From an uncultured Lacinutrix sp. (lineage in GTDB: Bacteria; Bacteroidota; Bacteroidia; Flavobacteriales; Flavobacteriaceae), in the NCBI RefSeq assembly GCF_947500325.1, contig NZ_CANMRQ010000001.1:374001-438000 (forward strand): DNA of 64,000 nucleotides. The letters run 5' to 3'. Each line of letters starts with the position of its first letter. The first letter of the stretch is position 1. The notes beneath the pieces are model-generated. The model saw only the letters and a program-made list of their open reading frames with translations, did not search any database and was not told the DNA's origin. Below are positions 1 through 64,000 of this stretch, one piece after another. Position numbers and translations under genes: made by a program.

Positions 1-1791
1 ATTAAACCCTTTAGTTACTGATGTAATATTTTTAATTTTTTTATAATAAGGTTCTATGTCTATGTTCCAATTATTTTTTTTGAAATTAATTCCAAAGCTA
101 AACTGCTTACTCTCAATAACAGGAATTTCATTATTATCTGCTATGGTCCATACTTGATTTTCTAATCCAAATTTTCTTGTTTCAAACTCGATTATTTGAC
201 TTATATATTGATATTGTTTTTCAATTGAAAGGTTCAACTTTATATTTCGATTTATTAGCCTTGTTAGGCTTATTGTTGGCTGAAAATATAATTTAGAAGT
301 ATTATCATAGTAATCTGTTTTAATACCTGCATTTACATGCCATTTTTCGTTACTATAACTATATTCATTAAATAAAGAATGAATATTACTTTTTGAGTTT
401 TGAGACTCTACAAGTATATCACTATCAAAAATAACTTTAGATTGGTCAATTAGTTTATAGCTTAAGTTATTATTTGTTAAATTATAACCATTTACTAAAG
501 ATGTGTTTTTATTGATTTTATATTTTGTAAAAACATTTAAGGATAATTCTTTTATATCATTCTTTTTAATTGCTTTATACTTAAATAAATTAGAAAGGAG
601 CTCGTCGCCTTCGTAATCATAATTATAATCGGTATAATTAATTTGTAGTTTAGAGTTGAATTTTGAATTCCATTGTTTTTCCCAATTAGAGGTAATGCCA
701 ATATTTGTTATATCTAAATTGTCTTCAGTTTGTTGATTTATTTCTTCAAATTGAGACAAGAAATCTAATTTATTTTTAAAATAAATACCACTAATGTTAA
801 GTGTGCTACTAGGGCTTAATTTTGTAATAAACTTTGCTGTGTAATCATTAAAATAATAATCGGTATTTGTTTTAGATAAGACATCACTAAAGATTTGATT
901 ATTGTCTGTTATTTTAGTGTTTTGAAATACTTGTTCGGAAAACTTTTCAAAAGTGATAGTTCTAAAAACTTCAGTAAATGAGCGTCTGGCTGTTATAAAC
1001 AAAGCAGAATGTTTTGCTATTGGGGCTTTTAAGTAAGCATCAGAATAAATTAAATTAGAGCCAATACCGGCTTTAACTTTATTTGGTATTTTATAATTGG
1101 AATGTATATCGATAACTCCAGATAGATGGTTACCATATCTTGCTAATGAAGCGTTTTTATATAGTTTAACATCCTGAATACTATTTGGATTAAAAGAAGA
1201 AAAAGAACCAAAAAAGTGATCGTATTGGTACATTTTTATACCATCCCATAGTATTAAATTTTGATCAGGTGTACCGCCTCTTATATTTATTCCTGTTGCT
1301 GTTTCATCTGGGCTTTGAATACCTGGAATAAGCTGTAAGCTTTGCATGACATCTGGTTCGCTAAACCCTGGAAGCAATTGCATTTTATCAGGAATAGCGA
1401 GTATAGAGCCATCTTTTTGTTTATAAAAACCTGAAGTGAAATAACTGTTTAAAGTAATTGAGTTTAAATTTAAAACTTTGTCTCTTATAGGGATATGTTT
1501 TTTTGCAGCTCTTAAAACAAGATTTCGATTATTAATTTTAGTAAATATGGTTTGTGTTTGTTCCTCAATTAGAGCTAAAATGTCATCAAGTTTTAATGAT
1601 GATATTTTTATGTTAACAGATTTTTTTTCAGCAATTTTTGAATTATAGGAAATAACAATATCAAACTGTTTTTCTAATTTTAATAAAAAAACATCTAAGG
1701 GAGTATTTTGCTTTTCAGTATTGTTGTTCTCTTGAGAGCATAGAGTATTGTAAAAGAAAATTAAGATAATAACTACATATAATCTCCTCAT
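1..1791 (-). CDS. TonB-dependent outer-membrane receptor, FecA type (N-terminal 597 residues; C-terminus beyond window)
   Basis: The reverse strand is open from an ATG at 1791 to the window edge. It starts with a signal peptide ending near LCSQ. A secretin/STN-like signalling domain (about residues 28-95) follows, then a plug domain (about 150-255) with the family-typical stretches SLQLIPGIQ, INIRGGTPDQNLILWDG and VDIHS-like VIDIHS, then barrel strands. The STN domain is the part that in FecA-type receptors contacts the periplasmic domain of FecR. It sits 6 bases downstream of fecR and is surely co-transcribed. I see no SusD partner in the window. The substrate is unknown; an iron chelate or another scarce nutrient is the usual inference. 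The barrel C-terminus is cut off by the window. Confidence 0.93.
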   Translation of the reverse strand, partial: MRRLYVVIILIFFYNTLCSQENNNTEKQNTPLDVFLLKLEKQFDIVISYNSKIAEKKSVNIKISSLKLDDILALIEEQTQTIFTKINNRNLVLRAAKKHIPIRDKVLNLNSITLNSYFTSGFYKQKDGSILAIPDKMQLLPGFSEPDVMQSLQLIPGIQSPDETATGINIRGGTPDQNLILWDGIKMYQYDHFFGSFSSFNPNSIQDVKLYKNASLARYGNHLSGVIDIHSNYKIPNKVKAGIGSNLIYSDAYLKAPIAKHSALFITARRSFTEVFRTITFEKFSEQVFQNTKITDNNQIFSDVLSKTNTDYYFNDYTAKFITKLSPSSTLNISGIYFKNKLDFLSQFEEINQQTEDNLDITNIGITSNWEKQWNSKFNSKLQINYTDYNYDYEGDELLSNLFKYKAIKKNDIKELSLNVFTKYKINKNTSLVNGYNLTNNNLSYKLIDQSKVIFDSDILVESQNSKSNIHSLFNEYSYSNEKWHVNAGIKTDYYDNTSKLYFQPTISLTRLINRNIKLNLSIEKQYQYISQIIEFETRKFGLENQVWTIADNNEIPVIESKQFSFGINFKKNNWNIDIEPYYKKIKNITSVTKGFN

Positions 1792-1797
1792 TTATTA

Positions 1798-2697
1798 TTA
1801 ATTCTTAATAAGAACGATATCATTATTTATGGTATACTTGATACCCATTGCAGTAAAAACTGTTTTTAATGCATTCTCATAATCTTTATTAGAAAAGCTT
1901 CCTGTAAAGCGTTCTTGTTTGAAGTTATTACTGTTTTGTATTTTAATATTAAATTGATTTTCTAAAGCTAAAATTACTCTAGAAAAAGGAGCCTTATAAA
2001 AAGAACTCATTCCTTTTTTCCAAAAAAGATCTTCAGGATTAAAATTCCATTTCTCTTCTGTTTTTATAGCGGTTCGACTAGCATTTCCTTTTGTTAATGT
2101 CGTTTCTGTATTATACTTATTAATTACATTAACTTTTCCAGAATAGCACATTACTTCAAAATAATTAAAACTGCTATTAACGTTAAACTCAGTCCCAAGA
2201 ACTTCTACACGACCTTCTTTAGTTTCGATTTTAAAAACAGAACCTTCCTTAACAGAGAAATAAGCTTCTCCTTCTAAATTTAAGTTTCTGTTTTTTTTCC
2301 ATGATGTTTTATTAAATGTTAAAGAAGAGTTTGCATTTAAAACAACTTTAGAACCATCTGGCAAAATAACAGACAGTTGTTCGCCATAACTAGTATTATA
2401 TACAGGGTTTTGAGCATTTTGATAAAAGAAAACACCTAATAAAACAATTATAGAAGCAGCTATAGAAATTATTCTTGGAAGGTTTAATTTTCTCACCTTA
2501 GGTTTATCTATCGTTTCTTTTTTAATTTTAGAAATTAAAAGATTAGCATCAAAGTCTGGAGCTTCAAGAGTATTAGAAACATCAATTATTTTTTGATATT
2601 CAATATATTCTTTAGAATTTTTAAACGCATTTTCTTCCTCAGGAGTTAAATCTCCATTTAGCCATCTTGCTAAAAATGTATCGTCATTTTTTTTCAT
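1798..2697 (-). CDS. FecR-family anti-sigma factor
   Basis: Inner-membrane anti-sigma factor that relays the receptor state to the ECF sigma factor. It has a short cytoplasmic N-terminus (LARWLNGDLTPEEE), one membrane helix (about residues 77-95 in this numbering), a FecR domain (with GEAYFSVKEG and GTEFNVNSS) and a C-terminal DUF4974-like domain. An ATG at 2715 also exists, but the ECF-type promoter block at 2718-2748 ends only three bases before it, so transcription would begin at or inside that codon. I therefore prefer the internal ATG at 2697 (protein starting MKKNDDTFLARW). It lies between the sigma gene (2756-3268) and the receptor (from 1791), the standard FecI-FecR-receptor order. 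Confidence 0.92.
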   Translation of the reverse strand: MKKNDDTFLARWLNGDLTPEEENAFKNSKEYIEYQKIIDVSNTLEAPDFDANLLISKIKKETIDKPKVRKLNLPRIISIAASIIVLLGVFFYQNAQNPVYNTSYGEQLSVILPDGSKVVLNANSSLTFNKTSWKKNRNLNLEGEAYFSVKEGSVFKIETKEGRVEVLGTEFNVNSSFNYFEVMCYSGKVNVINKYNTETTLTKGNASRTAIKTEEKWNFNPEDLFWKKGMSSFYKAPFSRVILALENQFNIKIQNSNNFKQERFTGSFSNKDYENALKTVFTAMGIKYTINNDIVLIKN

Positions 2698-2717
2698 TTT
2701 ATTTAAGCGCTTCATTA

Positions 2718-2748
2718 TATAAACAACACATGTTTATAAAACCCTATG
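2718..2748 (-). promoter_or_regulatory. Candidate ECF-sigma promoter of fecR-receptor
   Basis: On the minus strand the block reads CATAGGGTTTTATAAA, then CATGTGTTGTTTATA. It is almost identical to 3380-3410 on the plus strand: about 27 of 31 positions agree. The likely -35 is TAGGGTTTT and the likely -10 is GTTGTTTATA. It lies immediately upstream of the FecR start at 2697. Confidence 0.65.
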
Positions 2749-2755
2749 GTTTAAA

Positions 2756-3268
2756 TTAAACATTTCCTATTTCTTTTCTTAGTACGACTAGAGCATTATG
2801 CATTCGTTTTTCTACTGTTTTAATTGATATTTCTAAAAGAGTGGCTATTTCTGCATACTTTTTTTTATCAATTCTATTCAATAAAAATACTTCTCTTTCT
2901 TTTTCTGGTAAACTTTCTATAGCTAGTTTTACTTTAGCCGCAAATTCTTTTTCTTCAAGTATAAATTGAGGACTTTCGTTATTACTTCTTTCAATTGCAT
3001 TTTTCTTAAAGTTCAAAACTACTTTTTTATGTTTGTAAACATTAAGTAAGGCATTGTTTGATACTCGTTTTAAAAAGAATAAAGCAGTGTCGAATGTTAC
3101 TTTATTACAATTATTCCATAATTTAATAAAAGCTTCCTGTGCTATATCTTCAGATAGATTAGTATCTCCACATTTATAATAAATATAGTTTCTAATAACC
3201 TTTAAATGAAGATTGAATAGTGTTTGAAAATGTTCTGTTTTACATACAGATTTTTCCTTTTCTTTCAT
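2756..3268 (-). CDS. ECF RNA polymerase sigma factor, FecI-like
   Basis: 170-residue sigma-70 family protein. Region 2 covers about residues 20-80 (RNYIYYKCGDTNLSEDIAQE, FIKLWNN). Region 4 covers about 115-165 (LPEKEREVFLLNR and a helix-turn-helix ISIKTVEKRMHNAL). It is the first gene of the sigma-fecR-receptor unit. A TAATTTTG -7 element at 3297-3304 could serve as its own housekeeping promoter. The divergent lipoprotein and the fecR gene share an almost identical promoter-like block, so both are the likely targets of this sigma factor (inference). Confidence 0.93.
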   Translation of the reverse strand: MKEKEKSVCKTEHFQTLFNLHLKVIRNYIYYKCGDTNLSEDIAQEAFIKLWNNCNKVTFDTALFFLKRVSNNALLNVYKHKKVVLNFKKNAIERSNNESPQFILEEKEFAAKVKLAIESLPEKEREVFLLNRIDKKKYAEIATLLEISIKTVEKRMHNALVVLRKEIGNV

Positions 3269-3296
3269 TAAGTTGATGCTTGTGTCAAATTCATTT

Positions 3297-3304
3297 CAAA
3301 ATTA
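3297..3304 (-). promoter_or_regulatory. -7 element (TAATTTTG) for the ECF sigma gene
   Basis: A perfect match to the Bacteroidota TAnnTTTG element on the minus strand, about 29 bases upstream of the sigma start codon. No clear TTTG -33 element is seen at the expected distance, so this is only a candidate. Confidence 0.35.
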
Positions 3305-3379
3305 ATATAAAAAAACAAATAATTTAAATACCTGATTATCAAATGTTTATATTTAAAAATAAATTTATTTTCAGAAAAG

Positions 3380-3410
3380 CATAGGGTTTTATAAATATGG
3401 GTTGTCTGTA
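3380..3410 (+). promoter_or_regulatory. Candidate ECF-sigma promoter of the repeat lipoprotein
   Basis: Reads CATAGGGTTTTATAAA, then TATGGGTTGTCTGTA. It is the twin of the block upstream of fecR. The ATG at 3450 lies 39 bases past its end, a normal leader length. This block explains why the upstream in-frame TTG at 3402 is not the real start. Confidence 0.65.
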
Positions 3411-3449
3411 ATTTGTAAACCAAGTAAAAATTACAAAAAACAAAAAATT

Positions 3450-4367
3450 ATGAAAAACGTTTTAAAATTTTCTTTAGTAATCTTAATGATTTTCGGCTTT
3501 TTTTCATGTGATGATGAAGAAGTTGTTATCGATGAGCAGCAACAAACTGCAGCTATTTCTCCAAGTTTAAAAACAAGCCTTTCAAACTTTACAGAAACAG
3601 CTTCTACAACTAATCAAGACAGTGACTTTTTTAATAACAATGACGATTGCTTTGAATTAGCTTATCCTCTTTCTGTTACAAGTGATGGAGGTATAACTGT
3701 AACAGTAATTAATAATGAAGAAGAGTTATATACTTATCTGTCTACAATGAATCCAAATGGTCCTTCAGGTAATTTTGATTATGTATATCCATTAAACGCA
3801 ACTGTAGATGGAGAGATGGTAACTTTCAATAATGCAATGGAAGTTCAGGATGCAATTTTATCATGTATTGAAGACCAATACCCAGATAATGGAAATCCAG
3901 ATAATGGAAATCCAACTGGTAACGGTTGTTTTGAATTTAATTTTCCTTTACAAGTTGAGACTGTAGATGGGCAAACTGTTACTATTAATAATATGGATGA
4001 GTTAATAACGGTTAATGGTGTTGGTTTTGCTTACCCAATAACTGTTACTTTAAATGATGGTACAGTAGCAACTATTAATAGTGATGATGAGTTTGATGCT
4101 TTATATAACGATTGTTATGATATTGATACTTGTGATAACTGTGAGCCAAACTGTTTTATAATTGTTTATCCTATTAATTTAATATCAGATTCAGGTGTAG
4201 TAACTACAATAAATAATGATGATGAATTTGCTGCTTTCTTTGAAAACATTAATGAAAATGACTTATTTACTGTAACGTATCCATTAAACTTAGAGTACGA
4301 AGATGGAACTCAAGTTACTGTAAATAATGATGCCGAATTTGAAGCTGAGTTTGCTAATTGTATGTAA
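3450..4367 (+). CDS. Repeat-containing surface lipoprotein, function unknown
   Basis: Starts with a lipoprotein signal (MKNVLKFSLVILMIFGFFSC) followed by acidic DDEE. Such acidic residues after the lipid-bearing Cys act as a surface-export signal in several Bacteroidota lipoproteins (family knowledge). The mature part holds about six copies of a unit of roughly 40-50 residues: Cys or Phe, then YPL or YPI, a DG turn, VT.NN and an acidic residue plus F or L. Examples are FELAYPLSVTSDGG, FNFPLQVETVDGQTVTINN and VTYPLNLEYEDGTQVTVNN. Cysteines recur between pairs of units. I chose ATG 3450 because it starts the signal peptide and follows the ECF-like promoter at 3380-3410. It is divergent from the sigma-fecR-receptor unit and probably its co-regulated partner, perhaps a surface ligand or substrate-binding protein (inference). 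Confidence 0.85.
   Translation: MKNVLKFSLVILMIFGFFSCDDEEVVIDEQQQTAAISPSLKTSLSNFTETASTTNQDSDFFNNNDDCFELAYPLSVTSDGGITVTVINNEEELYTYLSTMNPNGPSGNFDYVYPLNATVDGEMVTFNNAMEVQDAILSCIEDQYPDNGNPDNGNPTGNGCFEFNFPLQVETVDGQTVTINNMDELITVNGVGFAYPITVTLNDGTVATINSDDEFDALYNDCYDIDTCDNCEPNCFIIVYPINLISDSGVVTTINNDDEFAAFFENINENDLFTVTYPLNLEYEDGTQVTVNNDAEFEAEFANCM
3882..3911 (+). repeat. Two tandem 15-bp units encoding PDNGN
   Basis: Two exact copies of ccagataatggaaat lie between the first and second half of the lipoprotein. They encode a short PDNGN-PDNGN linker and could vary in copy number. Confidence 0.6.
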
Positions 4368-4408
4368 AATTTTTAAGGGATTGGTCATTAATTTGATTGA
4401 TTAACATG

Positions 4409-4452
4409 AAAAGGACCGTTTAAGGCTAGTATTAGTTTTAGATGGTCTTTTT
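4409..4452 (+). terminator. Probable terminator of the lipoprotein gene
   Basis: AAAAGGACC (4409-4417) can pair with GGTCTTTTT (4444-4452), allowing one G-U pair, followed by more T residues. The loop is long (26 bases), so confidence is moderate. Confidence 0.5.
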
Positions 4453-4473
4453 TTATGCTTTTAAGGATTAAGT

Positions 4474-5187
4474 TTAAACATGAATAATTTCATCATCTTC
4501 TAAAAGACGATCTCCTCGGAATCTTAAGAATATTTGTGCTACTGCAATTGTGTCTTTTTCACAATAAATTATAATACGATCAATATTATTTTCTTCATAA
4601 TAGACTCTATATACTTCACTACCATCTATATCATCTTTAGGAGAGGGAATACCCAAGACATTAGTCATTAGTTTTAGAGATGTATAGGTTTTATAATCAC
4701 CAAACTTCCAAAGCTCTAAAGTATCTAAGTGTGGAACTTCCCAAGGTTTTTTTCCGATAAGATTAAGCTTATATGGTAATTCAATATTGTTTATTATCAT
4801 GCGCCTAGCTATATAAGGGAAGTCGAATTCTTTACCATTATGAGCGCACAATAAATGTTTAGTTTGGCTAAAATGTGAAATTAATAAATTTTTAAACTCT
4901 ACTAGTAGTTTTCGTTCTTCACCATAAAAAGATGTGGTACGAAACAGTCTTGTATCTCCTTGCATTGTAAAATACCCAACAGATATACAAATAATCTTTC
5001 CAAACTCTGCCCATATACCTGCGCGATCATAAAACTCTTCAGCCGAAAACTCTTCTTTTCTTTGATAACGAGATTTTGCCTCCCAAAGCTCTTGTTTGGT
5101 TTTATCTAATTCATTAAAATATTGTGTTTCTGGTACAGTTTCAATATCAAGGAATAATATGTTTTCTAGGTTGAGTTTACTTATCAT
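4474..5187 (-). CDS. Predicted 3'-5' exonuclease, DnaQ/PolB-like fold
   Basis: 237 residues of the ribonuclease-H-like exonuclease family related to the proofreading domain of family-B polymerases. Exonuclease motif I is FLDIETVPE (Asp and Glu, residues about 13-15). Motif II is HNGKEFDFPYIARR (about 116-129). The C-terminal motif III region is YCEKDTIAVAQIF, with a Tyr/Asp pair. These carry the acidic metal-binding residues, so the protein should be active. It likely acts on DNA or RNA ends in the cytoplasm; the exact substrate is not known for this family. Its start overlaps the 3' end of the next gene upstream (5177-6328) by 11 bases, so the two are co-transcribed. Confidence 0.85.
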   Translation of the reverse strand: MISKLNLENILFLDIETVPETQYFNELDKTKQELWEAKSRYQRKEEFSAEEFYDRAGIWAEFGKIICISVGYFTMQGDTRLFRTTSFYGEERKLLVEFKNLLISHFSQTKHLLCAHNGKEFDFPYIARRMIINNIELPYKLNLIGKKPWEVPHLDTLELWKFGDYKTYTSLKLMTNVLGIPSPKDDIDGSEVYRVYYEENNIDRIIIYCEKDTIAVAQIFLRFRGDRLLEDDEIIHV

Positions 5188-6328
5188 TTGCTAACATCTT
5201 ATATGCTTCATCGATATAAATAGAAATGTCATTAGTATAAGCTCCAGTGCCAGCATCTGGAGATTTTTGGTGCCCAAGGCGTACAATAATAACATTGTCT
5301 TCTGGTTGAACAATAACATATTGTCCTAAGTGACCACGCATCATTTTAAAATTTTTCCCATTATGTTTTTTTAACCACCAACCATAGCCGTAAACAGGGT
5401 CGAATTTAGGAGTTAGTGATTTGGCAACAAATGCAGAATCTAAAATTTGTTTACCATTCCATTTGCCATGATTTTTGTATAATTTTCCAAAACGAGCAAA
5501 GTCTTTTGCGTTACTTGCAATACAGCAATAACCTTTTACTAAATCGTGATTATCACTATCTACTTGCCAAAGTGTTTGGTTTTCACTTCCTAGAGGTTTC
5601 CAGAAACTATCTTCAAAATAATCATACAATTTTTTACCAGTAGCTTTTTCAATAACCATAGCTAGCATTTGTGTATCACCACTAGCGTATTTAAATGCTT
5701 TTCCAGGTTCTGTTACTACTTTTAAGCCATTCATTACCTTGGCTAGATCATCATCAAAATAGGCACGTGTTGTTATTGATAAAGGGGAATAATAAGCTTC
5801 ATCCCAGTTAGTTCCAGAACTCATAGAAGATAAATCGCCTACAGTCATTTTTGCCGCTTTACCTTCGCAAAAAGCTGGTAAAAAATCACAAACGGGTTGC
5901 TCTAAACTTTTAATATAACCTTCCATAATCGCTTTTCCCATTAAGCCAGAAACGTAGCTTTTTGCCATGGAAAAAGAGTTAGATTTTGAATTAGCATTAT
6001 ATCCATCGTAATAGTTTTCAAACCAAATGCTATCATTTTTAATTATTACATAAGCTACAGTTCCATAATCATTATTTGCTTTAGTTAATGCATTGGTTTC
6101 TTTTACAGAATTGTAATTTTTATGGTTTGCCCATGGTTGAGGTGAGCCTATTTCAATGTTTCTATTATCAAAACGTTTATAATCGTCTAAAAATGCAGTC
6201 GTATAACCTCGCATGTAAATTGTACGTACCGCTTTTATTAAATAATCTGTATCAGTGATATAAAGTATAGCGATTAATAGGCCAAAAAGTACAACAAGTA
6301 CTTTAAGTAATTTTTTAAGAAATTTCAT
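5177..6328 (-). CDS. Serine hydrolase of the beta-lactamase / class C PBP family
   Basis: 383 residues with an N-terminal membrane helix (about 5-25), so the enzyme domain is periplasmic. The catalytic SxxK motif is SMAK (Ser120, Lys123). A YxS variant of the Y-x-N motif lies in FKYASGDTQ, and an HxG-type motif is RGHLGQY. This family contains class C beta-lactamases, DD-peptidases and esterases; the sequence alone does not say which. It is the first gene of a pair with the exonuclease. Confidence 0.87.
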   Translation of the reverse strand: MKFLKKLLKVLVVLFGLLIAILYITDTDYLIKAVRTIYMRGYTTAFLDDYKRFDNRNIEIGSPQPWANHKNYNSVKETNALTKANNDYGTVAYVIIKNDSIWFENYYDGYNANSKSNSFSMAKSYVSGLMGKAIMEGYIKSLEQPVCDFLPAFCEGKAAKMTVGDLSSMSSGTNWDEAYYSPLSITTRAYFDDDLAKVMNGLKVVTEPGKAFKYASGDTQMLAMVIEKATGKKLYDYFEDSFWKPLGSENQTLWQVDSDNHDLVKGYCCIASNAKDFARFGKLYKNHGKWNGKQILDSAFVAKSLTPKFDPVYGYGWWLKKHNGKNFKMMRGHLGQYVIVQPEDNVIIVRLGHQKSPDAGTGAYTNDISIYIDEAYKMLANDK

Positions 6329-6362
6329 TGATGCGTTTTAATTAGATTTTTAAGATACTAAA

Positions 6363-6902
6363 TTATTTTGTTGAACGTTGATTTTGTTGTTGTTTTCTAA
6401 GTTTTTGTTTGTCTTTATAAAATGATTTTTTAGCGATATAAATGGTTTTTTCTACTTCAGCAATAATAATGTTTTCAGCATTTACAAGTGCCGTATTTTT
6501 TGTGATATCTATTTCGTTTTTAATATCTATTTGCTTTTTAATAGTATCTATTTCTTCCTTAGAAAATATAAATTCGGCATAAATAGTTTCTTTAGCTGGC
6601 CGTTTATATTTTACATTAACAGTCTTGTCCCAAACAACATAATCATCACCTAAAATTTGAATAAGTTGTATCATGTAAATAGGATCTGTAGCAGATAACA
6701 TGCTACCGCCAAATATAGAACCCGCATAGTTTCTGTTTTTCCAACTAAGTTTTAATCTAATTTTTACAACATGTAAATCATCACTTACATCAATAAGTCT
6801 AGCGGTTGAACGTCTATACATTGGTGACCAATTAAAACCGTATTTGTAGATAGTAGCGGTTTTAAAAAACCGTTTAAAAAAATTAGCAAGTATTCTATAC
6901 AT
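6363..6902 (-). CDS. DUF4442 hotdog-fold protein (thioesterase-like)
   Basis: 179 residues matching the DUF4442 family, related to hotdog acyl-CoA thioesterases. Recognisable stretches are NYAGSIFGGSMLSATDPIYMI and VVWDKTVNVKYKRPA. A basic amphipathic N-terminus (ANFFKRFFKTATIYKYG) and a Lys/Gln-rich tail flank the domain. It starts directly after the stop of ogt (next base), suggesting translational coupling. The substrate is not known. Confidence 0.75.
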   Translation of the reverse strand: MYRILANFFKRFFKTATIYKYGFNWSPMYRRSTARLIDVSDDLHVVKIRLKLSWKNRNYAGSIFGGSMLSATDPIYMIQLIQILGDDYVVWDKTVNVKYKRPAKETIYAEFIFSKEEIDTIKKQIDIKNEIDITKNTALVNAENIIIAEVEKTIYIAKKSFYKDKQKLRKQQQNQRSTK

Positions 6903-7379
6903 TTAGAATAAAGATTGTTGTTTGTATGGGCTTTCGTGCTCTAATAGCCATTGTTTTCTATATAATCCGCCTGCGTAGCCTGTAAGGCTTCCATTGCTAC
7001 CAATTACTCGATGACATGGCACAATAATCCAAAGCGGGTTTTTGCCATTTGCATTTGCGACAGCGCGAATGGCTTTTACATCACCTAACTGTTTTGAAAG
7101 TTCTAAATATGAAGTTGTTTTGCCATATGGAATGTTTAGTAAAGCATCCCACACACGTTCTTGAAAGCGTGTCCCTTTAGGGTTTAATTTTAAACTGAAT
7201 TGTTTACGTTTTCCATCAAAATACTCATTAAGTTGAAGCACACAATCTTCCAGAGTTTCTGGAATAACTTCTGATGTTTTTTCGTTTGAATTTAGAACTG
7301 AAACAGATGCAATACCATTCTCATTACCTACAATTTTGGTAATACCTAAAGGAGAATTAATAAAGCAAATGTCTTCCAT
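6903..7379 (-). CDS. ogt: Methylated-DNA--protein-cysteine methyltransferase
   Basis: 158 residues. Removes O6-alkyl groups from guanine (and O4 from thymine) by transfer to its own cysteine. The active-site motif IVPCHRVIG is present with the acceptor Cys at residue 122. The conserved preceding helix-turn-helix (TSYLELSKQLG...IRAVANANGKNP) is intact. It overlaps the stop of the upstream CNNM-type gene by one base and abuts the DUF4442 gene, forming a three-gene operon. Confidence 0.96.
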   Translation of the reverse strand: MEDICFINSPLGITKIVGNENGIASVSVLNSNEKTSEVIPETLEDCVLQLNEYFDGKRKQFSLKLNPKGTRFQERVWDALLNIPYGKTTSYLELSKQLGDVKAIRAVANANGKNPLWIIVPCHRVIGSNGSLTGYAGGLYRKQWLLEHESPYKQQSLF

Positions 7380-8497
7380 TATTCAGGTTTTTCGTCATCT
7401 ATTATGCCTAGTTTTTTGGCACGAGCTTCCCAGTTTTTTCTTGCTTGATGTTGTAAATCGCTAACATTATCGCTTTCATCCATAATTTCAAGCCCAAGTA
7501 ATGTTTCAATAACATCTTCCATAGTTACTAAACCACTAACAGTACCATACTCATCAACTACTAAAGCCATATGATTTCTTGTTTCTACAAGTTGCTCAAA
7601 CAATTTAGGAATAGCCATATCTCTATTAATAATAATGATATCTCTTTTTAGCTCTGATAATTTTTTAGAACCATTTCCTAATGCCATTTCTTTAAAAATT
7701 TCATCTTTTAAGACAAGGCCTTTTATATTGTCCTCCGTATTAGAATATACAGGAATTCTTGAAAAACGAAGGTTTAGGTTCTTATTAAAAAAATCTTCAA
7801 CTGTTGTTGATTCGTTTTCAGCTTTCATAACCGTTCTTGGCGTCATGATACTTTTTGCCATAACGTCTTTAAAGGTTAATAGGTTTTTTATAACCTTACT
7901 TTCACTTTCTTGAAAAACGCCTTCTTCATGAGCCATATCTGCCATTACATGAAAATCTTCTCGACTTAATACACTTCCATGATGTCCTTTCCCTCCAATT
8001 AATTTTGTTGTTAATTGTAATAACCAAAGAATACCTGTCCATTTTAATGGAAAAATTAAAACGTTAAGTGCTTTTGTAGTAAAATTAGCTAACCCTTTCC
8101 AATATGTTGCTCCAATTGTTTTTGGTATAATTTCGGATGCAACTAAAATTAAAATAGTCATAATTGATGAGACAACACCAACCATAATGTCTTCAGAAAA
8201 TTCTATTCCTAAAATAGTTTTAGTTTCTGTACCATACATTTCTGCATAAGCTACTTTTGCTTGAACACCAACTAAAATAGCGCCAACAGTATGTGCAATT
8301 GTATTTAAGGTTAATATTGCAATAAGTGGACGGTCGACATCTTTTTTTAAAGCTTCTAAATTATTTGCAAAAGTTTTACCTTCTTTCTTTTTTACATTAA
8401 TAAATGTTGGTGTTACACTTAGTAAAACAGCCTCTAGAATAGAGCAAAGAAAAGAGAAAAATATTGAGATGATTCCGTAGAATAGTAGTAAAGCCAT
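7379..8497 (-). CDS. CNNM/HlyC/CorC-type membrane protein (DUF21 plus CBS pair)
   Basis: 372 residues. A DUF21 membrane domain with several hydrophobic helices fills about 1-180. A CBS-domain pair (about 205-330) follows, with SIMTPRTVM and MALVVDEYGTVSGLVTMEDVIETLLG. The usual C-terminal CorC_HlyC (transporter-associated) domain is absent; the protein ends about 40 residues after the second CBS. The family is linked to Mg2+/Co2+ homeostasis, often called TlyC or hemolysin-like. It is the first gene of the operon with ogt. Confidence 0.9.
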   Translation of the reverse strand: MALLLFYGIISIFFSFLCSILEAVLLSVTPTFINVKKKEGKTFANNLEALKKDVDRPLIAILTLNTIAHTVGAILVGVQAKVAYAEMYGTETKTILGIEFSEDIMVGVVSSIMTILILVASEIIPKTIGATYWKGLANFTTKALNVLIFPLKWTGILWLLQLTTKLIGGKGHHGSVLSREDFHVMADMAHEEGVFQESESKVIKNLLTFKDVMAKSIMTPRTVMKAENESTTVEDFFNKNLNLRFSRIPVYSNTEDNIKGLVLKDEIFKEMALGNGSKKLSELKRDIIIINRDMAIPKLFEQLVETRNHMALVVDEYGTVSGLVTMEDVIETLLGLEIMDESDNVSDLQHQARKNWEARAKKLGIIDDEKPE

Positions 8498-8641
8498 TAA
8501 TTATAGTATTTTGAGGCTAATTTATATAAATTATTATAACTATATTTCTTTATTGATTTAAAAAACAAATAAATTAAAAAAGGCAAGGTATTTGTGCTTA
8601 ACAAATTGTTTAATAATACTTTAGGTTAATAAAAAACGTGA

Positions 8642-8676
8642 AAAAGTATATTTTTAGCATAAAAAAATATACTTTT
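8642..8676 (+). promoter_or_regulatory. Perfect 14-bp inverted repeat upstream of the hybrid kinase gene
   Basis: AAAAGTATATTTTT (8642-8655) and AAAAATATACTTTT (8663-8676) are exact reverse complements with a 7-base loop. The repeat ends 25 bases before the ATG at 8702. It could be an RNA hairpin in the leader or an operator. It does not look like a terminator because no T-run beyond the stem is present and no gene precedes it on this strand. Confidence 0.55.
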
Positions 8677-8701
8677 ACGGTCCCAAATTGTAAATGATGC
8701 T

Positions 8702-10918
8702 ATGAAAAAAATAAGATTTTTAATCCTATTTTTAATTTTCCCTACCTATTATATTAATGCGCAGGTTAATACTCCCGCTCAAAAGTCTTACCTAGACTCA
8801 TTAATTGTTAGGTCTAAAGAAATATACGGTACATATAACTTTAAAGAAGCTATTACTCTAAGTGCAAAACTTATTGAGAAGAGTGATGAATATAGAATAA
8901 GCTATCCAAAATATTATGGATATGATTTATTAGCAAATGTATATAGTAAACTAGATGATTCTACTAAAGCAAGAATTAATGCGCAAAAAGCAATTAAAAT
9001 AGCTAAAGAGATTAATAACGATACGCTTATAGGTGCTGGTAATCTTAAATTGGGCTCTATTTTATCTTATAACACTAATACATATAAAAAAGGAATTAGA
9101 TTATTAGAAGAGAGTATTTCCATTTATCATGAGAGTGATAACTTAGAGGCAATACATATTGCTTATATTAATATTACTAGAGCATTACTTGAAAATAATA
9201 GTTTAGATGAAGCTTACGACTATTTAAATAAAGCACACGTAATTGAAGATGAAATTGAAGTTTCGAAAATGAGTAAACTTCGTACTAACTTTTTACTTGC
9301 TACTTATTATTTTAAAAAGAAATATTATAATCTTGCAGAAAAAGAACTACTGTCTATTAGTGAAGATGTTGATAAAAGCTCAATAAATAGCCTTGGAACC
9401 ATAGTTTATAAGTATTTAAAAGAAATATATATTGAAAAGAAAAACTATAAAAAAGCTTTTTCGTGTCTTGAAAAGGAAAAAATGTATAGCGAAAAAATAT
9501 ATGCTTTTAAAAAAATAGAAGCTATTGAAGTCGCTAGTGGTCAATTTGAATTGAGCGAATATAGAAGAAACCTACAAGTTGCTATAAAGGATAAAGAGTA
9601 TGCGGCTAATGATAATAAAAAATCCAAACAGCTAACAACTATTTTGATAATTGCAACCGGAATTTTATTATTAGCTCTTTTAGGGTTCTTTTTGTTATTT
9701 AGTTCACGAAAAAAGTTTGTAAAACAGCTTAGTAAAAATAATGAAGAACTAACTATAGCAAAGAATAAAGCAGAAAAACTCTCAAAAGTAAAAAGTCAGT
9801 TTTTCTCTACGGTAAGTCATGAATTAAGAACGCCTTTGTATGGCGTTATTGGGATCTCTTCAATACTACAAGAAGATATTAAATTAAAATCTCACCAAAA
9901 AGAATTAAATTCACTTAAGTTCTCTGCAGACTATCTTTTAGCTCTTATTAACGATGTTTTATTGTTAAATAAAATGGATTATCAAGATCTTGTATTAGAA
10001 AAAATTCCATTTGAATTAAATGGCCTAGTAAGAAGTATTACAAATTCTTTTGAATTTAGTTTAGAGCAAAATAAAAATAGACTTTACGTTAGTATTGATG
10101 ATAAAATACCAAATAATTTGATTGGTAGTACTGTTCGTATATCTCAAATACTTATGAATATAATAGGTAATGCCACTAAGTTTAATGAGAATGGTAATAT
10201 TTGGCTAGATATCACTTCTCAAGGTTCAATAAATGAAGACTTACACCGCATTTTATTTGTTATTAAAGATGATGGTATTGGTATACCAAAAGAAAAACAA
10301 GACACAATATTTGAAGAATTTTCGCAAGTAGAAAATCATAATTATAGCCACAAAGGCACTGGATTAGGATTGCCTATTGTAAGGAAATTATTGAAATTAC
10401 ATAATAGTGATATTCATTTAAAAAGTGAATTAGGAAAAGGATCAGAATTTAGTTTTACTTTAGATTTATTAGAAAATAAAAACGTTGTAGAAACTTCTTC
10501 TGTATCAAATTTATCTTTAGATGAAATTAAATTAAAATATAATGAAGTCCATGTTTTAGTAGTAGATGATAATAAGATTAACCAAAAAGTTACGCAAAGA
10601 ATGTTAGAGCGAAATGATATAAAATCTAGTGTAGCAAACGATGGGGAAGAAGCTGTTAAAATGACTAGAGTTAATAATTATCAGTTAATATTAATGGATA
10701 TTAATATGCCTAAAATGAATGGTATTGAAGCGACGAAGGTTATTAGAACATTTAATGAAGACATTCCAATAATTGCACTAACTGCTGTAGAAATAGAAGA
10801 GATGCGAGCTGAAATTTTAGCATCTGGGATGAATGGGATATTATCTAAACCATATGATGCTTCTCAGTTTTTATCTACAATATTAAAAAGTATATCTAAA
10901 AGAGAAACGGTAAAATAA
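8702..10918 (+). CDS. Hybrid sensor histidine kinase / response regulator with TPR sensor
   Basis: 738 residues. A signal peptide (1-21) and a periplasmic TPR-type helical repeat region (about 40-285) come first. One membrane helix (about 312-333) is followed by a HisKA dimerisation domain with FSTVSHELRTPLYG (His373). The HATPase domain has an N box around IIGNATKFNENG, DDGIGIP and TGLGLPIV. The receiver domain has VVDD (622-623), phospho-acceptor Asp666 in LILMDINMP and Lys716 in SKPYD. All catalytic residues are present, so it should autophosphorylate and relay within one chain. No DNA-binding output is fused. Confidence 0.94.
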   Translation: MKKIRFLILFLIFPTYYINAQVNTPAQKSYLDSLIVRSKEIYGTYNFKEAITLSAKLIEKSDEYRISYPKYYGYDLLANVYSKLDDSTKARINAQKAIKIAKEINNDTLIGAGNLKLGSILSYNTNTYKKGIRLLEESISIYHESDNLEAIHIAYINITRALLENNSLDEAYDYLNKAHVIEDEIEVSKMSKLRTNFLLATYYFKKKYYNLAEKELLSISEDVDKSSINSLGTIVYKYLKEIYIEKKNYKKAFSCLEKEKMYSEKIYAFKKIEAIEVASGQFELSEYRRNLQVAIKDKEYAANDNKKSKQLTTILIIATGILLLALLGFFLLFSSRKKFVKQLSKNNEELTIAKNKAEKLSKVKSQFFSTVSHELRTPLYGVIGISSILQEDIKLKSHQKELNSLKFSADYLLALINDVLLLNKMDYQDLVLEKIPFELNGLVRSITNSFEFSLEQNKNRLYVSIDDKIPNNLIGSTVRISQILMNIIGNATKFNENGNIWLDITSQGSINEDLHRILFVIKDDGIGIPKEKQDTIFEEFSQVENHNYSHKGTGLGLPIVRKLLKLHNSDIHLKSELGKGSEFSFTLDLLENKNVVETSSVSNLSLDEIKLKYNEVHVLVVDDNKINQKVTQRMLERNDIKSSVANDGEEAVKMTRVNNYQLILMDINMPKMNGIEATKVIRTFNEDIPIIALTAVEIEEMRAEILASGMNGILSKPYDASQFLSTILKSISKRETVK

Positions 10919-10923
10919 TAAAA

Positions 10924-10958
10924 AAGGATGCGCAGAAACTTTAATATTACACATCCTT
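10924..10958. terminator. Possible bidirectional terminator
   Basis: AAGGATG (10924-10930) and CATCCTT (10952-10958) are complementary and lie between two converging genes, with an A-run on one side and TATTTTG on the other. The stem is short (7 bp) and the loop long. Confidence 0.4.
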
Positions 10959-10966
10959 ATTTTGTT

Positions 10967-11584
10967 TTAATTATTTCTTTTCGCACGTTCCAAATCTCGT
11001 TTTGCTCGTTCTAATTCCTTTTCTGCTCTTTCAAGATCACGCATAGCACGTTCGGTTTTTTTAGCTTCTTCTTTTTTTCGATCTCTACCAGAGATATAAT
11101 ATTTTAAGTCGTTCCCTAAGGCATTAATTTTCTTAGAGAATTCTTTAGAAGCATAATTTAAATCTACATGCATACGTAAACGACCATTTGTGAGTTTGCA
11201 TTCAAAAATTTCATCACTATTTTGATTGTTTGTCCATAAATAAGTGTTTCCATTAACACTTAAGTTTTTTTCTCCCAAAGCTTTAAATAACATTGTTTTT
11301 ACACCTTTGTTTTTAGTTTTATGAAAGCTAGCTCTAAACTTATATGTGTCTTCTGTAATAGAAACAGAAACAGAGCTGTTGGATGTTCTGTTATCATCAT
11401 TGTCAACTGAAATTGAATAAGAAACGCCTGTAGAAGTTGAAGGTGGTGTTGGTGGCTCTGGAGTAGATTGTGCATTTAATGATAATGTTGAAATAAAAGC
11501 AAATAAAATTGCTAAACTTACTCCTTTTTTTACATTAATAATTCTAATGATTTGTTGTCTTTCTTTTGATTTTGTAAAATTCAT
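10967..11584 (-). CDS. Secreted coiled-coil protein, target of the neighbouring two-component system
   Basis: 205 residues, not matched to a named family. A basic N-terminus and hydrophobic signal peptide end near LSLNAQ. A proline-rich linker (STPEPPTPPST) is followed by a beta-rich middle with VSYSISVDNDD and SSVSVSITEDTYKF. A charged C-terminal helix (about 165-205) has ERAEKELERAKRDLERAKR, a coiled coil with a heptad-like repeat. It lies just downstream of the response regulator gene but has its own promoter (11613-11620) preceded by a tandem-site motif (11658-11674), so it is likely controlled by that regulator. An envelope-stress accessory role similar in logic to CpxP is possible but unproven. 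Confidence 0.75.
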   Translation of the reverse strand: MNFTKSKERQQIIRIINVKKGVSLAILFAFISTLSLNAQSTPEPPTPPSTSTGVSYSISVDNDDNRTSNSSVSVSITEDTYKFRASFHKTKNKGVKTMLFKALGEKNLSVNGNTYLWTNNQNSDEIFECKLTNGRLRMHVDLNYASKEFSKKINALGNDLKYYISGRDRKKEEAKKTERAMRDLERAEKELERAKRDLERAKRNN

Positions 11585-11612
11585 AATTGTATGTTTTAAT
11601 GATTGAATGATA

Positions 11613-11620
11613 CAAATGTA
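11613..11620 (-). promoter_or_regulatory. -7 element (TACATTTG) of the secreted coiled-coil gene
   Basis: A TAnnTTTG match on the minus strand, 28 bases upstream of the ATG at 11584. No TTTG -33 element is seen, which fits an activator-dependent promoter. The sequence from here to the start codon resembles that at 14033-13994. Confidence 0.65.
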
Positions 11621-11657
11621 GCGGACAGATTTGGTGAAAAAAAGAATATGGAGATCG

Positions 11658-11674
11658 TTAACCTAGCATTAACC
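11658..11674 (-). promoter_or_regulatory. Tandem response-regulator site, copy 1
   Basis: The plus strand reads TTAACCTAGCATTAACC: two TTAACC half-sites spaced 11 bases start to start, one helical turn, as expected for an OmpR/PhoB-type dimer. It lies 37 bases upstream of the -7 element, exactly as in the second copy at 14071-14087. Confidence 0.65.
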
Positions 11675-11690
11675 AATAAAGAAAAACGTA

Positions 11691-12377
11691 TTAACTTACT
11701 TTGAATTCTAAGCCTACATTTCTAATACTTTCAATAGTAATTGAAGTATCATGTTTAAAGTATTTACGAAGTCTGCTAATAAAGACATCCATACTTCTAC
11801 CAGAGAAGAAATCATCGTTTTCCCATACAGCTTTAAGAATATCTTCACGTTTTAAAAGCTGGTTTTTATGTTTAAAAAGAAATAGAATTAACTCGGCTTC
11901 CTTTTGTGTAAGTTGCTTATTATAATCTTTACATACAAGCTCTAAGCGATTGGTATCGAAAGTGTAGTTGCCAATATTTATAATAGCTTCTTGAGTTGTT
12001 TGAGTTGTTACTTTCTCTGTGCGCTTTAAAATATTGTTTAATCTAAGTACAAGTTCATCTGCTTCAAAAGGCTTAACAATGTAGTCATCTGCACCTAGCT
12101 TTAACCCTTTTATTTTATCTTCTTTAAGTTTGCGTGCCGTTAAAAAAATAAAAGGTATTTCGGGGTTAATATCAATTACTTTTTCAGCCAAAGTAAAACC
12201 ATCCATTTTTGGCATCATTACGTCAAAAACACAAATGTTATAACTTCCATTTTTAAATAATTCTAGAGCTTCTTTTCCATCTTTTGCCCAAGTTATATTG
12301 TAACCCGAAATTTCTAAATACTGTTTTAAAATATTTCCAAAATCTAAATCATCTTCTGCTAAAAGAATACGTTTCAT
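11691..12377 (-). CDS. OmpR-family response regulator
   Basis: 228 residues. The receiver domain (1-115) has AEDD, phospho-acceptor Asp52 in FDVMMPKMDG and Lys102 in VKPFEADELV. A winged-helix DNA-binding domain (about 130-228) has LTQKEAELILFLF and DVFISRLRKYF. It starts 11 bases after the histidine kinase stop, so the pair is an operon. It resembles the RprY-type regulators of Bacteroidota. Its probable DNA site is the tandem TTAACC-N5-TTAACC motif found twice next to this operon (inference). Confidence 0.95.
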   Translation of the reverse strand: MKRILLAEDDLDFGNILKQYLEISGYNITWAKDGKEALELFKNGSYNICVFDVMMPKMDGFTLAEKVIDINPEIPFIFLTARKLKEDKIKGLKLGADDYIVKPFEADELVLRLNNILKRTEKVTTQTTQEAIINIGNYTFDTNRLELVCKDYNKQLTQKEAELILFLFKHKNQLLKREDILKAVWENDDFFSGRSMDVFISRLRKYFKHDTSITIESIRNVGLEFKVS

Positions 12378-12388
12378 AATTTTTAAAA

Positions 12389-13783
12389 TTAATTAAAAGG
12401 AATAGTTAAAATGAAATTAGAACCACTGTTTTCTTTACTTTCTACTACTATATTTCCATGGTGAGCCTTAATAATCTGACTAGTATAATATAGCCCCAAA
12501 CCTAAACCTTTTACATTGTGAATTTCTTTATTGCCGGCACGATAGAATTTATCAAATACTTGTTTTTTTTCTTTATCTAAAATACCAATTCCATTGTCTT
12601 GTATTGAGATTTTTAATGTATTTATACTTTTAACTTCACAGTTTATAATAACTTCATCGCCTGAATATTTTACAGCATTTTCAAGAATATTTAATAACGC
12701 AGTTGTAAAGTAAAATTTATCAAGATTTATAGTATTCTTTGATTCTAAAAACTTTCTGTTTATAGTTATGTTTTTTGATTTTATAGATAATAGAAAGTCA
12801 TCTAAAATAGTATTGATGTAGTTTTTAATATTTACAGTTTCTAGATTAAGTTTAATTTCATTATAACCCAAGCTATTATTCAATACTTGATCTATTAATT
12901 TTTGTAACCGTTTATTTTGACGTTCAATAGTGTTTACTGTATTTTCTACCAGTTGAGGTTTTTTCTTGACTTCTTCTTTTTTAAGCATTTTAGTTGCTAA
13001 AGTTAGAGTTGCTAATGGAGTCTTAAGTTCGTGTGTGATATTATTAACGAAATCTGTTTTTATGTCTGCAATTTTCTTTTGAGTAATTAGACTTCTTATT
13101 GAATAATACAGTAAGCCTATGACTATTGAAAAAATAATTAAAGAGAGAAGAAGTAAGCCAAACATTTGTTTAAAAACAATTTTTTTCCATCCATCAATGT
13201 CCATTTCATCTTGAGTTTGAAACATTAAATAAAAGAGAACATCTTGCGTTTCTCCATTAACTACTCGGCTAGAAGTATGGTCTGTTTGCCAAAGTGTTGT
13301 ACTTACTCCAATTGCCTTTTCATCTATTATTGGATCACCTAAAACAATGCGTTTAGGTGTTTTATTAATATCAAAAAGAGTGTCATTTCTAGTAGAGTCT
13401 AATAAAATGATGGCTTTAACCTTTTTATGAAACTTAATACCGTAAGGAATATTGTTTTTTACTAACTCTTTTTGATACTCAATTCTATAGGTTTCATTAA
13501 TAGAATCGATAACCATTTCAAGACCATTAAGTACATCTGTTTTTGTTGCTAAATTAACTTTGTAATCTGCTATTCTATTTAAAAAGTTATCCTGCCAAAT
13601 ATCTGATAAAGAATCTAATGCTGGAGAAAAATCATCAAGCTGGGAAATGGATCTTCGAGTATCTGTAATAAAGGCTTCTTTTTTTAATTTATAAGTGTTG
13701 TTAATTAAGTAACCTTGAATAATAGATAAAGCAATTAATCCTAATATGGAAGTAATGATTAATAAGTTGATTTTTTTCTTCAT
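12389..13783 (-). CDS. Membrane sensor histidine kinase, partner of the OmpR-type regulator
   Basis: 464 residues. Two membrane helices (about 9-27 and 208-227) enclose a periplasmic sensor of about 180 residues. The HisKA domain has FVNNITHELKTPLATLTLA with His251. The HATPase domain has LENAVKYSG, DNGIGI and GLGLGLYYTSQI. No HAMP domain is obvious. It is RprX-like by layout. A terminator at 13826-13864 separates it from the small upstream gene, so it must have its own promoter within 13784-13825, where only a weak TAATTTTA is visible. Confidence 0.94.
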   Translation of the reverse strand: MKKKINLLIITSILGLIALSIIQGYLINNTYKLKKEAFITDTRRSISQLDDFSPALDSLSDIWQDNFLNRIADYKVNLATKTDVLNGLEMVIDSINETYRIEYQKELVKNNIPYGIKFHKKVKAIILLDSTRNDTLFDINKTPKRIVLGDPIIDEKAIGVSTTLWQTDHTSSRVVNGETQDVLFYLMFQTQDEMDIDGWKKIVFKQMFGLLLLSLIIFSIVIGLLYYSIRSLITQKKIADIKTDFVNNITHELKTPLATLTLATKMLKKEEVKKKPQLVENTVNTIERQNKRLQKLIDQVLNNSLGYNEIKLNLETVNIKNYINTILDDFLLSIKSKNITINRKFLESKNTINLDKFYFTTALLNILENAVKYSGDEVIINCEVKSINTLKISIQDNGIGILDKEKKQVFDKFYRAGNKEIHNVKGLGLGLYYTSQIIKAHHGNIVVESKENSGSNFILTIPFN

Positions 13784-13825
13784 TTGGATAATGTACAGAT
13801 CTTAAAATTAAGAATCATTTTAATA

Positions 13826-13864
13826 AAATGAGCACAATGTCATAAAAAGACATTATGCTCATTT
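13826..13864 (-). terminator. Strong intrinsic terminator of the 31-codon gene
   Basis: A 16-bp stem (13826-13841 with 13849-13864) with a 7-base loop. The single non-Watson-Crick position is a U-G pair in minus-strand RNA but a C-A mismatch in plus-strand RNA, so the hairpin is fully paired only for minus-strand transcription. A U-rich tail (UUUUAUU) follows the stem on that strand. It ends about 40 bases after the stop of the small ORF. Confidence 0.75.
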
Positions 13865-13900
13865 CGGTGATTGGTTGATTGATGAATTGATAAGTTCTTT

Positions 13901-13996
13901 TTACTTAATTAATCTATATCGCCTTCTTGAATTCCAGTGATGTGATTTTGTGTTTTGATGTCTTTCTGTAATTAAATTGTTGTTTAAAGTTCTCAT
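13901..13996 (-). CDS. Small 31-residue gene with its own promoter and terminator
   Basis: Encodes a 31-residue Arg/His-rich peptide beginning MRTLNNNLITERHQ and ending NSRRRYRLIK. It resembles no family I know. Support is contextual: a TTTG-N22-TAAATTTG promoter at 14026-14059, a two-component tandem site at 14069-14087, and a strong terminator at 13826-13864. Its ATG lies 37 bases from the start of the -7 element, against 36 for the co-regulated secreted gene at 11584, and the two leaders share TTTGTATCAT and CAATCATTAAAA. The transcript would be about 200 nt. It may be a peptide, a regulatory RNA, or both. The rest of the 424-base gap (14088-14207) shows nothing else I can support. Confidence 0.55.
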   Translation of the reverse strand: MRTLNNNLITERHQNTKSHHWNSRRRYRLIK

Positions 13997-14025
13997 GATG
14001 TTTTGATTTTTAATGATTGATGATA

Positions 14026-14059
14026 CAAATTTAGAAGGAAGAATTGAATTAAAACCAAA
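14026..14059 (-). promoter_or_regulatory. Promoter of the 31-codon gene
   Basis: On the minus strand, TTTG (14059-14056), a 22-base spacer, then TAAATTTG (14033-14026). Both Bacteroidota promoter elements are exact. The tandem regulator site begins 12 bases upstream of the TTTG. Confidence 0.65.
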
Positions 14060-14068
14060 AATGTACAT

Positions 14069-14087
14069 GGTTAACCTAGCGTTAACC
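14069..14087 (-). promoter_or_regulatory. Tandem response-regulator site, copy 2
   Basis: The plus strand reads GGTTAACCTAGCGTTAACC. It differs from copy 1 (11658-11674) at one base over the 17-bp core and sits at the same 37-base distance from its -7 element. Confidence 0.65.
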
Positions 14088-14207
14088 TTAATAGAAAGTA
14101 GAGTGTATGATTTGTAGGTGCTAAGAGAAAGGTTTTAATTTCTGTTAACGTATAGAATTAATTGAAAAAAGAGGAATTGTGTTACTAATTTATTAAGAGA
14201 CTATCAA

Positions 14208-14594
14208 TCAATTGGTATATGAAATCAAATTTGAAATTTCTTTTTCAGTTAAAAAAGGAAAGTTAAGACATTTAGAATTATAGTTCTTAGTTGCTATAAG
14301 TTTTTTGTTTCCAATTATATAATTTTTGATTGTAGTAGAATCGTATTTTTGAGCAATATTTCTTAATGCAGGTCCAGTCATTCTTTTATCTAATTTGTGA
14401 CAAGCTGCACAATTAGTGTTAAAAATGGCCTTGCCTATAGAAGCTTCTTCAGATTTTGGCCCAACTGTACCACAAAATGGTTGAGGACTTATAGTGCCAC
14501 ATATGTTTCTTGTATTTTCTATTTTTAGAATTAAAACAAATAAGCAAATTCCAGAGAGTAAGATTAGAGAAAATAAAAGTAGTATACGCTTCAT
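14208..14594 (-). CDS. Small membrane-anchored c-type cytochrome
   Basis: 128 residues. A hydrophobic N-terminal helix (about 4-24) acts as signal or anchor. A single heme-binding CAACH motif (about residues 59-63) sits in NTNCAACHKLDKRMTGPALRNIAQKY, typical of short class I cytochromes. The C-terminal FPFLTEKEISNLISYTN matches the family's last helix. The usual Met ligand just before FPxLT is replaced by Cys-Leu (KCLNFPF), and no Met occurs after RMTGP, so the sixth ligand is uncertain. Two further Cys pairs (ICGTI, FCGTV) precede the heme site. It follows hemB by 2 bases, so heme synthesis and a heme user are co-transcribed. Confidence 0.85.
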   Translation of the reverse strand: MKRILLLFSLILLSGICLFVLILKIENTRNICGTISPQPFCGTVGPKSEEASIGKAIFNTNCAACHKLDKRMTGPALRNIAQKYDSTTIKNYIIGNKKLIATKNYNSKCLNFPFLTEKEISNLISYTN

Positions 14595-14596
14595 TA

Positions 14597-15586
14597 TTAA
14601 GAAAGCAATTTCACTACATCTTTAGCAAAATAAGAAGCAATGACATCTGCTCCAGCTCGTTTTATTGCTGTAATTTGTTCCATCATCACGGCATCGTGAT
14701 CTAACCAACCTTTTTCGGCGGCAGCTTTTAACATAGAGTATTCTCCAGAAACTTGATATACAGCTACTGGTACATCTACTTCATTTTTAATTTCACGAAC
14801 AATATCTAAATAGCATAAGCCAGGTTTTACCATTACAATATCTGCACCTTCATCGATATCCATTTCGGTTTCACGAATGGCTTCAAAACGATTTGAATAA
14901 TCCATCTGATACGTTTTTTTATCCTTAGGAATATCTTTTATAGCAGCAGGAGCAGAATCTAGAGCATCACGAAAAGGACCATAAAAAGCAGACGCATATT
15001 TTGCACTATAACTCATAATGCCAGTGTCTGTATAACCTTCATCTTCTAGGGTTTCTCTTATTGCTAAAATACGGCCATCCATCATATCACTTGGTGCAAC
15101 AAAATTAGCGCCAGCTTGTGCATGAGATAGACTCATTTCTGCTAAAACTTCAACCGTGTCATCGTTTATAATTTTGCCGTTTTCAATAATGCCATCGTGG
15201 CCATATGAAGAATATGGGTCTAGAGCGACATCCGTCATAACTAACATGTCTGGACAAACGTTTTTAACCGCTTTTATAGCGCGTTGCATTAATCCATTAG
15301 TGTTTATAGCTTCGGTACCTTTATTATCTTTTAAATTGTCTGGGACTTTTACAAATAATAAAACTGATTTTAAACCTAGTGACCAAAGTGATTTTACTTC
15401 ACCTTCTAACAAATCTAAACTAAAACGATAATAATTAGGCATTGAAGCAATTTCTTCTTTCACACCTTTACCTTCAACTACAAAAAGAGGTACTAAAAAA
15501 TCGTTAGGAGAAATTATAGTTTCTCTAACTAAGCTTCTAATTGCTTCGTTTGTTCTAAGTCTACGGTTTCTTCTAATGGGATACAT
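14597..15586 (-). CDS. hemB: Porphobilinogen synthase (delta-aminolevulinate dehydratase)
   Basis: 329 residues, full length. Condenses two 5-aminolevulinate molecules to porphobilinogen. Schiff-base lysines are Lys196 (MSYSAKYAS) and Lys254 (MVKPGLCYLD). The metal-binding loop reads DVALDPYSSYGHDG: the three zinc cysteines of the Zn-type enzyme are replaced, with Asp present, so this is the Mg-dependent/zinc-free type. It lies in a six-gene operon (isomerase, hemF, YchJ-like, bestrophin-like, hemB, cytochrome c) with gaps of 2-26 bases. Confidence 0.97.
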   Translation of the reverse strand: MYPIRRNRRLRTNEAIRSLVRETIISPNDFLVPLFVVEGKGVKEEIASMPNYYRFSLDLLEGEVKSLWSLGLKSVLLFVKVPDNLKDNKGTEAINTNGLMQRAIKAVKNVCPDMLVMTDVALDPYSSYGHDGIIENGKIINDDTVEVLAEMSLSHAQAGANFVAPSDMMDGRILAIRETLEDEGYTDTGIMSYSAKYASAFYGPFRDALDSAPAAIKDIPKDKKTYQMDYSNRFEAIRETEMDIDEGADIVMVKPGLCYLDIVREIKNEVDVPVAVYQVSGEYSMLKAAAEKGWLDHDAVMMEQITAIKRAGADVIASYFAKDVVKLLS

Positions 15587-15592
15587 AAGTTT

Positions 15593-16366
15593 CTATTCTA
15601 AATTTCTAATAAACTTCTCTACATTTATATATACATCATCTTCACCTTGTTGGTCAAATGGGTTTTCTAGATGCGATTGTATATTATCTAATGCCACTAA
15701 AATAACACTAAACATAATTGGAACCGCAAAATGGAGTCCAAAGTTGTAATTTGTAACATTATGGGCAAAATGTGGGCCATATATTATTGGTAAAATCACA
15801 ATAAAAATATCACTATAAGTACGAAGTGTACGTGGTGTTCTATATTGATATATGTGTTTTATGCGTTCAAAAGAAATCATCATTTTACTTAAAAACTGAT
15901 TTGATCGTGAAGCTTCACCAGACGGTAAGCCGTGTCTACGCATTTCTTTTACAAATAAAGATAGTTTTTTAAAACTATCGTAGACTTCCTTTTCATTATT
16001 CTCTAACTCACTAACAGGATGTGTGAAAATTTGTTTACAAGAGTTTAACAAACTTGCCAGGTGCTCTTTTAACTCTGTTTTTAATTCTTGTGGCGGATTT
16101 TCCAGCCAGTCTGAGACTGCAAAGTATAAAGCTCGCCCGTGTGCTTTTATAGAACCATATTCATCTAAAGCGACTTCTCGTCGTTTGTATGCACCACCAA
16201 TAGAAAATACAATAGGAAACACTATCGCCGTGCCTATTAAGGTTAATGGGAAGTCTGCTTTAATATGAAAGTGTAAACATATTGCAGTTGAAGCAATTGC
16301 TAATCCAGTAATTAAGAGTGTTTTCCAGTTTATAATTAAACCTACGCGTTTAATAAGTTTCCACAT
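15593..16366 (-). CDS. Bestrophin-like anion channel protein
   Basis: 257 residues with hydrophobic helices near 13-30, 38-55, 190-205 and 215-235. The layout and end match bacterial bestrophins: an early helix pair followed by a long helical cytoplasmic section, then VILVALDNIQSHLENPFDQQGEDD, which corresponds to the bestrophin ENPFG-acidic motif near the C-terminus. A pentameric chloride/anion channel is the family function. Similarity is distant, so the call is tentative. It sits between ychJ-like and hemB with short gaps. Confidence 0.6.
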   Translation of the reverse strand: MWKLIKRVGLIINWKTLLITGLAIASTAICLHFHIKADFPLTLIGTAIVFPIVFSIGGAYKRREVALDEYGSIKAHGRALYFAVSDWLENPPQELKTELKEHLASLLNSCKQIFTHPVSELENNEKEVYDSFKKLSLFVKEMRRHGLPSGEASRSNQFLSKMMISFERIKHIYQYRTPRTLRTYSDIFIVILPIIYGPHFAHNVTNYNFGLHFAVPIMFSVILVALDNIQSHLENPFDQQGEDDVYINVEKFIRNLE

Positions 16367-16392
16367 ATTCTAAATCTTCAGTTTTATTTTTT

Positions 16393-16779
16393 TTATTTAC
16401 TTAGCCCTAAGTATTTCCAGTGATTACCTTCTTTTAAAAAAGCAGATTTTTCATGTATAATATCTACTTTTCCATGGTCGTAAAAATAAGCATTAAATGT
16501 TACTGTGCCTTCTGTATCGTTCTCTAAGCCTTTAGTTTTTTCTAATACTTCTAACTTTATCCATTGTACAGATTTAGCCCATATAACAATGCTTTTTTTC
16601 TCTTTTATTTTACGTGTTGTTGAATGATGACTTTTCATTAAATAATCGCCATTAGCCACTACAAATGCACTATATCTAGAACGCATTAATTGTTCTGCTG
16701 TTAATGCTTGAGTAATGTCTTTGTGCACTTTTTCACAACAGTTAGTATACGCTTTTAAACTTCCGCAGTAACATTCCAT
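16393..16779 (-). CDS. YchJ-family protein with N-terminal SEC-C zinc motif
   Basis: 128 residues. The first 14 residues hold a SEC-C-type motif (CYCGSLKAYTNCC), followed by a YchJ-like domain with the family signature EQLMRSRYSAFVVANGDYLMKSHH. The function of this UPF0225 family is not established. It is co-transcribed with hemF (9-base gap). Confidence 0.88.
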   Translation of the reverse strand: MECYCGSLKAYTNCCEKVHKDITQALTAEQLMRSRYSAFVVANGDYLMKSHHSTTRKIKEKKSIVIWAKSVQWIKLEVLEKTKGLENDTEGTVTFNAYFYDHGKVDIIHEKSAFLKEGNHWKYLGLSK

Positions 16780-16788
16780 TTTATGCTT

Positions 16789-17691
16789 TTAAACCCATTC
16801 TAAAGGCTCTTTTAAGACTTTAATTAATCGTTCTTCTTCACTTCCTGCTTCTGGATTATGATCGTAAACCCATTGTACATGTGGTGGTAAACTCATTAAG
16901 ATGCTTTCTATTCTTCCGTTTGTTTTTAAACCGAAAAGCGTGCCTTTATCATGTACTAAATTAAATTCTACATAACGGCCACGACGAATTTCTTGCCATT
17001 TACGTTGTGCTTCGGTATAGTTTAACTCTTTTCTTTTTTCTATTATAGGAATATAGGCTTCAAGAAAACTATTGCCAACTTCGGTAACGAAATTATACCA
17101 GTTTTCCATAGTCATCTCTTCTGAAGCTTTACAATAATCAAAGAATAAACCACCAACTCCACGACCTTCGTTTCTATGCGCATTATAAAAATATTCATCG
17201 CAACGTGCTTTGTATTTAGGGTAAAATTCTTGATTGTGTTTATCACAGGCTGTTTTACAGGTTTGATGAAAATGTTTAGCATCTTCATCGAACAGGTAAT
17301 ACGGTGTTAAGTCTTGTCCACCGCCAAACCATTGATCTACAATATTTCCATCTTTGTCATACATTTCGAAATATCTCCAATTTGCATGAACTGTTGGAAT
17401 CATTGGACTTTTAGGATGGATAACTAAGCTTAGGCCACAAGCAAAAAAGTCTGCGTCTTCAACACCAAAGTATTTTTGCATGGTATCTGGTAATTTACCA
17501 TGTACACCAGAAATATTTACACCACCTTTCTCGATGATATTTCCATCTTGTATTATTCGTGTGCGTCCGCCGCCACCTTCAGGTCTTTTCCAGATGTCTT
17601 CTTGGAATTTGGCTTTGCCGTCTATAACTTCAAAAGCTGAGGTAATAGTATCTTGTAATTCGTGTATGTAATTGAAGAATTTGTCTTTCAT
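16789..17691 (-). CDS. hemF: Oxygen-dependent coproporphyrinogen III oxidase
   Basis: 300 residues, full length. Converts coproporphyrinogen III to protoporphyrinogen IX using O2. Strong family signatures: GGGGRTRII, VHANWRYFEM, QWFGGGQDLTPYYL, GVGGLFFDY and RRGRYVEFNLVHDKGT. Presence of HemF rather than only HemN indicates aerobic heme synthesis. It is the second gene of the hemF-hemB operon, 6 bases after the isomerase gene. Confidence 0.98.
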   Translation of the reverse strand: MKDKFFNYIHELQDTITSAFEVIDGKAKFQEDIWKRPEGGGGRTRIIQDGNIIEKGGVNISGVHGKLPDTMQKYFGVEDADFFACGLSLVIHPKSPMIPTVHANWRYFEMYDKDGNIVDQWFGGGQDLTPYYLFDEDAKHFHQTCKTACDKHNQEFYPKYKARCDEYFYNAHRNEGRGVGGLFFDYCKASEEMTMENWYNFVTEVGNSFLEAYIPIIEKRKELNYTEAQRKWQEIRRGRYVEFNLVHDKGTLFGLKTNGRIESILMSLPPHVQWVYDHNPEAGSEEERLIKVLKEPLEWV

Positions 17692-17697
17692 CTTTTA

Positions 17698-18045
17698 TTA
17701 AATCATAGATTTATTGCAATACGTTGCCTTTTCGAAATCTCTAATATTAATAGCAATAAATTCTATTGATGGAAATACGATTTTAAGCTGACTAATAATT
17801 TGCTTAGAAAGCATAGCTTTTTGAGTAGTTGTCCTTCCTTCCATAATATTAGCAAAAACATGAATGAAATCATCTTTTTTTCCACCAACACTATAATTTT
17901 CTTTAAAAGGGTTTAATCTTACTTTAATATCTGCTTCATCAAACAAATCACTATTAACAGCTACATCATGTACAATTTTAAGTGTGCTTTCGGGAGTATT
18001 AAGTTTTAATATAGTCTCAGAACAATCTATAACAAAATGTGGCAT
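17698..18045 (-). CDS. 5-carboxymethyl-2-hydroxymuconate isomerase-like tautomerase
   Basis: 115 residues of the CHMI branch of the tautomerase superfamily. It begins MPHFVIDCSE; Pro2 becomes the N-terminal catalytic proline after Met removal. C-terminal FEKATYCNKSMI is typical. No aromatic-degradation genes lie nearby, so the natural substrate is unclear. It is the first gene of the hemF-hemB operon, preceded by a -7 element at 18103-18110. Confidence 0.88.
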   Translation of the reverse strand: MPHFVIDCSETILKLNTPESTLKIVHDVAVNSDLFDEADIKVRLNPFKENYSVGGKKDDFIHVFANIMEGRTTTQKAMLSKQIISQLKIVFPSIEFIAINIRDFEKATYCNKSMI

Positions 18046-18102
18046 AATTTTATATTATTTACTTATGCCTACAGGTTTAAAAAACTGCAGGATTAGATTG
18101 CG

Positions 18103-18110
18103 CAAAGATA
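18103..18110 (-). promoter_or_regulatory. -7 element (TATCTTTG) of the hemF-hemB operon
   Basis: A TAnnTTTG match on the minus strand, 57 bases upstream of the isomerase start. No convincing -33 TTTG. Confidence 0.4.
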
Positions 18111-18148
18111 AGGATTACCTATAAAAATAGGTTTTGAAATGTAAAGTA

Positions 18149-18715
18149 TTATAATTGAAAGAAACTGTTATTATCTACAGGCTTATCTTTAATTATTTTT
18201 TTTGTTGCTTCTTTTATAATAGTTTCTGGTTTTGTTGTTTTTACATTAAGAGTTTCTCCCATTTGTATTGACGTTTTGGCTTTTTTCTTTTTGGGAGTTG
18301 GTTTGGATTTTGGAATTGCTATTTGGGTTGAATCTTCTTCACGAAGTAACATCTCGTCTTCCTGTTTGAAGGCTAAGATTTCATCAAGTGTAAATTCTCC
18401 TATTGGGACGTCTTCGAAACCTTTAAAGGTTGAAATATCATATTCTTGATATACTTTTTCTATTAATTTTATACAGTCTTCATTTGTAGCATAGCGTTGA
18501 CGATGTAATGTGTTTGGAACCACTAAATGTTCAACCAGCCATTTGTTTCTTTTGTGGAAATTGAAGATTATGACTTCATAATACACATCAATAAACCCAA
18601 TATATGATTTTTTATGGTCTGATAATGCTAGAAAGTAATCCTTAGCATTAGATAAACTTATCGACTTACTTTCGAAAGTTACTTTTCTGGGTGAATCGTT
18701 GTAGTAGGTTTTCAT
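18149..18715 (-). CDS. Hypothetical protein beside the toxin module
   Basis: 188 residues, family not recognised. The N-terminal half (1-120) looks like a compact mixed domain with FIDVYYEVIIFNFHKRNKWLV. The C-terminal half is low-complexity and Lys/Thr-rich (KPTPKKKKAKTS), probably disordered. It has no signal peptide and is likely cytoplasmic. It follows the immunity gene by 22 bases on the same strand and may belong to the toxin module or be an older neighbour of the isomerase gene. Confidence 0.6.
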   Translation of the reverse strand: MKTYYNDSPRKVTFESKSISLSNAKDYFLALSDHKKSYIGFIDVYYEVIIFNFHKRNKWLVEHLVVPNTLHRQRYATNEDCIKLIEKVYQEYDISTFKGFEDVPIGEFTLDEILAFKQEDEMLLREEDSTQIAIPKSKPTPKKKKAKTSIQMGETLNVKTTKPETIIKEATKKIIKDKPVDNNSFFQL

Positions 18716-18737
18716 TTTACTTTTTTAAATATAAGTT

Positions 18738-19301
18738 CTATAGATTTGTATAAATAGAATAACCTTCTTCAACAAAACTCATTCCTTTAAGCTTAGCGAT
18801 TTCACTCTTTTTCTTGAAATTTTCATTAATAATAATTCTTAATTCATCTTCTTTTAAACGTATAATGTCGAGGTTGTTTTTTATGAGTTTTGAATCAATA
18901 TAAAGTTTTTTAATTTCATAACTTTCATAAGAATTTATTTTGAAAACGGATTTCTTTTTATCTAAGCATTCAATCAGGTTTAAGATATTTAATGAATAAA
19001 ACATGTCGTTAATATTACCTTCTTTATCAATTATTTTTGCAGGAATAAATTGTAGCTGTTCATTTTCTAGTTCAATAAAAGTATTTCTGAATTTTTCACT
19101 AACCAAAGGAGGTCCAGATGATACAGGAAGAAAATCATATTCTACTATATAAGAATCAATTATATCAACATTATAATAAAGAATCTTTGGTGAATCAATA
19201 CTAACTCCTTTAAAGAAATTGAGCCAACTAATTTCAGATTTTGATTCATCAAAAAAGAAATATAGACTCCTTTTATATTTTTCATATAATTCGTAATACA
19301 T
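18738..19301 (-). CDS. Imm11 / DUF1629-like immunity protein
   Basis: 187 residues, cytoplasmic. The central stretch (about 60-125), with a conserved Pro before VSEKFRNTFIE, QFIPAKIID and MFYSLNILNLIECLDKKKS, follows the pattern of the Imm11 (DUF1629) family. That family is often found beside AHH/HNH nuclease toxins (established genomic association). It lies 22 bases downstream of the rhs gene, the expected place for the immunity partner of the C-terminal nuclease. Confidence 0.7.
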   Translation of the reverse strand: MYYELYEKYKRSLYFFFDESKSEISWLNFFKGVSIDSPKILYYNVDIIDSYIVEYDFLPVSSGPPLVSEKFRNTFIELENEQLQFIPAKIIDKEGNINDMFYSLNILNLIECLDKKKSVFKINSYESYEIKKLYIDSKLIKNNLDIIRLKEDELRIIINENFKKKSEIAKLKGMSFVEEGYSIYTNL

Positions 19302-19323
19302 TTTAATTAAGCTTTAGAGTTAA

Positions 19324-22300
19324 TTATCTACATTTTATTGTGCCATTTCTTAAACCTTGTCTTGTTTCTAACCTTAGTTTATCGACCTCATTTTTATACT
19401 GCTCTTTAGTCCAATTATTTTTCTCTCCTTCTATAGCTAATCTATCAAGCTTGCTTTTCATTAATTTATTATACTTAGCATGATCGCCAGTCCAACCTTT
19501 GTGAGCAGATCTGTCCCCATAGGCATCAATCTCTTCTGGAAGATAAATTAAGTTATCGAGCTTGTTAATATTATATCCAATAATTTTTAATGTTTTATGG
19601 TCATTTAATGATTTTGGAATTACATGATGCAATTGGAACCCATCTATCTTTGGCATATTGCCATAATTCCAACCATTTGGAGGTCTTTTTTTTCCTGGTG
19701 CTAAGCCAAATGGATCAAGCCAGCAATTAGAATCATGTGTGTAAGCATATATATTTGGATTGTTTCCAGCTAAACGAATTGGATCCTGTGATATATAAAT
19801 ACCTTCTTCAGGAGAATAATATCTAAACCTATTATAATACAAACCTGTTTCTATATCTTCATATTGTCCTTGGTATCTAAAAGGGCAGTCATCGGGATTT
19901 CCTTTTATCTGTTTTCTAATTTTACCATAAATATCATATTCTACCTGCCATGTTTTTTTACCTTCATTATTATACATTTCTACAGGAGTACCTAGATAAT
20001 CTGTAATTATTGAGTAATATTCACCATTTACAATTTTTGCAGCAGGTTTAAATGTATTTTGATCGAAAATCCAAGTAATTAAATTTGAGCTAATAGGTTC
20101 TTTTTTGTCCAGACTTAAGTGCCCATTATTATTGATAATAGTTTTTGGACGTTCTTTTAAATTATAATTCCATTCATGAAGAGGTACATTACCATCCCAA
20201 ACGAAGCGAGCAATTGTTGATTCTTTATCAGGTACTGTGTTTATTTTGGATTTGTGATTTACTATTTTAGAAGTACGACGTCCAAGAGCATCATACTCAA
20301 ATGAAACCTCTGTATAATCTGGTCGAAGTATTTTTTGTAACATACCAGACGCTTCCCAGAAATAATACCAGGTACCTTTAGGCGTTCTTTTTTGAGTTAA
20401 ATTACCTTCTGTATCATAGTCAAAATATGTATTACCAGAGCGTAATAATTTTCCGCTTTTAGTATATTCTTGATCTTTTTTATCTTTTGTACGATATAGA
20501 TTCCCTACTTCGTCAGGCAATTTATAATCATAAGAGTCATTCTCATAGTTAGCCCATGCCAGACTATTAAATACATTATATCCAAAATTTACCGAACCTG
20601 TATTAATTGTATCTACAATTGATCGTAGTTTATCATTAATATCCCAATTATATTGTTTGTCGCGATGTTCTTTGTTATTTCCTTTTATTTTGTGTCGTGT
20701 TGGTCTACCAGCGCTATCATATTGCCAATTACTGTTTGTGTTACCAGGCAAAGATCTTTCAGTTTCTTGTCCTAAGCTATTGTATTTAAATTGTGCTTGC
20801 CATTCTTCACTATTGTTTGTTTTTGCATACATTGAAATTACTTGTCCTAAATCTGAGTGATTAAAACGAATATCTGCGCCTAAACTACTTTTAATGTTTG
20901 TACGTAATCCTAATTCTCCATATTGACTATTTACAATATGTCCGTCTTGGTTCTCAGCTGTAATTCTTCCTGCTTCATCACGAATAAGTTTTACATGACT
21001 GTTAGAATTAATGGCTTCAATTAGCAAGCCATCTTTATTGTAATTGTATGTCGCCCATGTACCGTCTTGATGTTCAATTCTAGAAATACGACCTCCTAAA
21101 TCATACTCATAAAGGCTATATTTTTCATTAGGTCGTTCTATTTTAATAACTTTTCCAGCTTTATCTCTTTGAAATTGTCTTGTTATTCCATCAAAACCTT
21201 CTTCTTTAATTATATTACCTTTTAGATCTCTAGTAAAACGATAGAATTCGTCATGCTCGTTTACAATAGATATTAATTCTTCTTCAGAATTGTATCCAAA
21301 GCGTACTTTTACACCATTCTCTTCTCTAACTAAAAGATTTCCAAGTGCTGTATATTTAAATTTTACGGTACGTTGTTTATCTATAGCTTCAATAACTTCA
21401 TTATAATTATTATATTTAAGTTGGATTTTGTTTTTATCAGGTAAGTTGACATTAGTGACTCTACCTAAGGCATCGTAAGAAAACTGTTGTCTGTGATTTT
21501 CTGGGTTTATTGCAGCAATACATTGCCCCCATTGATTATACTCCCATTTAGATATAGTGCCATCTGGAAGTTTCATTGCTATTAGATTACAATCTTTATC
21601 ATAACTAAGAAATGTTTCATTGTCTAAATTATCGAAAACCTTAATAGGTAACCCTTTTGAATTGTATTGAAAAGTAGTCATGCTACCATCTGGTTGAATA
21701 ACACAATCTAATTTATTATTTTTATAGGATTTAACTACTGTTCCTCCTTCAGGGTTATTTGCAATAACAGCTCTTCCTAATTCATCATAAGTGTATTCAT
21801 AGGTGGCTCCATCTGGAAGTCTAATTTCTGTTAGATTTCCATAATCATCATAATTATAAGAGGTCTCAAGCCCTTCTTCATCAATTTCTTTAATTAATTC
21901 CTCTTGCTCGTTATATTCTTTTATTTGTATTCCTCCTAATGCGTCAATTTCTTTTATTCCTAGTCCATTGTTATGATAGAATGTACTTTTTCCATGTGGT
22001 TTATTCTGATAAATTGTATAATCTTGGAAGTATTCAAAAAAACCTTCCATAACACCATTATCTCCACTGGTGTATATACACTTAGAGCCAATAGTAATGC
22101 CATCATATTTCCAAAAAAACGTTTGCCCGTTACGATCTGTTTTAGAAATCATTAAATGATTTTTATATCGCATTTGTAGTGTTTTCCCCATTATATCTGT
22201 TATGCCAACAAGATTTTTTGAGTTATCGTAAGTGTAAGTAACTAATTCTTTTTTTTCGTCTTTGTTAGAAATAGTTATGTTTGATATTAAATTATTTTTG

Positions 22301-24027
22301 TTAGAGTTAATATTAATTACTTTACCTAAAGTATCAATAATTTTAATAAGTAAATTCCCATTATAATCAAATTTTATACTAGCTAAATCTGAATTAAATA
22401 TTTTTTTCAATCTAAAAATAGTGTTGTATTTTTCAAAACTATAAGTGAGTTGATTGTTATAATTAAAAAGTTCATAATTACCGTTATTTAAATACGTAAG
22501 TTTTAATTTTTCTTGTCGGTTATAATGGGTGTTCTTTTCTTTTGAAAGTTTTGGAAAAAAGGTTCCTCTTCCATCAGGAAGTCTTAATAATATAGTGGTT
22601 GTGTTTTCTTTTAAATGTAAATTATAACTATGATGAAATCCTGATCCTAAAGGGCCTTTATATTTAGAGTCTGAATACCAAACACGTTCCCATTTTATTG
22701 GTATTATACCTGGGATTTCGAAATCTATACCGGAATAGAACATTGCACCCGTAACTACATTTACAGGATCATTTTTACAGACCTGCGAGCCATCTGCTCT
22801 GCAGGAAGTCCCGTCATTATCCTTAGGTTGATTATTATCTCCATTTTTGTCTTTTGGTGGTGGAGGATCATCAGGTGTATTTATTGTTACATCTCCATCT
22901 TTATTTTTTGCTAATTTTGCAGCATTAGCTGCATCTGAACTCATTTGAAGAGTGTTTTCAGTTGTTCTTACCGAGTTTTTTACTGTATTTACTTTTTGTG
23001 TAACATTAGCAATCTGGCTTGAGCCTCCTGAAAGTAAGGTGAATGCAACTTCAAATCCGCCTCTACCAATTAGCTTTTGTACATCTGAAGCAGTAAGGTT
23101 ATTATACCACTTTTTAATGCCTTCTCCTTGAGCTTTTATAAATGCTTTATCACTTGCTTGTGCAGCAGCATAATCTTCTGGGTTTAAAACAGCATTTATT
23201 CTTGTTCTTCTATATATTGCTCCAGATGCTGAGACTACAGTGTCAATATCTTTTGATGCGGCTCCAGAGAAATCTTGAGTATAACCCCATAAATGTCCAC
23301 CAACTCCAACAACAAGATCTTTTGCTCCAGTTACTAAAGCTGCAGATCCTTCTAATGCACCTAGCCCAATAGTTGCAATGCCTTTATTTACATCCATCAA
23401 AGCTCTAGCTTCATTACCAACACCAAAACGATCCTCGGCGAAATTTTCTATATCATCAGATGCATCTTTAACTCCATCTACAACGGCTCCAATGCCGTCA
23501 CCTAAAGCTATATGAGCTTCTTGAGCTGTTTTTTTAACAGAATCTACAGCACCACCAATAGCATTACCAAGAGACTCCTTAGCGCTAGATAAAGAATCAC
23601 CTAAAGCTTGCTTTGCATCATTATATGGTGCAGTTACTTTATTTACTAGGCCGTTCATATTACTTTTCATTTTCTGAAAGGCATTAGGAGTTTCTGGTGT
23701 TGGAGCTTCGAGAACAATGCTAATTTCTCCTCCAGATCCTGTAGTGCAAGGTAATTTACTTTTGTGAGTTAATAATTTACCACCAGCACAAGTTACATCT
23801 GGAGCTAGGTTTGTCCATTCTTTAACACTTGGAGTGCATGCTGTTCCTCCATTAGCAGAGCAAGCTCCAAAACTTTGAAAATTTGTACCGAAAACGTTGT
23901 CTTTTTCAGTCCCTAAATCCATGCCATGGATAGTCGTATTTGGGTTTTTTATTATGAAAGGAGAAGGTTTAGGACATTTATCACATAATAAGTTTACGTT
24001 CTTTGGAACACATTTTTTTTCACTCAT
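19324..24027 (-). CDS. Rhs-family type VI effector: PAAR-like domain, RHS shell, C-terminal AHH/HNH nuclease
   Basis: 1567 residues. Residues 1-110 form a Cys-rich PAAR-like (DUF4280) domain that would cap the VgrG spike. About 110-370 is a Gly/Ala-rich amphipathic segment (repeats of SVKKTAQEA or GVKDASDD type). A DUF6531 start (DPVNVVTGAMFYSGIDFEIPG) follows near 420. RHS/YD repeats continue to the core end at about 1380-1444 (GLYYNRFRYYSPEEGIYISQDPIRL, ending DPFGLAP). The last 123 residues (1445-1567) are the toxin: LHHVIPKSLN, YNINKLDNLIYLP and HKGWTGDHAKYNKLM fit the AHH-type HNH/EndoVII nuclease pattern. It follows the linker gene by 3 bases and precedes the immunity gene. Confidence 0.92.
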   Translation of the reverse strand: MSEKKCVPKNVNLLCDKCPKPSPFIIKNPNTTIHGMDLGTEKDNVFGTNFQSFGACSANGGTACTPSVKEWTNLAPDVTCAGGKLLTHKSKLPCTTGSGGEISIVLEAPTPETPNAFQKMKSNMNGLVNKVTAPYNDAKQALGDSLSSAKESLGNAIGGAVDSVKKTAQEAHIALGDGIGAVVDGVKDASDDIENFAEDRFGVGNEARALMDVNKGIATIGLGALEGSAALVTGAKDLVVGVGGHLWGYTQDFSGAASKDIDTVVSASGAIYRRTRINAVLNPEDYAAAQASDKAFIKAQGEGIKKWYNNLTASDVQKLIGRGGFEVAFTLLSGGSSQIANVTQKVNTVKNSVRTTENTLQMSSDAANAAKLAKNKDGDVTINTPDDPPPPKDKNGDNNQPKDNDGTSCRADGSQVCKNDPVNVVTGAMFYSGIDFEIPGIIPIKWERVWYSDSKYKGPLGSGFHHSYNLHLKENTTTILLRLPDGRGTFFPKLSKEKNTHYNRQEKLKLTYLNNGNYELFNYNNQLTYSFEKYNTIFRLKKIFNSDLASIKFDYNGNLLIKIIDTLGKVININSNKNNLISNITISNKDEKKELVTYTYDNSKNLVGITDIMGKTLQMRYKNHLMISKTDRNGQTFFWKYDGITIGSKCIYTSGDNGVMEGFFEYFQDYTIYQNKPHGKSTFYHNNGLGIKEIDALGGIQIKEYNEQEELIKEIDEEGLETSYNYDDYGNLTEIRLPDGATYEYTYDELGRAVIANNPEGGTVVKSYKNNKLDCVIQPDGSMTTFQYNSKGLPIKVFDNLDNETFLSYDKDCNLIAMKLPDGTISKWEYNQWGQCIAAINPENHRQQFSYDALGRVTNVNLPDKNKIQLKYNNYNEVIEAIDKQRTVKFKYTALGNLLVREENGVKVRFGYNSEEELISIVNEHDEFYRFTRDLKGNIIKEEGFDGITRQFQRDKAGKVIKIERPNEKYSLYEYDLGGRISRIEHQDGTWATYNYNKDGLLIEAINSNSHVKLIRDEAGRITAENQDGHIVNSQYGELGLRTNIKSSLGADIRFNHSDLGQVISMYAKTNNSEEWQAQFKYNSLGQETERSLPGNTNSNWQYDSAGRPTRHKIKGNNKEHRDKQYNWDINDKLRSIVDTINTGSVNFGYNVFNSLAWANYENDSYDYKLPDEVGNLYRTKDKKDQEYTKSGKLLRSGNTYFDYDTEGNLTQKRTPKGTWYYFWEASGMLQKILRPDYTEVSFEYDALGRRTSKIVNHKSKINTVPDKESTIARFVWDGNVPLHEWNYNLKERPKTIINNNGHLSLDKKEPISSNLITWIFDQNTFKPAAKIVNGEYYSIITDYLGTPVEMYNNEGKKTWQVEYDIYGKIRKQIKGNPDDCPFRYQGQYEDIETGLYYNRFRYYSPEEGIYISQDPIRLAGNNPNIYAYTHDSNCWLDPFGLAPGKKRPPNGWNYGNMPKIDGFQLHHVIPKSLNDHKTLKIIGYNINKLDNLIYLPEEIDAYGDRSAHKGWTGDHAKYNKLMKSKLDRLAIEGEKNNWTKEQYKNEVDKLRLETRQGLRNGTIKCR

Positions 24028-24030
24028 AAT

Positions 24031-24894
24031 CTATTCTTTTACTGTGATTACTTTTGAAAATTGTTCGAACAAATAAACACCTCCAATTTTTACGCTAAAT
24101 ATTTGCATTGCATAATCAATGACATATTTAGAATCTAAATCGAGTAATTCTATATAGTTAATATCAAAATCTACAATTAAATTATATTTTTGATAGTGAT
24201 TTCTAAAAAATTGCTTTATTTCATCTTCTTTAAAAAGGGATTTATTAATATGTCCTTGTCTCGACATTTTTAAAGCTTTATTATCCTTAGTTGGTAGTTT
24301 AATTATTTCTGTTTTTATTAATAATGGTAAACTGATTGCTCCAAAAAAATCTTCGTAATTTTTCTGTTGTATTAAATATGATTCTGTTGTAAGAAACTCT
24401 GTATATACTGGAGGAAATAGAAGGCTAACTAATTCAGACTGATTGAATACTTTGATAAAACTTTCCATATCACTAAATAAGAGATTTAATCTTTCTATTA
24501 TTTCACTAATATTAGGCGTTTTTTTAAATCTTTTTTTGAAGTCGGAGCGAGATGTTATCCATTGTTCTTCTATTTCTTTTAAATTGACTATAGATTTAAA
24601 CTGACCTAGTTCATCTACATATAAAATAATTTTCTTTTGAAAAAGAGACAAATAGTATTCCATTCCTCTTAAACCTTCTTGATTGCTTTGTTTTCTTTTT
24701 GTTATATCTAAAGAATACAGAAACCCAAAAGCGTCCTTTTTGATAAGACTTTTTTTTACATTATATGAGGTTATGTTTTCGTTTACATCTGATTCAGATA
24801 TTATTTTTTGAGTAATTTCTATTTCATAGCTTTTAGAATATACTAATTGGGGTTGTTGTATAATGAAATTATTTTTATTAACTAAAGTTTCCAT
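24031..24894 (-). CDS. Unknown protein between VgrG and Rhs; candidate effector adaptor
   Basis: 287 residues, no signal peptide, family not recognised. Mostly alpha/beta with a helical middle; FEQFSKVITVKE ends the chain. It is tightly packed between vgrG (13-base gap) and rhs (3-base gap). In other type VI systems this slot holds adaptor/chaperone proteins (for example Eag or Tap families) that load the effector on the spike. No sequence likeness to those is evident, so the adaptor role is inference from position. Confidence 0.7.
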   Translation of the reverse strand: METLVNKNNFIIQQPQLVYSKSYEIEITQKIISESDVNENITSYNVKKSLIKKDAFGFLYSLDITKRKQSNQEGLRGMEYYLSLFQKKIILYVDELGQFKSIVNLKEIEEQWITSRSDFKKRFKKTPNISEIIERLNLLFSDMESFIKVFNQSELVSLLFPPVYTEFLTTESYLIQQKNYEDFFGAISLPLLIKTEIIKLPTKDNKALKMSRQGHINKSLFKEDEIKQFFRNHYQKYNLIVDFDINYIELLDLDSKYVIDYAMQIFSVKIGGVYLFEQFSKVITVKE

Positions 24895-24907
24895 TCTATA
24901 TCACTAT

Positions 24908-26770
24908 TTAGTTATTAATTTCGACTTTCCCACCATTAACTTTCACCTTACTTCCAAAAATTTTTGCGGCTGCTCCAGCCATAATTCCTATGCCTAAAGA
25001 AGCTAAAGATAATGCCACTCCAGCTTGTATGTTTGCCATCACAGAAGCCGTTATAGAAATACGTTTTCCACTAATTGAAGTCGTTTTTCCTTTTAATGAA
25101 GCTTTAGAACCGCCACTGGCGCTAAAATTACTAGCACCATCTAAACTCATATTTGAAGCTGCATTTGCACTAAAATTACTACCTGCACTAGCTGCTATGT
25201 TACTACCTGCATTTATGGTTAAGTTATTACTAGCTTCTATAGCAATATCTGTAGAAGAAAACGTGATTTTATTAGGCGCATTAATTGTTATTTCTCCATT
25301 ACCACCCATTACAATAGTATTTCCGCTTGGATCAGCTATAGTGACGCTACCATCTGCATCGTTAAGTGTTAATTGATTTCCACTTCTTGTTTTTATTGCT
25401 TTTAAATGGTTATTTCCACTTTTAAAACTTTCAGGAACTGATGATGCATTGTATAAACTACCTTGTACAATTGGGCTTTCTGCATTTCCGCCTTCGTAGC
25501 CAACTATTACTTCGTCACCTATTTCTGGAACCATAAAAAAACCTTGTCCAGCTCCTGCAGCAGTGCTACTTAATCGAATAAAAGGAGTTGTTTCTCCTAA
25601 TGGTTTTTGCCAAGGGTATTGTACTTGTACGCGACCTAAGCCATCTGGGTCGTTATTGTTTACAATTACTGCTGTTTGAGATTTACTTTTAGGAAATGAA
25701 GACACTGAGGTTTTTGGGTATACTTTTACGTTTTCTGGTATAGCTTCAAAACTATTTTCATAATTTCCATTACTAATATTATGGGTAACTTTAGTAATTC
25801 TATAGTTGCCATAGTGAGAGTCTTTGCCGTCTATTTCTATAATACTACCAATTTGAACACCAGAATTATAACTTTTACCAGTGACTTTTATTTGACTTGC
25901 TTCACGGGCTAATTTTTGTTTTCTAATTTGCTCATCCATTCTTGGTTTCATCATCGGATCATCATAAGCATTCACAAAAACCTGTGTTTCTTTTGGGTAT
26001 AATCTTTGAGATTTCTTTCTTAATAATTCATGTTCTCCATTTAAATCGGATGTTATTTCTTGCGTTTTTGTTTCGTGAAACGAGTTTGTAAAATAATCGT
26101 TTGTTATATATTTAAAGTTATTAGGAACTGGTTCTAAATTTACGGACAGATTCATTAAATCTGAACCATAATTTAATTTTACGATGTCTCTTTTTGGAGA
26201 TTCTCCAAAAATAAGTTTCATACCATCATAATAAAACCATTCACCATACTGAGCAGCTAAACGGCTAACATATTTAAAAGCGCTTTCATTTTGTTGTACA
26301 CTATAATGTATTAGATCCTTATTTTCGGGTGTGATTTTAATCTCTAGTAGAGATTTGTCATAATCCTTAAAGGCTTTATTAATAATTTCATTTAAACTAT
26401 TATCCATAAAAGAAGATAGATGCGGTCCGTCATCCGAAATAATACTAGTGCTTTTTCCTTTAACTTCAATTAAATCGCCATCACCATAGTAAAGTCCTCT
26501 ACTACTGTTTATAGCGGTAACAACACCTTTAAAACGTAATAATTTTTTATTTGTTGAACTCTCATTTTCATTAAGTATTAGAATAAATTTTTCACCAAGG
26601 AAACTCTTGCTTTCACCAAATATTTCTTTAGATGTAGATTCAAGAGTATCTTTTCTGCAGACCATTTTAAAATCATGATGTGCATCTATTTCTTGAGATA
26701 AAACGAGGCTTTTAAATATTGGAATTAATTTATCTCCTATGTAAACTTGACTTTGTATTTCTTGAAACAT
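24908..26770 (-). CDS. vgrG: VgrG-type spike protein of a type VI secretion system
   Basis: 620 residues. The N-terminal gp27/phage-baseplate-like region covers about 1-335. An OB-fold (about 365-440) starts AVIVNNNDPDGLGRVQVQYPWQ and includes GDEVIVGYEGGNAESPIVQG. A C-terminal beta-helix (about 455-620) has short repeats of the form N-(L/F/M)-(T/S)-(I/A/L)-x-A/G-x-S, then a Gly/Ala-rich hydrophobic stretch. It is the trimeric tip that delivers the PAAR-like Rhs effector. No sheath, Hcp, baseplate or ATPase genes lie in the window, so the apparatus must be elsewhere. It is the first gene of the toxin module; the 163 bases upstream show no clear promoter. Confidence 0.93.
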   Translation of the reverse strand: MFQEIQSQVYIGDKLIPIFKSLVLSQEIDAHHDFKMVCRKDTLESTSKEIFGESKSFLGEKFILILNENESSTNKKLLRFKGVVTAINSSRGLYYGDGDLIEVKGKSTSIISDDGPHLSSFMDNSLNEIINKAFKDYDKSLLEIKITPENKDLIHYSVQQNESAFKYVSRLAAQYGEWFYYDGMKLIFGESPKRDIVKLNYGSDLMNLSVNLEPVPNNFKYITNDYFTNSFHETKTQEITSDLNGEHELLRKKSQRLYPKETQVFVNAYDDPMMKPRMDEQIRKQKLAREASQIKVTGKSYNSGVQIGSIIEIDGKDSHYGNYRITKVTHNISNGNYENSFEAIPENVKVYPKTSVSSFPKSKSQTAVIVNNNDPDGLGRVQVQYPWQKPLGETTPFIRLSSTAAGAGQGFFMVPEIGDEVIVGYEGGNAESPIVQGSLYNASSVPESFKSGNNHLKAIKTRSGNQLTLNDADGSVTIADPSGNTIVMGGNGEITINAPNKITFSSTDIAIEASNNLTINAGSNIAASAGSNFSANAASNMSLDGASNFSASGGSKASLKGKTTSISGKRISITASVMANIQAGVALSLASLGIGIMAGAAAKIFGSKVKVNGGKVEINN

Positions 26771-26933
26771 AAACCCGCTATTTTAAGTTGAATTATTTTT
26801 AATAATGTTAAGTTAATTAAAAACAATTTATATACGAAAAAAAAGGGACTAGGGTATGTTATATGTAGCTAAACAGCAAAAAAAAGGTGACTAAATATAA
26901 TTGTGATTTTAAGTAATAATCTTCATTAGTGAT

Positions 26934-27467
26934 TTATTTATACAATTCATATAACTCCATATCTAATGGTTTTTCACCAGTTGGAGTAAATTCTTCTTTT
27001 AAGGTTTTTTGCCATATAAAGCTATTATTCAATGCGACCTTTACACTAGAGGTATTGTCTTTATGAGCAATAATTTGTAATGTTTCTATTCCTAAAACTT
27101 CAAAGGCATACTTTGAAAGTTCTTTAACAGCTGTGCTTGTTATACTTTTGCCTTCAAACTGGTAACCAATACAATAGGCAAATTCACCTTGTTTTATAGT
27201 CCAATCTAATTCTTTAATATAAATCAAACCAACTAAGGCATCTGTTTCTTTTTCTTTAACCGTAAATAAAAACTCTTCTTTTAAGTTGAATTTTTTTACT
27301 TTTTTTTCAGCAAATAGTTTAGATAATGTTGGTGTTAAGTTTTGTTCTAGGGTTTTAGGGAAATAACGTTTAAATCGATCTTGATTTATAATCATAAAAT
27401 CACAAAGTTTCCAAGCGTCTTTTTCTTGGATTTTATCTATGTAATATGAATCAAATTTTATTACCAT
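26934..27467 (-). CDS. GNAT-family N-acetyltransferase, RimJ/RimL type
   Basis: 177 residues of the GNAT fold. The acetyl-CoA-binding segment is GYQFEGKSITSTAVKELSKYAF, followed by LQIIAHKDNTSSVKVALNNSF, where N.SS..V is typical of RimJ/RimL-type enzymes. It overlaps the EI24-type gene by one base and is the last gene of the hemA operon before the toxin module. The substrate is unknown. Confidence 0.88.
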   Translation of the reverse strand: MVIKFDSYYIDKIQEKDAWKLCDFMIINQDRFKRYFPKTLEQNLTPTLSKLFAEKKVKKFNLKEEFLFTVKEKETDALVGLIYIKELDWTIKQGEFAYCIGYQFEGKSITSTAVKELSKYAFEVLGIETLQIIAHKDNTSSVKVALNNSFIWQKTLKEEFTPTGEKPLDMELYELYK

Positions 27468-28234
27468 TATACTGTAAGTTGTTTTGAAGACAATAAATCT
27501 TCAGACTTTAAAATTTCCACAGTTTTTAACGAAGCTGCAGTTACGCTCATGGGTAAAACTAAAATAATACCAACGACAGGAATCAATAAGAATAGCATAA
27601 AAACAATACCATTGCCAATGGCAACACCACGGTGCTTTCTTACAAATCGAACGCTTTCGTTGTATTTAAAATGACGTTCTAAAGTGTAATCTATATTACC
27701 AAACCCAGCATAGTAAGCTTGAACTAAAAATAATAAACCTGTAGAAAATATATTAACAACAGGAATAAATTTAAGTAAAAGTAGAGGTAATGTAATTAAT
27801 AATTCTTTGCCTAGGTTTCTAACATTCATTCGAATGCCTCTGGCTAATTGTTCTTTAAAGGATGTTTTTCTATGTTGATGTTTTTCTATACCAGTTAAAT
27901 GTGTTTCTATTTTTTCGGAAACAGGACTCATAAACGGCGCAGATAAAGCCATAATAATATGCTTATATAATATAAGTCCAACAGCTAGTACTATAATTGC
28001 TCCAATAAAACTTGAAATAGCAGTAAAGGTTTCTTTTCCTGTTTCCCAAGGCCATATTCTAGCTATAAAATCACCAATATTATCAGATAGTCCATATGCA
28101 GATAATCCAATAATAATAGCTGTTACAACGCTAATTACTATTGGGATTAAGAAGTATTTCCAAAGATTTAATTTAGAAATTAATGCAAAGGTTCCTGTAT
28201 AGGCTTTAATGCCATTTAAAATATTTTTTATCAT
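27467..28234 (-). CDS. EI24/CysZ-like integral membrane protein
   Basis: 255 residues with several long hydrophobic segments (about 25-50, 70-105, 140-170, 200-235) and the EI24-family pattern around MALSAPFMSPVSEKIE and YTLERHFKYNESVRFVRKHRG. CysZ members carry sulfate; others have unknown cargo. The gene starts 89 bases after hemE and is followed with a 1-base overlap by the acetyltransferase. Confidence 0.83.
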   Translation of the reverse strand: MIKNILNGIKAYTGTFALISKLNLWKYFLIPIVISVVTAIIIGLSAYGLSDNIGDFIARIWPWETGKETFTAISSFIGAIIVLAVGLILYKHIIMALSAPFMSPVSEKIETHLTGIEKHQHRKTSFKEQLARGIRMNVRNLGKELLITLPLLLLKFIPVVNIFSTGLLFLVQAYYAGFGNIDYTLERHFKYNESVRFVRKHRGVAIGNGIVFMLFLLIPVVGIILVLPMSVTAASLKTVEILKSEDLLSSKQLTV

Positions 28235-28323
28235 CTTTTGGTATTGTTGTAATAAATGTATTGATTTTACAACAAAACAAGACGTAAAAATTACTTTAAT
28301 GTTACAATAAAGTAATCAATTAA

Positions 28324-29349
28324 CTAGACTTTATATTCTTTTACCGCATCTATAAATGCTTTAGCATTATCAAGTGGAATGTTAGGTAAAATACCATGAC
28401 CTAAGTTTACAATGTATTTGTCTTTGCCAAATTCATTAATCATTTGGTGTACCATTTTTTTAATTTCACTTGGTGGTGAGAATAATCTAGTAGGATCAAA
28501 ATTACCTTGCAGTGTAATGTTTCCTCCAGTTAAATAACGTGCATTACGAGCCGAGCATGTCCAATCTACACCTAAAGCAGCAGCTCCAGATTTTGACATT
28601 TCATTAAGCGCAAACCAACAACCTTTACCAAAGGCTATAACTGGAGTCTCGTCTTTTAAGGCATCTATTATTTGTTGAATATATTTCCAAGAAAACTCTT
28701 GGTAATCTACTGGAGATAACATGCCTCCCCAAGAATCGAATACTTGTACAGCATTAACTCCCGCTTTTACTTTTTCCTTTAAGTAAGCAATAGTAGTGTC
28801 TGTGATTTTTTGCAGTAATTGGTGAGCAGCAATAGGATTAGTAAAACAAAATTCTTTGGCTTTATCAAAATTTTTACTGCCTTGACCTTGAACACAGTAA
28901 CATAATATTGTCCATGGAGAACCTGCAAAACCAATTAAAGGTACTTCATTATTTAGTTTTTCTTTTGTAGCTTTAATAGCTTCATAAACGTAATTTAAAG
29001 ACTCTTTTACGTCTGGTACGATGACATTATCAACATCTTTTTGAGAACGCACAGGATTTGGTAAATAAGGCCCAAAATTTGGTTTCATTTGCACCTCGAT
29101 ATTCATTGCTTGAGGAATTACTAAAATATCACTAAATAAGATAGCTGCATCCATTCCATATCTACGAATAGGTTGCACCGTAATTTCACTTGCTAATTCT
29201 GGTGTTTGACAACGAGTAAAGAAATCGTATTTAGCTTTGATTTCCATAAATTCCGGTAAGTAACGTCCAGCTTGACGCATCATCCATACTGGTGGACGAT
29301 TTATTGTTTCTCCCTTTAATGCTCTTAAAAATAAATCGTTCTTTATCAT
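28324..29349 (-). CDS. hemE: Uroporphyrinogen decarboxylase
   Basis: 341 residues. Decarboxylates uroporphyrinogen III to coproporphyrinogen III. Signatures: [16 protein letters not shown] at the N-terminus, GFAGSPWTI and [11 protein letters not shown]. An ATG at 29370 would overlap the upstream gene by 17 bases. I chose 29349 because it gives the usual start [14 protein letters not shown] and a 4-base gap. It is third in the hemA-hemCD-hemE operon. Confidence 0.98.
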
Positions 29350-29353
29350 ACTT

Positions 29354-30937
29354 TTAAACGTAATGTTCATTTACTAACTCAATTACACTCTCTACTGTTG
29401 GTAGTTTTGCAATTCTAATATCTTTAAAATGTCTACTAGCTTCTTTTGCTGTAGTTTCTCCTATGCAAAAAGCAATAGTATTGTCTTCAACTGTGTTTTC
29501 TTGCTTAAAACTTTTTACCGTAGATGGGCTATAAAACATAACGCCTTCAACATTGTTATCGATTTTTACACTATCAAATTTTGTTTGGTAAGCTTCAATT
29601 TCTGTAACTTTTATATTGTTTTCTTCTAGAATAGTTGGTAAATCATCTAACCTTAAATCGCTACAGAAATAAGAAACTTCACTGCCTTCCATAAACTCAA
29701 CAAGATATTCTGCCAGTTTTTTAGCATTCTTTTCACTGTGTTTAACTTTTCCTATTCTATTCTCTACTAGTCGTTTTGTACGTCGACCAACACAGTATAT
29801 GTTTTTAAATTGTAATTCTATAGGGGAAAAATTTGTGAGTAAAGCTTCAACTGCATTTTTACTAGTAATAACAACGTTCTCTACCTCATTCTTTAGATGT
29901 CTAGGAGGAATACGATTCAAACTAATTTTAATAAAGTCACTACTTTCTGTCACTACCTTTTCATGAAATAATAAGCGCTGATCTTCAGTGAGAGATTTTG
30001 TAGAATATATATTTGTTTGCTTAGCCGACTGTTTAATGTTATCCATTAAACGTTTGCCACCTTTTTCAATAACATAGTTAGCACACCATTCTGCTAAATC
30101 TCCATGTTCTCCTAGTTTTTTAACACGTTTAACAGTTATTTTTTTGCTTCCGTTTGGGCTTAATAAAACGCCTTCAAAGTTAACTTCTTCGTCTTTTATA
30201 TAACATAAAGCACCAATTGGAGCAGTACAACCGCCTTCTAAACGATTTAAAAACTCACGTTCTATTTGCGTACAAGTTTCTGTTTCTTCGTGGTTAATTT
30301 CTTTTAAAATTACTTGTGTTTCTTCGTCATCTTCTAAAGCAGCTACCATAATAGCGCCTTGCGCTGGAGCTGGAACCATCCATTCTAAATTTACCGCAGT
30401 TTCTGGACGTAAACCTAAGCGGCCTATGCCTGCAGCAGCAAAAATAGCAGCGTTAAAATGCTCGGTGCTATCTAGTTTTTGTAAGCGAGTGTTCACATTG
30501 CCTCGAATATCTTCAATGGTGTGTGTTGGGTAGCGATTTAACCATTGTGCTTTTCTTCGTAAGCTACTTGTGGCAATAACAGCGTCACGCGCTCCTAAAA
30601 ACTCTTCTGTTGTTTTATAAACCAATGTGTCACGTACATTGCCTCGTTTTAAAACGGCTGCTTGTATTATACCTTTAGGTAAAAGAGTAGGTACATCTTT
30701 TAGAGAATGTACGGCAATATCTATATCGCCATTTAACATAGCAATATCTAACGTACGTGTAAAAATACCAGTAATTCCTAATTCATAGAGAGGCTTATCT
30801 AAAACAATGTCGCCTGTAGATTTTACAGGAACAAGTTCTGTTTTATGACCTAAATGTTCTAATTGTTGTTTTACGGCATTGGCTTGATAAAGCGCTAACT
30901 CGCTATCGCGAGTACCAATTCTTATTATTTTAGACAT
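29354..30937 (-). CDS. hemCD: Fused hydroxymethylbilane synthase / uroporphyrinogen-III synthase
   Basis: 527 residues. Residues 1-305 are Hem[15 protein letters not shown], catalytic Asp81 in [17 protein letters not shown], and the dipyrromethane cofactor Cys237 in [10 protein letters not shown]. Residues about 310-527 are HemD-like: [26 protein letters not shown] and [12 protein letters not shown]. The fusion yields the tetrapyrrole ring and its correct isomer in one chain, which can limit loss of the unstable hydroxymethylbilane. It overlaps hemA by 8 bases. Confidence 0.96.
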
Positions 30938-32189
30938 TTTTTGTTGGTTCTAACTGAAATACTTTTTGAATAAGTTCCAGGCTATCATTTGTAGAAACCG
31001 CTTCGTCTTTTAAATGATGAGCGAAGTGATTTGTTATTTTTTGAATAAGTTTATTACTAATTAATTCGGCTTGTTCCTCATTAAAATTAGTGATTTTTTT
31101 ACGTTGCGTATCTAATTCGGCATTTTTAAAGTCTTGCAGCTTACTTTTTAAAGCCTTTATGGTAGGAGCAAACTTTCTGGTTTCTAACCAGCTACTAAAT
31201 TCCATTTTTACTTCATCAATAATACTTTCTGCTAACGGAATATGCTGTTTCCTTTTTTCTAATGTTTCATCTGTAATTTGTGATAAATCATCTAAATGGA
31301 TAAGTTTAACATTACCTAGTTCTGAAACATTGTTATTTACATTTTTAGGAATTGATAAATCTAAAATTAGTAAGTCTTTTTTAGATTGTATAATGTGTTT
31401 ATCAATGGTTGGATTCTGTGCTCCAGTGGCTACAATTAAAATATCTGAAGCGTTTATTTCTTCTTGAAGATTTGCGTAATCTTTTACGATGAGGTTAAAT
31501 TTACCTGCTATTGCTTCGGCTTTATCTTTTGTTCTATTGATAAGAGTTATGTGCTCATTTTTTGTATGCTTAACTAGGTTTTCGCATGTGTTTCTACCAA
31601 TTTTACCAGTTCCAAATAATAAAATATTTTTTTCTGAAACATTTTCAATATGTTTCATGATATATTGGACAGAAGCAAATGAAACCGAAGTTGCACCTGA
31701 TGAGATTTCTGTTTCTGTTTTAATACGCTTACTTGCTTGGATAACGGCATTTACTAAACGCTCAATAAACGGATTAAATAAATCATGTTTTTTAGATATA
31801 CGTGCAGCTGTTTTTAACTGACTAATAATTTCAAAATCGCCTAAAATCTGGCTGTCTAAACCAGAACCTACACGAAACATATGTGAAATAGCATCTTTAT
31901 TTTTATATACATATGCTACTTGTTGGAATTCTTCTACCGTTCCTTTTGTGTTATCGCAAAGCAGTTGAATAAGTTGAAAAGGATGTTCTGCAAAACCAAA
32001 AATTTCTGTTCTATTACAAGTAGAGGTTACAATTAAACTTTCTATACCATTAGATTTAGCTTGATGAAGTAAGTTTACTTTTGCTTCTTCACTCAGACTA
32101 AAATGACCACGAATCTCGGCATCAGCTTTTTTATAACTTAAGCCAATGGCGTAAAACGTTGTACCTTTTGAGATATGATATTGTTGCAT
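30930..32189 (-). CDS. hemA: Glutamyl-tRNA reductase
   Basis: 419 residues. Reduces Glu-tRNA to glutamate-1-semialdehyde, the first committed step of the C5 heme pathway. The catalytic Cys58 lies in TSTCNRTEIFG. The NADPH domain has LLFGTGKIGRNTCENL, and the C-terminal dimerisation helix is present. No hemL is seen in the window. It is first gene of the operon and divergent from an AraC-type regulator, with a -7 element at 32215-32222. Confidence 0.98.
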   Translation of the reverse strand: MQQYHISKGTTFYAIGLSYKKADAEIRGHFSLSEEAKVNLLHQAKSNGIESLIVTSTCNRTEIFGFAEHPFQLIQLLCDNTKGTVEEFQQVAYVYKNKDAISHMFRVGSGLDSQILGDFEIISQLKTAARISKKHDLFNPFIERLVNAVIQASKRIKTETEISSGATSVSFASVQYIMKHIENVSEKNILLFGTGKIGRNTCENLVKHTKNEHITLINRTKDKAEAIAGKFNLIVKDYANLQEEINASDILIVATGAQNPTIDKHIIQSKKDLLILDLSIPKNVNNNVSELGNVKLIHLDDLSQITDETLEKRKQHIPLAESIIDEVKMEFSSWLETRKFAPTIKALKSKLQDFKNAELDTQRKKITNFNEEQAELISNKLIQKITNHFAHHLKDEAVSTNDSLELIQKVFQLEPTKNV

Positions 32190-32214
32190 TAGTAGATTTA
32201 AATCCTGACGAATG

Positions 32215-32222
32215 CAAAAATA
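32215..32222 (-). promoter_or_regulatory. -7 element (TATTTTTG) of the hemA operon
   Basis: A TAnnTTTG match on the minus strand, 25 bases upstream of the hemA ATG. The -33 region is weak (TTAC about 20 bases upstream). Confidence 0.5.
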
Positions 32223-32316
32223 AGTGGTGCATTATCTAAAAAGTAACGCTAAAAGAACTATTAGTATCGTTTAGGGTTTTTTAGCGTTGTTTTTGTGTGT
32301 AAAATCTCTAAAGTAT

Positions 32317-32324
32317 TATATTTG
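32317..32324 (+). promoter_or_regulatory. -7 element (TATATTTG) of the AraC-type regulator
   Basis: A TAnnTTTG match with a TTTG about 21 bases upstream. It lies 57 bases before the ATG at 32382 and downstream of an alternative in-frame start at 32295, which argues for 32382. Confidence 0.5.
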
Positions 32325-32381
32325 TTGTGTTTAACAGGATTTTGTATATTGCAGTTTAGAACAAATCTAAATAAGAAAACT

Positions 32382-33281
32382 ATGAATTCGGAAAATAAAA
32401 TGACAAAAAATGTCGCTAAAGGTTTTTTTATAGAAACTAGGGCAGATGATGGTGTTTTTATTTTAACGCACCAAAATGATTCTGAGGAAGTTAAGGTTAT
32501 AGATCGAGAAATAGATAGTAGTTTTATTCAATTTCATTTTTGTTTAAAAGGAGAAAGTAAATTCAATTTTAACAATGGAAATTACACATTAAATGTTGCT
32601 GAAGAAACATCATTATTATTGTATAATCCTCAACGCGATTTACCAATTCATTTAGATGTTCAGCCAAATTCGTGGTTAGTTTCTGTAATTATCTCTATTA
32701 AAAAATTTCATGGGTTATTCTCTCAAGAGGCAGATTATATTACTTTTTTAAGTGAAGATAATCGTGATAAAAAATACTATAAGGACGGAAAGATATCTCC
32801 TTCTATGGCTATTGCATTAAATCAACTAGTTAATTATAATTTAAATCAATCTATAAAAAACATATATTTTAAAGCTAAGGCCTACGAAATATTAAGTTTA
32901 TATTTTAATAGAAGTGAAGAGGCTAATATTGAACAGTGTCCTTTTTTAGTAGACGAATCTAATGTTTTGAAAATTAGAAAAGCCAAAGACATTGTAATAT
33001 CTAGAATGGCTGAGCCTCCAAGTTTACAGGAACTATCTGATGAAATAGGTTTGACACTTAAAAAATTGAAAGAAGGTTTTAAACAAATTTATGGAGATAG
33101 TGTGTTTAGTTTTTTGTTTGATTATAAAATGGAATTTGCTAGAAAACTATTAGAATCTGGTGAACATAATGTTAATGAGGTTGGATTAAAAGTTGGATAT
33201 AGTACTTCAAGTCACTTTATAGCCGCTTTTAAAAAGAAGTATGGCACAACACCAAAGAAATACGTACAGTCAATAGTTTAA
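32382..33281 (+). CDS. AraC-family regulator, PchR-like, divergent from hemA
   Basis: 299 residues. An N-terminal ligand/cupin-like domain (about 1-180) precedes two helix-turn-helix units (about 200-299): LQELSDEIGLTLKKLKEGFK and VNEVGLKVGYSTSSHFIAAFKKKYGTTPKKY. The C-terminal half resembles PchR-type regulators of iron and siderophore genes. Divergence from hemA suggests control of heme synthesis or iron use (inference). The start at 32382 is chosen because the promoter lies between it and the upstream alternative. Confidence 0.88.
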   Translation: MNSENKMTKNVAKGFFIETRADDGVFILTHQNDSEEVKVIDREIDSSFIQFHFCLKGESKFNFNNGNYTLNVAEETSLLLYNPQRDLPIHLDVQPNSWLVSVIISIKKFHGLFSQEADYITFLSEDNRDKKYYKDGKISPSMAIALNQLVNYNLNQSIKNIYFKAKAYEILSLYFNRSEEANIEQCPFLVDESNVLKIRKAKDIVISRMAEPPSLQELSDEIGLTLKKLKEGFKQIYGDSVFSFLFDYKMEFARKLLESGEHNVNEVGLKVGYSTSSHFIAAFKKKYGTTPKKYVQSIV

Positions 33282-33285
33282 TTTA

Positions 33286-36200
33286 TTACCTGTTAATTCG
33301 CTTTCTAGTTTTGTGTTTAACTAATTCTAGAGCTTCTTTAATTAAATCTTCTTCTTTGTCATTTTCATTCATGTAAATACCACTATAGCCGGATTTGTAA
33401 TAGAGTTCTGTTTGTAGTTCTCCTTGTTTTTGAGGTTTTAAAAAGGCAGCATAGTACAGTTTCTTTCTGTCATTATATTCATTTTTCTTATGGAGGATAT
33501 AAAAATAAATTGTTCCTTTTTTATTATTATCAGTTTCAAAAGTTTTTTCGGCTAAAAAAGAAATAGAGTCTCTTCCTTTTTCAATTTTGATATCACTAAA
33601 TAAGTATGAGTTTGCATATTGTTCTTGACTTATTGCTCTTAATAAATAAGCGTCTTTTAAATCATTATTATATAACTTATCGACCAATAAAGCTTGGTTT
33701 TTGTAATCAAGTACTGTTTTCTTTATTAGTTTTTCAGGTATTACTTCTTTGGCACCTTCAAGCATTACGTAATAGGTTGTCAAAGCCTTAGCGTTATCAC
33801 TGTCTAAGAGTTTGTCAAAGAAATTTTTTGCAGAAGTTTCTGTTCTAAAAGGGAAAATAAGTTTTACATAATTATATAGTGAACTTTGCCTAGATTTATA
33901 TCCAGAAGTTTCACTTAAACTTCGTTTAACTTCTATTTTTCCATCATTAATAATAGACTTTTTATATCTTTTATAGTCTTTAGGTTTTAATAAACTGCTA
34001 TCCTTTAAAGTTGCTAATAGTTTATATATAGGTTCTTTATATTCTTGAATTGTGGTGTATTCTAAAAGTTCTGGGAATAAGTTTTTTTTAAGTTCTAAAG
34101 AATCTTTATAGCTATAGAAAAGTGATTTTACACCATACTTCTCTAGAGGCAAATCTTTACTTAAAAGGTCTAAGAAGTCTTTGTAGGCTTTCTTTTCTTT
34201 TCTGTTTAATAATGATTTTAGAATTGAAGTTTGAATTTCTGGGTCTGAATAAGAATCTTCATATAGAGATTTTAAAAAAGGAGTAATTTTAGGATCGTCT
34301 ATGTCAGATAATGCTAGAATAAGGTCTACTTTTATGTCTTCTTTGTTTTCAGGAAAATCAAATGTTTTAATTGTTTCAATAATTTCGTTTGTATGACTTT
34401 TATCAAACTTTACTAGATTATAGCTTTTCATTACAATACTGTCGTCTGCTTTAAGCGCAGTAAAAAATTTCTTAGTTTTATCTTTAAAGACATTTTCACC
34501 TAATAAAGTATCTAAAGGCGTGAAAGTTTTGTAAAAGTTTGTTATAAAATCTGATGGATTTGCAATAGTATCTGTTAGTGTTTTAAGCTGAAATAGTGTT
34601 CCTTTTTTTAAGATATTTTTTACTAAAATTGCTTTGGTACTCAAAGAATCTTTTAGAGTATAAGAATAGCTATATGTATCACCTTTCTTTTCTTTTTTCT
34701 TATTTGATATGATAAATTCATTGTCTTTTTTCTTAGAAAACTTGCCTTTTCTAAAATGCTCAACATCACTCCATAAACTATCAATGTTTTTAAACATTTG
34801 AAGATCATGAAACTTAGTTCTGCTTACAAAAACACGTTCATTAGCTTTAGAAAAATATGTTGTGGTTTTGTTTTCAGCTTCATACGTTTTTGCTTTTTTT
34901 CTCCTGTAATTATAATAGGATGACCCTATAGGTTTTGTATTAGTTAGTACAGTAAAATGTAATGAAGTGTCTGTGGTTTTTTCGAACCCAGTATAATTTG
35001 TATCTCTAAATTTAAAAGAATTGAAAAATATGTTCGCTTTATATTTGTCTTTACCTGCATAACCTAGAAAATAGTAACTACCATCTTTAACAATGCTTTT
35101 AATGTGAATTCTAGATGAAGAAGTATCTCTGCGAGCAGAGGCAACATATGTTTTATAAGGACCTTCTGCAAAACGTCCTGTCATAGTATCATCTATTTCG
35201 AGTTCCTTGTATAAATTTTCAATACTATATTTTGCTTCAAAAGCATCTTCCTCTATATATCTTATGTCTTGATTTACAGATTCTTTTAGAAAATAAAAAT
35301 CGTCTCCAATTGAACCTTGAATTAATTTATTACCGGGATTAGTTAAATTATCTGCGATATTAAAAGATGGAATGTCTACTTGATATTTTTCATATGGAGA
35401 AATAAAGGTTTCTATTTTTTTTGAAGGTGTTTTAAATACAATCGAACTAAAAATAGCTTTTTCATAATTTAAAACATAATCTTTTGGCCCACCAAATTTA
35501 ATAATGATAAGTTCTAAAGGTGTTTTATATATATGATATTTTTGGTAATCACCCTTTTTAGTTTTATTAAGAATACTTATGCCAGGAAAAGGAGTCTTAA
35601 TTTTTGTTTTAGATATAATATCACCAGGAATATCTTCAAAAAGAAAGTTGTCTAGTCGCTCTAAAGAAATCTCTTCTTCATGAGGTAAATATTCAAATAA
35701 ATTAAAGCGACTAATAGTTAAATAGGCGCCGTTAGTCATATCTGGAGAGACAGTAAATTTATTTCCGTTGTAAAAAAATGTTTTTAAACCGGTAAAACTA
35801 TTTAATGTTAAAAATCCATCTTGAGTGGAAACTTGCTTTAGCTGTGGTTTAGCAATAAAGTCTTCAAGGCTTTGTTTAGCAGTTATAGCTCTTTGTGTTT
35901 GACCAGAAATTAATGGTTTAACTTTATATCCCTTTTTTCGAAGTAAATTTAACATGCCTTTTTCTCCAGGTAAATGCGCAGCTCCAACACCAGCAAAAAC
36001 GGTTTGTTTACGAATTACAGAATCTAATACTGTTGTCATATTATCGTTCCTAATAAACAACATGTTTTCTCTAAAGAAATTTGTATTTGAAGCTTCGCCA
36101 ATAGAATCTAGAAGGTTTAAATTACGCTCTCTATATGTGTTTTCTTGAACTAAATATGGGCTTTCTTTCTCATAAATTTCTACTAACCATGGGTCCATTT

Positions 36201-36753
36201 TTTTCTTATAAGCATTACTTCTGGCTTTAGAAGTTAAGTATTGGGCTTCATCTAGGTCTTCAAGGCTAATTATGGGTTTGCTTTTCTTTTTTCCTGCTTG
36301 ATAAATAAACATATCTAAGTAGGTTTCTTCTTCAAAATTATCTGAATTTGAGTCTTTTCTATATAAATAACCATTAATCATTCTATTATCAGATCTAATA
36401 GCGCTCCTTATCATTAATTCTTCTGGTTTTTCAAAGTTAAAAAGAGAAGAGTAAAAGCCTTGCCTGTATGTGTTTTTGTAATTTTGTGGAGAGATAATTG
36501 CGTTTTCATAATTATGATCTAGCCATGTTGCGGGATCACTTTCTAAAGCAATTGATTCGCTGTTTTCTAAAGCATCAAAAAAAATATCATCTAATCTAAA
36601 AGCCACTTTTTTACTAACATGCATGGTGCCGTAGATGTAAGACGATTTCTCCAAACCATTTCCAGAGATTTCCCAAAGTAAGCTCTGTTCTTGTTCTTGA
36701 GAAAAAACCAAAACACCTAAAAGTGAGGTGATTATGATGAAATATTTTTGCAT
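33286..36753 (-). CDS. Large TraB/GumN-domain exported protein
   Basis: 1155 residues. Signal peptide 1-18 (ending VFSQ). A TraB/GumN-type domain occupies about 22-285, with SYIYGTMHVS, a Glu in ESIALESDP, and the C-terminal FAGVGAAHLPGEKGMLNLLRKKGY. The following ~850 residues are not recognised: a beta-rich part (about 290-650), a helical repeat part that looks HEAT-like (about 785-940), and a C-terminal beta domain. The normal TraB/GumN length is about 290, as in the second copy at 43002. It probably acts in the periplasm or outer membrane, possibly as a metalloprotease-like enzyme (proposed for the family). It is convergent with the AraC gene (4-base gap between stops). Confidence 0.85.
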   Translation of the reverse strand: MQKYFIIITSLLGVLVFSQEQEQSLLWEISGNGLEKSSYIYGTMHVSKKVAFRLDDIFFDALENSESIALESDPATWLDHNYENAIISPQNYKNTYRQGFYSSLFNFEKPEELMIRSAIRSDNRMINGYLYRKDSNSDNFEEETYLDMFIYQAGKKKSKPIISLEDLDEAQYLTSKARSNAYKKKMDPWLVEIYEKESPYLVQENTYRERNLNLLDSIGEASNTNFFRENMLFIRNDNMTTVLDSVIRKQTVFAGVGAAHLPGEKGMLNLLRKKGYKVKPLISGQTQRAITAKQSLEDFIAKPQLKQVSTQDGFLTLNSFTGLKTFFYNGNKFTVSPDMTNGAYLTISRFNLFEYLPHEEEISLERLDNFLFEDIPGDIISKTKIKTPFPGISILNKTKKGDYQKYHIYKTPLELIIIKFGGPKDYVLNYEKAIFSSIVFKTPSKKIETFISPYEKYQVDIPSFNIADNLTNPGNKLIQGSIGDDFYFLKESVNQDIRYIEEDAFEAKYSIENLYKELEIDDTMTGRFAEGPYKTYVASARRDTSSSRIHIKSIVKDGSYYFLGYAGKDKYKANIFFNSFKFRDTNYTGFEKTTDTSLHFTVLTNTKPIGSSYYNYRRKKAKTYEAENKTTTYFSKANERVFVSRTKFHDLQMFKNIDSLWSDVEHFRKGKFSKKKDNEFIISNKKKEKKGDTYSYSYTLKDSLSTKAILVKNILKKGTLFQLKTLTDTIANPSDFITNFYKTFTPLDTLLGENVFKDKTKKFFTALKADDSIVMKSYNLVKFDKSHTNEIIETIKTFDFPENKEDIKVDLILALSDIDDPKITPFLKSLYEDSYSDPEIQTSILKSLLNRKEKKAYKDFLDLLSKDLPLEKYGVKSLFYSYKDSLELKKNLFPELLEYTTIQEYKEPIYKLLATLKDSSLLKPKDYKRYKKSIINDGKIEVKRSLSETSGYKSRQSSLYNYVKLIFPFRTETSAKNFFDKLLDSDNAKALTTYYVMLEGAKEVIPEKLIKKTVLDYKNQALLVDKLYNNDLKDAYLLRAISQEQYANSYLFSDIKIEKGRDSISFLAEKTFETDNNKKGTIYFYILHKKNEYNDRKKLYYAAFLKPQKQGELQTELYYKSGYSGIYMNENDKEEDLIKEALELVKHKTRKRINR

Positions 36754-36878
36754 AGAAAATTATATTGGGGTTATAAATATATTTATTTAAGCGAAAAAAC
36801 ATTGGTAAAATATGGAATTTTAACGTGTTTATAACATATACAACGTTTTTATCTACTGTTTAATATGAATTAGAGTTG

Positions 36879-36886
36879 TATTTTTG
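36879..36886 (+). promoter_or_regulatory. -7 element (TATTTTTG) of hemH
   Basis: A TAnnTTTG match 59 bases before the hemH ATG. The -33 element is not clear. Confidence 0.45.
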
Positions 36887-36905
36887 CCTAAAGAAGTTTG
36901 ATGAA

Positions 36906-36925
36906 ATTCTCATTTTTTTGAGAAT
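36906..36925 (+). promoter_or_regulatory. Leader hairpin upstream of hemH
   Basis: ATTCTCA (36906-36912) and TGAGAAT (36919-36925) form a 7-bp stem with a 6-T loop, between the promoter and the ATG at 36946. A chance origin is possible. Confidence 0.35.
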
Positions 36926-36945
36926 GAAAAAATTTTAATTTTTCT

Positions 36946-37974
36946 ATGAAAGGAGTACTACTCGTTAATTTAGGGTCACCAGATAGTCCAGAACCTAAAG
37001 ATGTAAAAAAATATTTAGGTGAATTCTTAATGGATGAACGTGTAATTGATGTGCCACTATGGGCAAGAACATTGATTGTTAAAGGTATTATCCTAAATAC
37101 ACGGCCAAAAGCATCTGCCAAAGCGTATAAAAAAATTTGGTGGGAAAACGGTTCGCCATTAATTGTTTTGTCTGAAGAGCTTCAAGACAAAGTTCAAGAG
37201 CAAGTAGATTTTCCAGTTGCATTAGCTATGCGATATGGTAGCATGACTATTAAAAAAGGATTGCAGGAATTAGTAGATAAAGGAGTGAATGAGGTGTTTT
37301 TAATTCCGTTGTATCCTCAATTTGCTATGGCGACAACCGAAACTATATTGGTTTTAGCAGAAAAAGTAAGGCAAGATTATTTTCCAGATATTACAATAGA
37401 ATCACTTCCTGCTTTTTATAACAACCCAGAATATATTGAAGTGCTTTCAAATAGTATTAAGAATGATTTAAAAGGTAAAGATTATGAGCATTTACTATTT
37501 TCTTATCATGGCGTTCCAGAACGTCACATTCGTAAAAGTGACATTACTAAATCGCATTGTAAAATAGATGGTAGCTGTTGTGAAACAGCAAGTAAGGCTC
37601 ATGAATTTTGTTATAGACATCAATGTAAAGAAGTAACTAGATTAGTAGCAGAAAAACTTAATTTAAAAGAAAATACATATTCAACTTCTTTTCAATCGCG
37701 ACTAGGTTTTGATCCTTGGTTGCAACCATATACAGATAGAACGATTGAGCGTTTAGGAAAAAGAGGTGTTAAAAAAATGGCTATTGTAACTCCTGCTTTT
37801 GTTAGTGATTGTTTAGAAACGTTAGAAGAGATCGCAATGGAAGGTGAAGAGATTTTTCATGAAGTAGGAGGAAAAGATTTTAGTACTGTTTCTTGTTTAA
37901 ATGTAAATAAAGATTGGGTTGCATTTCTTGCAAACCGTATTAATGAATGGTCTAAAACGCAAGTAGAAGCATAA
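36946..37974 (+). CDS. hemH: Ferrochelatase
   Basis: 342 residues. Inserts Fe2+ into protoporphyrin IX. Catalytic His188 lies in FSYHGVPERH; VNLGSPDSPE starts the chain, and QSRLGFDPWLQPYTD and PAFVSDCLETLEEI are family signatures. A Cys cluster (Cys207, 213, 214, 224, 229, around GSCCETASKAHEFCYRHQC) is denser than in the E. coli enzyme. Whether it binds a cluster is unknown. It is followed 6 bases later by hemJ. Confidence 0.97.
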   Translation: MKGVLLVNLGSPDSPEPKDVKKYLGEFLMDERVIDVPLWARTLIVKGIILNTRPKASAKAYKKIWWENGSPLIVLSEELQDKVQEQVDFPVALAMRYGSMTIKKGLQELVDKGVNEVFLIPLYPQFAMATTETILVLAEKVRQDYFPDITIESLPAFYNNPEYIEVLSNSIKNDLKGKDYEHLLFSYHGVPERHIRKSDITKSHCKIDGSCCETASKAHEFCYRHQCKEVTRLVAEKLNLKENTYSTSFQSRLGFDPWLQPYTDRTIERLGKRGVKKMAIVTPAFVSDCLETLEEIAMEGEEIFHEVGGKDFSTVSCLNVNKDWVAFLANRINEWSKTQVEA

Positions 37975-37980
37975 TCTTTT

Positions 37981-38529
37981 ATGGAATATTATAACTATAT
38001 AAAATCACTACATCTTATTTTTGTTATCACTTGGTTTGCTGGTTTGTTTTATATTCCAAGATTATTTGTTTATCAAATAGAAGCTTTTTATAAACCGTCT
38101 CCTGAAAAAGAAATTTTAGGGAAACAATTAAAGCTAATGGCAAAGCGATTATGGAATATTATCACATGGCCATCAGCTATTTTAGCAGTGCTTTTTGGTA
38201 TATCTCTGTTTTATTTAAATCCCTATCTTATAAAAAACGATTGGATGCAAGTAAAGTTAGGCTTTGTTGTTTTACTTATTATCTATCACATTAAAACCCA
38301 TTTTTATTACAAGCAATTGCAAAAAAATGTAGTAATAAAAAGTTCTAATTTTATGCGTTTATGGAACGAAGGCGCTACTTTTATCCTGTTTGCAGTTATA
38401 TTTTTAGTCATCTTAAAAAATGCTTTTAATTGGATTTTTGGGGTTGTTGGAATTCTAATTTTAGGTATTCTATTAATGTTAGGGTTTAAGTTGTATAAGC
38501 GTATTCGAGACAAAAACCCTGAAGCTTAG
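37981..38529 (+). CDS. hemJ: HemJ-type protoporphyrinogen IX oxidase (CopD/UPF0093 family)
   Basis: 182 residues with four or five membrane helices. The family His11 lies in SLHLIFVITWFAGLFYIPRLFVY, and a Lys follows in WMQVKLGF. It oxidises protoporphyrinogen IX to protoporphyrin IX, the substrate of the adjacent ferrochelatase. No HemG or HemY is present in the window, which fits HemJ as the enzyme used. Some annotators label this family CopD; the hemH context supports HemJ. Confidence 0.88.
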   Translation: MEYYNYIKSLHLIFVITWFAGLFYIPRLFVYQIEAFYKPSPEKEILGKQLKLMAKRLWNIITWPSAILAVLFGISLFYLNPYLIKNDWMQVKLGFVVLLIIYHIKTHFYYKQLQKNVVIKSSNFMRLWNEGATFILFAVIFLVILKNAFNWIFGVVGILILGILLMLGFKLYKRIRDKNPEA

Positions 38530-38590
38530 GAATAGAAATTAAATAATCTTTGGTGCGATTATTGTTATATTTAATGCAACAAAATAATAG

Positions 38591-40042
38591 ATGAAAATAA
38601 AAAAACTGTCTTTACGTGTTCGTATTTTTATAGCAATGATATTGTTAGTGTTATTATCTTCAATACTAATTGCAGTTGTAGCAAATTATAATTACGATAA
38701 AGAAGCGCAAGATTATAATAAAGATCGATTAGATCGTAAAGAAAAAGCGATTATTAGCCATCTAGACATTGTTATTAGGGAAACTACTTATCCCGTGACT
38801 ACAGAAAATGTTCCACTTATTTTTAGAAATAAAATTCAAGAAGTTGCAGAGGTTCATAACATTCAAATTAACTTATACGATTTAGAAGGAGGATTACTTA
38901 TCTCGTCTAAATCAGATTTAAAACCAGAATTGTCATCAAGGTGTTTGGATGCAGAGGTTTTAAATACATTGTTAAACACTTTTAAGCATCGTTTTGAAGA
39001 AAAAAGAATAAAAGGAGATGATACCTATAGGTCTTCGTATAATTATATCACAGATCAAAAGTTTAAGAATCTAGCTATTTTAAATTTGCCTTATTTAGAA
39101 AAGGATGATTTTTTAGCGAAAGAGCTTCAGGCTTTTATAGAGCGTCTAACATATACAACATTATTTGTTCTGTTATTTGCGGTAGCATTGGCTTTTTTTG
39201 TATCTAAATATATTACTAAATCGTTACAAACTATTAGTGAAAAAATGAGTTCCACTCGTTTAGAAAAGCGAAATAAGAAGATTGAAATTGGTGATACTAG
39301 TGAGGAAATTAGTATGCTCGTTAAGTCTTATAATAGTATGATTGATGAGTTAGAGGAAAGTGCTGTGCAGTTAGCAACTAGTGAAAGAGAGCAAGCGTGG
39401 CGAGAAATGGCAAAGCAAGTTGCGCATGAGATTAAAAACCCATTAACTCCAATGCGATTAACAGTGCAAAGCTTTCAAAGAAAGTTTAATCCACTGGATG
39501 AAAATATACATCAAAAATTAGATGAGTATAGTAAGACTTTAATCCAGCAAATAGACACGATGAGTGCAATTGCGGGTGCTTTTTCGAACTTTGCTAAAAT
39601 GCCAGCACAAAAAAATGAAACACTAAATGTTGTTGAAATAGTGGATTTAGCGCTAGATATTTTTAATGAAAATTATATTACTTTTCACTCTGATAAAAAG
39701 GAGATAATTGCCACTTTTGATAGAACGCAGTTAATTCGTGTAGTTACAAATTTAGTTAAGAATGCTATTCAATCTATTTCTGAAGGGCATACGCCTAAAA
39801 TTGTAGTTAACGTTTTTGAAGAGAATGATAATGTTAATATTACAGTTTTAGATAATGGAGTAGGTATTTCTGAAGAAAATAAACCTAAAATATTCGAGCC
39901 AAAGTTTACAACCAAAACTAGTGGAATGGGATTAGGGTTGCCAATGGTAAAAAATATTGTAGAAACTTATAAAGGAACAATTACCTTTGTATCCCAAAAA
40001 GGAGAAGGCACAACATTTACTGTTGCTTTTCCAAAAAAATAA
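38591..40042 (+). CDS. NtrY-like sensor histidine kinase
   Basis: 483 residues. Two membrane helices (about 11-31 and 188-205) enclose a periplasmic sensor of ~155 residues. A HAMP domain follows (about 207-262). The HisKA box VAHEIKNPLTPMRLTVQSFQ (His279) is of the NtrY kind, and the HATPase has LVKNAIQSISEG, LDNGVGI and GMGLGLPMVKNI. No response regulator is adjacent. It follows hemJ by 61 bases and precedes the crotonase gene by 46 bases on the same strand. Confidence 0.93.
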   Translation: MKIKKLSLRVRIFIAMILLVLLSSILIAVVANYNYDKEAQDYNKDRLDRKEKAIISHLDIVIRETTYPVTTENVPLIFRNKIQEVAEVHNIQINLYDLEGGLLISSKSDLKPELSSRCLDAEVLNTLLNTFKHRFEEKRIKGDDTYRSSYNYITDQKFKNLAILNLPYLEKDDFLAKELQAFIERLTYTTLFVLLFAVALAFFVSKYITKSLQTISEKMSSTRLEKRNKKIEIGDTSEEISMLVKSYNSMIDELEESAVQLATSEREQAWREMAKQVAHEIKNPLTPMRLTVQSFQRKFNPLDENIHQKLDEYSKTLIQQIDTMSAIAGAFSNFAKMPAQKNETLNVVEIVDLALDIFNENYITFHSDKKEIIATFDRTQLIRVVTNLVKNAIQSISEGHTPKIVVNVFEENDNVNITVLDNGVGISEENKPKIFEPKFTTKTSGMGLGLPMVKNIVETYKGTITFVSQKGEGTTFTVAFPKK

Positions 40043-40048
40043 TACTTT

Positions 40049-40056
40049 TATTTTTG
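40049..40056 (+). promoter_or_regulatory. -7 element (TATTTTTG) before the crotonase gene
   Basis: A TAnnTTTG match 32 bases upstream of the ATG at 40089, immediately after the kinase stop codon. No firm -33. Confidence 0.4.
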
Positions 40057-40088
40057 CGACAACTAAAATCTATTTCAAAATATAAATT

Positions 40089-40871
40089 ATGAACTACGAA
40101 AACATACTTACAGTTAGCCAAAACGGACTTACTACTATAACAATTAATAGACCATCAAAATTAAATGCCTTAAACAAGGTTACTATTGAAGAATTGCATA
40201 ATGCTTTTGATGCAGCAGATAAAGATGCCGAAACAAAAGTCATTATTATTACTGGTGCTGGTGATAAAGCTTTTGTTGCTGGAGCAGATATTAGTGAATT
40301 TGCAAATTTTAGTGTTGAAAATGGAGGTAAATTAGCTGCTAACGGGCAAGAGCTATTGTTTGATTTTGTTGAAAATTTATCAACACCTGTTATTGCGGCT
40401 GTTAATGGTTTTGCTCTTGGAGGTGGATTGGAATTGGCAATGGCTGCGCATTTTAGAGTCGCTAGTGATAATGCAAAAATGGGTTTGCCAGAAGTCTCGC
40501 TTGGGGTAATTCCTGGTTATGGTGGAACACAACGTTTGCCACAATTGGTAGGTAAAGGGCGTGCAATGGAATTAGTAATGACAGCAGGTATGATTGATGC
40601 TAAAACAGCTAAAGACTATGGTTTAGTAAACCATGTGGTATCTCAAGAAGAATTAATCCCTTTAGCAGAGAAGATTGCTAGTAAAATAAAACGAAATTCT
40701 TCAGTGGCCATTAGCAAAGCTATAAAAGCAGTAAATGCAAATTATAAAGATGGTATTAATGGTTTTGATGTAGAAATAGAACAATTTGGAAATTGCTTTG
40801 GAACCGAAGATTTTAAAGAAGGAACAACAGCGTTTTTAGAAAAACGTAAAGCAGATTTCCCTGGAAAATAA
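40089..40871 (+). CDS. Enoyl-CoA hydratase / isomerase (crotonase family)
   Basis: 260 residues. The oxyanion-hole segments are AFVAGADISEF and GFALGGGLELAMA. Both hydratase glutamates are present: the Glu in GGLELAM and the Glu in GLPEVSLGVIPGYGGTQRL. A short-chain enoyl-CoA hydratase acting in fatty-acid or amino-acid breakdown is the best reading. It stands alone without beta-oxidation partners nearby. Confidence 0.93.
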   Translation: MNYENILTVSQNGLTTITINRPSKLNALNKVTIEELHNAFDAADKDAETKVIIITGAGDKAFVAGADISEFANFSVENGGKLAANGQELLFDFVENLSTPVIAAVNGFALGGGLELAMAAHFRVASDNAKMGLPEVSLGVIPGYGGTQRLPQLVGKGRAMELVMTAGMIDAKTAKDYGLVNHVVSQEELIPLAEKIASKIKRNSSVAISKAIKAVNANYKDGINGFDVEIEQFGNCFGTEDFKEGTTAFLEKRKADFPGK

Positions 40872-40919
40872 TAGTTGCCAACTATATAAATAATGAATAA
40901 TTCTTTGTTTTATTAATAG

Positions 40920-42608
40920 ATGAGAATACCAATCCTTTTCTTGTTTTTTATTGTAACGCTAAATGCGCAGGAAAAGGACACACTTTCAGCAGTATCTTAT
41001 AATAATCTAAAAACATTAATTAAGAGTAATATAAGATCTAACCCAGATAAGGCAATACTATATAGTGATTACCTTTTAAAAAAAGGATTAGAGCAAAACG
41101 ATTTTGCTAAACAATGCTTAGCACACTCTTTAAAAGGAGCTTCTTTTCGTGTATTAGGCGATGTTTCTAAGGCGCTTGAGCAACAATTAAAAGCAAAAAC
41201 ATTACTTGGTAATGTAGATGATCCTGAAATTTTAGTTACAGTATATACTGCTTTAGGAAACACCTATTCAGACCTAGGTGATTTTGGTAATGTTTTGCCT
41301 AGTTATTTTGAGGCTTTAAAAACTGCAGAAGCCAATAATTTAAAAGATAAAGTAATATCGTTAAAACACAATTTGGCTTATTTTAAAGATCAAATAGGTG
41401 AATCTAATGAGGCGCTTAAATTGCTTAAAGAGAGTAAAAAGCTATTAGATGAAGGGTTTGTGGGGAATGGTGTTAAGTCTTTCTATTCGTCTCATAATGA
41501 TATGCTTCAGGCTATGGTTTATAGTAAATTAAATCAGCCAGATTCTATAATTGTATATGCTAAACAAGGCTTGTTAAAAAAGAAAAAACATAATGATGAA
41601 TTTTCCTTACAAGGTTTATATAATTATTTAGGTATAGCTTATACGCAAAAAAATGACTTTGATACTGCATTAAAATATCTTAAAAAGTCAGATTCTTTAA
41701 GTAAAATAATAGGTAACTCTATTGTTTTAATGGAAGTTCGGCATTCTTATGCTTCTTTATATTATAAAAGGAAAGAGTATGAAAAAGTCATTTCTATTTT
41801 GCAATCGTCAATTAATATAACAGAGAGAGACAGTCTTGTTTATCAAAACAATGATGATAATTATAAATTAATTGCTAATGCTTACAAAGAAATTGGAGAT
41901 TATGAAAATGCTAATCTTTATTTTGAAAAGTATATGGCAAAGTACAATGCTAATAAAGCACTTTATAATATAATTGATAATGGCTTTGAACAAAAGCGAG
42001 TAGAGGGTTTTAAGAAGGAATTAGAGCAACTTAGAATTGAAAAAATGAAGCAAAGTAAATATGCTAAATATGCTTCATTGTTAGCAATATTAATTATTTT
42101 AAGTTTATTGTTATTGCTTTTAAAATTTTATAAAACAAAAAAGAAAAATGAAATAAAATTTGAAGCACTTCTTAATAAATTAAACGTATCTCAGGAAATA
42201 GTAGATACAAAAGATGTTATTTTAGGAGAAGAAAATTCTCAAAGTATTAGTATAGAAATTAAAACCCAAATACTTGAAGGGCTTGAAAAACTAGAAACCC
42301 AAGAGTACTTTTTAAATAAAGACTGTAACTCTTATAATGTTGCAAAAAAGATAAAAACGAATACATCTTATTTGTCTAAAGTTGTTAATTCTCATTATCA
42401 AAAAAACTTTAATACTTATATCAATGATTTACGTATTAATTATGCTGTTTTAAAATTGAAAGATGATGCAAAATTTAGAAGATATTCTATCCAATCTATA
42501 GCCGAAGAGTTAGGTTATAAAAGCTCAGATTCGTTTACTAAATATTTTAAAAAACATACAGGATTAAATCCTTCATTCTTTATAAAACAGCTAAATAATT
42601 TAACATAA
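40920..42608 (+). CDS. TPR-AraC membrane transcription regulator
   Basis: 562 residues. A signal peptide (1-16) precedes a periplasmic TPR repeat region (about 40-370), for example ALGNTYSDLGDFGNVLPSYF and LKYLKKSDSLSKIIGNSI. One membrane helix (about 381-400) follows, then a cytoplasmic tail with an AraC-type DNA-binding domain at about 460-560: YNVAKKIKTNTSYLSKVVN and SIQSIAEELGYKSSDSFTKYFKKHTGLNPSFF. This one-chain sensor-regulator layout is typical of Bacteroidota. Its target genes are not evident. Confidence 0.92.
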   Translation: MRIPILFLFFIVTLNAQEKDTLSAVSYNNLKTLIKSNIRSNPDKAILYSDYLLKKGLEQNDFAKQCLAHSLKGASFRVLGDVSKALEQQLKAKTLLGNVDDPEILVTVYTALGNTYSDLGDFGNVLPSYFEALKTAEANNLKDKVISLKHNLAYFKDQIGESNEALKLLKESKKLLDEGFVGNGVKSFYSSHNDMLQAMVYSKLNQPDSIIVYAKQGLLKKKKHNDEFSLQGLYNYLGIAYTQKNDFDTALKYLKKSDSLSKIIGNSIVLMEVRHSYASLYYKRKEYEKVISILQSSINITERDSLVYQNNDDNYKLIANAYKEIGDYENANLYFEKYMAKYNANKALYNIIDNGFEQKRVEGFKKELEQLRIEKMKQSKYAKYASLLAILIILSLLLLLLKFYKTKKKNEIKFEALLNKLNVSQEIVDTKDVILGEENSQSISIEIKTQILEGLEKLETQEYFLNKDCNSYNVAKKIKTNTSYLSKVVNSHYQKNFNTYINDLRINYAVLKLKDDAKFRRYSIQSIAEELGYKSSDSFTKYFKKHTGLNPSFFIKQLNNLT

Positions 42609-42816
42609 AAGCGTATTTGTGCCCCTAAATTTATAAATATAGGGTTTTAGCTTTTCTTTCAATTTCTTACTTTTTATTCGTTTATAAGTAGCTAAATACC
42701 AATGAGTTAATTTGGTTTTGTTTATCCCTATTTTTCTAAAACTCGGGTTGCTTGTCTTGTTTTTAGGCTTTTTATGAAAGTAATTTGCTTTGTAAATCAA
42801 TCTAAAACAAATAATC

Positions 42817-42909
42817 ATGAAAACAACAAAAACAATCAAAGGTCTCAAGTTTTGCATAGGTCTATTTATAGGTATTTCTATCTATTTAATACAAGAGTTC
42901 CTTTTTTAA
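42817..42909 (+). CDS. Candidate 30-residue membrane peptide
   Basis: ATG at 42817 encodes a short basic N-terminus (MKTTKTIKGLK) followed by a single hydrophobic helix (FCIGLFIGISIYLIQEFLF). It lies in the 392-base gap between the TPR-AraC gene and the TraB/GumN gene, 12 bases before a second tiny ORF. No homologue is known to me. The 208 bases from 42609 to 42816 hold no other supportable feature. Confidence 0.35.
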   Translation: MKTTKTIKGLKFCIGLFIGISIYLIQEFLF

Positions 42910-42921
42910 AAAAATAAAATT

Positions 42922-42975
42922 ATGATAACTATAGCAAGATTTGTAATTGAAACAGTAACAAACATTTTATTTTAA
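42922..42975 (+). CDS. Candidate 17-residue hydrophobic peptide
   Basis: Encodes MITIARFVIETVTNILF, a short amphipathic-looking helix. Its ATG is preceded by an A-rich stretch (AAAATAAAATT) much like that of the neighbouring genes. It ends 26 bases before the TraB/GumN start. It may be a leader peptide of that gene or a chance ORF. Confidence 0.3.
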   Translation: MITIARFVIETVTNILF

Positions 42976-43001
42976 ACACTAATACTTTAAACAATATAAT
43001 T

Positions 43002-43871
43002 ATGAAAAATTTTAAACAACTTATATCCTCATTAATTTTAGCTATAACATTTGTTGGAAATGTAATTGCTCAAGATAATACAAAAACGAATCTATGGAAA
43101 ATAGAAGGCGATAGTATAAAAACGTCTTATTTATTTGGTACGATTCATTTATTACCAAAAAAAGATTTTAAAATAGCAGATAAAGTAAAAAAGGCATTTG
43201 ATGCCTGTGATAAGGTTGCTTTAGAAATAGATATGGCAGATACTGGTTTTTCTGCAGAGGTTATGAAGCATTCTTTTTTAAAAGAAGGTGAGGAGTTAAA
43301 ATCTTATTTAGATGATGATGAATATGTTGTGTTAGATAACTACTTAAAAGAAAAGACGGGAGTTGGTATGGCTAACTATAATAAATTTAAGCCATTTATG
43401 CTTATGTCTGTTATTATGACGAGTGCTTTAGGAGAGCAACTAGCAAGCTATGAAATGACATTCATGCAAATGACAAAAGAGGCAAGTAAAGACATGGAAG
43501 GTTTGGAGACTTTTAAAGATCAAGTAAAAGTTTTTGATGCTAAGCCATATGATGAGCAGTTAGATACTCTTGTAGAAATGATTGAAGATCCAGAAAAGAA
43601 TACAGAAACATATAAAACACTATTAGATTTATATTTGGCTGAAGATGTAGACGGTATGTATAATTATATGGATGAGTTTATGGAAGGAGATATTGAGGCT
43701 ATGAAATTATTTCTCGATGATAGAAATAATAAGTGGATACCAAAATTCGCAGAATATTCTAAAGATAAATCTGTATTTTATGCTGTTGGTGGTGGACATT
43801 TGGGCGGAGATCAAGGTGTAATAAATTTACTTAAAAAAGCAGGATATACAGTAACGCCAGTTACTGAATAA
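43002..43871 (+). CDS. TraB/GumN family protein
   Basis: 289 residues, the usual family length. Signal peptide 1-23 (ending VIAQ). TraB/GumN signatures: SYLFGTIHLLP, VALEIDMADT and YAVGGGHLGGDQGVINLLKKAGY. It is exported. Conserved Glu/His motifs have been proposed to make this a metalloprotease-like family. It is a single-domain paralogue of the N-terminal domain of the 1155-residue protein at 33286-36753. Confidence 0.92.
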   Translation: MKNFKQLISSLILAITFVGNVIAQDNTKTNLWKIEGDSIKTSYLFGTIHLLPKKDFKIADKVKKAFDACDKVALEIDMADTGFSAEVMKHSFLKEGEELKSYLDDDEYVVLDNYLKEKTGVGMANYNKFKPFMLMSVIMTSALGEQLASYEMTFMQMTKEASKDMEGLETFKDQVKVFDAKPYDEQLDTLVEMIEDPEKNTETYKTLLDLYLAEDVDGMYNYMDEFMEGDIEAMKLFLDDRNNKWIPKFAEYSKDKSVFYAVGGGHLGGDQGVINLLKKAGYTVTPVTE

Positions 43872-43894
43872 ATTATTTTCTTTAATAGATACTT

Positions 43895-43916
43895 AGCCTC
43901 AATTTGTATTGAGGCT
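43895..43916 (+). terminator. Intrinsic terminator of the TraB/GumN gene
   Basis: AGCCTCAAT and ATTGAGGCT form a perfect 9-bp stem with a TTGT loop, followed by a T-run, 23 bases after the stop codon. Confidence 0.85.
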
Positions 43917-43993
43917 TTTTATTATTTGTGTAGGGTAAACTATTCTACTTTTTGTTAATATCATAAGCGTATTTGTTGCTTTTAGAATTATTT

Positions 43994-44023
43994 ATTTTGT
44001 AATTTTACAAAAAATTACAAAAT
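43994..44023 (+). promoter_or_regulatory. Perfect 13-bp inverted repeat abutting the radical SAM start codon
   Basis: ATTTTGTAATTTT (43994-44006), loop ACAA, then AAAATTACAAAAT (44011-44023). The right arm ends at the base before the ATG. It could be an operator or a translation-blocking hairpin, though the composition is all A/T apart from one G-C pair per arm. Confidence 0.5.
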
Positions 44024-45097
44024 ATGTTTAAAAAAGATGTTATTAAAGGGCGAGGCGCACAATTAAATACGCATAACCGTTTTTTTGCTCTTTCTCACGA
44101 AACACGGGATGATTTTTTAGAATTTTGTGAAAAAGAAGGTGAAACGGCCGATAAAAATAAAACACTTTATCTAGAAACATTTCCAAAAACCATAGTAAAT
44201 AAAGTCACTAGTCCAGATGTTGGCATGACGTATTCTATGAATGCTTATCAAGGTTGCGAACATGGTTGTATATATTGCTATGCAAGAAATAGTCATGAGT
44301 TTTGGGGGTACAGTGCGGGTTTAGATTTTGAACGTCGCATTTTGGTAAAGAAAAATACACCAGAATTATTAGAGGCTTTACTTAAGAAGAAAAGTTGGAA
44401 AGCAAATACAATAGTAATGTCTGGAAACACAGATTGCTATCAACCTGCAGAAAAGCAATTTCAAATAACTAGACAATGTCTAGAAATCTTTTTAAAATAT
44501 AAACATCCAGTATCTATAATTACAAAAAATGCATTAATTCTACGTGATTTGGAGTTAGTAAAAGCGCTTGCGAGTGATAATTTAATAAGTGTTAATGTAT
44601 CAATCACTTCTTTATCTGAAAAAACTAGGCGAATATTAGAACCAAGAACTGCAACAAGTACAAAACGTCTTGAAACTATTAAAATATTAAGTGATAATGG
44701 TGTTCCTGTAAATGCAATGTTAGCACCAATTATACCTTCAATAAATAGCCATGAAATATTGCCATTAGCAGAAGCCGTTTCAAATGCTGGTGCATTAAGT
44801 ATGGCACACACCATTGTAAGGTTAAACGGTGCTATTGGTGAAATTTTTACCGATTGGATTAAAAAAGCACTACCAGATAGAGCAGACAAAGTATTGCATC
44901 AAATTGAAAATTGCCATGGTGGTAATTTAAACGATTCTAGATATGGAACTAGAATGCGAGGTGAAGGTAATATAGCAAAGCAAATTAATGATTTGGTGAG
45001 ATTAGCACGATTAAAATATTTTAAAGAAAAAGGAATGCCGCGTTTAAATACAATGCTTCATGAAGAGTATAAAGATGGTCAACTAAAGCTTTTTTAA
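44024..45097 (+). CDS. PA0069-family radical SAM protein (SplB-like)
   Basis: 357 residues. The [4Fe-4S] radical SAM motif is GCEHGCIYCYARNSHEFWG (Cx3Cx2C). NTDCYQPAEKQFQITRQCLE and ILEPRTATSTKRL are typical of the PA0069/Rv2578c branch related to spore photoproduct lyase. The reaction is unknown. It stands alone between two terminators. Confidence 0.93.
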   Translation: MFKKDVIKGRGAQLNTHNRFFALSHETRDDFLEFCEKEGETADKNKTLYLETFPKTIVNKVTSPDVGMTYSMNAYQGCEHGCIYCYARNSHEFWGYSAGLDFERRILVKKNTPELLEALLKKKSWKANTIVMSGNTDCYQPAEKQFQITRQCLEIFLKYKHPVSIITKNALILRDLELVKALASDNLISVNVSITSLSEKTRRILEPRTATSTKRLETIKILSDNGVPVNAMLAPIIPSINSHEILPLAEAVSNAGALSMAHTIVRLNGAIGEIFTDWIKKALPDRADKVLHQIENCHGGNLNDSRYGTRMRGEGNIAKQINDLVRLARLKYFKEKGMPRLNTMLHEEYKDGQLKLF

Positions 45098-45102
45098 TAT
45101 TG

Positions 45103-45129
45103 AAAGGTGAGCTTAAAAAGCCCACCTTT
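45103..45129. terminator. Bidirectional terminator
   Basis: AAAGGTG (45103-45109) pairs with CACCTTT (45123-45129); GCT/AGC extend the stem inward past one mismatch, with A- and T-rich flanks. It serves the converging genes ending at 45097 and 45155. Confidence 0.75.
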
Positions 45130-45154
45130 AAAATTTAAAAAATATCATAATAAT

Positions 45155-45757
45155 TTAGTGTGTGATTTTTTCAACAAAAGTTTTGCCTTCAGTTTTTAAT
45201 ATTATTTTATATTTTCCAATTTCTTTTTTAGATAATTTATAGACTCTTCCTATATCTAAAGTATTATCAATTGTTTCAGATAGTAGTAATTCAAAATTGT
45301 CATTTTCTGGTGCATTATAATAAAGCTCAATTTTTAAAGGGTTTTTATTTAAAGATAATTGTGAAACATATAGAAAATTGTTTTCAACTCTTACAAAAGG
45401 CTTATATAATTTAGTTTCTTCATTTTTATTAAATAATACCTTATTGTAAGTTACTGTAAATGGAGTTGTAGTTATTTCTATGCCCTTGTCTAATTCAAAG
45501 AAGTAGTTTCCATTTGGAAGAGAAGTTAAATCGAAAGTTTTAGAATACATTCCATTTTTTTTAATCTCTTCTTTGTACATAATTATACCATTAATATTAA
45601 TAATTGATAATTGTTGCCCTTTTACAGCATCTTTAATGCTAATTGTAAAATTGTTTAATACTCCATCTTTGTTTGAAGTCGTGTTGCTCGTTGCATAACT
45701 TAATGTGGCTATTAACGTTGTCACAATTAACATGCTTTTTTTGATTGTTGTTTTCAT
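45155..45757 (-). CDS. Exported beta-sandwich protein, DUF3244-like
   Basis: 200 residues. Signal peptide 1-22 (MKTTIKKSMLIVTTLIATLS). The first half (about 30-105) reads like a fibronectin/Por-secretion-tail type sandwich: LSIININGIIMYKEEI, FDLTSLPNGNYFFELD. The second half repeats a similar beta pattern (about 115-200). It lacks a clear catalytic motif. It is probably periplasmic or surface-located; the function is unknown. Confidence 0.7.
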   Translation of the reverse strand: MKTTIKKSMLIVTTLIATLSYATSNTTSNKDGVLNNFTISIKDAVKGQQLSIININGIIMYKEEIKKNGMYSKTFDLTSLPNGNYFFELDKGIEITTTPFTVTYNKVLFNKNEETKLYKPFVRVENNFLYVSQLSLNKNPLKIELYYNAPENDNFELLLSETIDNTLDIGRVYKLSKKEIGKYKIILKTEGKTFVEKITH

Positions 45758-45782
45758 ACTGTTTTTTTAAATATTTATAGTA

Positions 45783-45790
45783 CAAATGTA
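45783..45790 (-). promoter_or_regulatory. -7 element (TACATTTG) of the exported beta-sandwich gene
   Basis: A TAnnTTTG match on the minus strand, 25 bases upstream of the ATG at 45757. No clear -33. Confidence 0.4.
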
Positions 45791-45898
45791 TACGAGATAA
45801 GAGAATTTTAAAACATCAATATTTTCATATTTATACACTATATTACCTGTTTAATAAAACAAGTGTCTCATTGGGGTTAATATAGAATATAAAAAAGG

Positions 45899-45906
45899 TA
45901 ATTTTG
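45899..45906 (+). promoter_or_regulatory. -7 element (TAATTTTG) of the AraC-type gene at 45961
   Basis: A TAnnTTTG match 54 bases upstream of the TTG start. A TTG lies about 25 bases further upstream, longer than the usual spacer. Confidence 0.4.
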
Positions 45907-45960
45907 CATATGTTAGAAATTAAATAAGGTAGTAATTTTACATAAACTAAAAATTATTTT

Positions 45961-46833
45961 TTGAATATTAAGCCCACATATGAAAAGATAAGCACAAGTT
46001 TTGGAAACTCTATATTGGTTAAGCAGCATACTAAAAAGAGGAAGAATAATTTGGCTTTTTGGCATTTTCACCCCGAAGTAGAACTCGTTTATGTTAATAA
46101 AGGAAAAGGTAAACGCCATATAGGTAATCATTTATCTTATTTTAACAATAGTCAGCTTATCTTGTTAGGTTCCAACTTACCGCACAATGGATTTACCGAT
46201 AGGTTAACCGCAAAAGGAAAAGAAACTATTGTACAATTTAAACCAGACCTTTTTGGAGAGCCTTTTTTGAACTTGCCGGAAATGTCAGATATAAAGATTC
46301 TATTAGATAAAGCAAAACAAGGTATTCTATATAAACCAGAAACAAAACTTAAAGTTGGACCTAAAATTGAAAAACTTTTGAAAGCAAAAGGTTTAAAAAG
46401 GGTTGTTAAGCTTATAGAGATTTTAAATATTTTGGCGCTAGCTGAGGATTACACTATTCTAAATGCTGATGGTTTTACTTTTGAAGCCAAATCTCAGGAC
46501 AATAATAAAATAGATATTATTTACAAATACGTTAATAAGCATTTTAATGAGCATATTCCCTTAGAAGATATCGCTACCAGGGTGAGTATGACTGTACCGT
46601 CTTTTTGTCGCTATTTTAAAAAATCTACAGGAAAAACATTTACGCAGTTGGTTAATGAATATAGAATTGTACATGCCACAAAATTGTTATCTGAAACACA
46701 GGCTAGTATTACAGATATATGTTTTGATTGTGGTTTCAATAACTTTTCGCACTTTAATAAACAGTTTAAAATAGTTACTGGTAAAAGTGCTTCTAATTAT
46801 AGAAAAGAGATCAAGCTAATATTAAAATCGTAA
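45961..46833 (+). CDS. AraC-family regulator with cupin sensor domain, TTG start
   Basis: 290 residues. A cupin-like N-terminal domain (about 25-110: FWHFHPEVELVYVNKGKG, LILLGSNLPHNGF) binds an effector. Two helix-turn-helix units fill about 190-290: IPLEDIATRVSMTVPSFCRYFKKSTG and ITDICFDCGFNNFSHFNKQFK. Translation appears to begin at TTG 45961: no ATG or GTG precedes it in frame before the stop at 45943, and the next Met is too far in. It is divergent from the beta-sandwich gene. Confidence 0.9.
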   Translation: MNIKPTYEKISTSFGNSILVKQHTKKRKNNLAFWHFHPEVELVYVNKGKGKRHIGNHLSYFNNSQLILLGSNLPHNGFTDRLTAKGKETIVQFKPDLFGEPFLNLPEMSDIKILLDKAKQGILYKPETKLKVGPKIEKLLKAKGLKRVVKLIEILNILALAEDYTILNADGFTFEAKSQDNNKIDIIYKYVNKHFNEHIPLEDIATRVSMTVPSFCRYFKKSTGKTFTQLVNEYRIVHATKLLSETQASITDICFDCGFNNFSHFNKQFKIVTGKSASNYRKEIKLILKS

Positions 46834-47490
46834 CTAAATATTGCCATTCCATTCAGCATAAAACTGATCTAAAAAAGAACTCATATAATTATGACGAGCT
46901 TCTGCAATTTTACGACCGGTTTTTGTATTCATTTTATCTTTTAGAAGTAAAAGTTTTTCATAAAAATGATTGATTGTTGGAGCTGTAGAGCTTTTATATT
47001 CTTCCTTTGTCATATTAAGGTTAGGCTCAATATCTGGATTATATAGAGCTCTATTTTTAAAACCACCATAATTAAAAGTGCGAGCAATACCAATAGCACC
47101 TAATGCATCTAGCCTATCTGCGTCTTGGATAACATCTAATTCAATAGATTTAAATACATTATCGTTATTAATATTAGAACTAAAAGAGATGTTTTCAATA
47201 ATTTTTACAACATGTTCAATAACGGTAGAATCTACATTGTGTTTAAATAAAAACTCTCTTGCTTTTTTTGGGCCAATTGTGTCATCACCATCATAGAATT
47301 TACTATCAGCAACATCATGCAATAAAGCACCTAGAGCTACTACAAGTTTGTTAACATCTTCGCTTTTAGAGATTAGCAAACTGTTTTTATACACTCTTAA
47401 AGTGTGAAACCAATCGTGGCCGCCTTCGGCATTCTCTAACTCTTTTTTTACAAAGGATTTAGTAGCTTCAATAAGTGTTTCGTTAAGCAT
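46834..47490 (-). CDS. HD-domain phosphohydrolase
   Basis: 218 residues. HD metal-binding motifs are GHDWFHTLRV, LLHDVADSKF and IQDADRLDALGAIG. The family hydrolyses phosphate esters of nucleotides; the substrate is not known (YedJ-like layout). It overlaps the plsC-like gene by 8 bases, so they are co-transcribed, and its stop directly abuts that of the AraC gene. Confidence 0.92.
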   Translation of the reverse strand: MLNETLIEATKSFVKKELENAEGGHDWFHTLRVYKNSLLISKSEDVNKLVVALGALLHDVADSKFYDGDDTIGPKKAREFLFKHNVDSTVIEHVVKIIENISFSSNINNDNVFKSIELDVIQDADRLDALGAIGIARTFNYGGFKNRALYNPDIEPNLNMTKEEYKSSTAPTINHFYEKLLLLKDKMNTKTGRKIAEARHNYMSSFLDQFYAEWNGNI

Positions 47491-48220
47491 TTATAATGTC
47501 TTTCTTTATTGTCGATTCAAGTAATTTTAAAAGTGCCTCAGTTTCAAAGTCACTAACTTTTAAGGGTTTGTGAACAGTATATTTTATATGAGCACCAATA
47601 CCATAAGGAAACTTGCCATATTCTAATGTTTTCCATGAATTATTAATACTAACAGGAATAACGTACGCATTTGGAGCTTCTGCAAAAAGTGTTTTTAAGC
47701 CTCTTGTTTGAAATGGTTTTGGTTTTCCATCTCGACTACGAGTGCCTTCAGGAAAAATAATAACACCTCGATTGTGTTTTTCTATATATGCCGCCATAGT
47801 TTTTATCGCTTCTACAGCTTGTACAGGATCTTTTCTGTTTATTAAAACCGAACCTCCATGACGTAAATTATAAGATACACTTGGTATGCCTTTACCAAGT
47901 TCTCGCTTACTAATAAATTTAAGATGAAATTTTCTAAAAAACCATATCATTGGCGGAATGTCGTTCATACTTTGGTGATTGGCTACTAAAATTACGGGTA
48001 CATTTTTAAGTAAGTTTTCACGACCAGAAATGGAAAAACGAGTACCTAAAAGATGTAAAGAACGCGTTAAAAATAGGTTTAGATAATCTACACTTTTTTT
48101 ATGTGCTTGGTAACCAAAAAGATTAAAACAAAGCCACTGTATTGGGTGAAATATCAACAAGAAAAACCCGAAGAACAGGAAATAAATACAGGTTAGCGGA
48201 TAAGCTAAAAGTTTTCTCAT
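47483..48220 (-). CDS. plsC: 1-acyl-sn-glycerol-3-phosphate acyltransferase (PlsC family)
   Basis: 245 residues. An N-terminal hydrophobic anchor (about 8-35) precedes the acyltransferase motifs NHQSMNDI (HX4D), GSVLINRKDP, FPEGTRSRDGKPKPF and the proline segment VIPVSI. It transfers an acyl group to lysophosphatidate at the membrane in phospholipid synthesis. First gene of a pair with the HD hydrolase. Confidence 0.93.
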   Translation of the reverse strand: MRKLLAYPLTCIYFLFFGFFLLIFHPIQWLCFNLFGYQAHKKSVDYLNLFLTRSLHLLGTRFSISGRENLLKNVPVILVANHQSMNDIPPMIWFFRKFHLKFISKRELGKGIPSVSYNLRHGGSVLINRKDPVQAVEAIKTMAAYIEKHNRGVIIFPEGTRSRDGKPKPFQTRGLKTLFAEAPNAYVIPVSINNSWKTLEYGKFPYGIGAHIKYTVHKPLKVSDFETEALLKLLESTIKKDIINA

Positions 48221-48272
48221 TTTGGACTAATTACGAATCCAAAAATAGTAAAAACTTAAACGAATTAATATT

Positions 48273-48674
48273 TTAATAGACAGGAATACAAATATTATTT
48301 TCGCATTCCATAGCTGTTGGAGGCGTAACAAAAGCACAATCTGAAACCGTATTACAGCTTGTATTAAAGCTTTCTTGTTCTGTATTGTACGTTGCGACTA
48401 AATTAGTTAGTTGTAGTGTATCAATTGAGGTAGAGTAGGTTAAGTAAGACCATGGGCCACCACAAGGTTTAGAGCCAAAAGCAATAAAACGACATTCGAA
48501 ATTTTCTGAACATACAGATGCGCTTGCTAAATCTTCAATTTCGGTTTTTAATTCATTTAAATAGCTTGTTGTGTTTTCACAAGGATCAACAGGATTGTCA
48601 TCGTCTTCACATTGAAATGCCATTAATAATAGACAAGTAGATAGAAAAAGTAAAATGTGGAATGTCTTTTTCAT
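48273..48674 (-). CDS. Cysteine-rich small lipoprotein
   Basis: 133 residues counted from ATG 48674, which starts the signal peptide MKKTFHILLFLSTCLLLMAF before the lipid Cys (QCEDDD, again acidic after Cys). An in-frame ATG at 48740 would add 22 residues lying across the upstream terminator, so it is rejected. The mature part has eight or so Cys residues and the conserved-looking FECRFIAFGSKPCGGPWSYL and SDCAF segments seen in other bacterial proteins of unknown role. Disulfides are likely. Confidence 0.82.
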   Translation of the reverse strand: MKKTFHILLFLSTCLLLMAFQCEDDDNPVDPCENTTSYLNELKTEIEDLASASVCSENFECRFIAFGSKPCGGPWSYLTYSTSIDTLQLTNLVATYNTEQESFNTSCNTVSDCAFVTPPTAMECENNICIPVY

Positions 48675-48731
48675 TTTGGTTGATTTATAATTATAAACGT
48701 AAAAAAATGAAAAAGGTTGTGTAGTATAATA

Positions 48732-48758
48732 AAAAACCACGCATTTAGCGTGGTTTTT
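48732..48758 (-). terminator. Intrinsic terminator of the bacilliredoxin gene
   Basis: A perfect 11-bp stem (AAAAACCACGC with GCGTGGTTTTT) and a 5-base loop, followed by a U-rich run on the minus strand, 22 bases after the stop at 48780. Confidence 0.85.
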
Positions 48759-48779
48759 AATATTTATAAGGCTATAATT

Positions 48780-49190
48780 CTAGCAATGCTCATTGTAAGC
48801 ATCCATAAGGTTTTCAGCAATTAATTCTGCTGGACGACCTTCAATATGATGACGTTCTAACATGTGTACTAATTCTCCGTCTTTAAATAATGCCATACTT
48901 GGCGAACTTGGAGGAAATGGTACCATATGACCACGAGCTCTATCTGTAGCTTCTCTATCTACACCAGCAAAGACTGTTACGGTGTTAGATGGTTTTTTGT
49001 CGTTATTTAAACTCATTTTTGCTCCTGGACGAGCATTTGCAGCTGCACAACCGCATACAGAATTTACAACAACTAATGTTGTACCTTCTTTTTTTATTGC
49101 AGCATCTACAGCATCTGCTGTTTGTAATGCTTCAAAACCTGCGCTCGTTAAATCATCGATCATAGGTTTTACTAATTCTGCTGGATACAT
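48780..49190 (-). CDS. BrxA/BrxB-family bacilliredoxin (YphP/YqiW type)
   Basis: 136 residues, thioredoxin fold. The active site is CGCAAANARPG (CGC motif), with FAGVDREATDRARGHMVPFPPSSPSMALF, the family signature. In bacilliredoxins this motif removes bacillithiol from proteins, so the host may use bacillithiol or a similar thiol. Single-gene unit with its own terminator and a -7 element at 49225-49232. Confidence 0.94.
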   Translation of the reverse strand: MYPAELVKPMIDDLTSAGFEALQTADAVDAAIKKEGTTLVVVNSVCGCAAANARPGAKMSLNNDKKPSNTVTVFAGVDREATDRARGHMVPFPPSSPSMALFKDGELVHMLERHHIEGRPAELIAENLMDAYNEHC

Positions 49191-49224
49191 ATTTTCTTTT
49201 TAATTTTTATTAATGTTTACTATG

Positions 49225-49232
49225 CAAAGTTA
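49225..49232 (-). promoter_or_regulatory. -7 element (TAACTTTG) of the bacilliredoxin gene
   Basis: A TAnnTTTG match on the minus strand, 34 bases upstream of the ATG. Confidence 0.45.
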
Positions 49233-49429
49233 ATCAAAAACCATGCAAATGTTGTTATGCTTAAGCTATATAACATTTATAGTGTCATAAGGGCAGACTA
49301 TAATACTTTTTTTAAAGTAAATAAATACAGTCGATAGTTATATTTTACTTCAGTAGAGTCGTAACAAAATGATAAAAATATCAACTAACAAAGTATTATA
49401 TTTACTTTTTTAAAATTGAATAGAACAGA

Positions 49430-50266
49430 ATGAGTGCATTTAAATGGATAGGCGCAACAATAGGTTGGTCGGTTGGCGGACCAATAGGAGCAATAATAGG
49501 ATTAGCATTAGGTAGTTTAGGAGATGCTTTTTCAGATAAAAATAAAGGTCTTTTAGGACAGGGAAAAGATCCTTATCAAAACCGAAGAGCACAGCAAGAA
49601 GGAAGAAGATCAAGACATGAGCAACGTGATCCATATAGTCGTCCACGCCCAAATTATAGAACGCAACAAGAAAGAAGACAACAAACTAAATCTGGTGATT
49701 TTGAAGTAAGTTTACTCATATTAGTAACAGTTGTTATTAAAGCAGATGGTGTACAAGATCAGCGTGAATTAGACTTTGTGCGAGAACAATTTGTTAGTAT
49801 GTATGGTAAAGACAGAGCTAATAAAGCGTTTAAATTATTTAAAAATATTAGTCAGCAAACTATACCGGTGCGTCAAGTGTGTAAACAAATACAAACAATG
49901 ATGGATCATTCATCGCGTTTACAATTAATGCATTTCTTATTTGGTATTGCTAAAGCTGATGGTATGGTAACCGAAGATGAAGAAAGGCAAATATTTACAA
50001 TGGCTGGTTATTTAGGCATAAGCTCTAGAGATTATAATAGTATTAAAGCCATGTTCTATAACAGTAGTGATAATGCCTATAAAATTCTTGAAATAGAAAA
50101 GACTGCTACAGATGATGAGGTGAAAAAAGCGTATCGTAAAATGGCAAAAAAATACCATCCAGATAAAGTTGAACACTTAGGAAAAGAACATAGAAAAGGT
50201 GCAGAAGATAAGTTTAAGCAAGTGCAAAAAGCTTATGAGCAATTACAAAAGGAACGTGGATTTTAA
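49430..50266 (+). CDS. TerB-DnaJ protein (DjlA-like co-chaperone)
   Basis: 278 residues. A glycine-rich hydrophobic N-terminus ([20 protein letters not shown]), a basic Gln/Arg-rich linker (45-85), a TerB-like helical domain (about 88-200: [28 protein letters not shown]) and a C-terminal J-domain (about 212-278) with the HPD motif in [12 protein letters not shown]. It should stimulate DnaK at the membrane. The layout equals that of E. coli DjlA in general form. Confidence 0.92.
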
Positions 50267-50388
50267 ATTCAAAGTCCTTAAAAATGAAGAGTTCTATTTC
50301 CTGTTTTTTTAATTTTTTCCAAGGTCTTAAAACATGTAAGTATTAATTAATCTTTTTAGTATAAAAGCTAGGTAAACATTAACAATAA

Positions 50389-53091
50389 TTGAGTGAGTTA
50401 AAGAATATAATAAGTTTTTATAGAGATTGTTATCAGTTTGATTTAAAAGGAGTTAGGGTTAAAAACTTTATATCAAATCAATGCGAAAAAAGATTTGTTC
50501 CAAGTAATACTACCTTTTTTAATAATAGTTATTCAAGAATAGCTATTGATAAAGATTGGGCAAAAGAAGTCGAGCAAATTTTATTTTTAAACTCAAAAGA
50601 AAAAACACTTTATGCTGGTTCGGTTTTTATAAAAGGAAAACAAAACACATTAGGTTCTAAAAGAACTGCATATGTACCTCTTTACATTCATGAATTAAGT
50701 TTATTAAAAGAAAACAGTAGTTTTTATATTTCAATAGAAGAGTCCTACTTCAATCCAGATTTTATTGAACTGGCTAATAGTATGGACGAAAATTTAAATA
50801 TTAATTTAGACTTTATTTCTAGTAATGCTCCTGCAAATCCTTTTGGGCCTGAAAATTTAGATTTACTCAAAACGTTTTTTGGTAAATATTTTCACGGATG
50901 GAACACTTATGACCTTAATAATTACCAAAACTTTAGCTTTAATTTTAAACACTACTACAACAGAAGTAATGCTATTGAAAATACGTCATCAAAATTTCTT
51001 TCTTGTTTAATGATAGGAATATTTAAAAAACCCGAAGGCTCAATGGGTATTTTAAATGAATTAACTGCCTTATCTGAAAATATCAAGGTATGTTCTATTT
51101 TAAGTCTATTTTTTAATTTAGAGGATTTTATAATTACAGAAATAGAAAAAAGAGCTATTTATTTACCAACTACTTTAAGTAGCAAGCAAGAATCTGCTTT
51201 TTATGGCGTAGATGCCTATCCTATCTCACAAATTATTGGTCCACCAGGAACAGGAAAATCCTTTACTATAGCTGCCCTTGCAATAGATGCTATATCTAAT
51301 AACAAGTCTGTATTAATTGTCACTAGAAATAGTCAAGCTTCTAAGGTTATAACTAATGTTATAGAGAAAGATTTTATGCTTAAAGGAGTAGTAATAAAAG
51401 CATATAATCAAATTTATAAGAGAAGTCTATCCTCTAAACTTAGAAAGTCAATTTCTGTAAAACCTACAAGAAACAACGATCCAAAACAATTGTTAAAAAG
51501 GATTAATAAGATTGAAAATAGGATAGAAGAAATTGAAAAAGACATAGTAGAGGTTGAAAATGATGAAATAAAGTGGGGAGCATTCTATTCAGAATATCAA
51601 GAAAACTTCTTTTCTAGTTTTAAAGACAAATGGTATCAATATCAAAAAAGAAAAACCAAGCCAATTGACGCTTTAAATTATTCACTTAAAGCATTAAGAA
51701 CCGAAAAAACAAGGCTTGTAAAAAAATACATTACTCAAAAAATTAAGCATGACTTATTTCATATAGTAAAAAGAAAAAAAGTTGAGTTTTTAAAATTAAA
51801 TGCTTCTCTAAAAGAAAAGAATTTAACACTAGTAGATAAAAAGTTAAAACAAGTAGATTTTCAACTTGTACTCGAAGCATTGCCATTATGGGCTACAACA
51901 ACAAAAGAAATCTCAAAATGTTTGCCTTTACAACAAGGGTTGTTTGATCTCGTAATTTTTGATGAATCTTCTCAATGCGATATAGCGTCTAGTATTCCAG
52001 TGCTTTATAGAGCTAAAAAAGCAATTGTTGTTGGCGATCCACATCAATTACAACATGTTTCATTTTTATCAGACAATAAACAAATAGAATTAAAATCTAA
52101 ACATTCTATAGCGACTCAAATACCAGATTATAGAAAAGAGAGCTTAATAGACTGGACAGATAGCAGGTTGTCAAATCCAGATCAAACAACATTTTTAGAT
52201 CAACATTTTAGAAGTAAAACAGATTTGATACAATTTTCAAATCATAACTTTTATGATAATCAATTAAAGTTAATTAGATCAAACCCCATTTCAGATTTAA
52301 CGTCTTCAATTGAAATAGTAAAAACAAATGGTGCTAGAAACAATACAGGAAGTAATGAGATAGAGGCTAAACATATAATAGAAAAAGTAAAAGAAATAAT
52401 TAAAGTTTATTTGAAGGCAGATAAAGAGTTAGTGCCTTCAATTGGAATTATTAGTCCATTTACGCAACAAGTACAATTACTTAAAAAAAGCTTATCAAAA
52501 AGTATAGTATTCGATCAAATTAAAAAACATAAAATATTAGTTGGTACACCATTTCATTTTCAAGGTGAAGAAAGAGATGTAATGCTTATTTCTTTTTGTG
52601 TAGACTCTAATACACATTTTGCAGCTATAAACTATTTGAATAAGAAAGATGTCTTTAATGTTCTTATTACAAGGGCAAGAAATAAGCAAATAGTTTTTAC
52701 TTCTTTAGAATCATCTATTTTACCAGGCAATTCTTTACTTAAACAATATTTGGAGTCAAATACAATTCAAATTAGTACCACAACTAAAGATACTATATAT
52801 GATTTATTTGTAAAGCATGTTTCAGATTTCTTGGTTCAATCGGGATTTGATATAGTTTATCAATCAATAGTTGTTTCTGGTGTTTTAATTGATATGGTTG
52901 TGGTAAATAATAACAAATATTATTGTATAGATTTAATTGGTTATCCTGGTGATTTTGAAGAACAGTTTAGTTTAGAAAATCTTAGAATTCTAAATAGAAT
53001 GAACACGCCTATTTTCTTCTTACCATATAGTAGTTGGTATTTAGAAGAGGAAAAAGAAAAAAAGAATCTTATTCAATTTATTAATAAATAG
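50389..53091 (+). CDS. SF1 (Upf1-like) helicase with C-terminal nuclease-like domain
   Basis: 900 residues, start TTG 50389 (no upstream ATG in frame is evident and the next Met is at about residue 132). Helicase motifs: Walker A GPPGTGKS (284-291), motif II FDESSQCD (about 524-530), motif III GDPHQLQHV (about 549), motif IV-like DQHFRSKTDL (about 604) and motif VI LITRARNKQIV (about 758). A charged coiled coil (about 365-460) is inserted between Ia and II. The tail (about 805-900) has the shape of a restriction-endonuclease-like fold (LIDMVVVNNNKYYCIDLIGY), but the expected ExK catalytic pair reads IDLIG, so it may be inactive. Role in repair or defence is open. Confidence 0.85.
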   Translation: MSELKNIISFYRDCYQFDLKGVRVKNFISNQCEKRFVPSNTTFFNNSYSRIAIDKDWAKEVEQILFLNSKEKTLYAGSVFIKGKQNTLGSKRTAYVPLYIHELSLLKENSSFYISIEESYFNPDFIELANSMDENLNINLDFISSNAPANPFGPENLDLLKTFFGKYFHGWNTYDLNNYQNFSFNFKHYYNRSNAIENTSSKFLSCLMIGIFKKPEGSMGILNELTALSENIKVCSILSLFFNLEDFIITEIEKRAIYLPTTLSSKQESAFYGVDAYPISQIIGPPGTGKSFTIAALAIDAISNNKSVLIVTRNSQASKVITNVIEKDFMLKGVVIKAYNQIYKRSLSSKLRKSISVKPTRNNDPKQLLKRINKIENRIEEIEKDIVEVENDEIKWGAFYSEYQENFFSSFKDKWYQYQKRKTKPIDALNYSLKALRTEKTRLVKKYITQKIKHDLFHIVKRKKVEFLKLNASLKEKNLTLVDKKLKQVDFQLVLEALPLWATTTKEISKCLPLQQGLFDLVIFDESSQCDIASSIPVLYRAKKAIVVGDPHQLQHVSFLSDNKQIELKSKHSIATQIPDYRKESLIDWTDSRLSNPDQTTFLDQHFRSKTDLIQFSNHNFYDNQLKLIRSNPISDLTSSIEIVKTNGARNNTGSNEIEAKHIIEKVKEIIKVYLKADKELVPSIGIISPFTQQVQLLKKSLSKSIVFDQIKKHKILVGTPFHFQGEERDVMLISFCVDSNTHFAAINYLNKKDVFNVLITRARNKQIVFTSLESSILPGNSLLKQYLESNTIQISTTTKDTIYDLFVKHVSDFLVQSGFDIVYQSIVVSGVLIDMVVVNNNKYYCIDLIGYPGDFEEQFSLENLRILNRMNTPIFFLPYSSWYLEEEKEKKNLIQFINK

Positions 53092-53134
53092 GCAGAGCGT
53101 TTTTTAACCTTTAAATAAAATAATTGTTTTTTAA

Positions 53135-53178
53135 GGAGACCTTTCCATAAAATGACTATTAATAAGTAAAATGCTTTT
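53135..53178 (+). repeat. 44-bp direct repeat, copy A (at 3' end of lipoprotein gene)
   Basis: Starts GGAGACCTTTCCATAAAATG and matches 54474-54517 at 41 of 44 positions, in the same orientation, 1339 bases apart. It covers the last codons and stop of the lipoprotein gene on the opposite strand. Confidence 0.85.
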
Positions 53179-54385
53179 TTGGTAAAATAGAGTCTAAAGG
53201 TTTCATTTTCATTCCTAAAAAACCATCAATATCATATATGTATTCAAAATGTGGAATTGAATAACTCCAGATATGTTTTATAGGAGTTTCAAATTTTATA
53301 GAGTCTAATTGATTTTTTGTTAAGTCATTTAGTGTTAAGTTGTATCTTTTTAAAGAGTTTTGCTCTCTAATAGAATTGTATACAGACCTTATTGTTATTT
53401 GAAGTTCTAAAAAATGGTAATAATTAGATTCTAAATCATATAAACTTAATATGTAATTTTTGTTTTTAATAGTTTCTTTTAATAGTTGAGAAAGATCAGA
53501 TTTATTGATTTTTTTTGTGTTAAAGTAGCATTCGTTTTTTATTAGAGAAATAACATTTGGATAATGTGATAATTCACCATAATACATATAGTTGTGAGTT
53601 TGATGTATAAATGGTATTATATTATTCTTATTATTTATAATAGAATTAAGATAATCCCATTCTTCAGTTGGAGAGATTCGTGTTCTGAGAACCTGATTTT
53701 TATAATTAAAGGCTAAAGTATCTTTAATTTGAAAATTAGAATTGTTAACTAGTAAAATATCTTTCTCGTTTATAGATGACATAATTAGAAATATTTTTTC
53801 TAAATCTTTCATTTTTGAATCTTTATCAATAAATAAATAGTGTTTTTGTTTGTTATCATATCTATCGTTTCTTGTATTTGATAGAAAACCTATAAGATCA
53901 GTAAACTTAGAGTACTTATCATTTAATTCGAGAGCGAATTCTCCATTATCATGTCTTTTACCAAATCTTATATATGTTGATGTTAAGAATTTTGGATATT
54001 TAATAATATTCTTAGGTTCAATTTCAGGTAAATTAATTTCAATTTTAGGATCTGTTAACCCTATTTCTTCAAATATTTTTCCGGAATCGTCTTTAAAAAA
54101 CTTCAAGCGATCATTAATAATTAATGTGTCTTTATTAAAAGCTGTCTTTATAGGTTTATTCTCTATAACTATGTTATCATCTTGTAATATAAAAGCATAT
54201 TTATTTAATGGATTAAAATCAAATCGAGTTATTTTAATTGAGTCTTTCGAAAAGATTAATTTCATTGGAGCATCATTATCAAATACAGATGTAGAATCAC
54301 TAAAAACCCAAGTTCCAATATATTTTTCTTTAGGATTACATGAGATACATAAAATACTTATAAATAGAAGAAAAAATCTTTTCAT
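53159..54385 (-). CDS. Unknown lipoprotein bracketed by direct repeats
   Basis: 408 residues. Lipoprotein signal MKRFFLLFISILCISC followed by NPKEKYIGTWVFSDS, a lipocalin-like opening of about 110 residues. The remainder has an ExbD-like feel (GFLSNTRND... KHYLFIDKDSKMKDLEKIFLIM) but no firm family match. The last six codons and the stop lie inside repeat copy A. It is the only minus-strand gene between the helicase and the ECF sigma gene, and the unit 53135-54473 looks inserted between them. Confidence 0.75.
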   Translation of the reverse strand: MKRFFLLFISILCISCNPKEKYIGTWVFSDSTSVFDNDAPMKLIFSKDSIKITRFDFNPLNKYAFILQDDNIVIENKPIKTAFNKDTLIINDRLKFFKDDSGKIFEEIGLTDPKIEINLPEIEPKNIIKYPKFLTSTYIRFGKRHDNGEFALELNDKYSKFTDLIGFLSNTRNDRYDNKQKHYLFIDKDSKMKDLEKIFLIMSSINEKDILLVNNSNFQIKDTLAFNYKNQVLRTRISPTEEWDYLNSIINNKNNIIPFIHQTHNYMYYGELSHYPNVISLIKNECYFNTKKINKSDLSQLLKETIKNKNYILSLYDLESNYYHFLELQITIRSVYNSIREQNSLKRYNLTLNDLTKNQLDSIKFETPIKHIWSYSIPHFEYIYDIDGFLGMKMKPLDSILPKKHFTY

Positions 54386-54473
54386 TTAAGTTTAAATTTG
54401 TTTTACATCCACAATAAAGATACCAATTAGGTTAAAATAATAAGCTTCTTACTTATTTTAGTAAAAAAAATTA

Positions 54474-54517
54474 GGAGACCTTTTCATAAAATGACCATTA
54501 ATAAGTAAAATACTTTT
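54474..54517 (+). repeat. 44-bp direct repeat, copy B (ECF sigma leader; probable promoter)
   Basis: Starts GGAGACCTTTTCATAAAATG and ends on the base before the sigma ATG at 54518. As the leader of an ECF sigma gene, it may contain that sigma factor's own promoter (-35-like GGAGACC). That reading is inference. Confidence 0.8.
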
Positions 54518-55060
54518 ATGAGTGATCAAAAAATATTAGAGCTTTTTAAAAATGGTAAGAGAAGTAAAGCGTTTCGAGAGCTATATAAACTCTACCCAAA
54601 AATAGAGAAACTTATTCTTTCTAAAGGAGGCACAAAAGCCGATGCTAATGATGTATTTCAAGAGGCATTAATTATTCTCAATAGAAATCTTGAAAAGACA
54701 GATTTTAATTTAACGTCTTCATTTTACACCTATTTATATTCTGTCTCTCGATTTGTATGGAAAGACACACAAAAACAATTCTCAAAGCAAGAATTATATA
54801 ATTTAAAACCAGATGAGGTTTCTATATTTCATAGTGTTATAGAAGAAGAGAAATACCAATTTGCCGAAAAAGCGTTTCGCGAATTAGGAGAACGATGTCA
54901 AGAATTATTACAACGGTTTTACCTTAAAAAAATGTCGTTTAAAGACATTGCTGAGGTGATGCAATTTAAAAGTGAAAAAATTGCAAAAAACCAGAAGTAT
55001 AAATGCTTGCAAAAAGCTAAAGATAGCTTTAGAACCCATTTTAAAACCGTTCAATCTTAA
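54518..55060 (+). CDS. ECF-type RNA polymerase sigma factor
   Basis: 180 residues. Region 2: KLILSKGGTKADANDVFQEAL and FYTYLYSVSRFVWKD. Region 4: LGERCQELLQRFYLKKMSFKDIAEVM...KNQKYKCLQKAK. This group, common in Flavobacteriia, differs from the FecI-like factor at 2756. It is followed 11 bases later by its presumed membrane partner. Its leader is repeat copy B. Confidence 0.92.
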   Translation: MSDQKILELFKNGKRSKAFRELYKLYPKIEKLILSKGGTKADANDVFQEALIILNRNLEKTDFNLTSSFYTYLYSVSRFVWKDTQKQFSKQELYNLKPDEVSIFHSVIEEEKYQFAEKAFRELGERCQELLQRFYLKKMSFKDIAEVMQFKSEKIAKNQKYKCLQKAKDSFRTHFKTVQS

Positions 55061-55071
55061 TTCTCGACATC

Positions 55072-56916
55072 ATGGAAAATAATATAAACACTATAGACTT
55101 AATAAATGCTTATATAGACAATACGCTTTCTAATGAAGAAAGATTAGCATTTGAAAATAGATTAGAAATAGACACAGAATTAAATACCCTTTATAATGAA
55201 CAATTGGCTATTATAGAAGGTATAAAAAGAGTAGAAATAGGAAAAGAAATACAAGTTGCTAGACAACATTATGTTCGGGGTAAATGGTCTAAATATATTG
55301 GGATTTCTATTGCTATTATTTTAGTTTCTGCCATAATATATAACATTGTTTTTAAAGCTGAAGAACCGCAAATTGTTGAGCCAGTATATAATAACGAGAT
55401 TGAAGTCGTTATAGATTCAATGATAGTTAAAAAAGCTTCCGAGGAGAAAATTGAAACAAAAAATGTTGATGAGCAATCTAAGATTGGCACAACTTTAAAA
55501 GCAGAAGAAATTATTAAATTGGAAGAAGATAAAGCCGAAGTAAAAGAACCTTTTGAAGAGGATAAGACAGAAGTTGTTGAAAAGGAATTAGAAAATATCG
55601 GGGTAATAGAGCCATTAAGTCCAGAGTTAAACTCGTTCTACAATTCAGTAAAAAAAGCACCACAAGTTATAGAAATAAATACAGAAAAACGGTTTACTGT
55701 GACTTGCAAAGAGGGAACAGTACTAACAATTCCTGCAAAGTCTTTTGTTGATTCTAAAACAGGACGATTAGCAAGAGGAACAATTAATCTTGAAGTGACA
55801 GAGTATTATAAATTATCTGATATGTTGTTAGCAAATCTTAGTACAAAATCTGATGATAAACAGTTAGAAACTGGTGGCATGTTGTATATCAACGCCAATA
55901 AAAAAGGTAAAAAGCTAAGGTTAAAACAGGGTAAAAGAATACAAGTAGCTTTTAATAATAGTGATAAAAAGAATATGCAATTATTTTCTGGTGAAGAACA
56001 TAATGATAGTGTTAATTGGAGGCTGCAAGATCAAATAGGTAATACAAAAGAAATTGTAGAAGAAGATGTTGAAGTTTCTTTTGATGTAATACAAGAAGTA
56101 CCAATTTATCCTGGTTGCGAAGATGGTAATAATGATATGAGGCGAAAATGTATGTCTGATAAAATATCAAGTTTTGTATCTGAAAACTTTGATAGATCTA
56201 TTGCTGAAGATTTAAGGTTAACCGGGCTTCAAAAAATTAATATGTTTTTTGAAATAGACAAAGCAGGAGACATAGGTAAAATAGATATTAGTGCTTCAAG
56301 AAAAGAGCTTGGAGAAGAAGCTATTAGAGTTATTGAATCTATGCCAAAACTTAAACCTGGAAAACAAAGAGGGCATTTGGTAAGAACAACATTCTTTTTG
56401 CCTTTTTCAATCGCACTCGAAGGAAAAACGATTAATCAAGCACCGGTTAGTGTTAGAAGTGATAGGAAATTCATTAAAGAATTTGAAAATCGAATGGACT
56501 CAACCAGATCTATTCAAGGAACACGTCCTATAACAAATAACGATATTGAGCGTTATGCTTTTTCAACTTCAAAATTAGGTTGGCTAAATTGTGATCGATT
56601 TGCAAGAACTACGAGCAAGAAAATAAAATATAAATTTAAGCTTAAAGACTCTAAAGGTGCTAGCGTGAAAATGGTTTTTAAATCAATGAGTTCTATTTTG
56701 CCAAGTATAAAACGAAATAGTGATTATGAGTTTGGTTGGGTTCCTAAAGATGAGGAAGTTATTTTAATTGCGATTAAATGGAAAGGCAATAAGCTTTATT
56801 TAGGAAAGAAAACAGCGAATACTAAAATTGTTCAAGATCTAAATTTAAACTTTAAAGAAGTAACTGTCCATGAATTAAAAAAAGAATTAGAGACTTTAGA
56901 TAATGGTTTTAATTAG
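55072..56916 (+). CDS. Membrane anti-sigma-like protein with periplasmic TonB C-terminal domain
   Basis: 614 residues. The N-terminus (1-70) looks like an anti-sigma domain (LINAYIDNTLSNEERLAFENRL). One membrane helix (about 74-93), then an acidic linker (about 95-190). A beta domain (about 200-310) has VLTIPAKSFVDSKTGRLARG. A TonB C-terminal domain (about 341-455) follows: VPIYPGCED, KISSFVSENF, INMFFEIDKAGDIGKI, LGEEAIRVIESMPKLKPGKQ. A final beta region runs to 605. It is adjacent to the ECF sigma gene, so the protein could join sigma control to a TonB-like contact with outer-membrane receptors. Its stop overlaps that of the converging permease gene by 4 bases. Confidence 0.85.
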   Translation: MENNINTIDLINAYIDNTLSNEERLAFENRLEIDTELNTLYNEQLAIIEGIKRVEIGKEIQVARQHYVRGKWSKYIGISIAIILVSAIIYNIVFKAEEPQIVEPVYNNEIEVVIDSMIVKKASEEKIETKNVDEQSKIGTTLKAEEIIKLEEDKAEVKEPFEEDKTEVVEKELENIGVIEPLSPELNSFYNSVKKAPQVIEINTEKRFTVTCKEGTVLTIPAKSFVDSKTGRLARGTINLEVTEYYKLSDMLLANLSTKSDDKQLETGGMLYINANKKGKKLRLKQGKRIQVAFNNSDKKNMQLFSGEEHNDSVNWRLQDQIGNTKEIVEEDVEVSFDVIQEVPIYPGCEDGNNDMRRKCMSDKISSFVSENFDRSIAEDLRLTGLQKINMFFEIDKAGDIGKIDISASRKELGEEAIRVIESMPKLKPGKQRGHLVRTTFFLPFSIALEGKTINQAPVSVRSDRKFIKEFENRMDSTRSIQGTRPITNNDIERYAFSTSKLGWLNCDRFARTTSKKIKYKFKLKDSKGASVKMVFKSMSSILPSIKRNSDYEFGWVPKDEEVILIAIKWKGNKLYLGKKTANTKIVQDLNLNFKEVTVHELKKELETLDNGFN

Positions 56917-58073
56917 CCTCTAAACAAAAAGAAATCATCTTTCATATCTTCTATTTGAGTATCCTCATTTGTAATGATATAGTCAATAGCTTTAGAAGTA
57001 AATGTGTTTCCTTTTTTTGTAAGAGAAACAATATTTTCATCAATCACAATCATATTGTTTTTAAGAGCTAATTCTAATACGGTTTTAGCTCTTACTTTTT
57101 GCCAATTAATATGTTCTCGTAAGTGATTAACATGGCGTTCTTCTTCTTCGTTATGGTTTTTTAGGTGTAATAAAAACGTTAATAAAGAGACTTCGGTACG
57201 TTGTTGCTTTTCTCTATATAAAACAGCAATTACGCCTTTGCTAGGCGCAAATAAATACACTAATAAAAAAATAAGACCTAACATGGTGGTTATTGATCCT
57301 GCAATCGAGGCATCTAGCCAATGCGCAAACCAGTAACCAGAAATAGCACTTAGCACACCAAACCCAATGGCTAGAGATAACATTTTCTTTAAATCTGTAG
57401 TTAGTAAATAGGCTGTCGCAGCTGGAGCAATCATTAAGGCTACTACTAATATTGCGCCTACAGCATCGAAAGCGCCTACGGTTGTAACAGACGCGACACT
57501 CATTAATCCATAATGAATTATAGCAGGCGAAAACCCTAAAGAAGCAGCAAGTCCAGCATCAAAAGTACTTATTTTCAACTCTTTAAAGAATGCAATTAAA
57601 AGACTAATTGTAATTAATAAAATAATACCAATAATCCATAATGCTTTTGGCCCAACATCAATTCCAGAAATTAATAATCTATCAAAAGGAGCAAAAGCTA
57701 ATTCCCCTAATAGAACGGCATCAACATCTAAATGTACATCATTAGCATTTTTAGCAATTAAAATAACTCCAATACTAAACAAGGCAGGAAACACTAAGCC
57801 AATGGCAGTATCTTCTTTTACTAAGCCTGTTTTTTGAATATACTCAACTAATATAACGGTAATAATACCAGTGAAAGCAGCAAAGAGTATTAATAAAGGA
57901 GAGTTGAGGTTATGTGTAATAAAAAAACCAATAACAATACCTGGTAAGATAGAGTGACTAATAGCATCACTTATCATTGCCATTTTTCTAAGTACTAAAA
58001 ACGTCCCCGGAATGGCACAAGCGATGGCAACTAAACTTGCAATAAGTTGTATTTCTATTTGAGCGCTATTCAT
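56913..58073 (-). CDS. troD: Metal ABC transporter permease with C-terminal winged helix (TroD-like)
   Basis: 386 residues counted from ATG 58073, giving MNSAQIEIQLIASLVAIACAI; an ATG at 58115 would add 14 residues inside the upstream gene. Eight or nine membrane helices occupy about 1-275, with SDAISHSILPGIVIG and DAVGAILVVALMIAPAATAYL, typical of Mn/Zn/Fe ABC-3 permeases. About 290-375 is a cytosolic winged-helix-like tail: WQKVRAKTVLELALKNNMIVID, VSLTKKGNTFTSKAI. It overlaps the first permease by 8 bases. The tail recalls the DtxR-type half of chlamydial YtgC-R. Confidence 0.9.
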   Translation of the reverse strand: MNSAQIEIQLIASLVAIACAIPGTFLVLRKMAMISDAISHSILPGIVIGFFITHNLNSPLLILFAAFTGIITVILVEYIQKTGLVKEDTAIGLVFPALFSIGVILIAKNANDVHLDVDAVLLGELAFAPFDRLLISGIDVGPKALWIIGIILLITISLLIAFFKELKISTFDAGLAASLGFSPAIIHYGLMSVASVTTVGAFDAVGAILVVALMIAPAATAYLLTTDLKKMLSLAIGFGVLSAISGYWFAHWLDASIAGSITTMLGLIFLLVYLFAPSKGVIAVLYREKQQRTEVSLLTFLLHLKNHNEEEERHVNHLREHINWQKVRAKTVLELALKNNMIVIDENIVSLTKKGNTFTSKAIDYIITNEDTQIEDMKDDFFLFRG

Positions 58074-59193
58074 CTTCTGTAGTTTGTTTAGTGTACAAAT
58101 TTGCAGCAGTTTCAAAACCGGTTTCGGTTAAACTCCACATATTCCCTTGGAGAGTAACATAATCTTTTTCTACTAATTTTTTTAATGTCTTTCGAGTATA
58201 ACCTTGAAAATTATTTAATAGTTTAATCGCATGCGGATGCGAAATATCTTCATGTGTTTCGGCTATATTATGCATAAATGCTAATGTCTTGTGCAATTGC
58301 AAATCCCGACGATTTCTTATAAAACGAATCTGCTTAAATAATAAACCTCGACTTGGAGAAAATACAAAAGATACGAAAACAAAAACGGAAGCTACTAAAA
58401 CAATAACTGGTCCAGTAGATAAGTTGTTTTGGCTAGCGCTAATAGCGGTTCCAAAAATACCCGAAAACGCTCCAAAAATAGCAGCTAATAATACCATAGT
58501 CGCTAAGCTATTGGTCCATTGCCTTGCAGCTGCAGCTGGTGCTAATAACATAGCGCTCATTAATACAACGCCAACAGTTTGTAAGCCTAAAACAATAGCT
58601 AAAACAATAAACGAAGTAATTAAAACATCTATAAATTTAGTATTAAAACCTAGTGTTTTAGTATAATCGGCATCAAAAAGTAAGAGTTTAAATTCTTTCC
58701 AAAAAAGGAGTAAAACAAATAAACACAAACCAGTTACAATAGCCATTAGCCAAACATCACTTTCTACTAATGTGGCAGCTTGACCAAATAAATACTTGTC
58801 TAAACCAGCTTGATTGGCGTTAGGTTGTTTTTGAATAAAAGTGAGTAATAGCATTCCGAACCCAAAAAATAAGGATAGAATTAAGCCTAAGGCTGTATCA
58901 CTTTTTAAATGTGTTTTAGTTACAATACCACGAATCCAAAATGTTCCAATTAAACCACTAACTAAAGCACCTAATAATAATGTGTTGGTATCTTTTGCAC
59001 CAGTAATTAAAAATGCGATAGCAATTCCTGGTAAAGCGGCATGAGATATTGCGTCTCCTAATAAGCTTTGCTTTCTTAGTACAGCAAAACTACCAAGCAT
59101 ACCTGTAACAGCACCTAAAATAGCTGTTCCTAGTGTGATTGTACGTAATGTGTAATCACTAAAAACTAACTGTATGTATTCTGTAAAGTCGAT
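58066..59193 (-). CDS. troC: Metal ABC transporter permease with C-terminal winged helix (TroC-like); non-ATG start likely
   Basis: The only in-frame ATG (59100) begins MLGSFAVLRKQSLLGDAISH and would cut off the first membrane helix. The frame stays open upstream to a stop at 59206-59208 and encodes FTEYIQLVFSDYTLRTITLG then TAILGAVTG, which matches the expected N-terminus. No ATG, GTG or TTG exists there; ATC at 59193 is the best guess for the start, so the 5' end is uncertain. Body: SLLGDAISHAALPGIAIAF, GVVLMSAMLLAPAAAARQW. The tail (about 275-345 from ATG 59100) is winged-helix-like: GYTRKTLKKLVEKDYVTLQG, MWSLTETGFETA. It pairs with the second permease to form the membrane channel. Confidence 0.85.
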   Translation of the reverse strand: MDFTEYIQLVFSDYTLRTITLGTAILGAVTGMLGSFAVLRKQSLLGDAISHAALPGIAIAFLITGAKDTNTLLLGALVSGLIGTFWIRGIVTKTHLKSDTALGLILSLFFGFGMLLLTFIQKQPNANQAGLDKYLFGQAATLVESDVWLMAIVTGLCLFVLLLFWKEFKLLLFDADYTKTLGFNTKFIDVLITSFIVLAIVLGLQTVGVVLMSAMLLAPAAAARQWTNSLATMVLLAAIFGAFSGIFGTAISASQNNLSTGPVIVLVASVFVFVSFVFSPSRGLLFKQIRFIRNRRDLQLHKTLAFMHNIAETHEDISHPHAIKLLNNFQGYTRKTLKKLVEKDYVTLQGNMWSLTETGFETAANLYTKQTTEDE

Positions 59194-59254
59194 AGTTACT
59201 AGTTTTTAGAGGTTAGTTTAGATTCTTTGTTTCGTTCAGAAATTACATTTCCTG

Positions 59255-59331
59255 TTTTTAAAAAAGTTTCTCGATACAATTTTTTCATTCTTCAAAAATC
59301 ACTCGAAGTGACGTTATTTTTTATTAGAGTA
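59255..59331. repeat. ~77-bp intergenic repeat, copy 1
   Basis: Contains TCTCGATACAATTTTTTCAT and the hairpin TCACTCGAAGTGA. Nearly identical to 60160-60239. It lies between the ATPase gene and the first permease gene. Confidence 0.8.
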
Positions 59332-59360
59332 TGCACTGCAAACTGAATACTGCAAATTTT

Positions 59361-60095
59361 TTATTCCTGTATACTTACTTTATAATTAATACCATAAGTC
59401 TTAGTTAAATTATCATCATTAAAGATGTCTTTAACTGGACCTGTTGCAATCTTTTTTACGTTTAAAAAGGTTACCCAATCAAAATATTCAGGAACAGTTT
59501 GTAAATCATGATGTACTACAATTACTGTTTTACCTGCTTTTCTTAGTTCTTTTAATATATTAATGATTGCAATTTCGGTAGTAGCATCTACACCTTGAAA
59601 AGGTTCATCCATAAAATAGATTGAAGCATTTTGTACTAATGCTCTGGCTAAGAAAATACGTTGTTGTTGCCCGCCAGATAGTTGACTAATTTGCCTTCCT
59701 TTAAAGGCTAGCATACCTACTTTTTCTAAAGCTTCTAAAGCTGCTTTTTTTTCTTTTTGTTTTGGACGTTTAATCCAGCCTAAACTACCATAGGTTCCCA
59801 TCATTACAACATCTAAGGCAGTAGTTGGGAAATCCCAATCCACACTTCCTTTTTGAGGAACATAAGCCACCAGTTGACGTTGTTTTTCATATGGTTTATC
59901 ATATATACTTACGCTACCAGCAATAGGTTTTAAGATCCCTAAAATAGATTTAATAAGTGTTGATTTTCCTGCGCCGTTAGGTCCAACAATAGCCATTAAA
60001 ACACCTTCAGGAATTTCTAAATCGATATCCCAAAGAACAGGTTTGTAGTTATAGGCTACTGTAAGATCATCGACTTTTACGGCTATTTGTTTCAT
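59361..60095 (-). CDS. troB: Metal ABC transporter ATP-binding protein (TroB-like)
   Basis: 244 residues. Walker [10 protein letters not shown], signature LSGGQQQR, Walker B IYFMDEP, H-loop VIVVHHDL. Drives transport through the two permeases downstream. Flanked on both sides by the ~77-bp direct repeat, which separates it from troA (156-base gap) and troC (about 165-base gap), unusual for an otherwise compact operon. Confidence 0.95.
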
Positions 60096-60159
60096 TAATT
60101 TGTTTTTTTTCGTCAGTTAGAGTGATTCCCAAATTTTTATTAGGAATTATATCGAGGAC

Positions 60160-60239
60160 TTTTTAAAAAATACTTCTCGATACAATTTTTTTCATTCTTC
60201 AAAAATTACTCGAAGTGACGTTATCTTTTATTCAGAGTA
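60160..60239. repeat. ~77-bp intergenic repeat, copy 2
   Basis: Same orientation as copy 1; differs by a few substitutions and short indels (for example TTCTCGATACAATTTTTTTC and ATTACTCGAAGTGACG). It lies between the binding-protein gene and the ATPase gene. Confidence 0.8.
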
Positions 60240-60251
60240 ATTAATGTAAAT

Positions 60252-61160
60252 TTATTTTAAGGCGTTTACAATAGTATTTACATTATACTCAAACATGCCT
60301 ATGTAAGTGCCTTCTACTGTCCCAGCATTTCCAAGAGCATCAGAGTATAATGTGCCACCAATAATTACTTCGTGACCTTTAGACTTTACAGCCGCTTGTA
60401 ATGCTTCAATAGTTCGTTTTGGTACAGAGCTTTCTACAAAAATAGCTTTTACTTTATTTTCTATAATAAAAGCAGCTAATTTTTGAACATCTTGTACTCC
60501 AGCTTCAGTAGCAGTACTTAACCCTTGTAATCCTACAACATTAAAACCATAATTTTTCCCAAAATAATTAAAAGCATCGTGTGCAGTTACTAATATTCGT
60601 TGTGCTTTAGGAAGTGTCTCAATAGTTGTTGCTACCTTAGTTTCTAAAGCATTTAATTTCTCAATAAATAACGTTTCGTTTTTAATAAAGTTTGCTTTAT
60701 TCTCAGGATTTTTTTCAGATAAAACAGTAGTTACTTTTTTAGCAAATTGTTTAAAATAAGCAATGTTAAACCATACATGAGGATCGTAATTTGAGGCAAA
60801 ATAATCTGAACCTATTAATCCAGATTTATCTAATTGATCTGCAAGAGCAATAGGTGATTGGGTTTTCATTTTTTCAAAAACTTCAACTAACTTGCCTTCT
60901 AAATGCAAACCATTATAAAAAATAATATCGGCATTTAATAGTTTAGAAACGTCTCCTTCACTGGCTTTATATAAGTGCGGATCGACACCACTTCCCATTA
61001 AGCCACTAACAGTTACAAAATCGCCACCAATGTTTTTTACTAAATCGGTAATCATTGTAGTGGTTGTTACAATGTTTAGTTTTCCATCTTCTTTTTTTAC
61101 TTCATTTTTACAGCTAAAAATGACCGTTAATATAAGTAGTATAATTATGTTTTTTTTCAT
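60252..61160 (-). CDS. troA: TroA-like metal-binding lipoprotein of the ABC transporter
   Basis: 302 residues. Lipoprotein signal ending VIFSC-KNEV. Metal ligands by family pattern: His in GVDPHLYKAS, His in NYDPHVWFN, His in VTAHDAFNYFGKNYGF, Asp in TLYSDALGNAG. The His-His-His-Asp set and the phrase GLQGLSTATEAGVQDVQ follow Treponema TroA closely rather than PsaA (which has Glu in the third place), so Zn and/or Mn is the likely cargo. It precedes the ATPase gene. Confidence 0.93.
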   Translation of the reverse strand: MKKNIIILLILTVIFSCKNEVKKEDGKLNIVTTTTMITDLVKNIGGDFVTVSGLMGSGVDPHLYKASEGDVSKLLNADIIFYNGLHLEGKLVEVFEKMKTQSPIALADQLDKSGLIGSDYFASNYDPHVWFNIAYFKQFAKKVTTVLSEKNPENKANFIKNETLFIEKLNALETKVATTIETLPKAQRILVTAHDAFNYFGKNYGFNVVGLQGLSTATEAGVQDVQKLAAFIIENKVKAIFVESSVPKRTIEALQAAVKSKGHEVIIGGTLYSDALGNAGTVEGTYIGMFEYNVNTIVNALK

Positions 61161-61201
61161 TGATTTTTTTTTTTTTCATTCCCATAAACACGGAAACCTT
61201 G

Positions 61202-62002
61202 TTATTTAAATACTCTAAAACTTGCTCCTAAACCAAATAGTAAATCTTGACCTTTAGTAATACTTGTACCCGCATAAATATCTAATTGTAGATCATTAGT
61301 AACGAGATAAGTTAATCCTGCATCCCAATAATGGTTGGCTTTATTGTCTTCTGGTAAATCGCCATATAACTCAGCATAAAAACCAAAGGCATCTGTTATA
61401 CTATAGCCATATGCTACTGTGTAAACAGCTGCTGCTTCTGCAGAATCATCTCCCCATTGACCACCAAGGTTGTAGCCAATACTTGATTTTTCGCTCAAAG
61501 TATGAGATAATGAGAATCTAAAATCGATGCCTGTGCTTTCCGGGCGATAATCACTTGATGCAGTAAATATTGGAAAAACATGACCAATAAGTGCTATTTC
61601 TGGCATAGCTCCTTTTTCTTCGGCGATGTCAATTTTTACGCCTAAAAGTAGAGGTGAGAACCCACTAGTGACATCGTCTAAAGTGTTTCCGTTTAATTTA
61701 GTCTGTCCTTCAGTAAAATCCCAACCAACACGTAGCTCCATATTATCGAGAATACCATAACGCACTAAAGTTGTGTTATAAGTATAGTTTTCTGTCTTGA
61801 CTTTATTTTCTTCAAAAGAGTCGTAAATACCTCCTGTTTCTATTTGTAGAACACCTTTACCAACAGTTGAAGATGCTTCAGTTGCATCCGGTCTATCTGT
61901 TACTAAAGCGCTTTGAGTTTCTTCCTCTTGAGCATATGCATTAAAAGTGCCTGCTAAAAGTAAAACTGTTAAAGTTAGTTTGGTGGTTTTAATTAATTTC
62001 AT
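61202..62002 (-). CDS. Outer-membrane beta-barrel protein (MetA-pathway-of-phenol-degradation transporter-like)
   Basis: 266 residues. Signal peptide 1-24 (ending NAYAQ). Alternating beta strands with RPDATEASSTVGKGVLQIETGG, typical of the PF13557-type barrel family, and a C-terminal Phe-containing strand (FGLGASFRVFK). It sits in the metal operon between the regulator and the binding protein, so it may let metal or a metal complex across the outer membrane (inference). Confidence 0.8.
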   Translation of the reverse strand: MKLIKTTKLTLTVLLLAGTFNAYAQEEETQSALVTDRPDATEASSTVGKGVLQIETGGIYDSFEENKVKTENYTYNTTLVRYGILDNMELRVGWDFTEGQTKLNGNTLDDVTSGFSPLLLGVKIDIAEEKGAMPEIALIGHVFPIFTASSDYRPESTGIDFRFSLSHTLSEKSSIGYNLGGQWGDDSAEAAAVYTVAYGYSITDAFGFYAELYGDLPEDNKANHYWDAGLTYLVTNDLQLDIYAGTSITKGQDLLFGLGASFRVFK

Positions 62003-62045
62003 TTGGTAATTCTTATGGTTTTTTAATGTTATTATCTATTAACTG

Positions 62046-62705
62046 TTAGTTTATTTCATCAACATAAATAATATTAGTAAAATCTTGATTTAAAACTATT
62101 GTGTTGTTATTAATTGAAATTTGAGTCATTTTATTACTACTAAATTGCTTTGTGACCAAAATAGTATTACCATATTTTAAGCCGTTTTGAGTGCAAAAGT
62201 CAAAAAATTCTTTATCATCACTCATCAATCTAGAAATTACATATTCTTTATTTTCTATGGTTTTAGATAAGGCTATTGAGGTATTGGTTGTTGTTATTTC
62301 TCCATTCTCATTTGGAATAGGATCTCCATGAGGATCAAACTTTGGATTACCTAGATACTCACTAATTTTATTAGCTAAAAAATTTGAAGTTTCGTGTTCT
62401 AAAAGTTCTGCTTCTCGATGAATATCATGCAGAGACATATCAAAAGTTTTATATAAAAATGCTTCCCATAGTCTATGCTTTCTTACTACATTTAATGCCA
62501 TTTTTTCACCTTTTTTGGTGAGTTTTAAGGCTTTGTACTTTTCATAATGTAATATATCTTTAGTCGCTAATTTTTTAGCCATGTCTGTTGCTGCTGCGTT
62601 AGATATACCAAGTTTTTTGGCAATATTACCTGGCTTGGTGTTATTGCTATCATTATTATTATTTTTATAAATAGCTTTTACAAAATTCTCTATTGCTACA
62701 GACAT
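62046..62705 (-). CDS. DtxR/MntR-family metal-dependent repressor
   Basis: 219 residues. The winged helix (about 1-65) has PGNIAKKLGISNAAATDMAKKL and LKLTKKGEKMAL. The dimerisation/metal region (about 70-140) has HRLWEAFLYKTFDMSLHDIHREAELLEHETS with the family's Cys/His/Glu positions. A FeoA/SH3-like C-terminal domain spans about 150-219. It heads the uptake operon and should sense Mn2+ or Fe2+ and shut the operon off when metal is ample. Confidence 0.93.
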   Translation of the reverse strand: MSVAIENFVKAIYKNNNNDSNNTKPGNIAKKLGISNAAATDMAKKLATKDILHYEKYKALKLTKKGEKMALNVVRKHRLWEAFLYKTFDMSLHDIHREAELLEHETSNFLANKISEYLGNPKFDPHGDPIPNENGEITTTNTSIALSKTIENKEYVISRLMSDDKEFFDFCTQNGLKYGNTILVTKQFSSNKMTQISINNNTIVLNQDFTNIIYVDEIN

Positions 62706-62726
62706 TTACTTGTGCTTTAATTAATT

Positions 62727-62742
62727 TTTAAGTAAGCTTAAA
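62727..62742 (-). promoter_or_regulatory. Candidate DtxR-family operator
   Basis: TTTAAG-TAAG-CTTAAA, a perfect 6-bp inverted repeat with a 4-base spacer, resembling the TTTAGGnnnnCCTAAA pattern of DtxR/MntR sites. It lies 7 bases downstream of the -7 element at 62750-62757, covering the likely transcription start, an ideal repressor position. Confidence 0.6.
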
Positions 62743-62749
62743 TTTTTTT

Positions 62750-62757
62750 CAAATATA
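62750..62757 (-). promoter_or_regulatory. -7 element (TATATTTG) of the metal uptake operon
   Basis: A TAnnTTTG match on the minus strand, 44 bases before the regulator ATG. No clear TTTG -33. Confidence 0.5.
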
Positions 62758-62824
62758 ACTAAAATTTTAAAAAATTATATAGTTTGGTACGATTTAAGCT
62801 ATATTTATAATGTAAATTATTATT

Positions 62825-63235
62825 ATGAAAACAGTATTATTCTTTTTTGCATTAGCAATTTCTACTTTAAGCTATGCACAAGACTCAACTAAAGTAAAGG
62901 TAGAAACTCCCAAAATTGTAAATAAATTACAGTATGGAAAATCGGTTTCTGTAAACGATATAGAAGTTAAATTTGTGGAATTAGTTAGTGATTCTCGTTG
63001 CCCACAAGGTGTGTCTTGTGTTTGGGCTGGTGAAGTTGTTATTTTAGTAGATGTATTAGAAAATGGTAAAAAAATAGATACTAAAAAAATGACTTTTAAT
63101 GCAGTAGGTAAAGCTAATGATATATACATCTCTGATGGCTTAAGTATCTCAGGTGTAAATATCTCTCCTTATCCAGTATATGGTAAAAAGATCGCTCTAG
63201 AAGATTATAAAATGCAATTATATATTAAGAACTAG
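62825..63235 (+). CDS. Exported protein with SRCPxGVxCVWAGEV motif, function unknown
   Basis: 136 residues. Signal peptide 1-18 (ending LSYAQ). The core carries SRCPQGVSCVWAGEV, two Cys likely in a disulfide, a motif found in many Bacteroidota proteins of unknown role, followed by beta strands ending in GKKIALEDYKMQLYIK. It is divergent from the DtxR-type gene and might share its regulation through the operator region. Confidence 0.82.
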   Translation: MKTVLFFFALAISTLSYAQDSTKVKVETPKIVNKLQYGKSVSVNDIEVKFVELVSDSRCPQGVSCVWAGEVVILVDVLENGKKIDTKKMTFNAVGKANDIYISDGLSISGVNISPYPVYGKKIALEDYKMQLYIKN

Positions 63236-63236
63236 C

Positions 63237-64000
63237 TTATTCTAGTTTATTTAATAATTCTTTAGCTTTTTTATTATTATTCATTTTTTGTAATTGCTCT
63301 ATAGCCTTTTCTGTATCGTCAATTTTTAAATATGTTAAAGCTAAATACCAGTAGGCTTTGGAAGCATCTAAATTTTCAGAATCTGAGACTTTTGTAAACG
63401 CCTCTATTGCTTTATTTATATTATTCATTTCTAAATGAGAAATACCTAAATATAATAGTACTGTTGAATTATATGTTTCGGGGTTGGTTTTTATCCAATC
63501 TTGAAAAGCAATAGCTGCTTTATCATAGTTTTTTGCCTTAAAAAAACGCTCACCGTTTACTAAGTATTCATTGTTATCTCCTCTTAAGGTTAAAGATGGT
63601 AATTGGTTCCAATCTTTATAATTACTATAAAGTTCTAAATTACTAGGAGTACTATTAAGACGATAACCTAAATAGACACAGCATAAAATAGCAGCAACAG
63701 CTATAACTTTATAAAATAATTTAAAAGTATTATTGCTTTTTGGTGGGTTTTCAAAATAACTAGATTCTGCATTAGTAATGGCTTCTTTTATAGCTTTAGC
63801 CTTGTTGCTTTTATAGTAAGTTTCGTATGCTTTAACGTCTTCTTTAAACTGTTCTAAAGGCAAGTTACTCCAGTCGTTTTCACTAAAATTTGCATACAGT
63901 TCTTTACAAATAGCAAAGTAGTCTTTGAATTCTTTATCGGTTTCAAGCTCTTTTTTAAAAGCCGTAACGTCGTCTGCATTCATTAACCCAGAAAGATAGG
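63237..64000 (-). CDS. TPR membrane protein with anti-sigma-like N-terminus (5' end beyond window)
   Basis: The reverse strand is open through the window edge. An ATG at 63983 exists, but the five codons before it (YLSGL) continue the typical opening YLSG...(D/E)xxxFKKELETDKEF of Bacteroidota anti-sigma/ TPR proteins, so the real start lies outside. One membrane helix (FYKVIAVAAILCCVYLGYRL) is followed by periplasmic TPRs: AKNYDKAAIAFQDWI, YLGISHLEMNNINKAIEAF, WYLALTYLKIDDTEKAIEQL. It probably gates a regulator encoded just outside the window. Its stop faces that of the preceding plus-strand gene, with 1 base between. Confidence 0.82.
   Translation of the reverse strand, partial: YLSGLMNADDVTAFKKELETDKEFKDYFAICKELYANFSENDWSNLPLEQFKEDVKAYETYYKSNKAKAIKEAITNAESSYFENPPKSNNTFKLFYKVIAVAAILCCVYLGYRLNSTPSNLELYSNYKDWNQLPSLTLRGDNNEYLVNGERFFKAKNYDKAAIAFQDWIKTNPETYNSTVLLYLGISHLEMNNINKAIEAFTKVSDSENLDASKAYWYLALTYLKIDDTEKAIEQLQKMNNNKKAKELLNKLE

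Follow-up and report, generated by a model that had tools for sequence, protein, structure and literature searches.

The direct repeat bound by Escherichia coli ArcA resembles GTTAA, and in the CpxAR-CpxP system the cpxP gene is divergent from cpxRA. According to the part of the ArcA report available, ArcA sites consist of direct repeats with a centre-to-centre distance of 11 bp, to which further repeats are often added at the same interval, and the regulator is global, with its box present in 158 of 176 bound regions (PMC3798270). For PhoPR of the related bacterium Riemerella anatipestifer, the accessible portions of two reports describe an autoregulatory site upstream of the operon detected by EMSA (PMC9603813, PMC5399024), while one of them gives 583 DAP-seq peaks for PhoP and a motif, called ArcA-like, whose most conserved part is TTTAACA (TGTTAAA on the other strand) (PMC9603813). 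Mutation of an OmpR-type regulator is also named in the available part of a Flavobacterium johnsoniae report, which establishes no tie to the gene analysed here (PMC10197871). The words motif and consensus are absent from the main text, as available, of the papers on RprXY of Bacteroides and RprY of Porphyromonas (PMC3646045, PMC6032018).

The locus considered here lies in a 64-kb stretch of Lacinutrix DNA (the window), in which two copies of a 17-bp direct repeat flank a kinase-regulator pair. It resembles the ArcA system in its 11-bp half-site period and its OmpR/PhoB-family regulator, the binding of which is predicted in the window, and triple sites in Flavobacterium parallel the extra repeats of ArcA. 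Unlike ArcA as described in the part of its report available, the repeat has two sites in this genome and belongs to another phylum, promoter type and regulator subfamily. The likeness to Riemerella PhoPR is that of an OmpR-type pair from a related bacterium with a site, predicted in the window, before its own operon; judged by the available text, the differences are the two sites here as opposed to 583 peaks and the flanks of the PhoP core, which differ from GGTTAAyG. RprXY and RprY supply the closest named model for the window regulator, yet its score falls below the equivalog cut-off. As in CpxAR-CpxP, a secreted-protein gene adjoins the two-component pair, apparently under the same regulator, but the 205-aa protein matches no CpxP family. 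The predicted operator thus appears to be a well-supported further case of the autoregulation sites of OmpR-type regulators, a known type. Among the literature matches listed, no description of the motif or of the micropeptide treated below was recognised in titles and abstract openings.

The direct repeat and its promoters

All features of the locus are on the minus strand, where transcription runs through site 1, a micro-ORF, a hairpin, the kinase, the regulator, site 2 and the secreted-protein gene. Site 1 (GGTTAACGCTAGGTTAA, 14071..14087) is the predicted regulator binding site in the operon's own promoter, and 37 bp downstream of it stands TAAATTTG (14026..14033), a Bacteroidota-type -7 element (TAnnTTTG). 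The first cistron is the micro-ORF (13901..13996), and between it and the kinase is a terminator-like hairpin (13825..13865) with a predicted 17-bp stem, a 7-base loop and a U-rich 3' side. The sensor histidine kinase (464 aa, 12389..13783) and the response regulator (228 aa, 11691..12377) follow. Site 2 (GGTTAATGCTAGGTTAA, 11658..11674) belongs to the promoter of the gene that comes next; the -7 element TACATTTG (11613..11620) stands 37 bp downstream of this site, and the gene encodes the predicted secreted protein (205 aa, 10967..11584).

Read on the plus strand, the 17-mers TTAACCTAGCATTAACC (11658-11674) and TTAACCTAGCGTTAACC (14071-14087) are separated by a single mismatch. On the minus strand both sites give GGTTAA-N5-GGTTAA, exactly 37 bp and then TAnnTTTG (14087..14026 and 11674..11613), so that each promoter carries the -7 element of Bacteroidota primary-sigma promoters with the site centre 46 bp upstream of the box. 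The leaders TTTGTATCAT and CAATCATTAAAA are confined to these two places on either strand of the window. The first-pass annotation had reported these coordinates, the single mismatch, the 37-bp spacing and the leader matches, all of which are correct base for base, and had placed the sites on either side of the kinase and regulator genes, which do lie between 14071 and 11674. Its description of twin promoters bracketing an operon holds as far as both sites are concerned, but the promoters point in the same direction (minus), one being the operon's own and the other that of the next gene.

GGTTAA-N5-GGTTAA occurs twice in the window, whereas 300 dinucleotide shuffles gave it 0.02 times on average and never more than once, and GTTAA-N6-GTTAA-N30-44-TAnnTTTG likewise occurs twice against a mean of 0.01 in 300 such shuffles. 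The whole-genome search that had been proposed along with the motif, run over 4,567,300 bases with GTTAA-N6-GTTAA-N37-TAnnTTTG, returned two perfect matches, which are the window sites, none with one mismatch and 29 with two, while the reversed-pattern control gave 37 matches at up to two mismatches. The two-mismatch matches are at background level, and a large regulon in this genome was therefore rejected for the strict pattern. Without the promoter box, GTTAA-N6-GTTAA shows no genome-wide enrichment (33 versus 47 for the control), and TTAACC-N5-TTAACC at up to two mismatches is at chance level in the window (10 versus 10.95). What stands out is the repeat pair together with its promoter spacing and not the pair alone.

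Conservation upstream of related kinases

A genome scan by kinase alignment supplied the best 80 loci, a phylogenetically uneven sample ranging from 81% identity (Psychroserpens luteolus) to 30% (Mucilaginibacter). GTTAA-N6-GTTAA occurs within 1.4 kb upstream of the kinase in 78 of these 80, and in 70 it is followed by TAnnTTTG after exactly 36 or 37 bp. A lack of such conservation upstream of orthologous genes was what the first-pass annotation had named as refuting its reading, and the check came out in its favour. With a 1-kb upstream limit the geometry is found at 69 of the 80 loci, and with one box mismatch and 36-38 bp allowed it is found at 76. The four that fail the relaxed geometry (L122, L124, L125 and L126) are partial kinase matches beginning near query residue 200, and their kinase starts therefore lie further upstream. 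No pair was detected on either strand of the 2 kb that begin at each kinase start in the best 80 loci (160 kb in total), and none of the loci matched in 200 mononucleotide shuffles. The spacings within 1 kb form peaks at 36 bp (34), 37 bp (36) and 25 bp (32) with at most 3 at any other distance. The 25-bp peak is the third half-site of Flavobacterium, where the middle half-site of the triple site stands 36 bp from the box.

Fifty-one sites with the 37-bp spacing, two of them from the window and one box mismatch being allowed, gave the consensus gGTTAAyG-N3-rGTTAAyG. In these sites the spacer is fixed in length and weakly conserved at most positions, except that it is T-rich at 24-29 bases from where the pair begins; the Flavobacterium spacer is more conserved, as expected among closer relatives. 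In three genomes of the same genus (G008, G010 and G011) the pair lies upstream of the imperfect boxes TAATTTTC, TAATTTAA and TAATTTAA, respectively, at a distance of exactly 37 bp. The exact GGTTAA-N5-GGTTAA was rejected as the conserved form, being present before a -7 box in only one of 59 other genomes. The 17-mer put forward as a ready-made motif is consequently rare as written, whereas its core, GTTAAyG-N3-rGTTAAyG, is conserved. The kinase-regulator pair is patchily distributed, with a kinase match in 5 of 13 genus genomes at E 1e-55 and in 5 of 60 relatives at E 1e-60, its own genome included in both.

Several loci carry a further array upstream of the proximal pair, at 106-108 bp in eight (L053, L055, L056, L057, L062, L068, L075 and L114), at 127-128 bp in L094 and L118, and at 96 bp in L116, which has a 38-bp spacing. 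Between the 106-108 bp and the 127-128 bp there are about two helical turns, and distal and proximal arrays may accordingly cooperate on the same face of the helix.

The regulator and its candidate operator

The regulator contains Response_reg (PF00072, 2.1e-28) and Trans_reg_C (PF00486, 2.3e-15) domains, both above the cut-off, and these place it in the OmpR/PhoB family. Its closest named NCBIfam model is RprY (NF051850), on which it scores 237.9 bits against an equivalog cut-off of 370, and a paralogue in G010 scores higher (262.1 bits), likewise below the cut-off. The RprY identity was for these reasons not accepted, and it is preferable to give the window regulator no name. HisKA and HATPase_c domains are present in the kinase. 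Its AlphaFold model (mean pLDDT 80, pTM 0.47) has helices and a beta-rich stretch between an N-terminal helix and a long helix leading to the core, and a separate N-terminal region between membrane helices is predicted; the solved structures among the matches listed align mainly with the kinase core.

The OmpR-family regulator whose gene lies between the two copies very probably has the 17-bp direct repeat as its operator, which would serve autoregulation and one adjacent target. Regulator and site are linked here by genomic association, that is, by the motif, its fixed distance of 36/37 bp, its conservation and its adjacency to the kinase-regulator pair. An envelope signal would cause the kinase to phosphorylate the regulator, which would then bind as a head-to-tail dimer with a monomer on each of the two GTTAAyG half-sites, which are separated by one helical turn. 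If transcription starts a few bases past the -7 box, as it does in Bacteroidota, the dimer would be centred about 55-65 bp upstream of the start. Activators near -60 commonly contact polymerase from upstream, and an activator would be well placed upstream of the core promoter. The regulator would activate its own operon (micro-ORF, kinase and regulator) as well as the adjacent secreted-protein gene. Positive autoregulation with one adjacent secreted target would amount to a compact two-promoter switch in this organism and not to a global regulator.

Repression through the same operator and regulator is rather unlikely. In Riemerella an OmpR-type regulator can act in both directions, since the available part of the report lists 34 directly bound genes that rise and 16 that fall upon phoP deletion (PMC9603813), and in Flavobacterium the third half-site is only 25 bp away from the -7 box, so that a protein bound there could block polymerase. 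In the window, however, 37 bp separate the end of the site from the -7 box, which puts the site beyond the core promoter, and the constancy of the distance (36/37 bp) is what contact with polymerase would lead one to expect.

Binding by a different, co-inherited regulator, either a paralogous OmpR-type protein or another nearby factor, is quite improbable. A motif-first search, which supports the main reading, also speaks against it. When 397 family genomes were scanned for the pattern at a spacing of 36 or 37 bp, 59 of them gave 81 matches in total, compared with 8 for the reversed control. Strong sites, in which C or T follows the GGTTAA of the second half-site, were selected from the list by eye at 24 loci besides the window; 23 were inspected, with one in G205 left out. 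The kinase-regulator pair or a divergent relative of it adjoins 21 of these 23, in line with the first-pass reading that ties the motif to this system, as opposed to none of the 17 weaker sites inspected, which have other second half-sites. The remaining 33 of the 81 matches fall outside the inspected loci. The two strong sites away from the pair are those of L178 and L192, two copies preceding a duplicated gene. Among the others, the pair at L191 is more divergent (32% and 44%), L184 has another gene between the first site and the kinase, and only the second site was found at L186. The motif-first and kinase-first tests overlap, L181, L183 and L187 being contigs of L058, L075 and L051. A looser GTTAA-N6-GTTAA pair does stand before other genes, and 9 of the 17 weaker sites precede one recurrent TetR-like gene (by eye), which would fit a second binding protein; so would the core of the Riemerella PhoP motif, TTTAACA, which overlaps the half-site in the portion of that report available (PMC9603813). 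In G010, however, the paralogous RprY-like pair lies directly upstream with no half-site pair in the 560 bp before it, whereas the window-type kinase beside it has one. A class-wide search found 17 matches in 15 of 149 genomes, mostly weak forms, versus 4 for the control, and these few and weak matches indicate that the strict geometry is mainly a feature of Flavobacteriaceae.

Recent duplication of one promoter region, by which the shared sequence would reflect descent and not binding, is very improbable: although the leaders match at these two window places as well, the 37 bp between repeat and box match poorly between the two promoters, and the promoters of kinases from 81% to 30% identical keep the repeat and its spacing while most spacer positions vary.

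The predicted secreted protein, the putative micropeptide and their significance

With the repeat read as the regulator's own operator, its second copy marks the secreted-protein gene as the likely adjacent target. In 9 of the best 80 loci (L047-L054 and L059) a second site stands in front of the gene that follows the regulator; it is missing in 71, every Flavobacterium-labelled locus among them, and the secreted gene is usually not seen downstream in the Flavobacterium loci listed. Five family genomes (G094, G229, G120, G353 and G182, where G120 is L051) have two matches per contig at the pair, 2.2-2.5 kb apart in four and 3.8 kb apart in one, and the two-site layout of the window therefore recurs. 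The 205-aa protein has a signal-like N-terminus (by eye), an S/T-rich linker, an alpha/beta domain and a C-terminal helix, and it gave no Pfam or NCBIfam match at E 0.001. Searches with its homologues (five against Pfam, three against NCBIfam) returned unrelated families below the cut-off or none, and its domain is well predicted with no clear relative. Homologues widely adjoin the pair, including in many relatives a position downstream of the regulator or one divergent from the kinase. The latter, CpxP-like by analogy, is seen in L117, L120 and L121 (Moheibacter, Mucilaginibacter and Pedobacter) and in L193 and L194. Around a homologue in G002, a stretch of 7 kb has neither a GTTAA pair nor a recognised kinase-regulator pair. 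The envelope is the probable site of action of the secreted protein, and we would guess that the protein may feed back on the kinase.

The leader of the operon contains a micro-ORF of 31 aa plus stop (MRTLNNNLITERHQNTKSHHWNSRRRYRLIK) which the first-pass annotation had missed. It is kept in L047, L048, L049, L051 and L057, the last having a kinase with its own site, and not in the other long leaders listed. Long hairpins between micro-ORF and kinase are of two sequence types, one in the window, L047 and L051 and the other in L048 and L049, and were found in four of the five other leaders folded. By sequence comparison, the micro-ORF belongs to an unnamed, often tandem, multi-copy family of micropeptides of about 28 aa, for which neither Pfam nor NCBIfam gave a match at E 1. 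A profile of six sequences matched 32 of 99 genomes, its own included (E up to 0.05, the weakest matches being doubtful), with up to 12 matches per genome; neighbouring tandem copies are separated by about 115-185 bp. Among 32 DNA copies of 84 bases, synonymous divergence (0.56) is higher than nonsynonymous divergence (0.22) in all 496 pairs, which supports translation of the micropeptide; these pairs are non-independent, and most copies were chosen by a pattern that fixes the first codons and thereby lowers nonsynonymous change there. Away from the kinase pair, clusters were collected in 20 stretches, of which two lacked a recognised peptide and 18 were inspected. Fourteen of the 18 have TGTAAC-N16-CGTC upstream, 31 to 197 bases from the peptide and often with a TACTTTGT...GTACTGTAAC block, and its resemblance is presumably to an extracytoplasmic-function sigma promoter.

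We tentatively consider that these parts may form a widespread Bacteroidota envelope-sensing module of novel make-up, less likely than the operator itself, in which an unnamed two-component pair is tuned by an unnamed secreted protein and, in one branch, carries a micropeptide of 27-31 aa as its first cistron, while the micropeptide family occurs in tandem under several stress-type promoters. The analysis points to a specific operator, GTTAAyG-N3-rGTTAAyG at 36/37 bp before TAnnTTTG, for a two-component system that ranges from Psychroserpens, Winogradskyella and Lacinutrix to Flavobacterium and Pedobacter. The invariant geometry of the operator suggests a way in which activators may make contact with polymerase at promoters of Bacteroidota, and the regulon looks tiny in this organism (two promoters), which makes it completely testable. 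The operator also led to an unnamed micropeptide family, and if the module exists as outlined, distinct stress circuits of Flavobacteriaceae would share a micropeptide effector that standard annotation has perhaps overlooked.

The micropeptide family and its upstream sequence

The micro-ORF (13996..13901, minus strand), which is the first cistron and lies upstream of the sensor kinase, belongs to an unnamed micropeptide family with further members among L227-L246, stretches of related genomes where clusters lie away from the kinase-regulator pair. Family members are 27-31 aa long, follow the rough pattern MRTLNxNx(I/L)(T/S)...WNxKRR(Y/F)R and often occur as tandem copies in Flavobacteriaceae; Pfam and NCBIfam searches at E 1 returned no match. 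In L227 and L246 the first micropeptide is followed by a second micro-ORF of 44 aa (MKAIINxLRxSxRIT...LWxGxxRYAH).

Fourteen of the 18 clusters with a recognised peptide (L227, L229, L232, L234-L238, L240-L242, L244-L246) carry TGTAAC-N16-CGTC 5' of the micropeptides, often accompanied by a TACTTTGT...CATAGTAC block. A GTTAA pair, about 10 bp apart, is often present there as well. In appearance the arrangement resembles an ECF-sigma promoter plus operator.

Neighboring and recurrent genes

A TetR-like gene, assigned by eye, recurs in L200-L208 (motif-first search of family genomes), where an ACAGAC-N2-GTCTGT-type palindrome lies 5' of it, between a GTTAA pair and the TAnnTTTG -7 box. The L239 cluster, overlapping L203, includes a micropeptide too. 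Within the window, the Pfam search identified a hybrid histidine kinase (8702-10918, plus strand) with a TPR-like region and C-terminal receiver, convergent with the secreted-protein gene (10967..11584, minus strand). The gene at 19324-24027 (minus strand) encodes an RHS-repeat-like protein of 1567 aa whose C-terminus contains histidine; small genes come after it, and by eye this locus is of polymorphic-toxin type.

Putative control regions of the kinase

Distal GTTAA arrays lie 106-108 bp (L053, L055, L056, L057, L062, L068, L075, L114) or 127-128 bp (L094, L118) upstream of the proximal site, approximately 10 or 12 helical turns. In L044, L045, L046, L053, L054 and L059, 4 bp separate the end of the -7 box from the start codon (ATG) of the kinase, suggesting that the mRNA has no leader or almost none; in L044-L046 the box is imperfect. 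In the window, a terminator-like hairpin (13825-13865) between micro-ORF and kinase could hold kinase and regulator expression low and that of the micro-ORF high.
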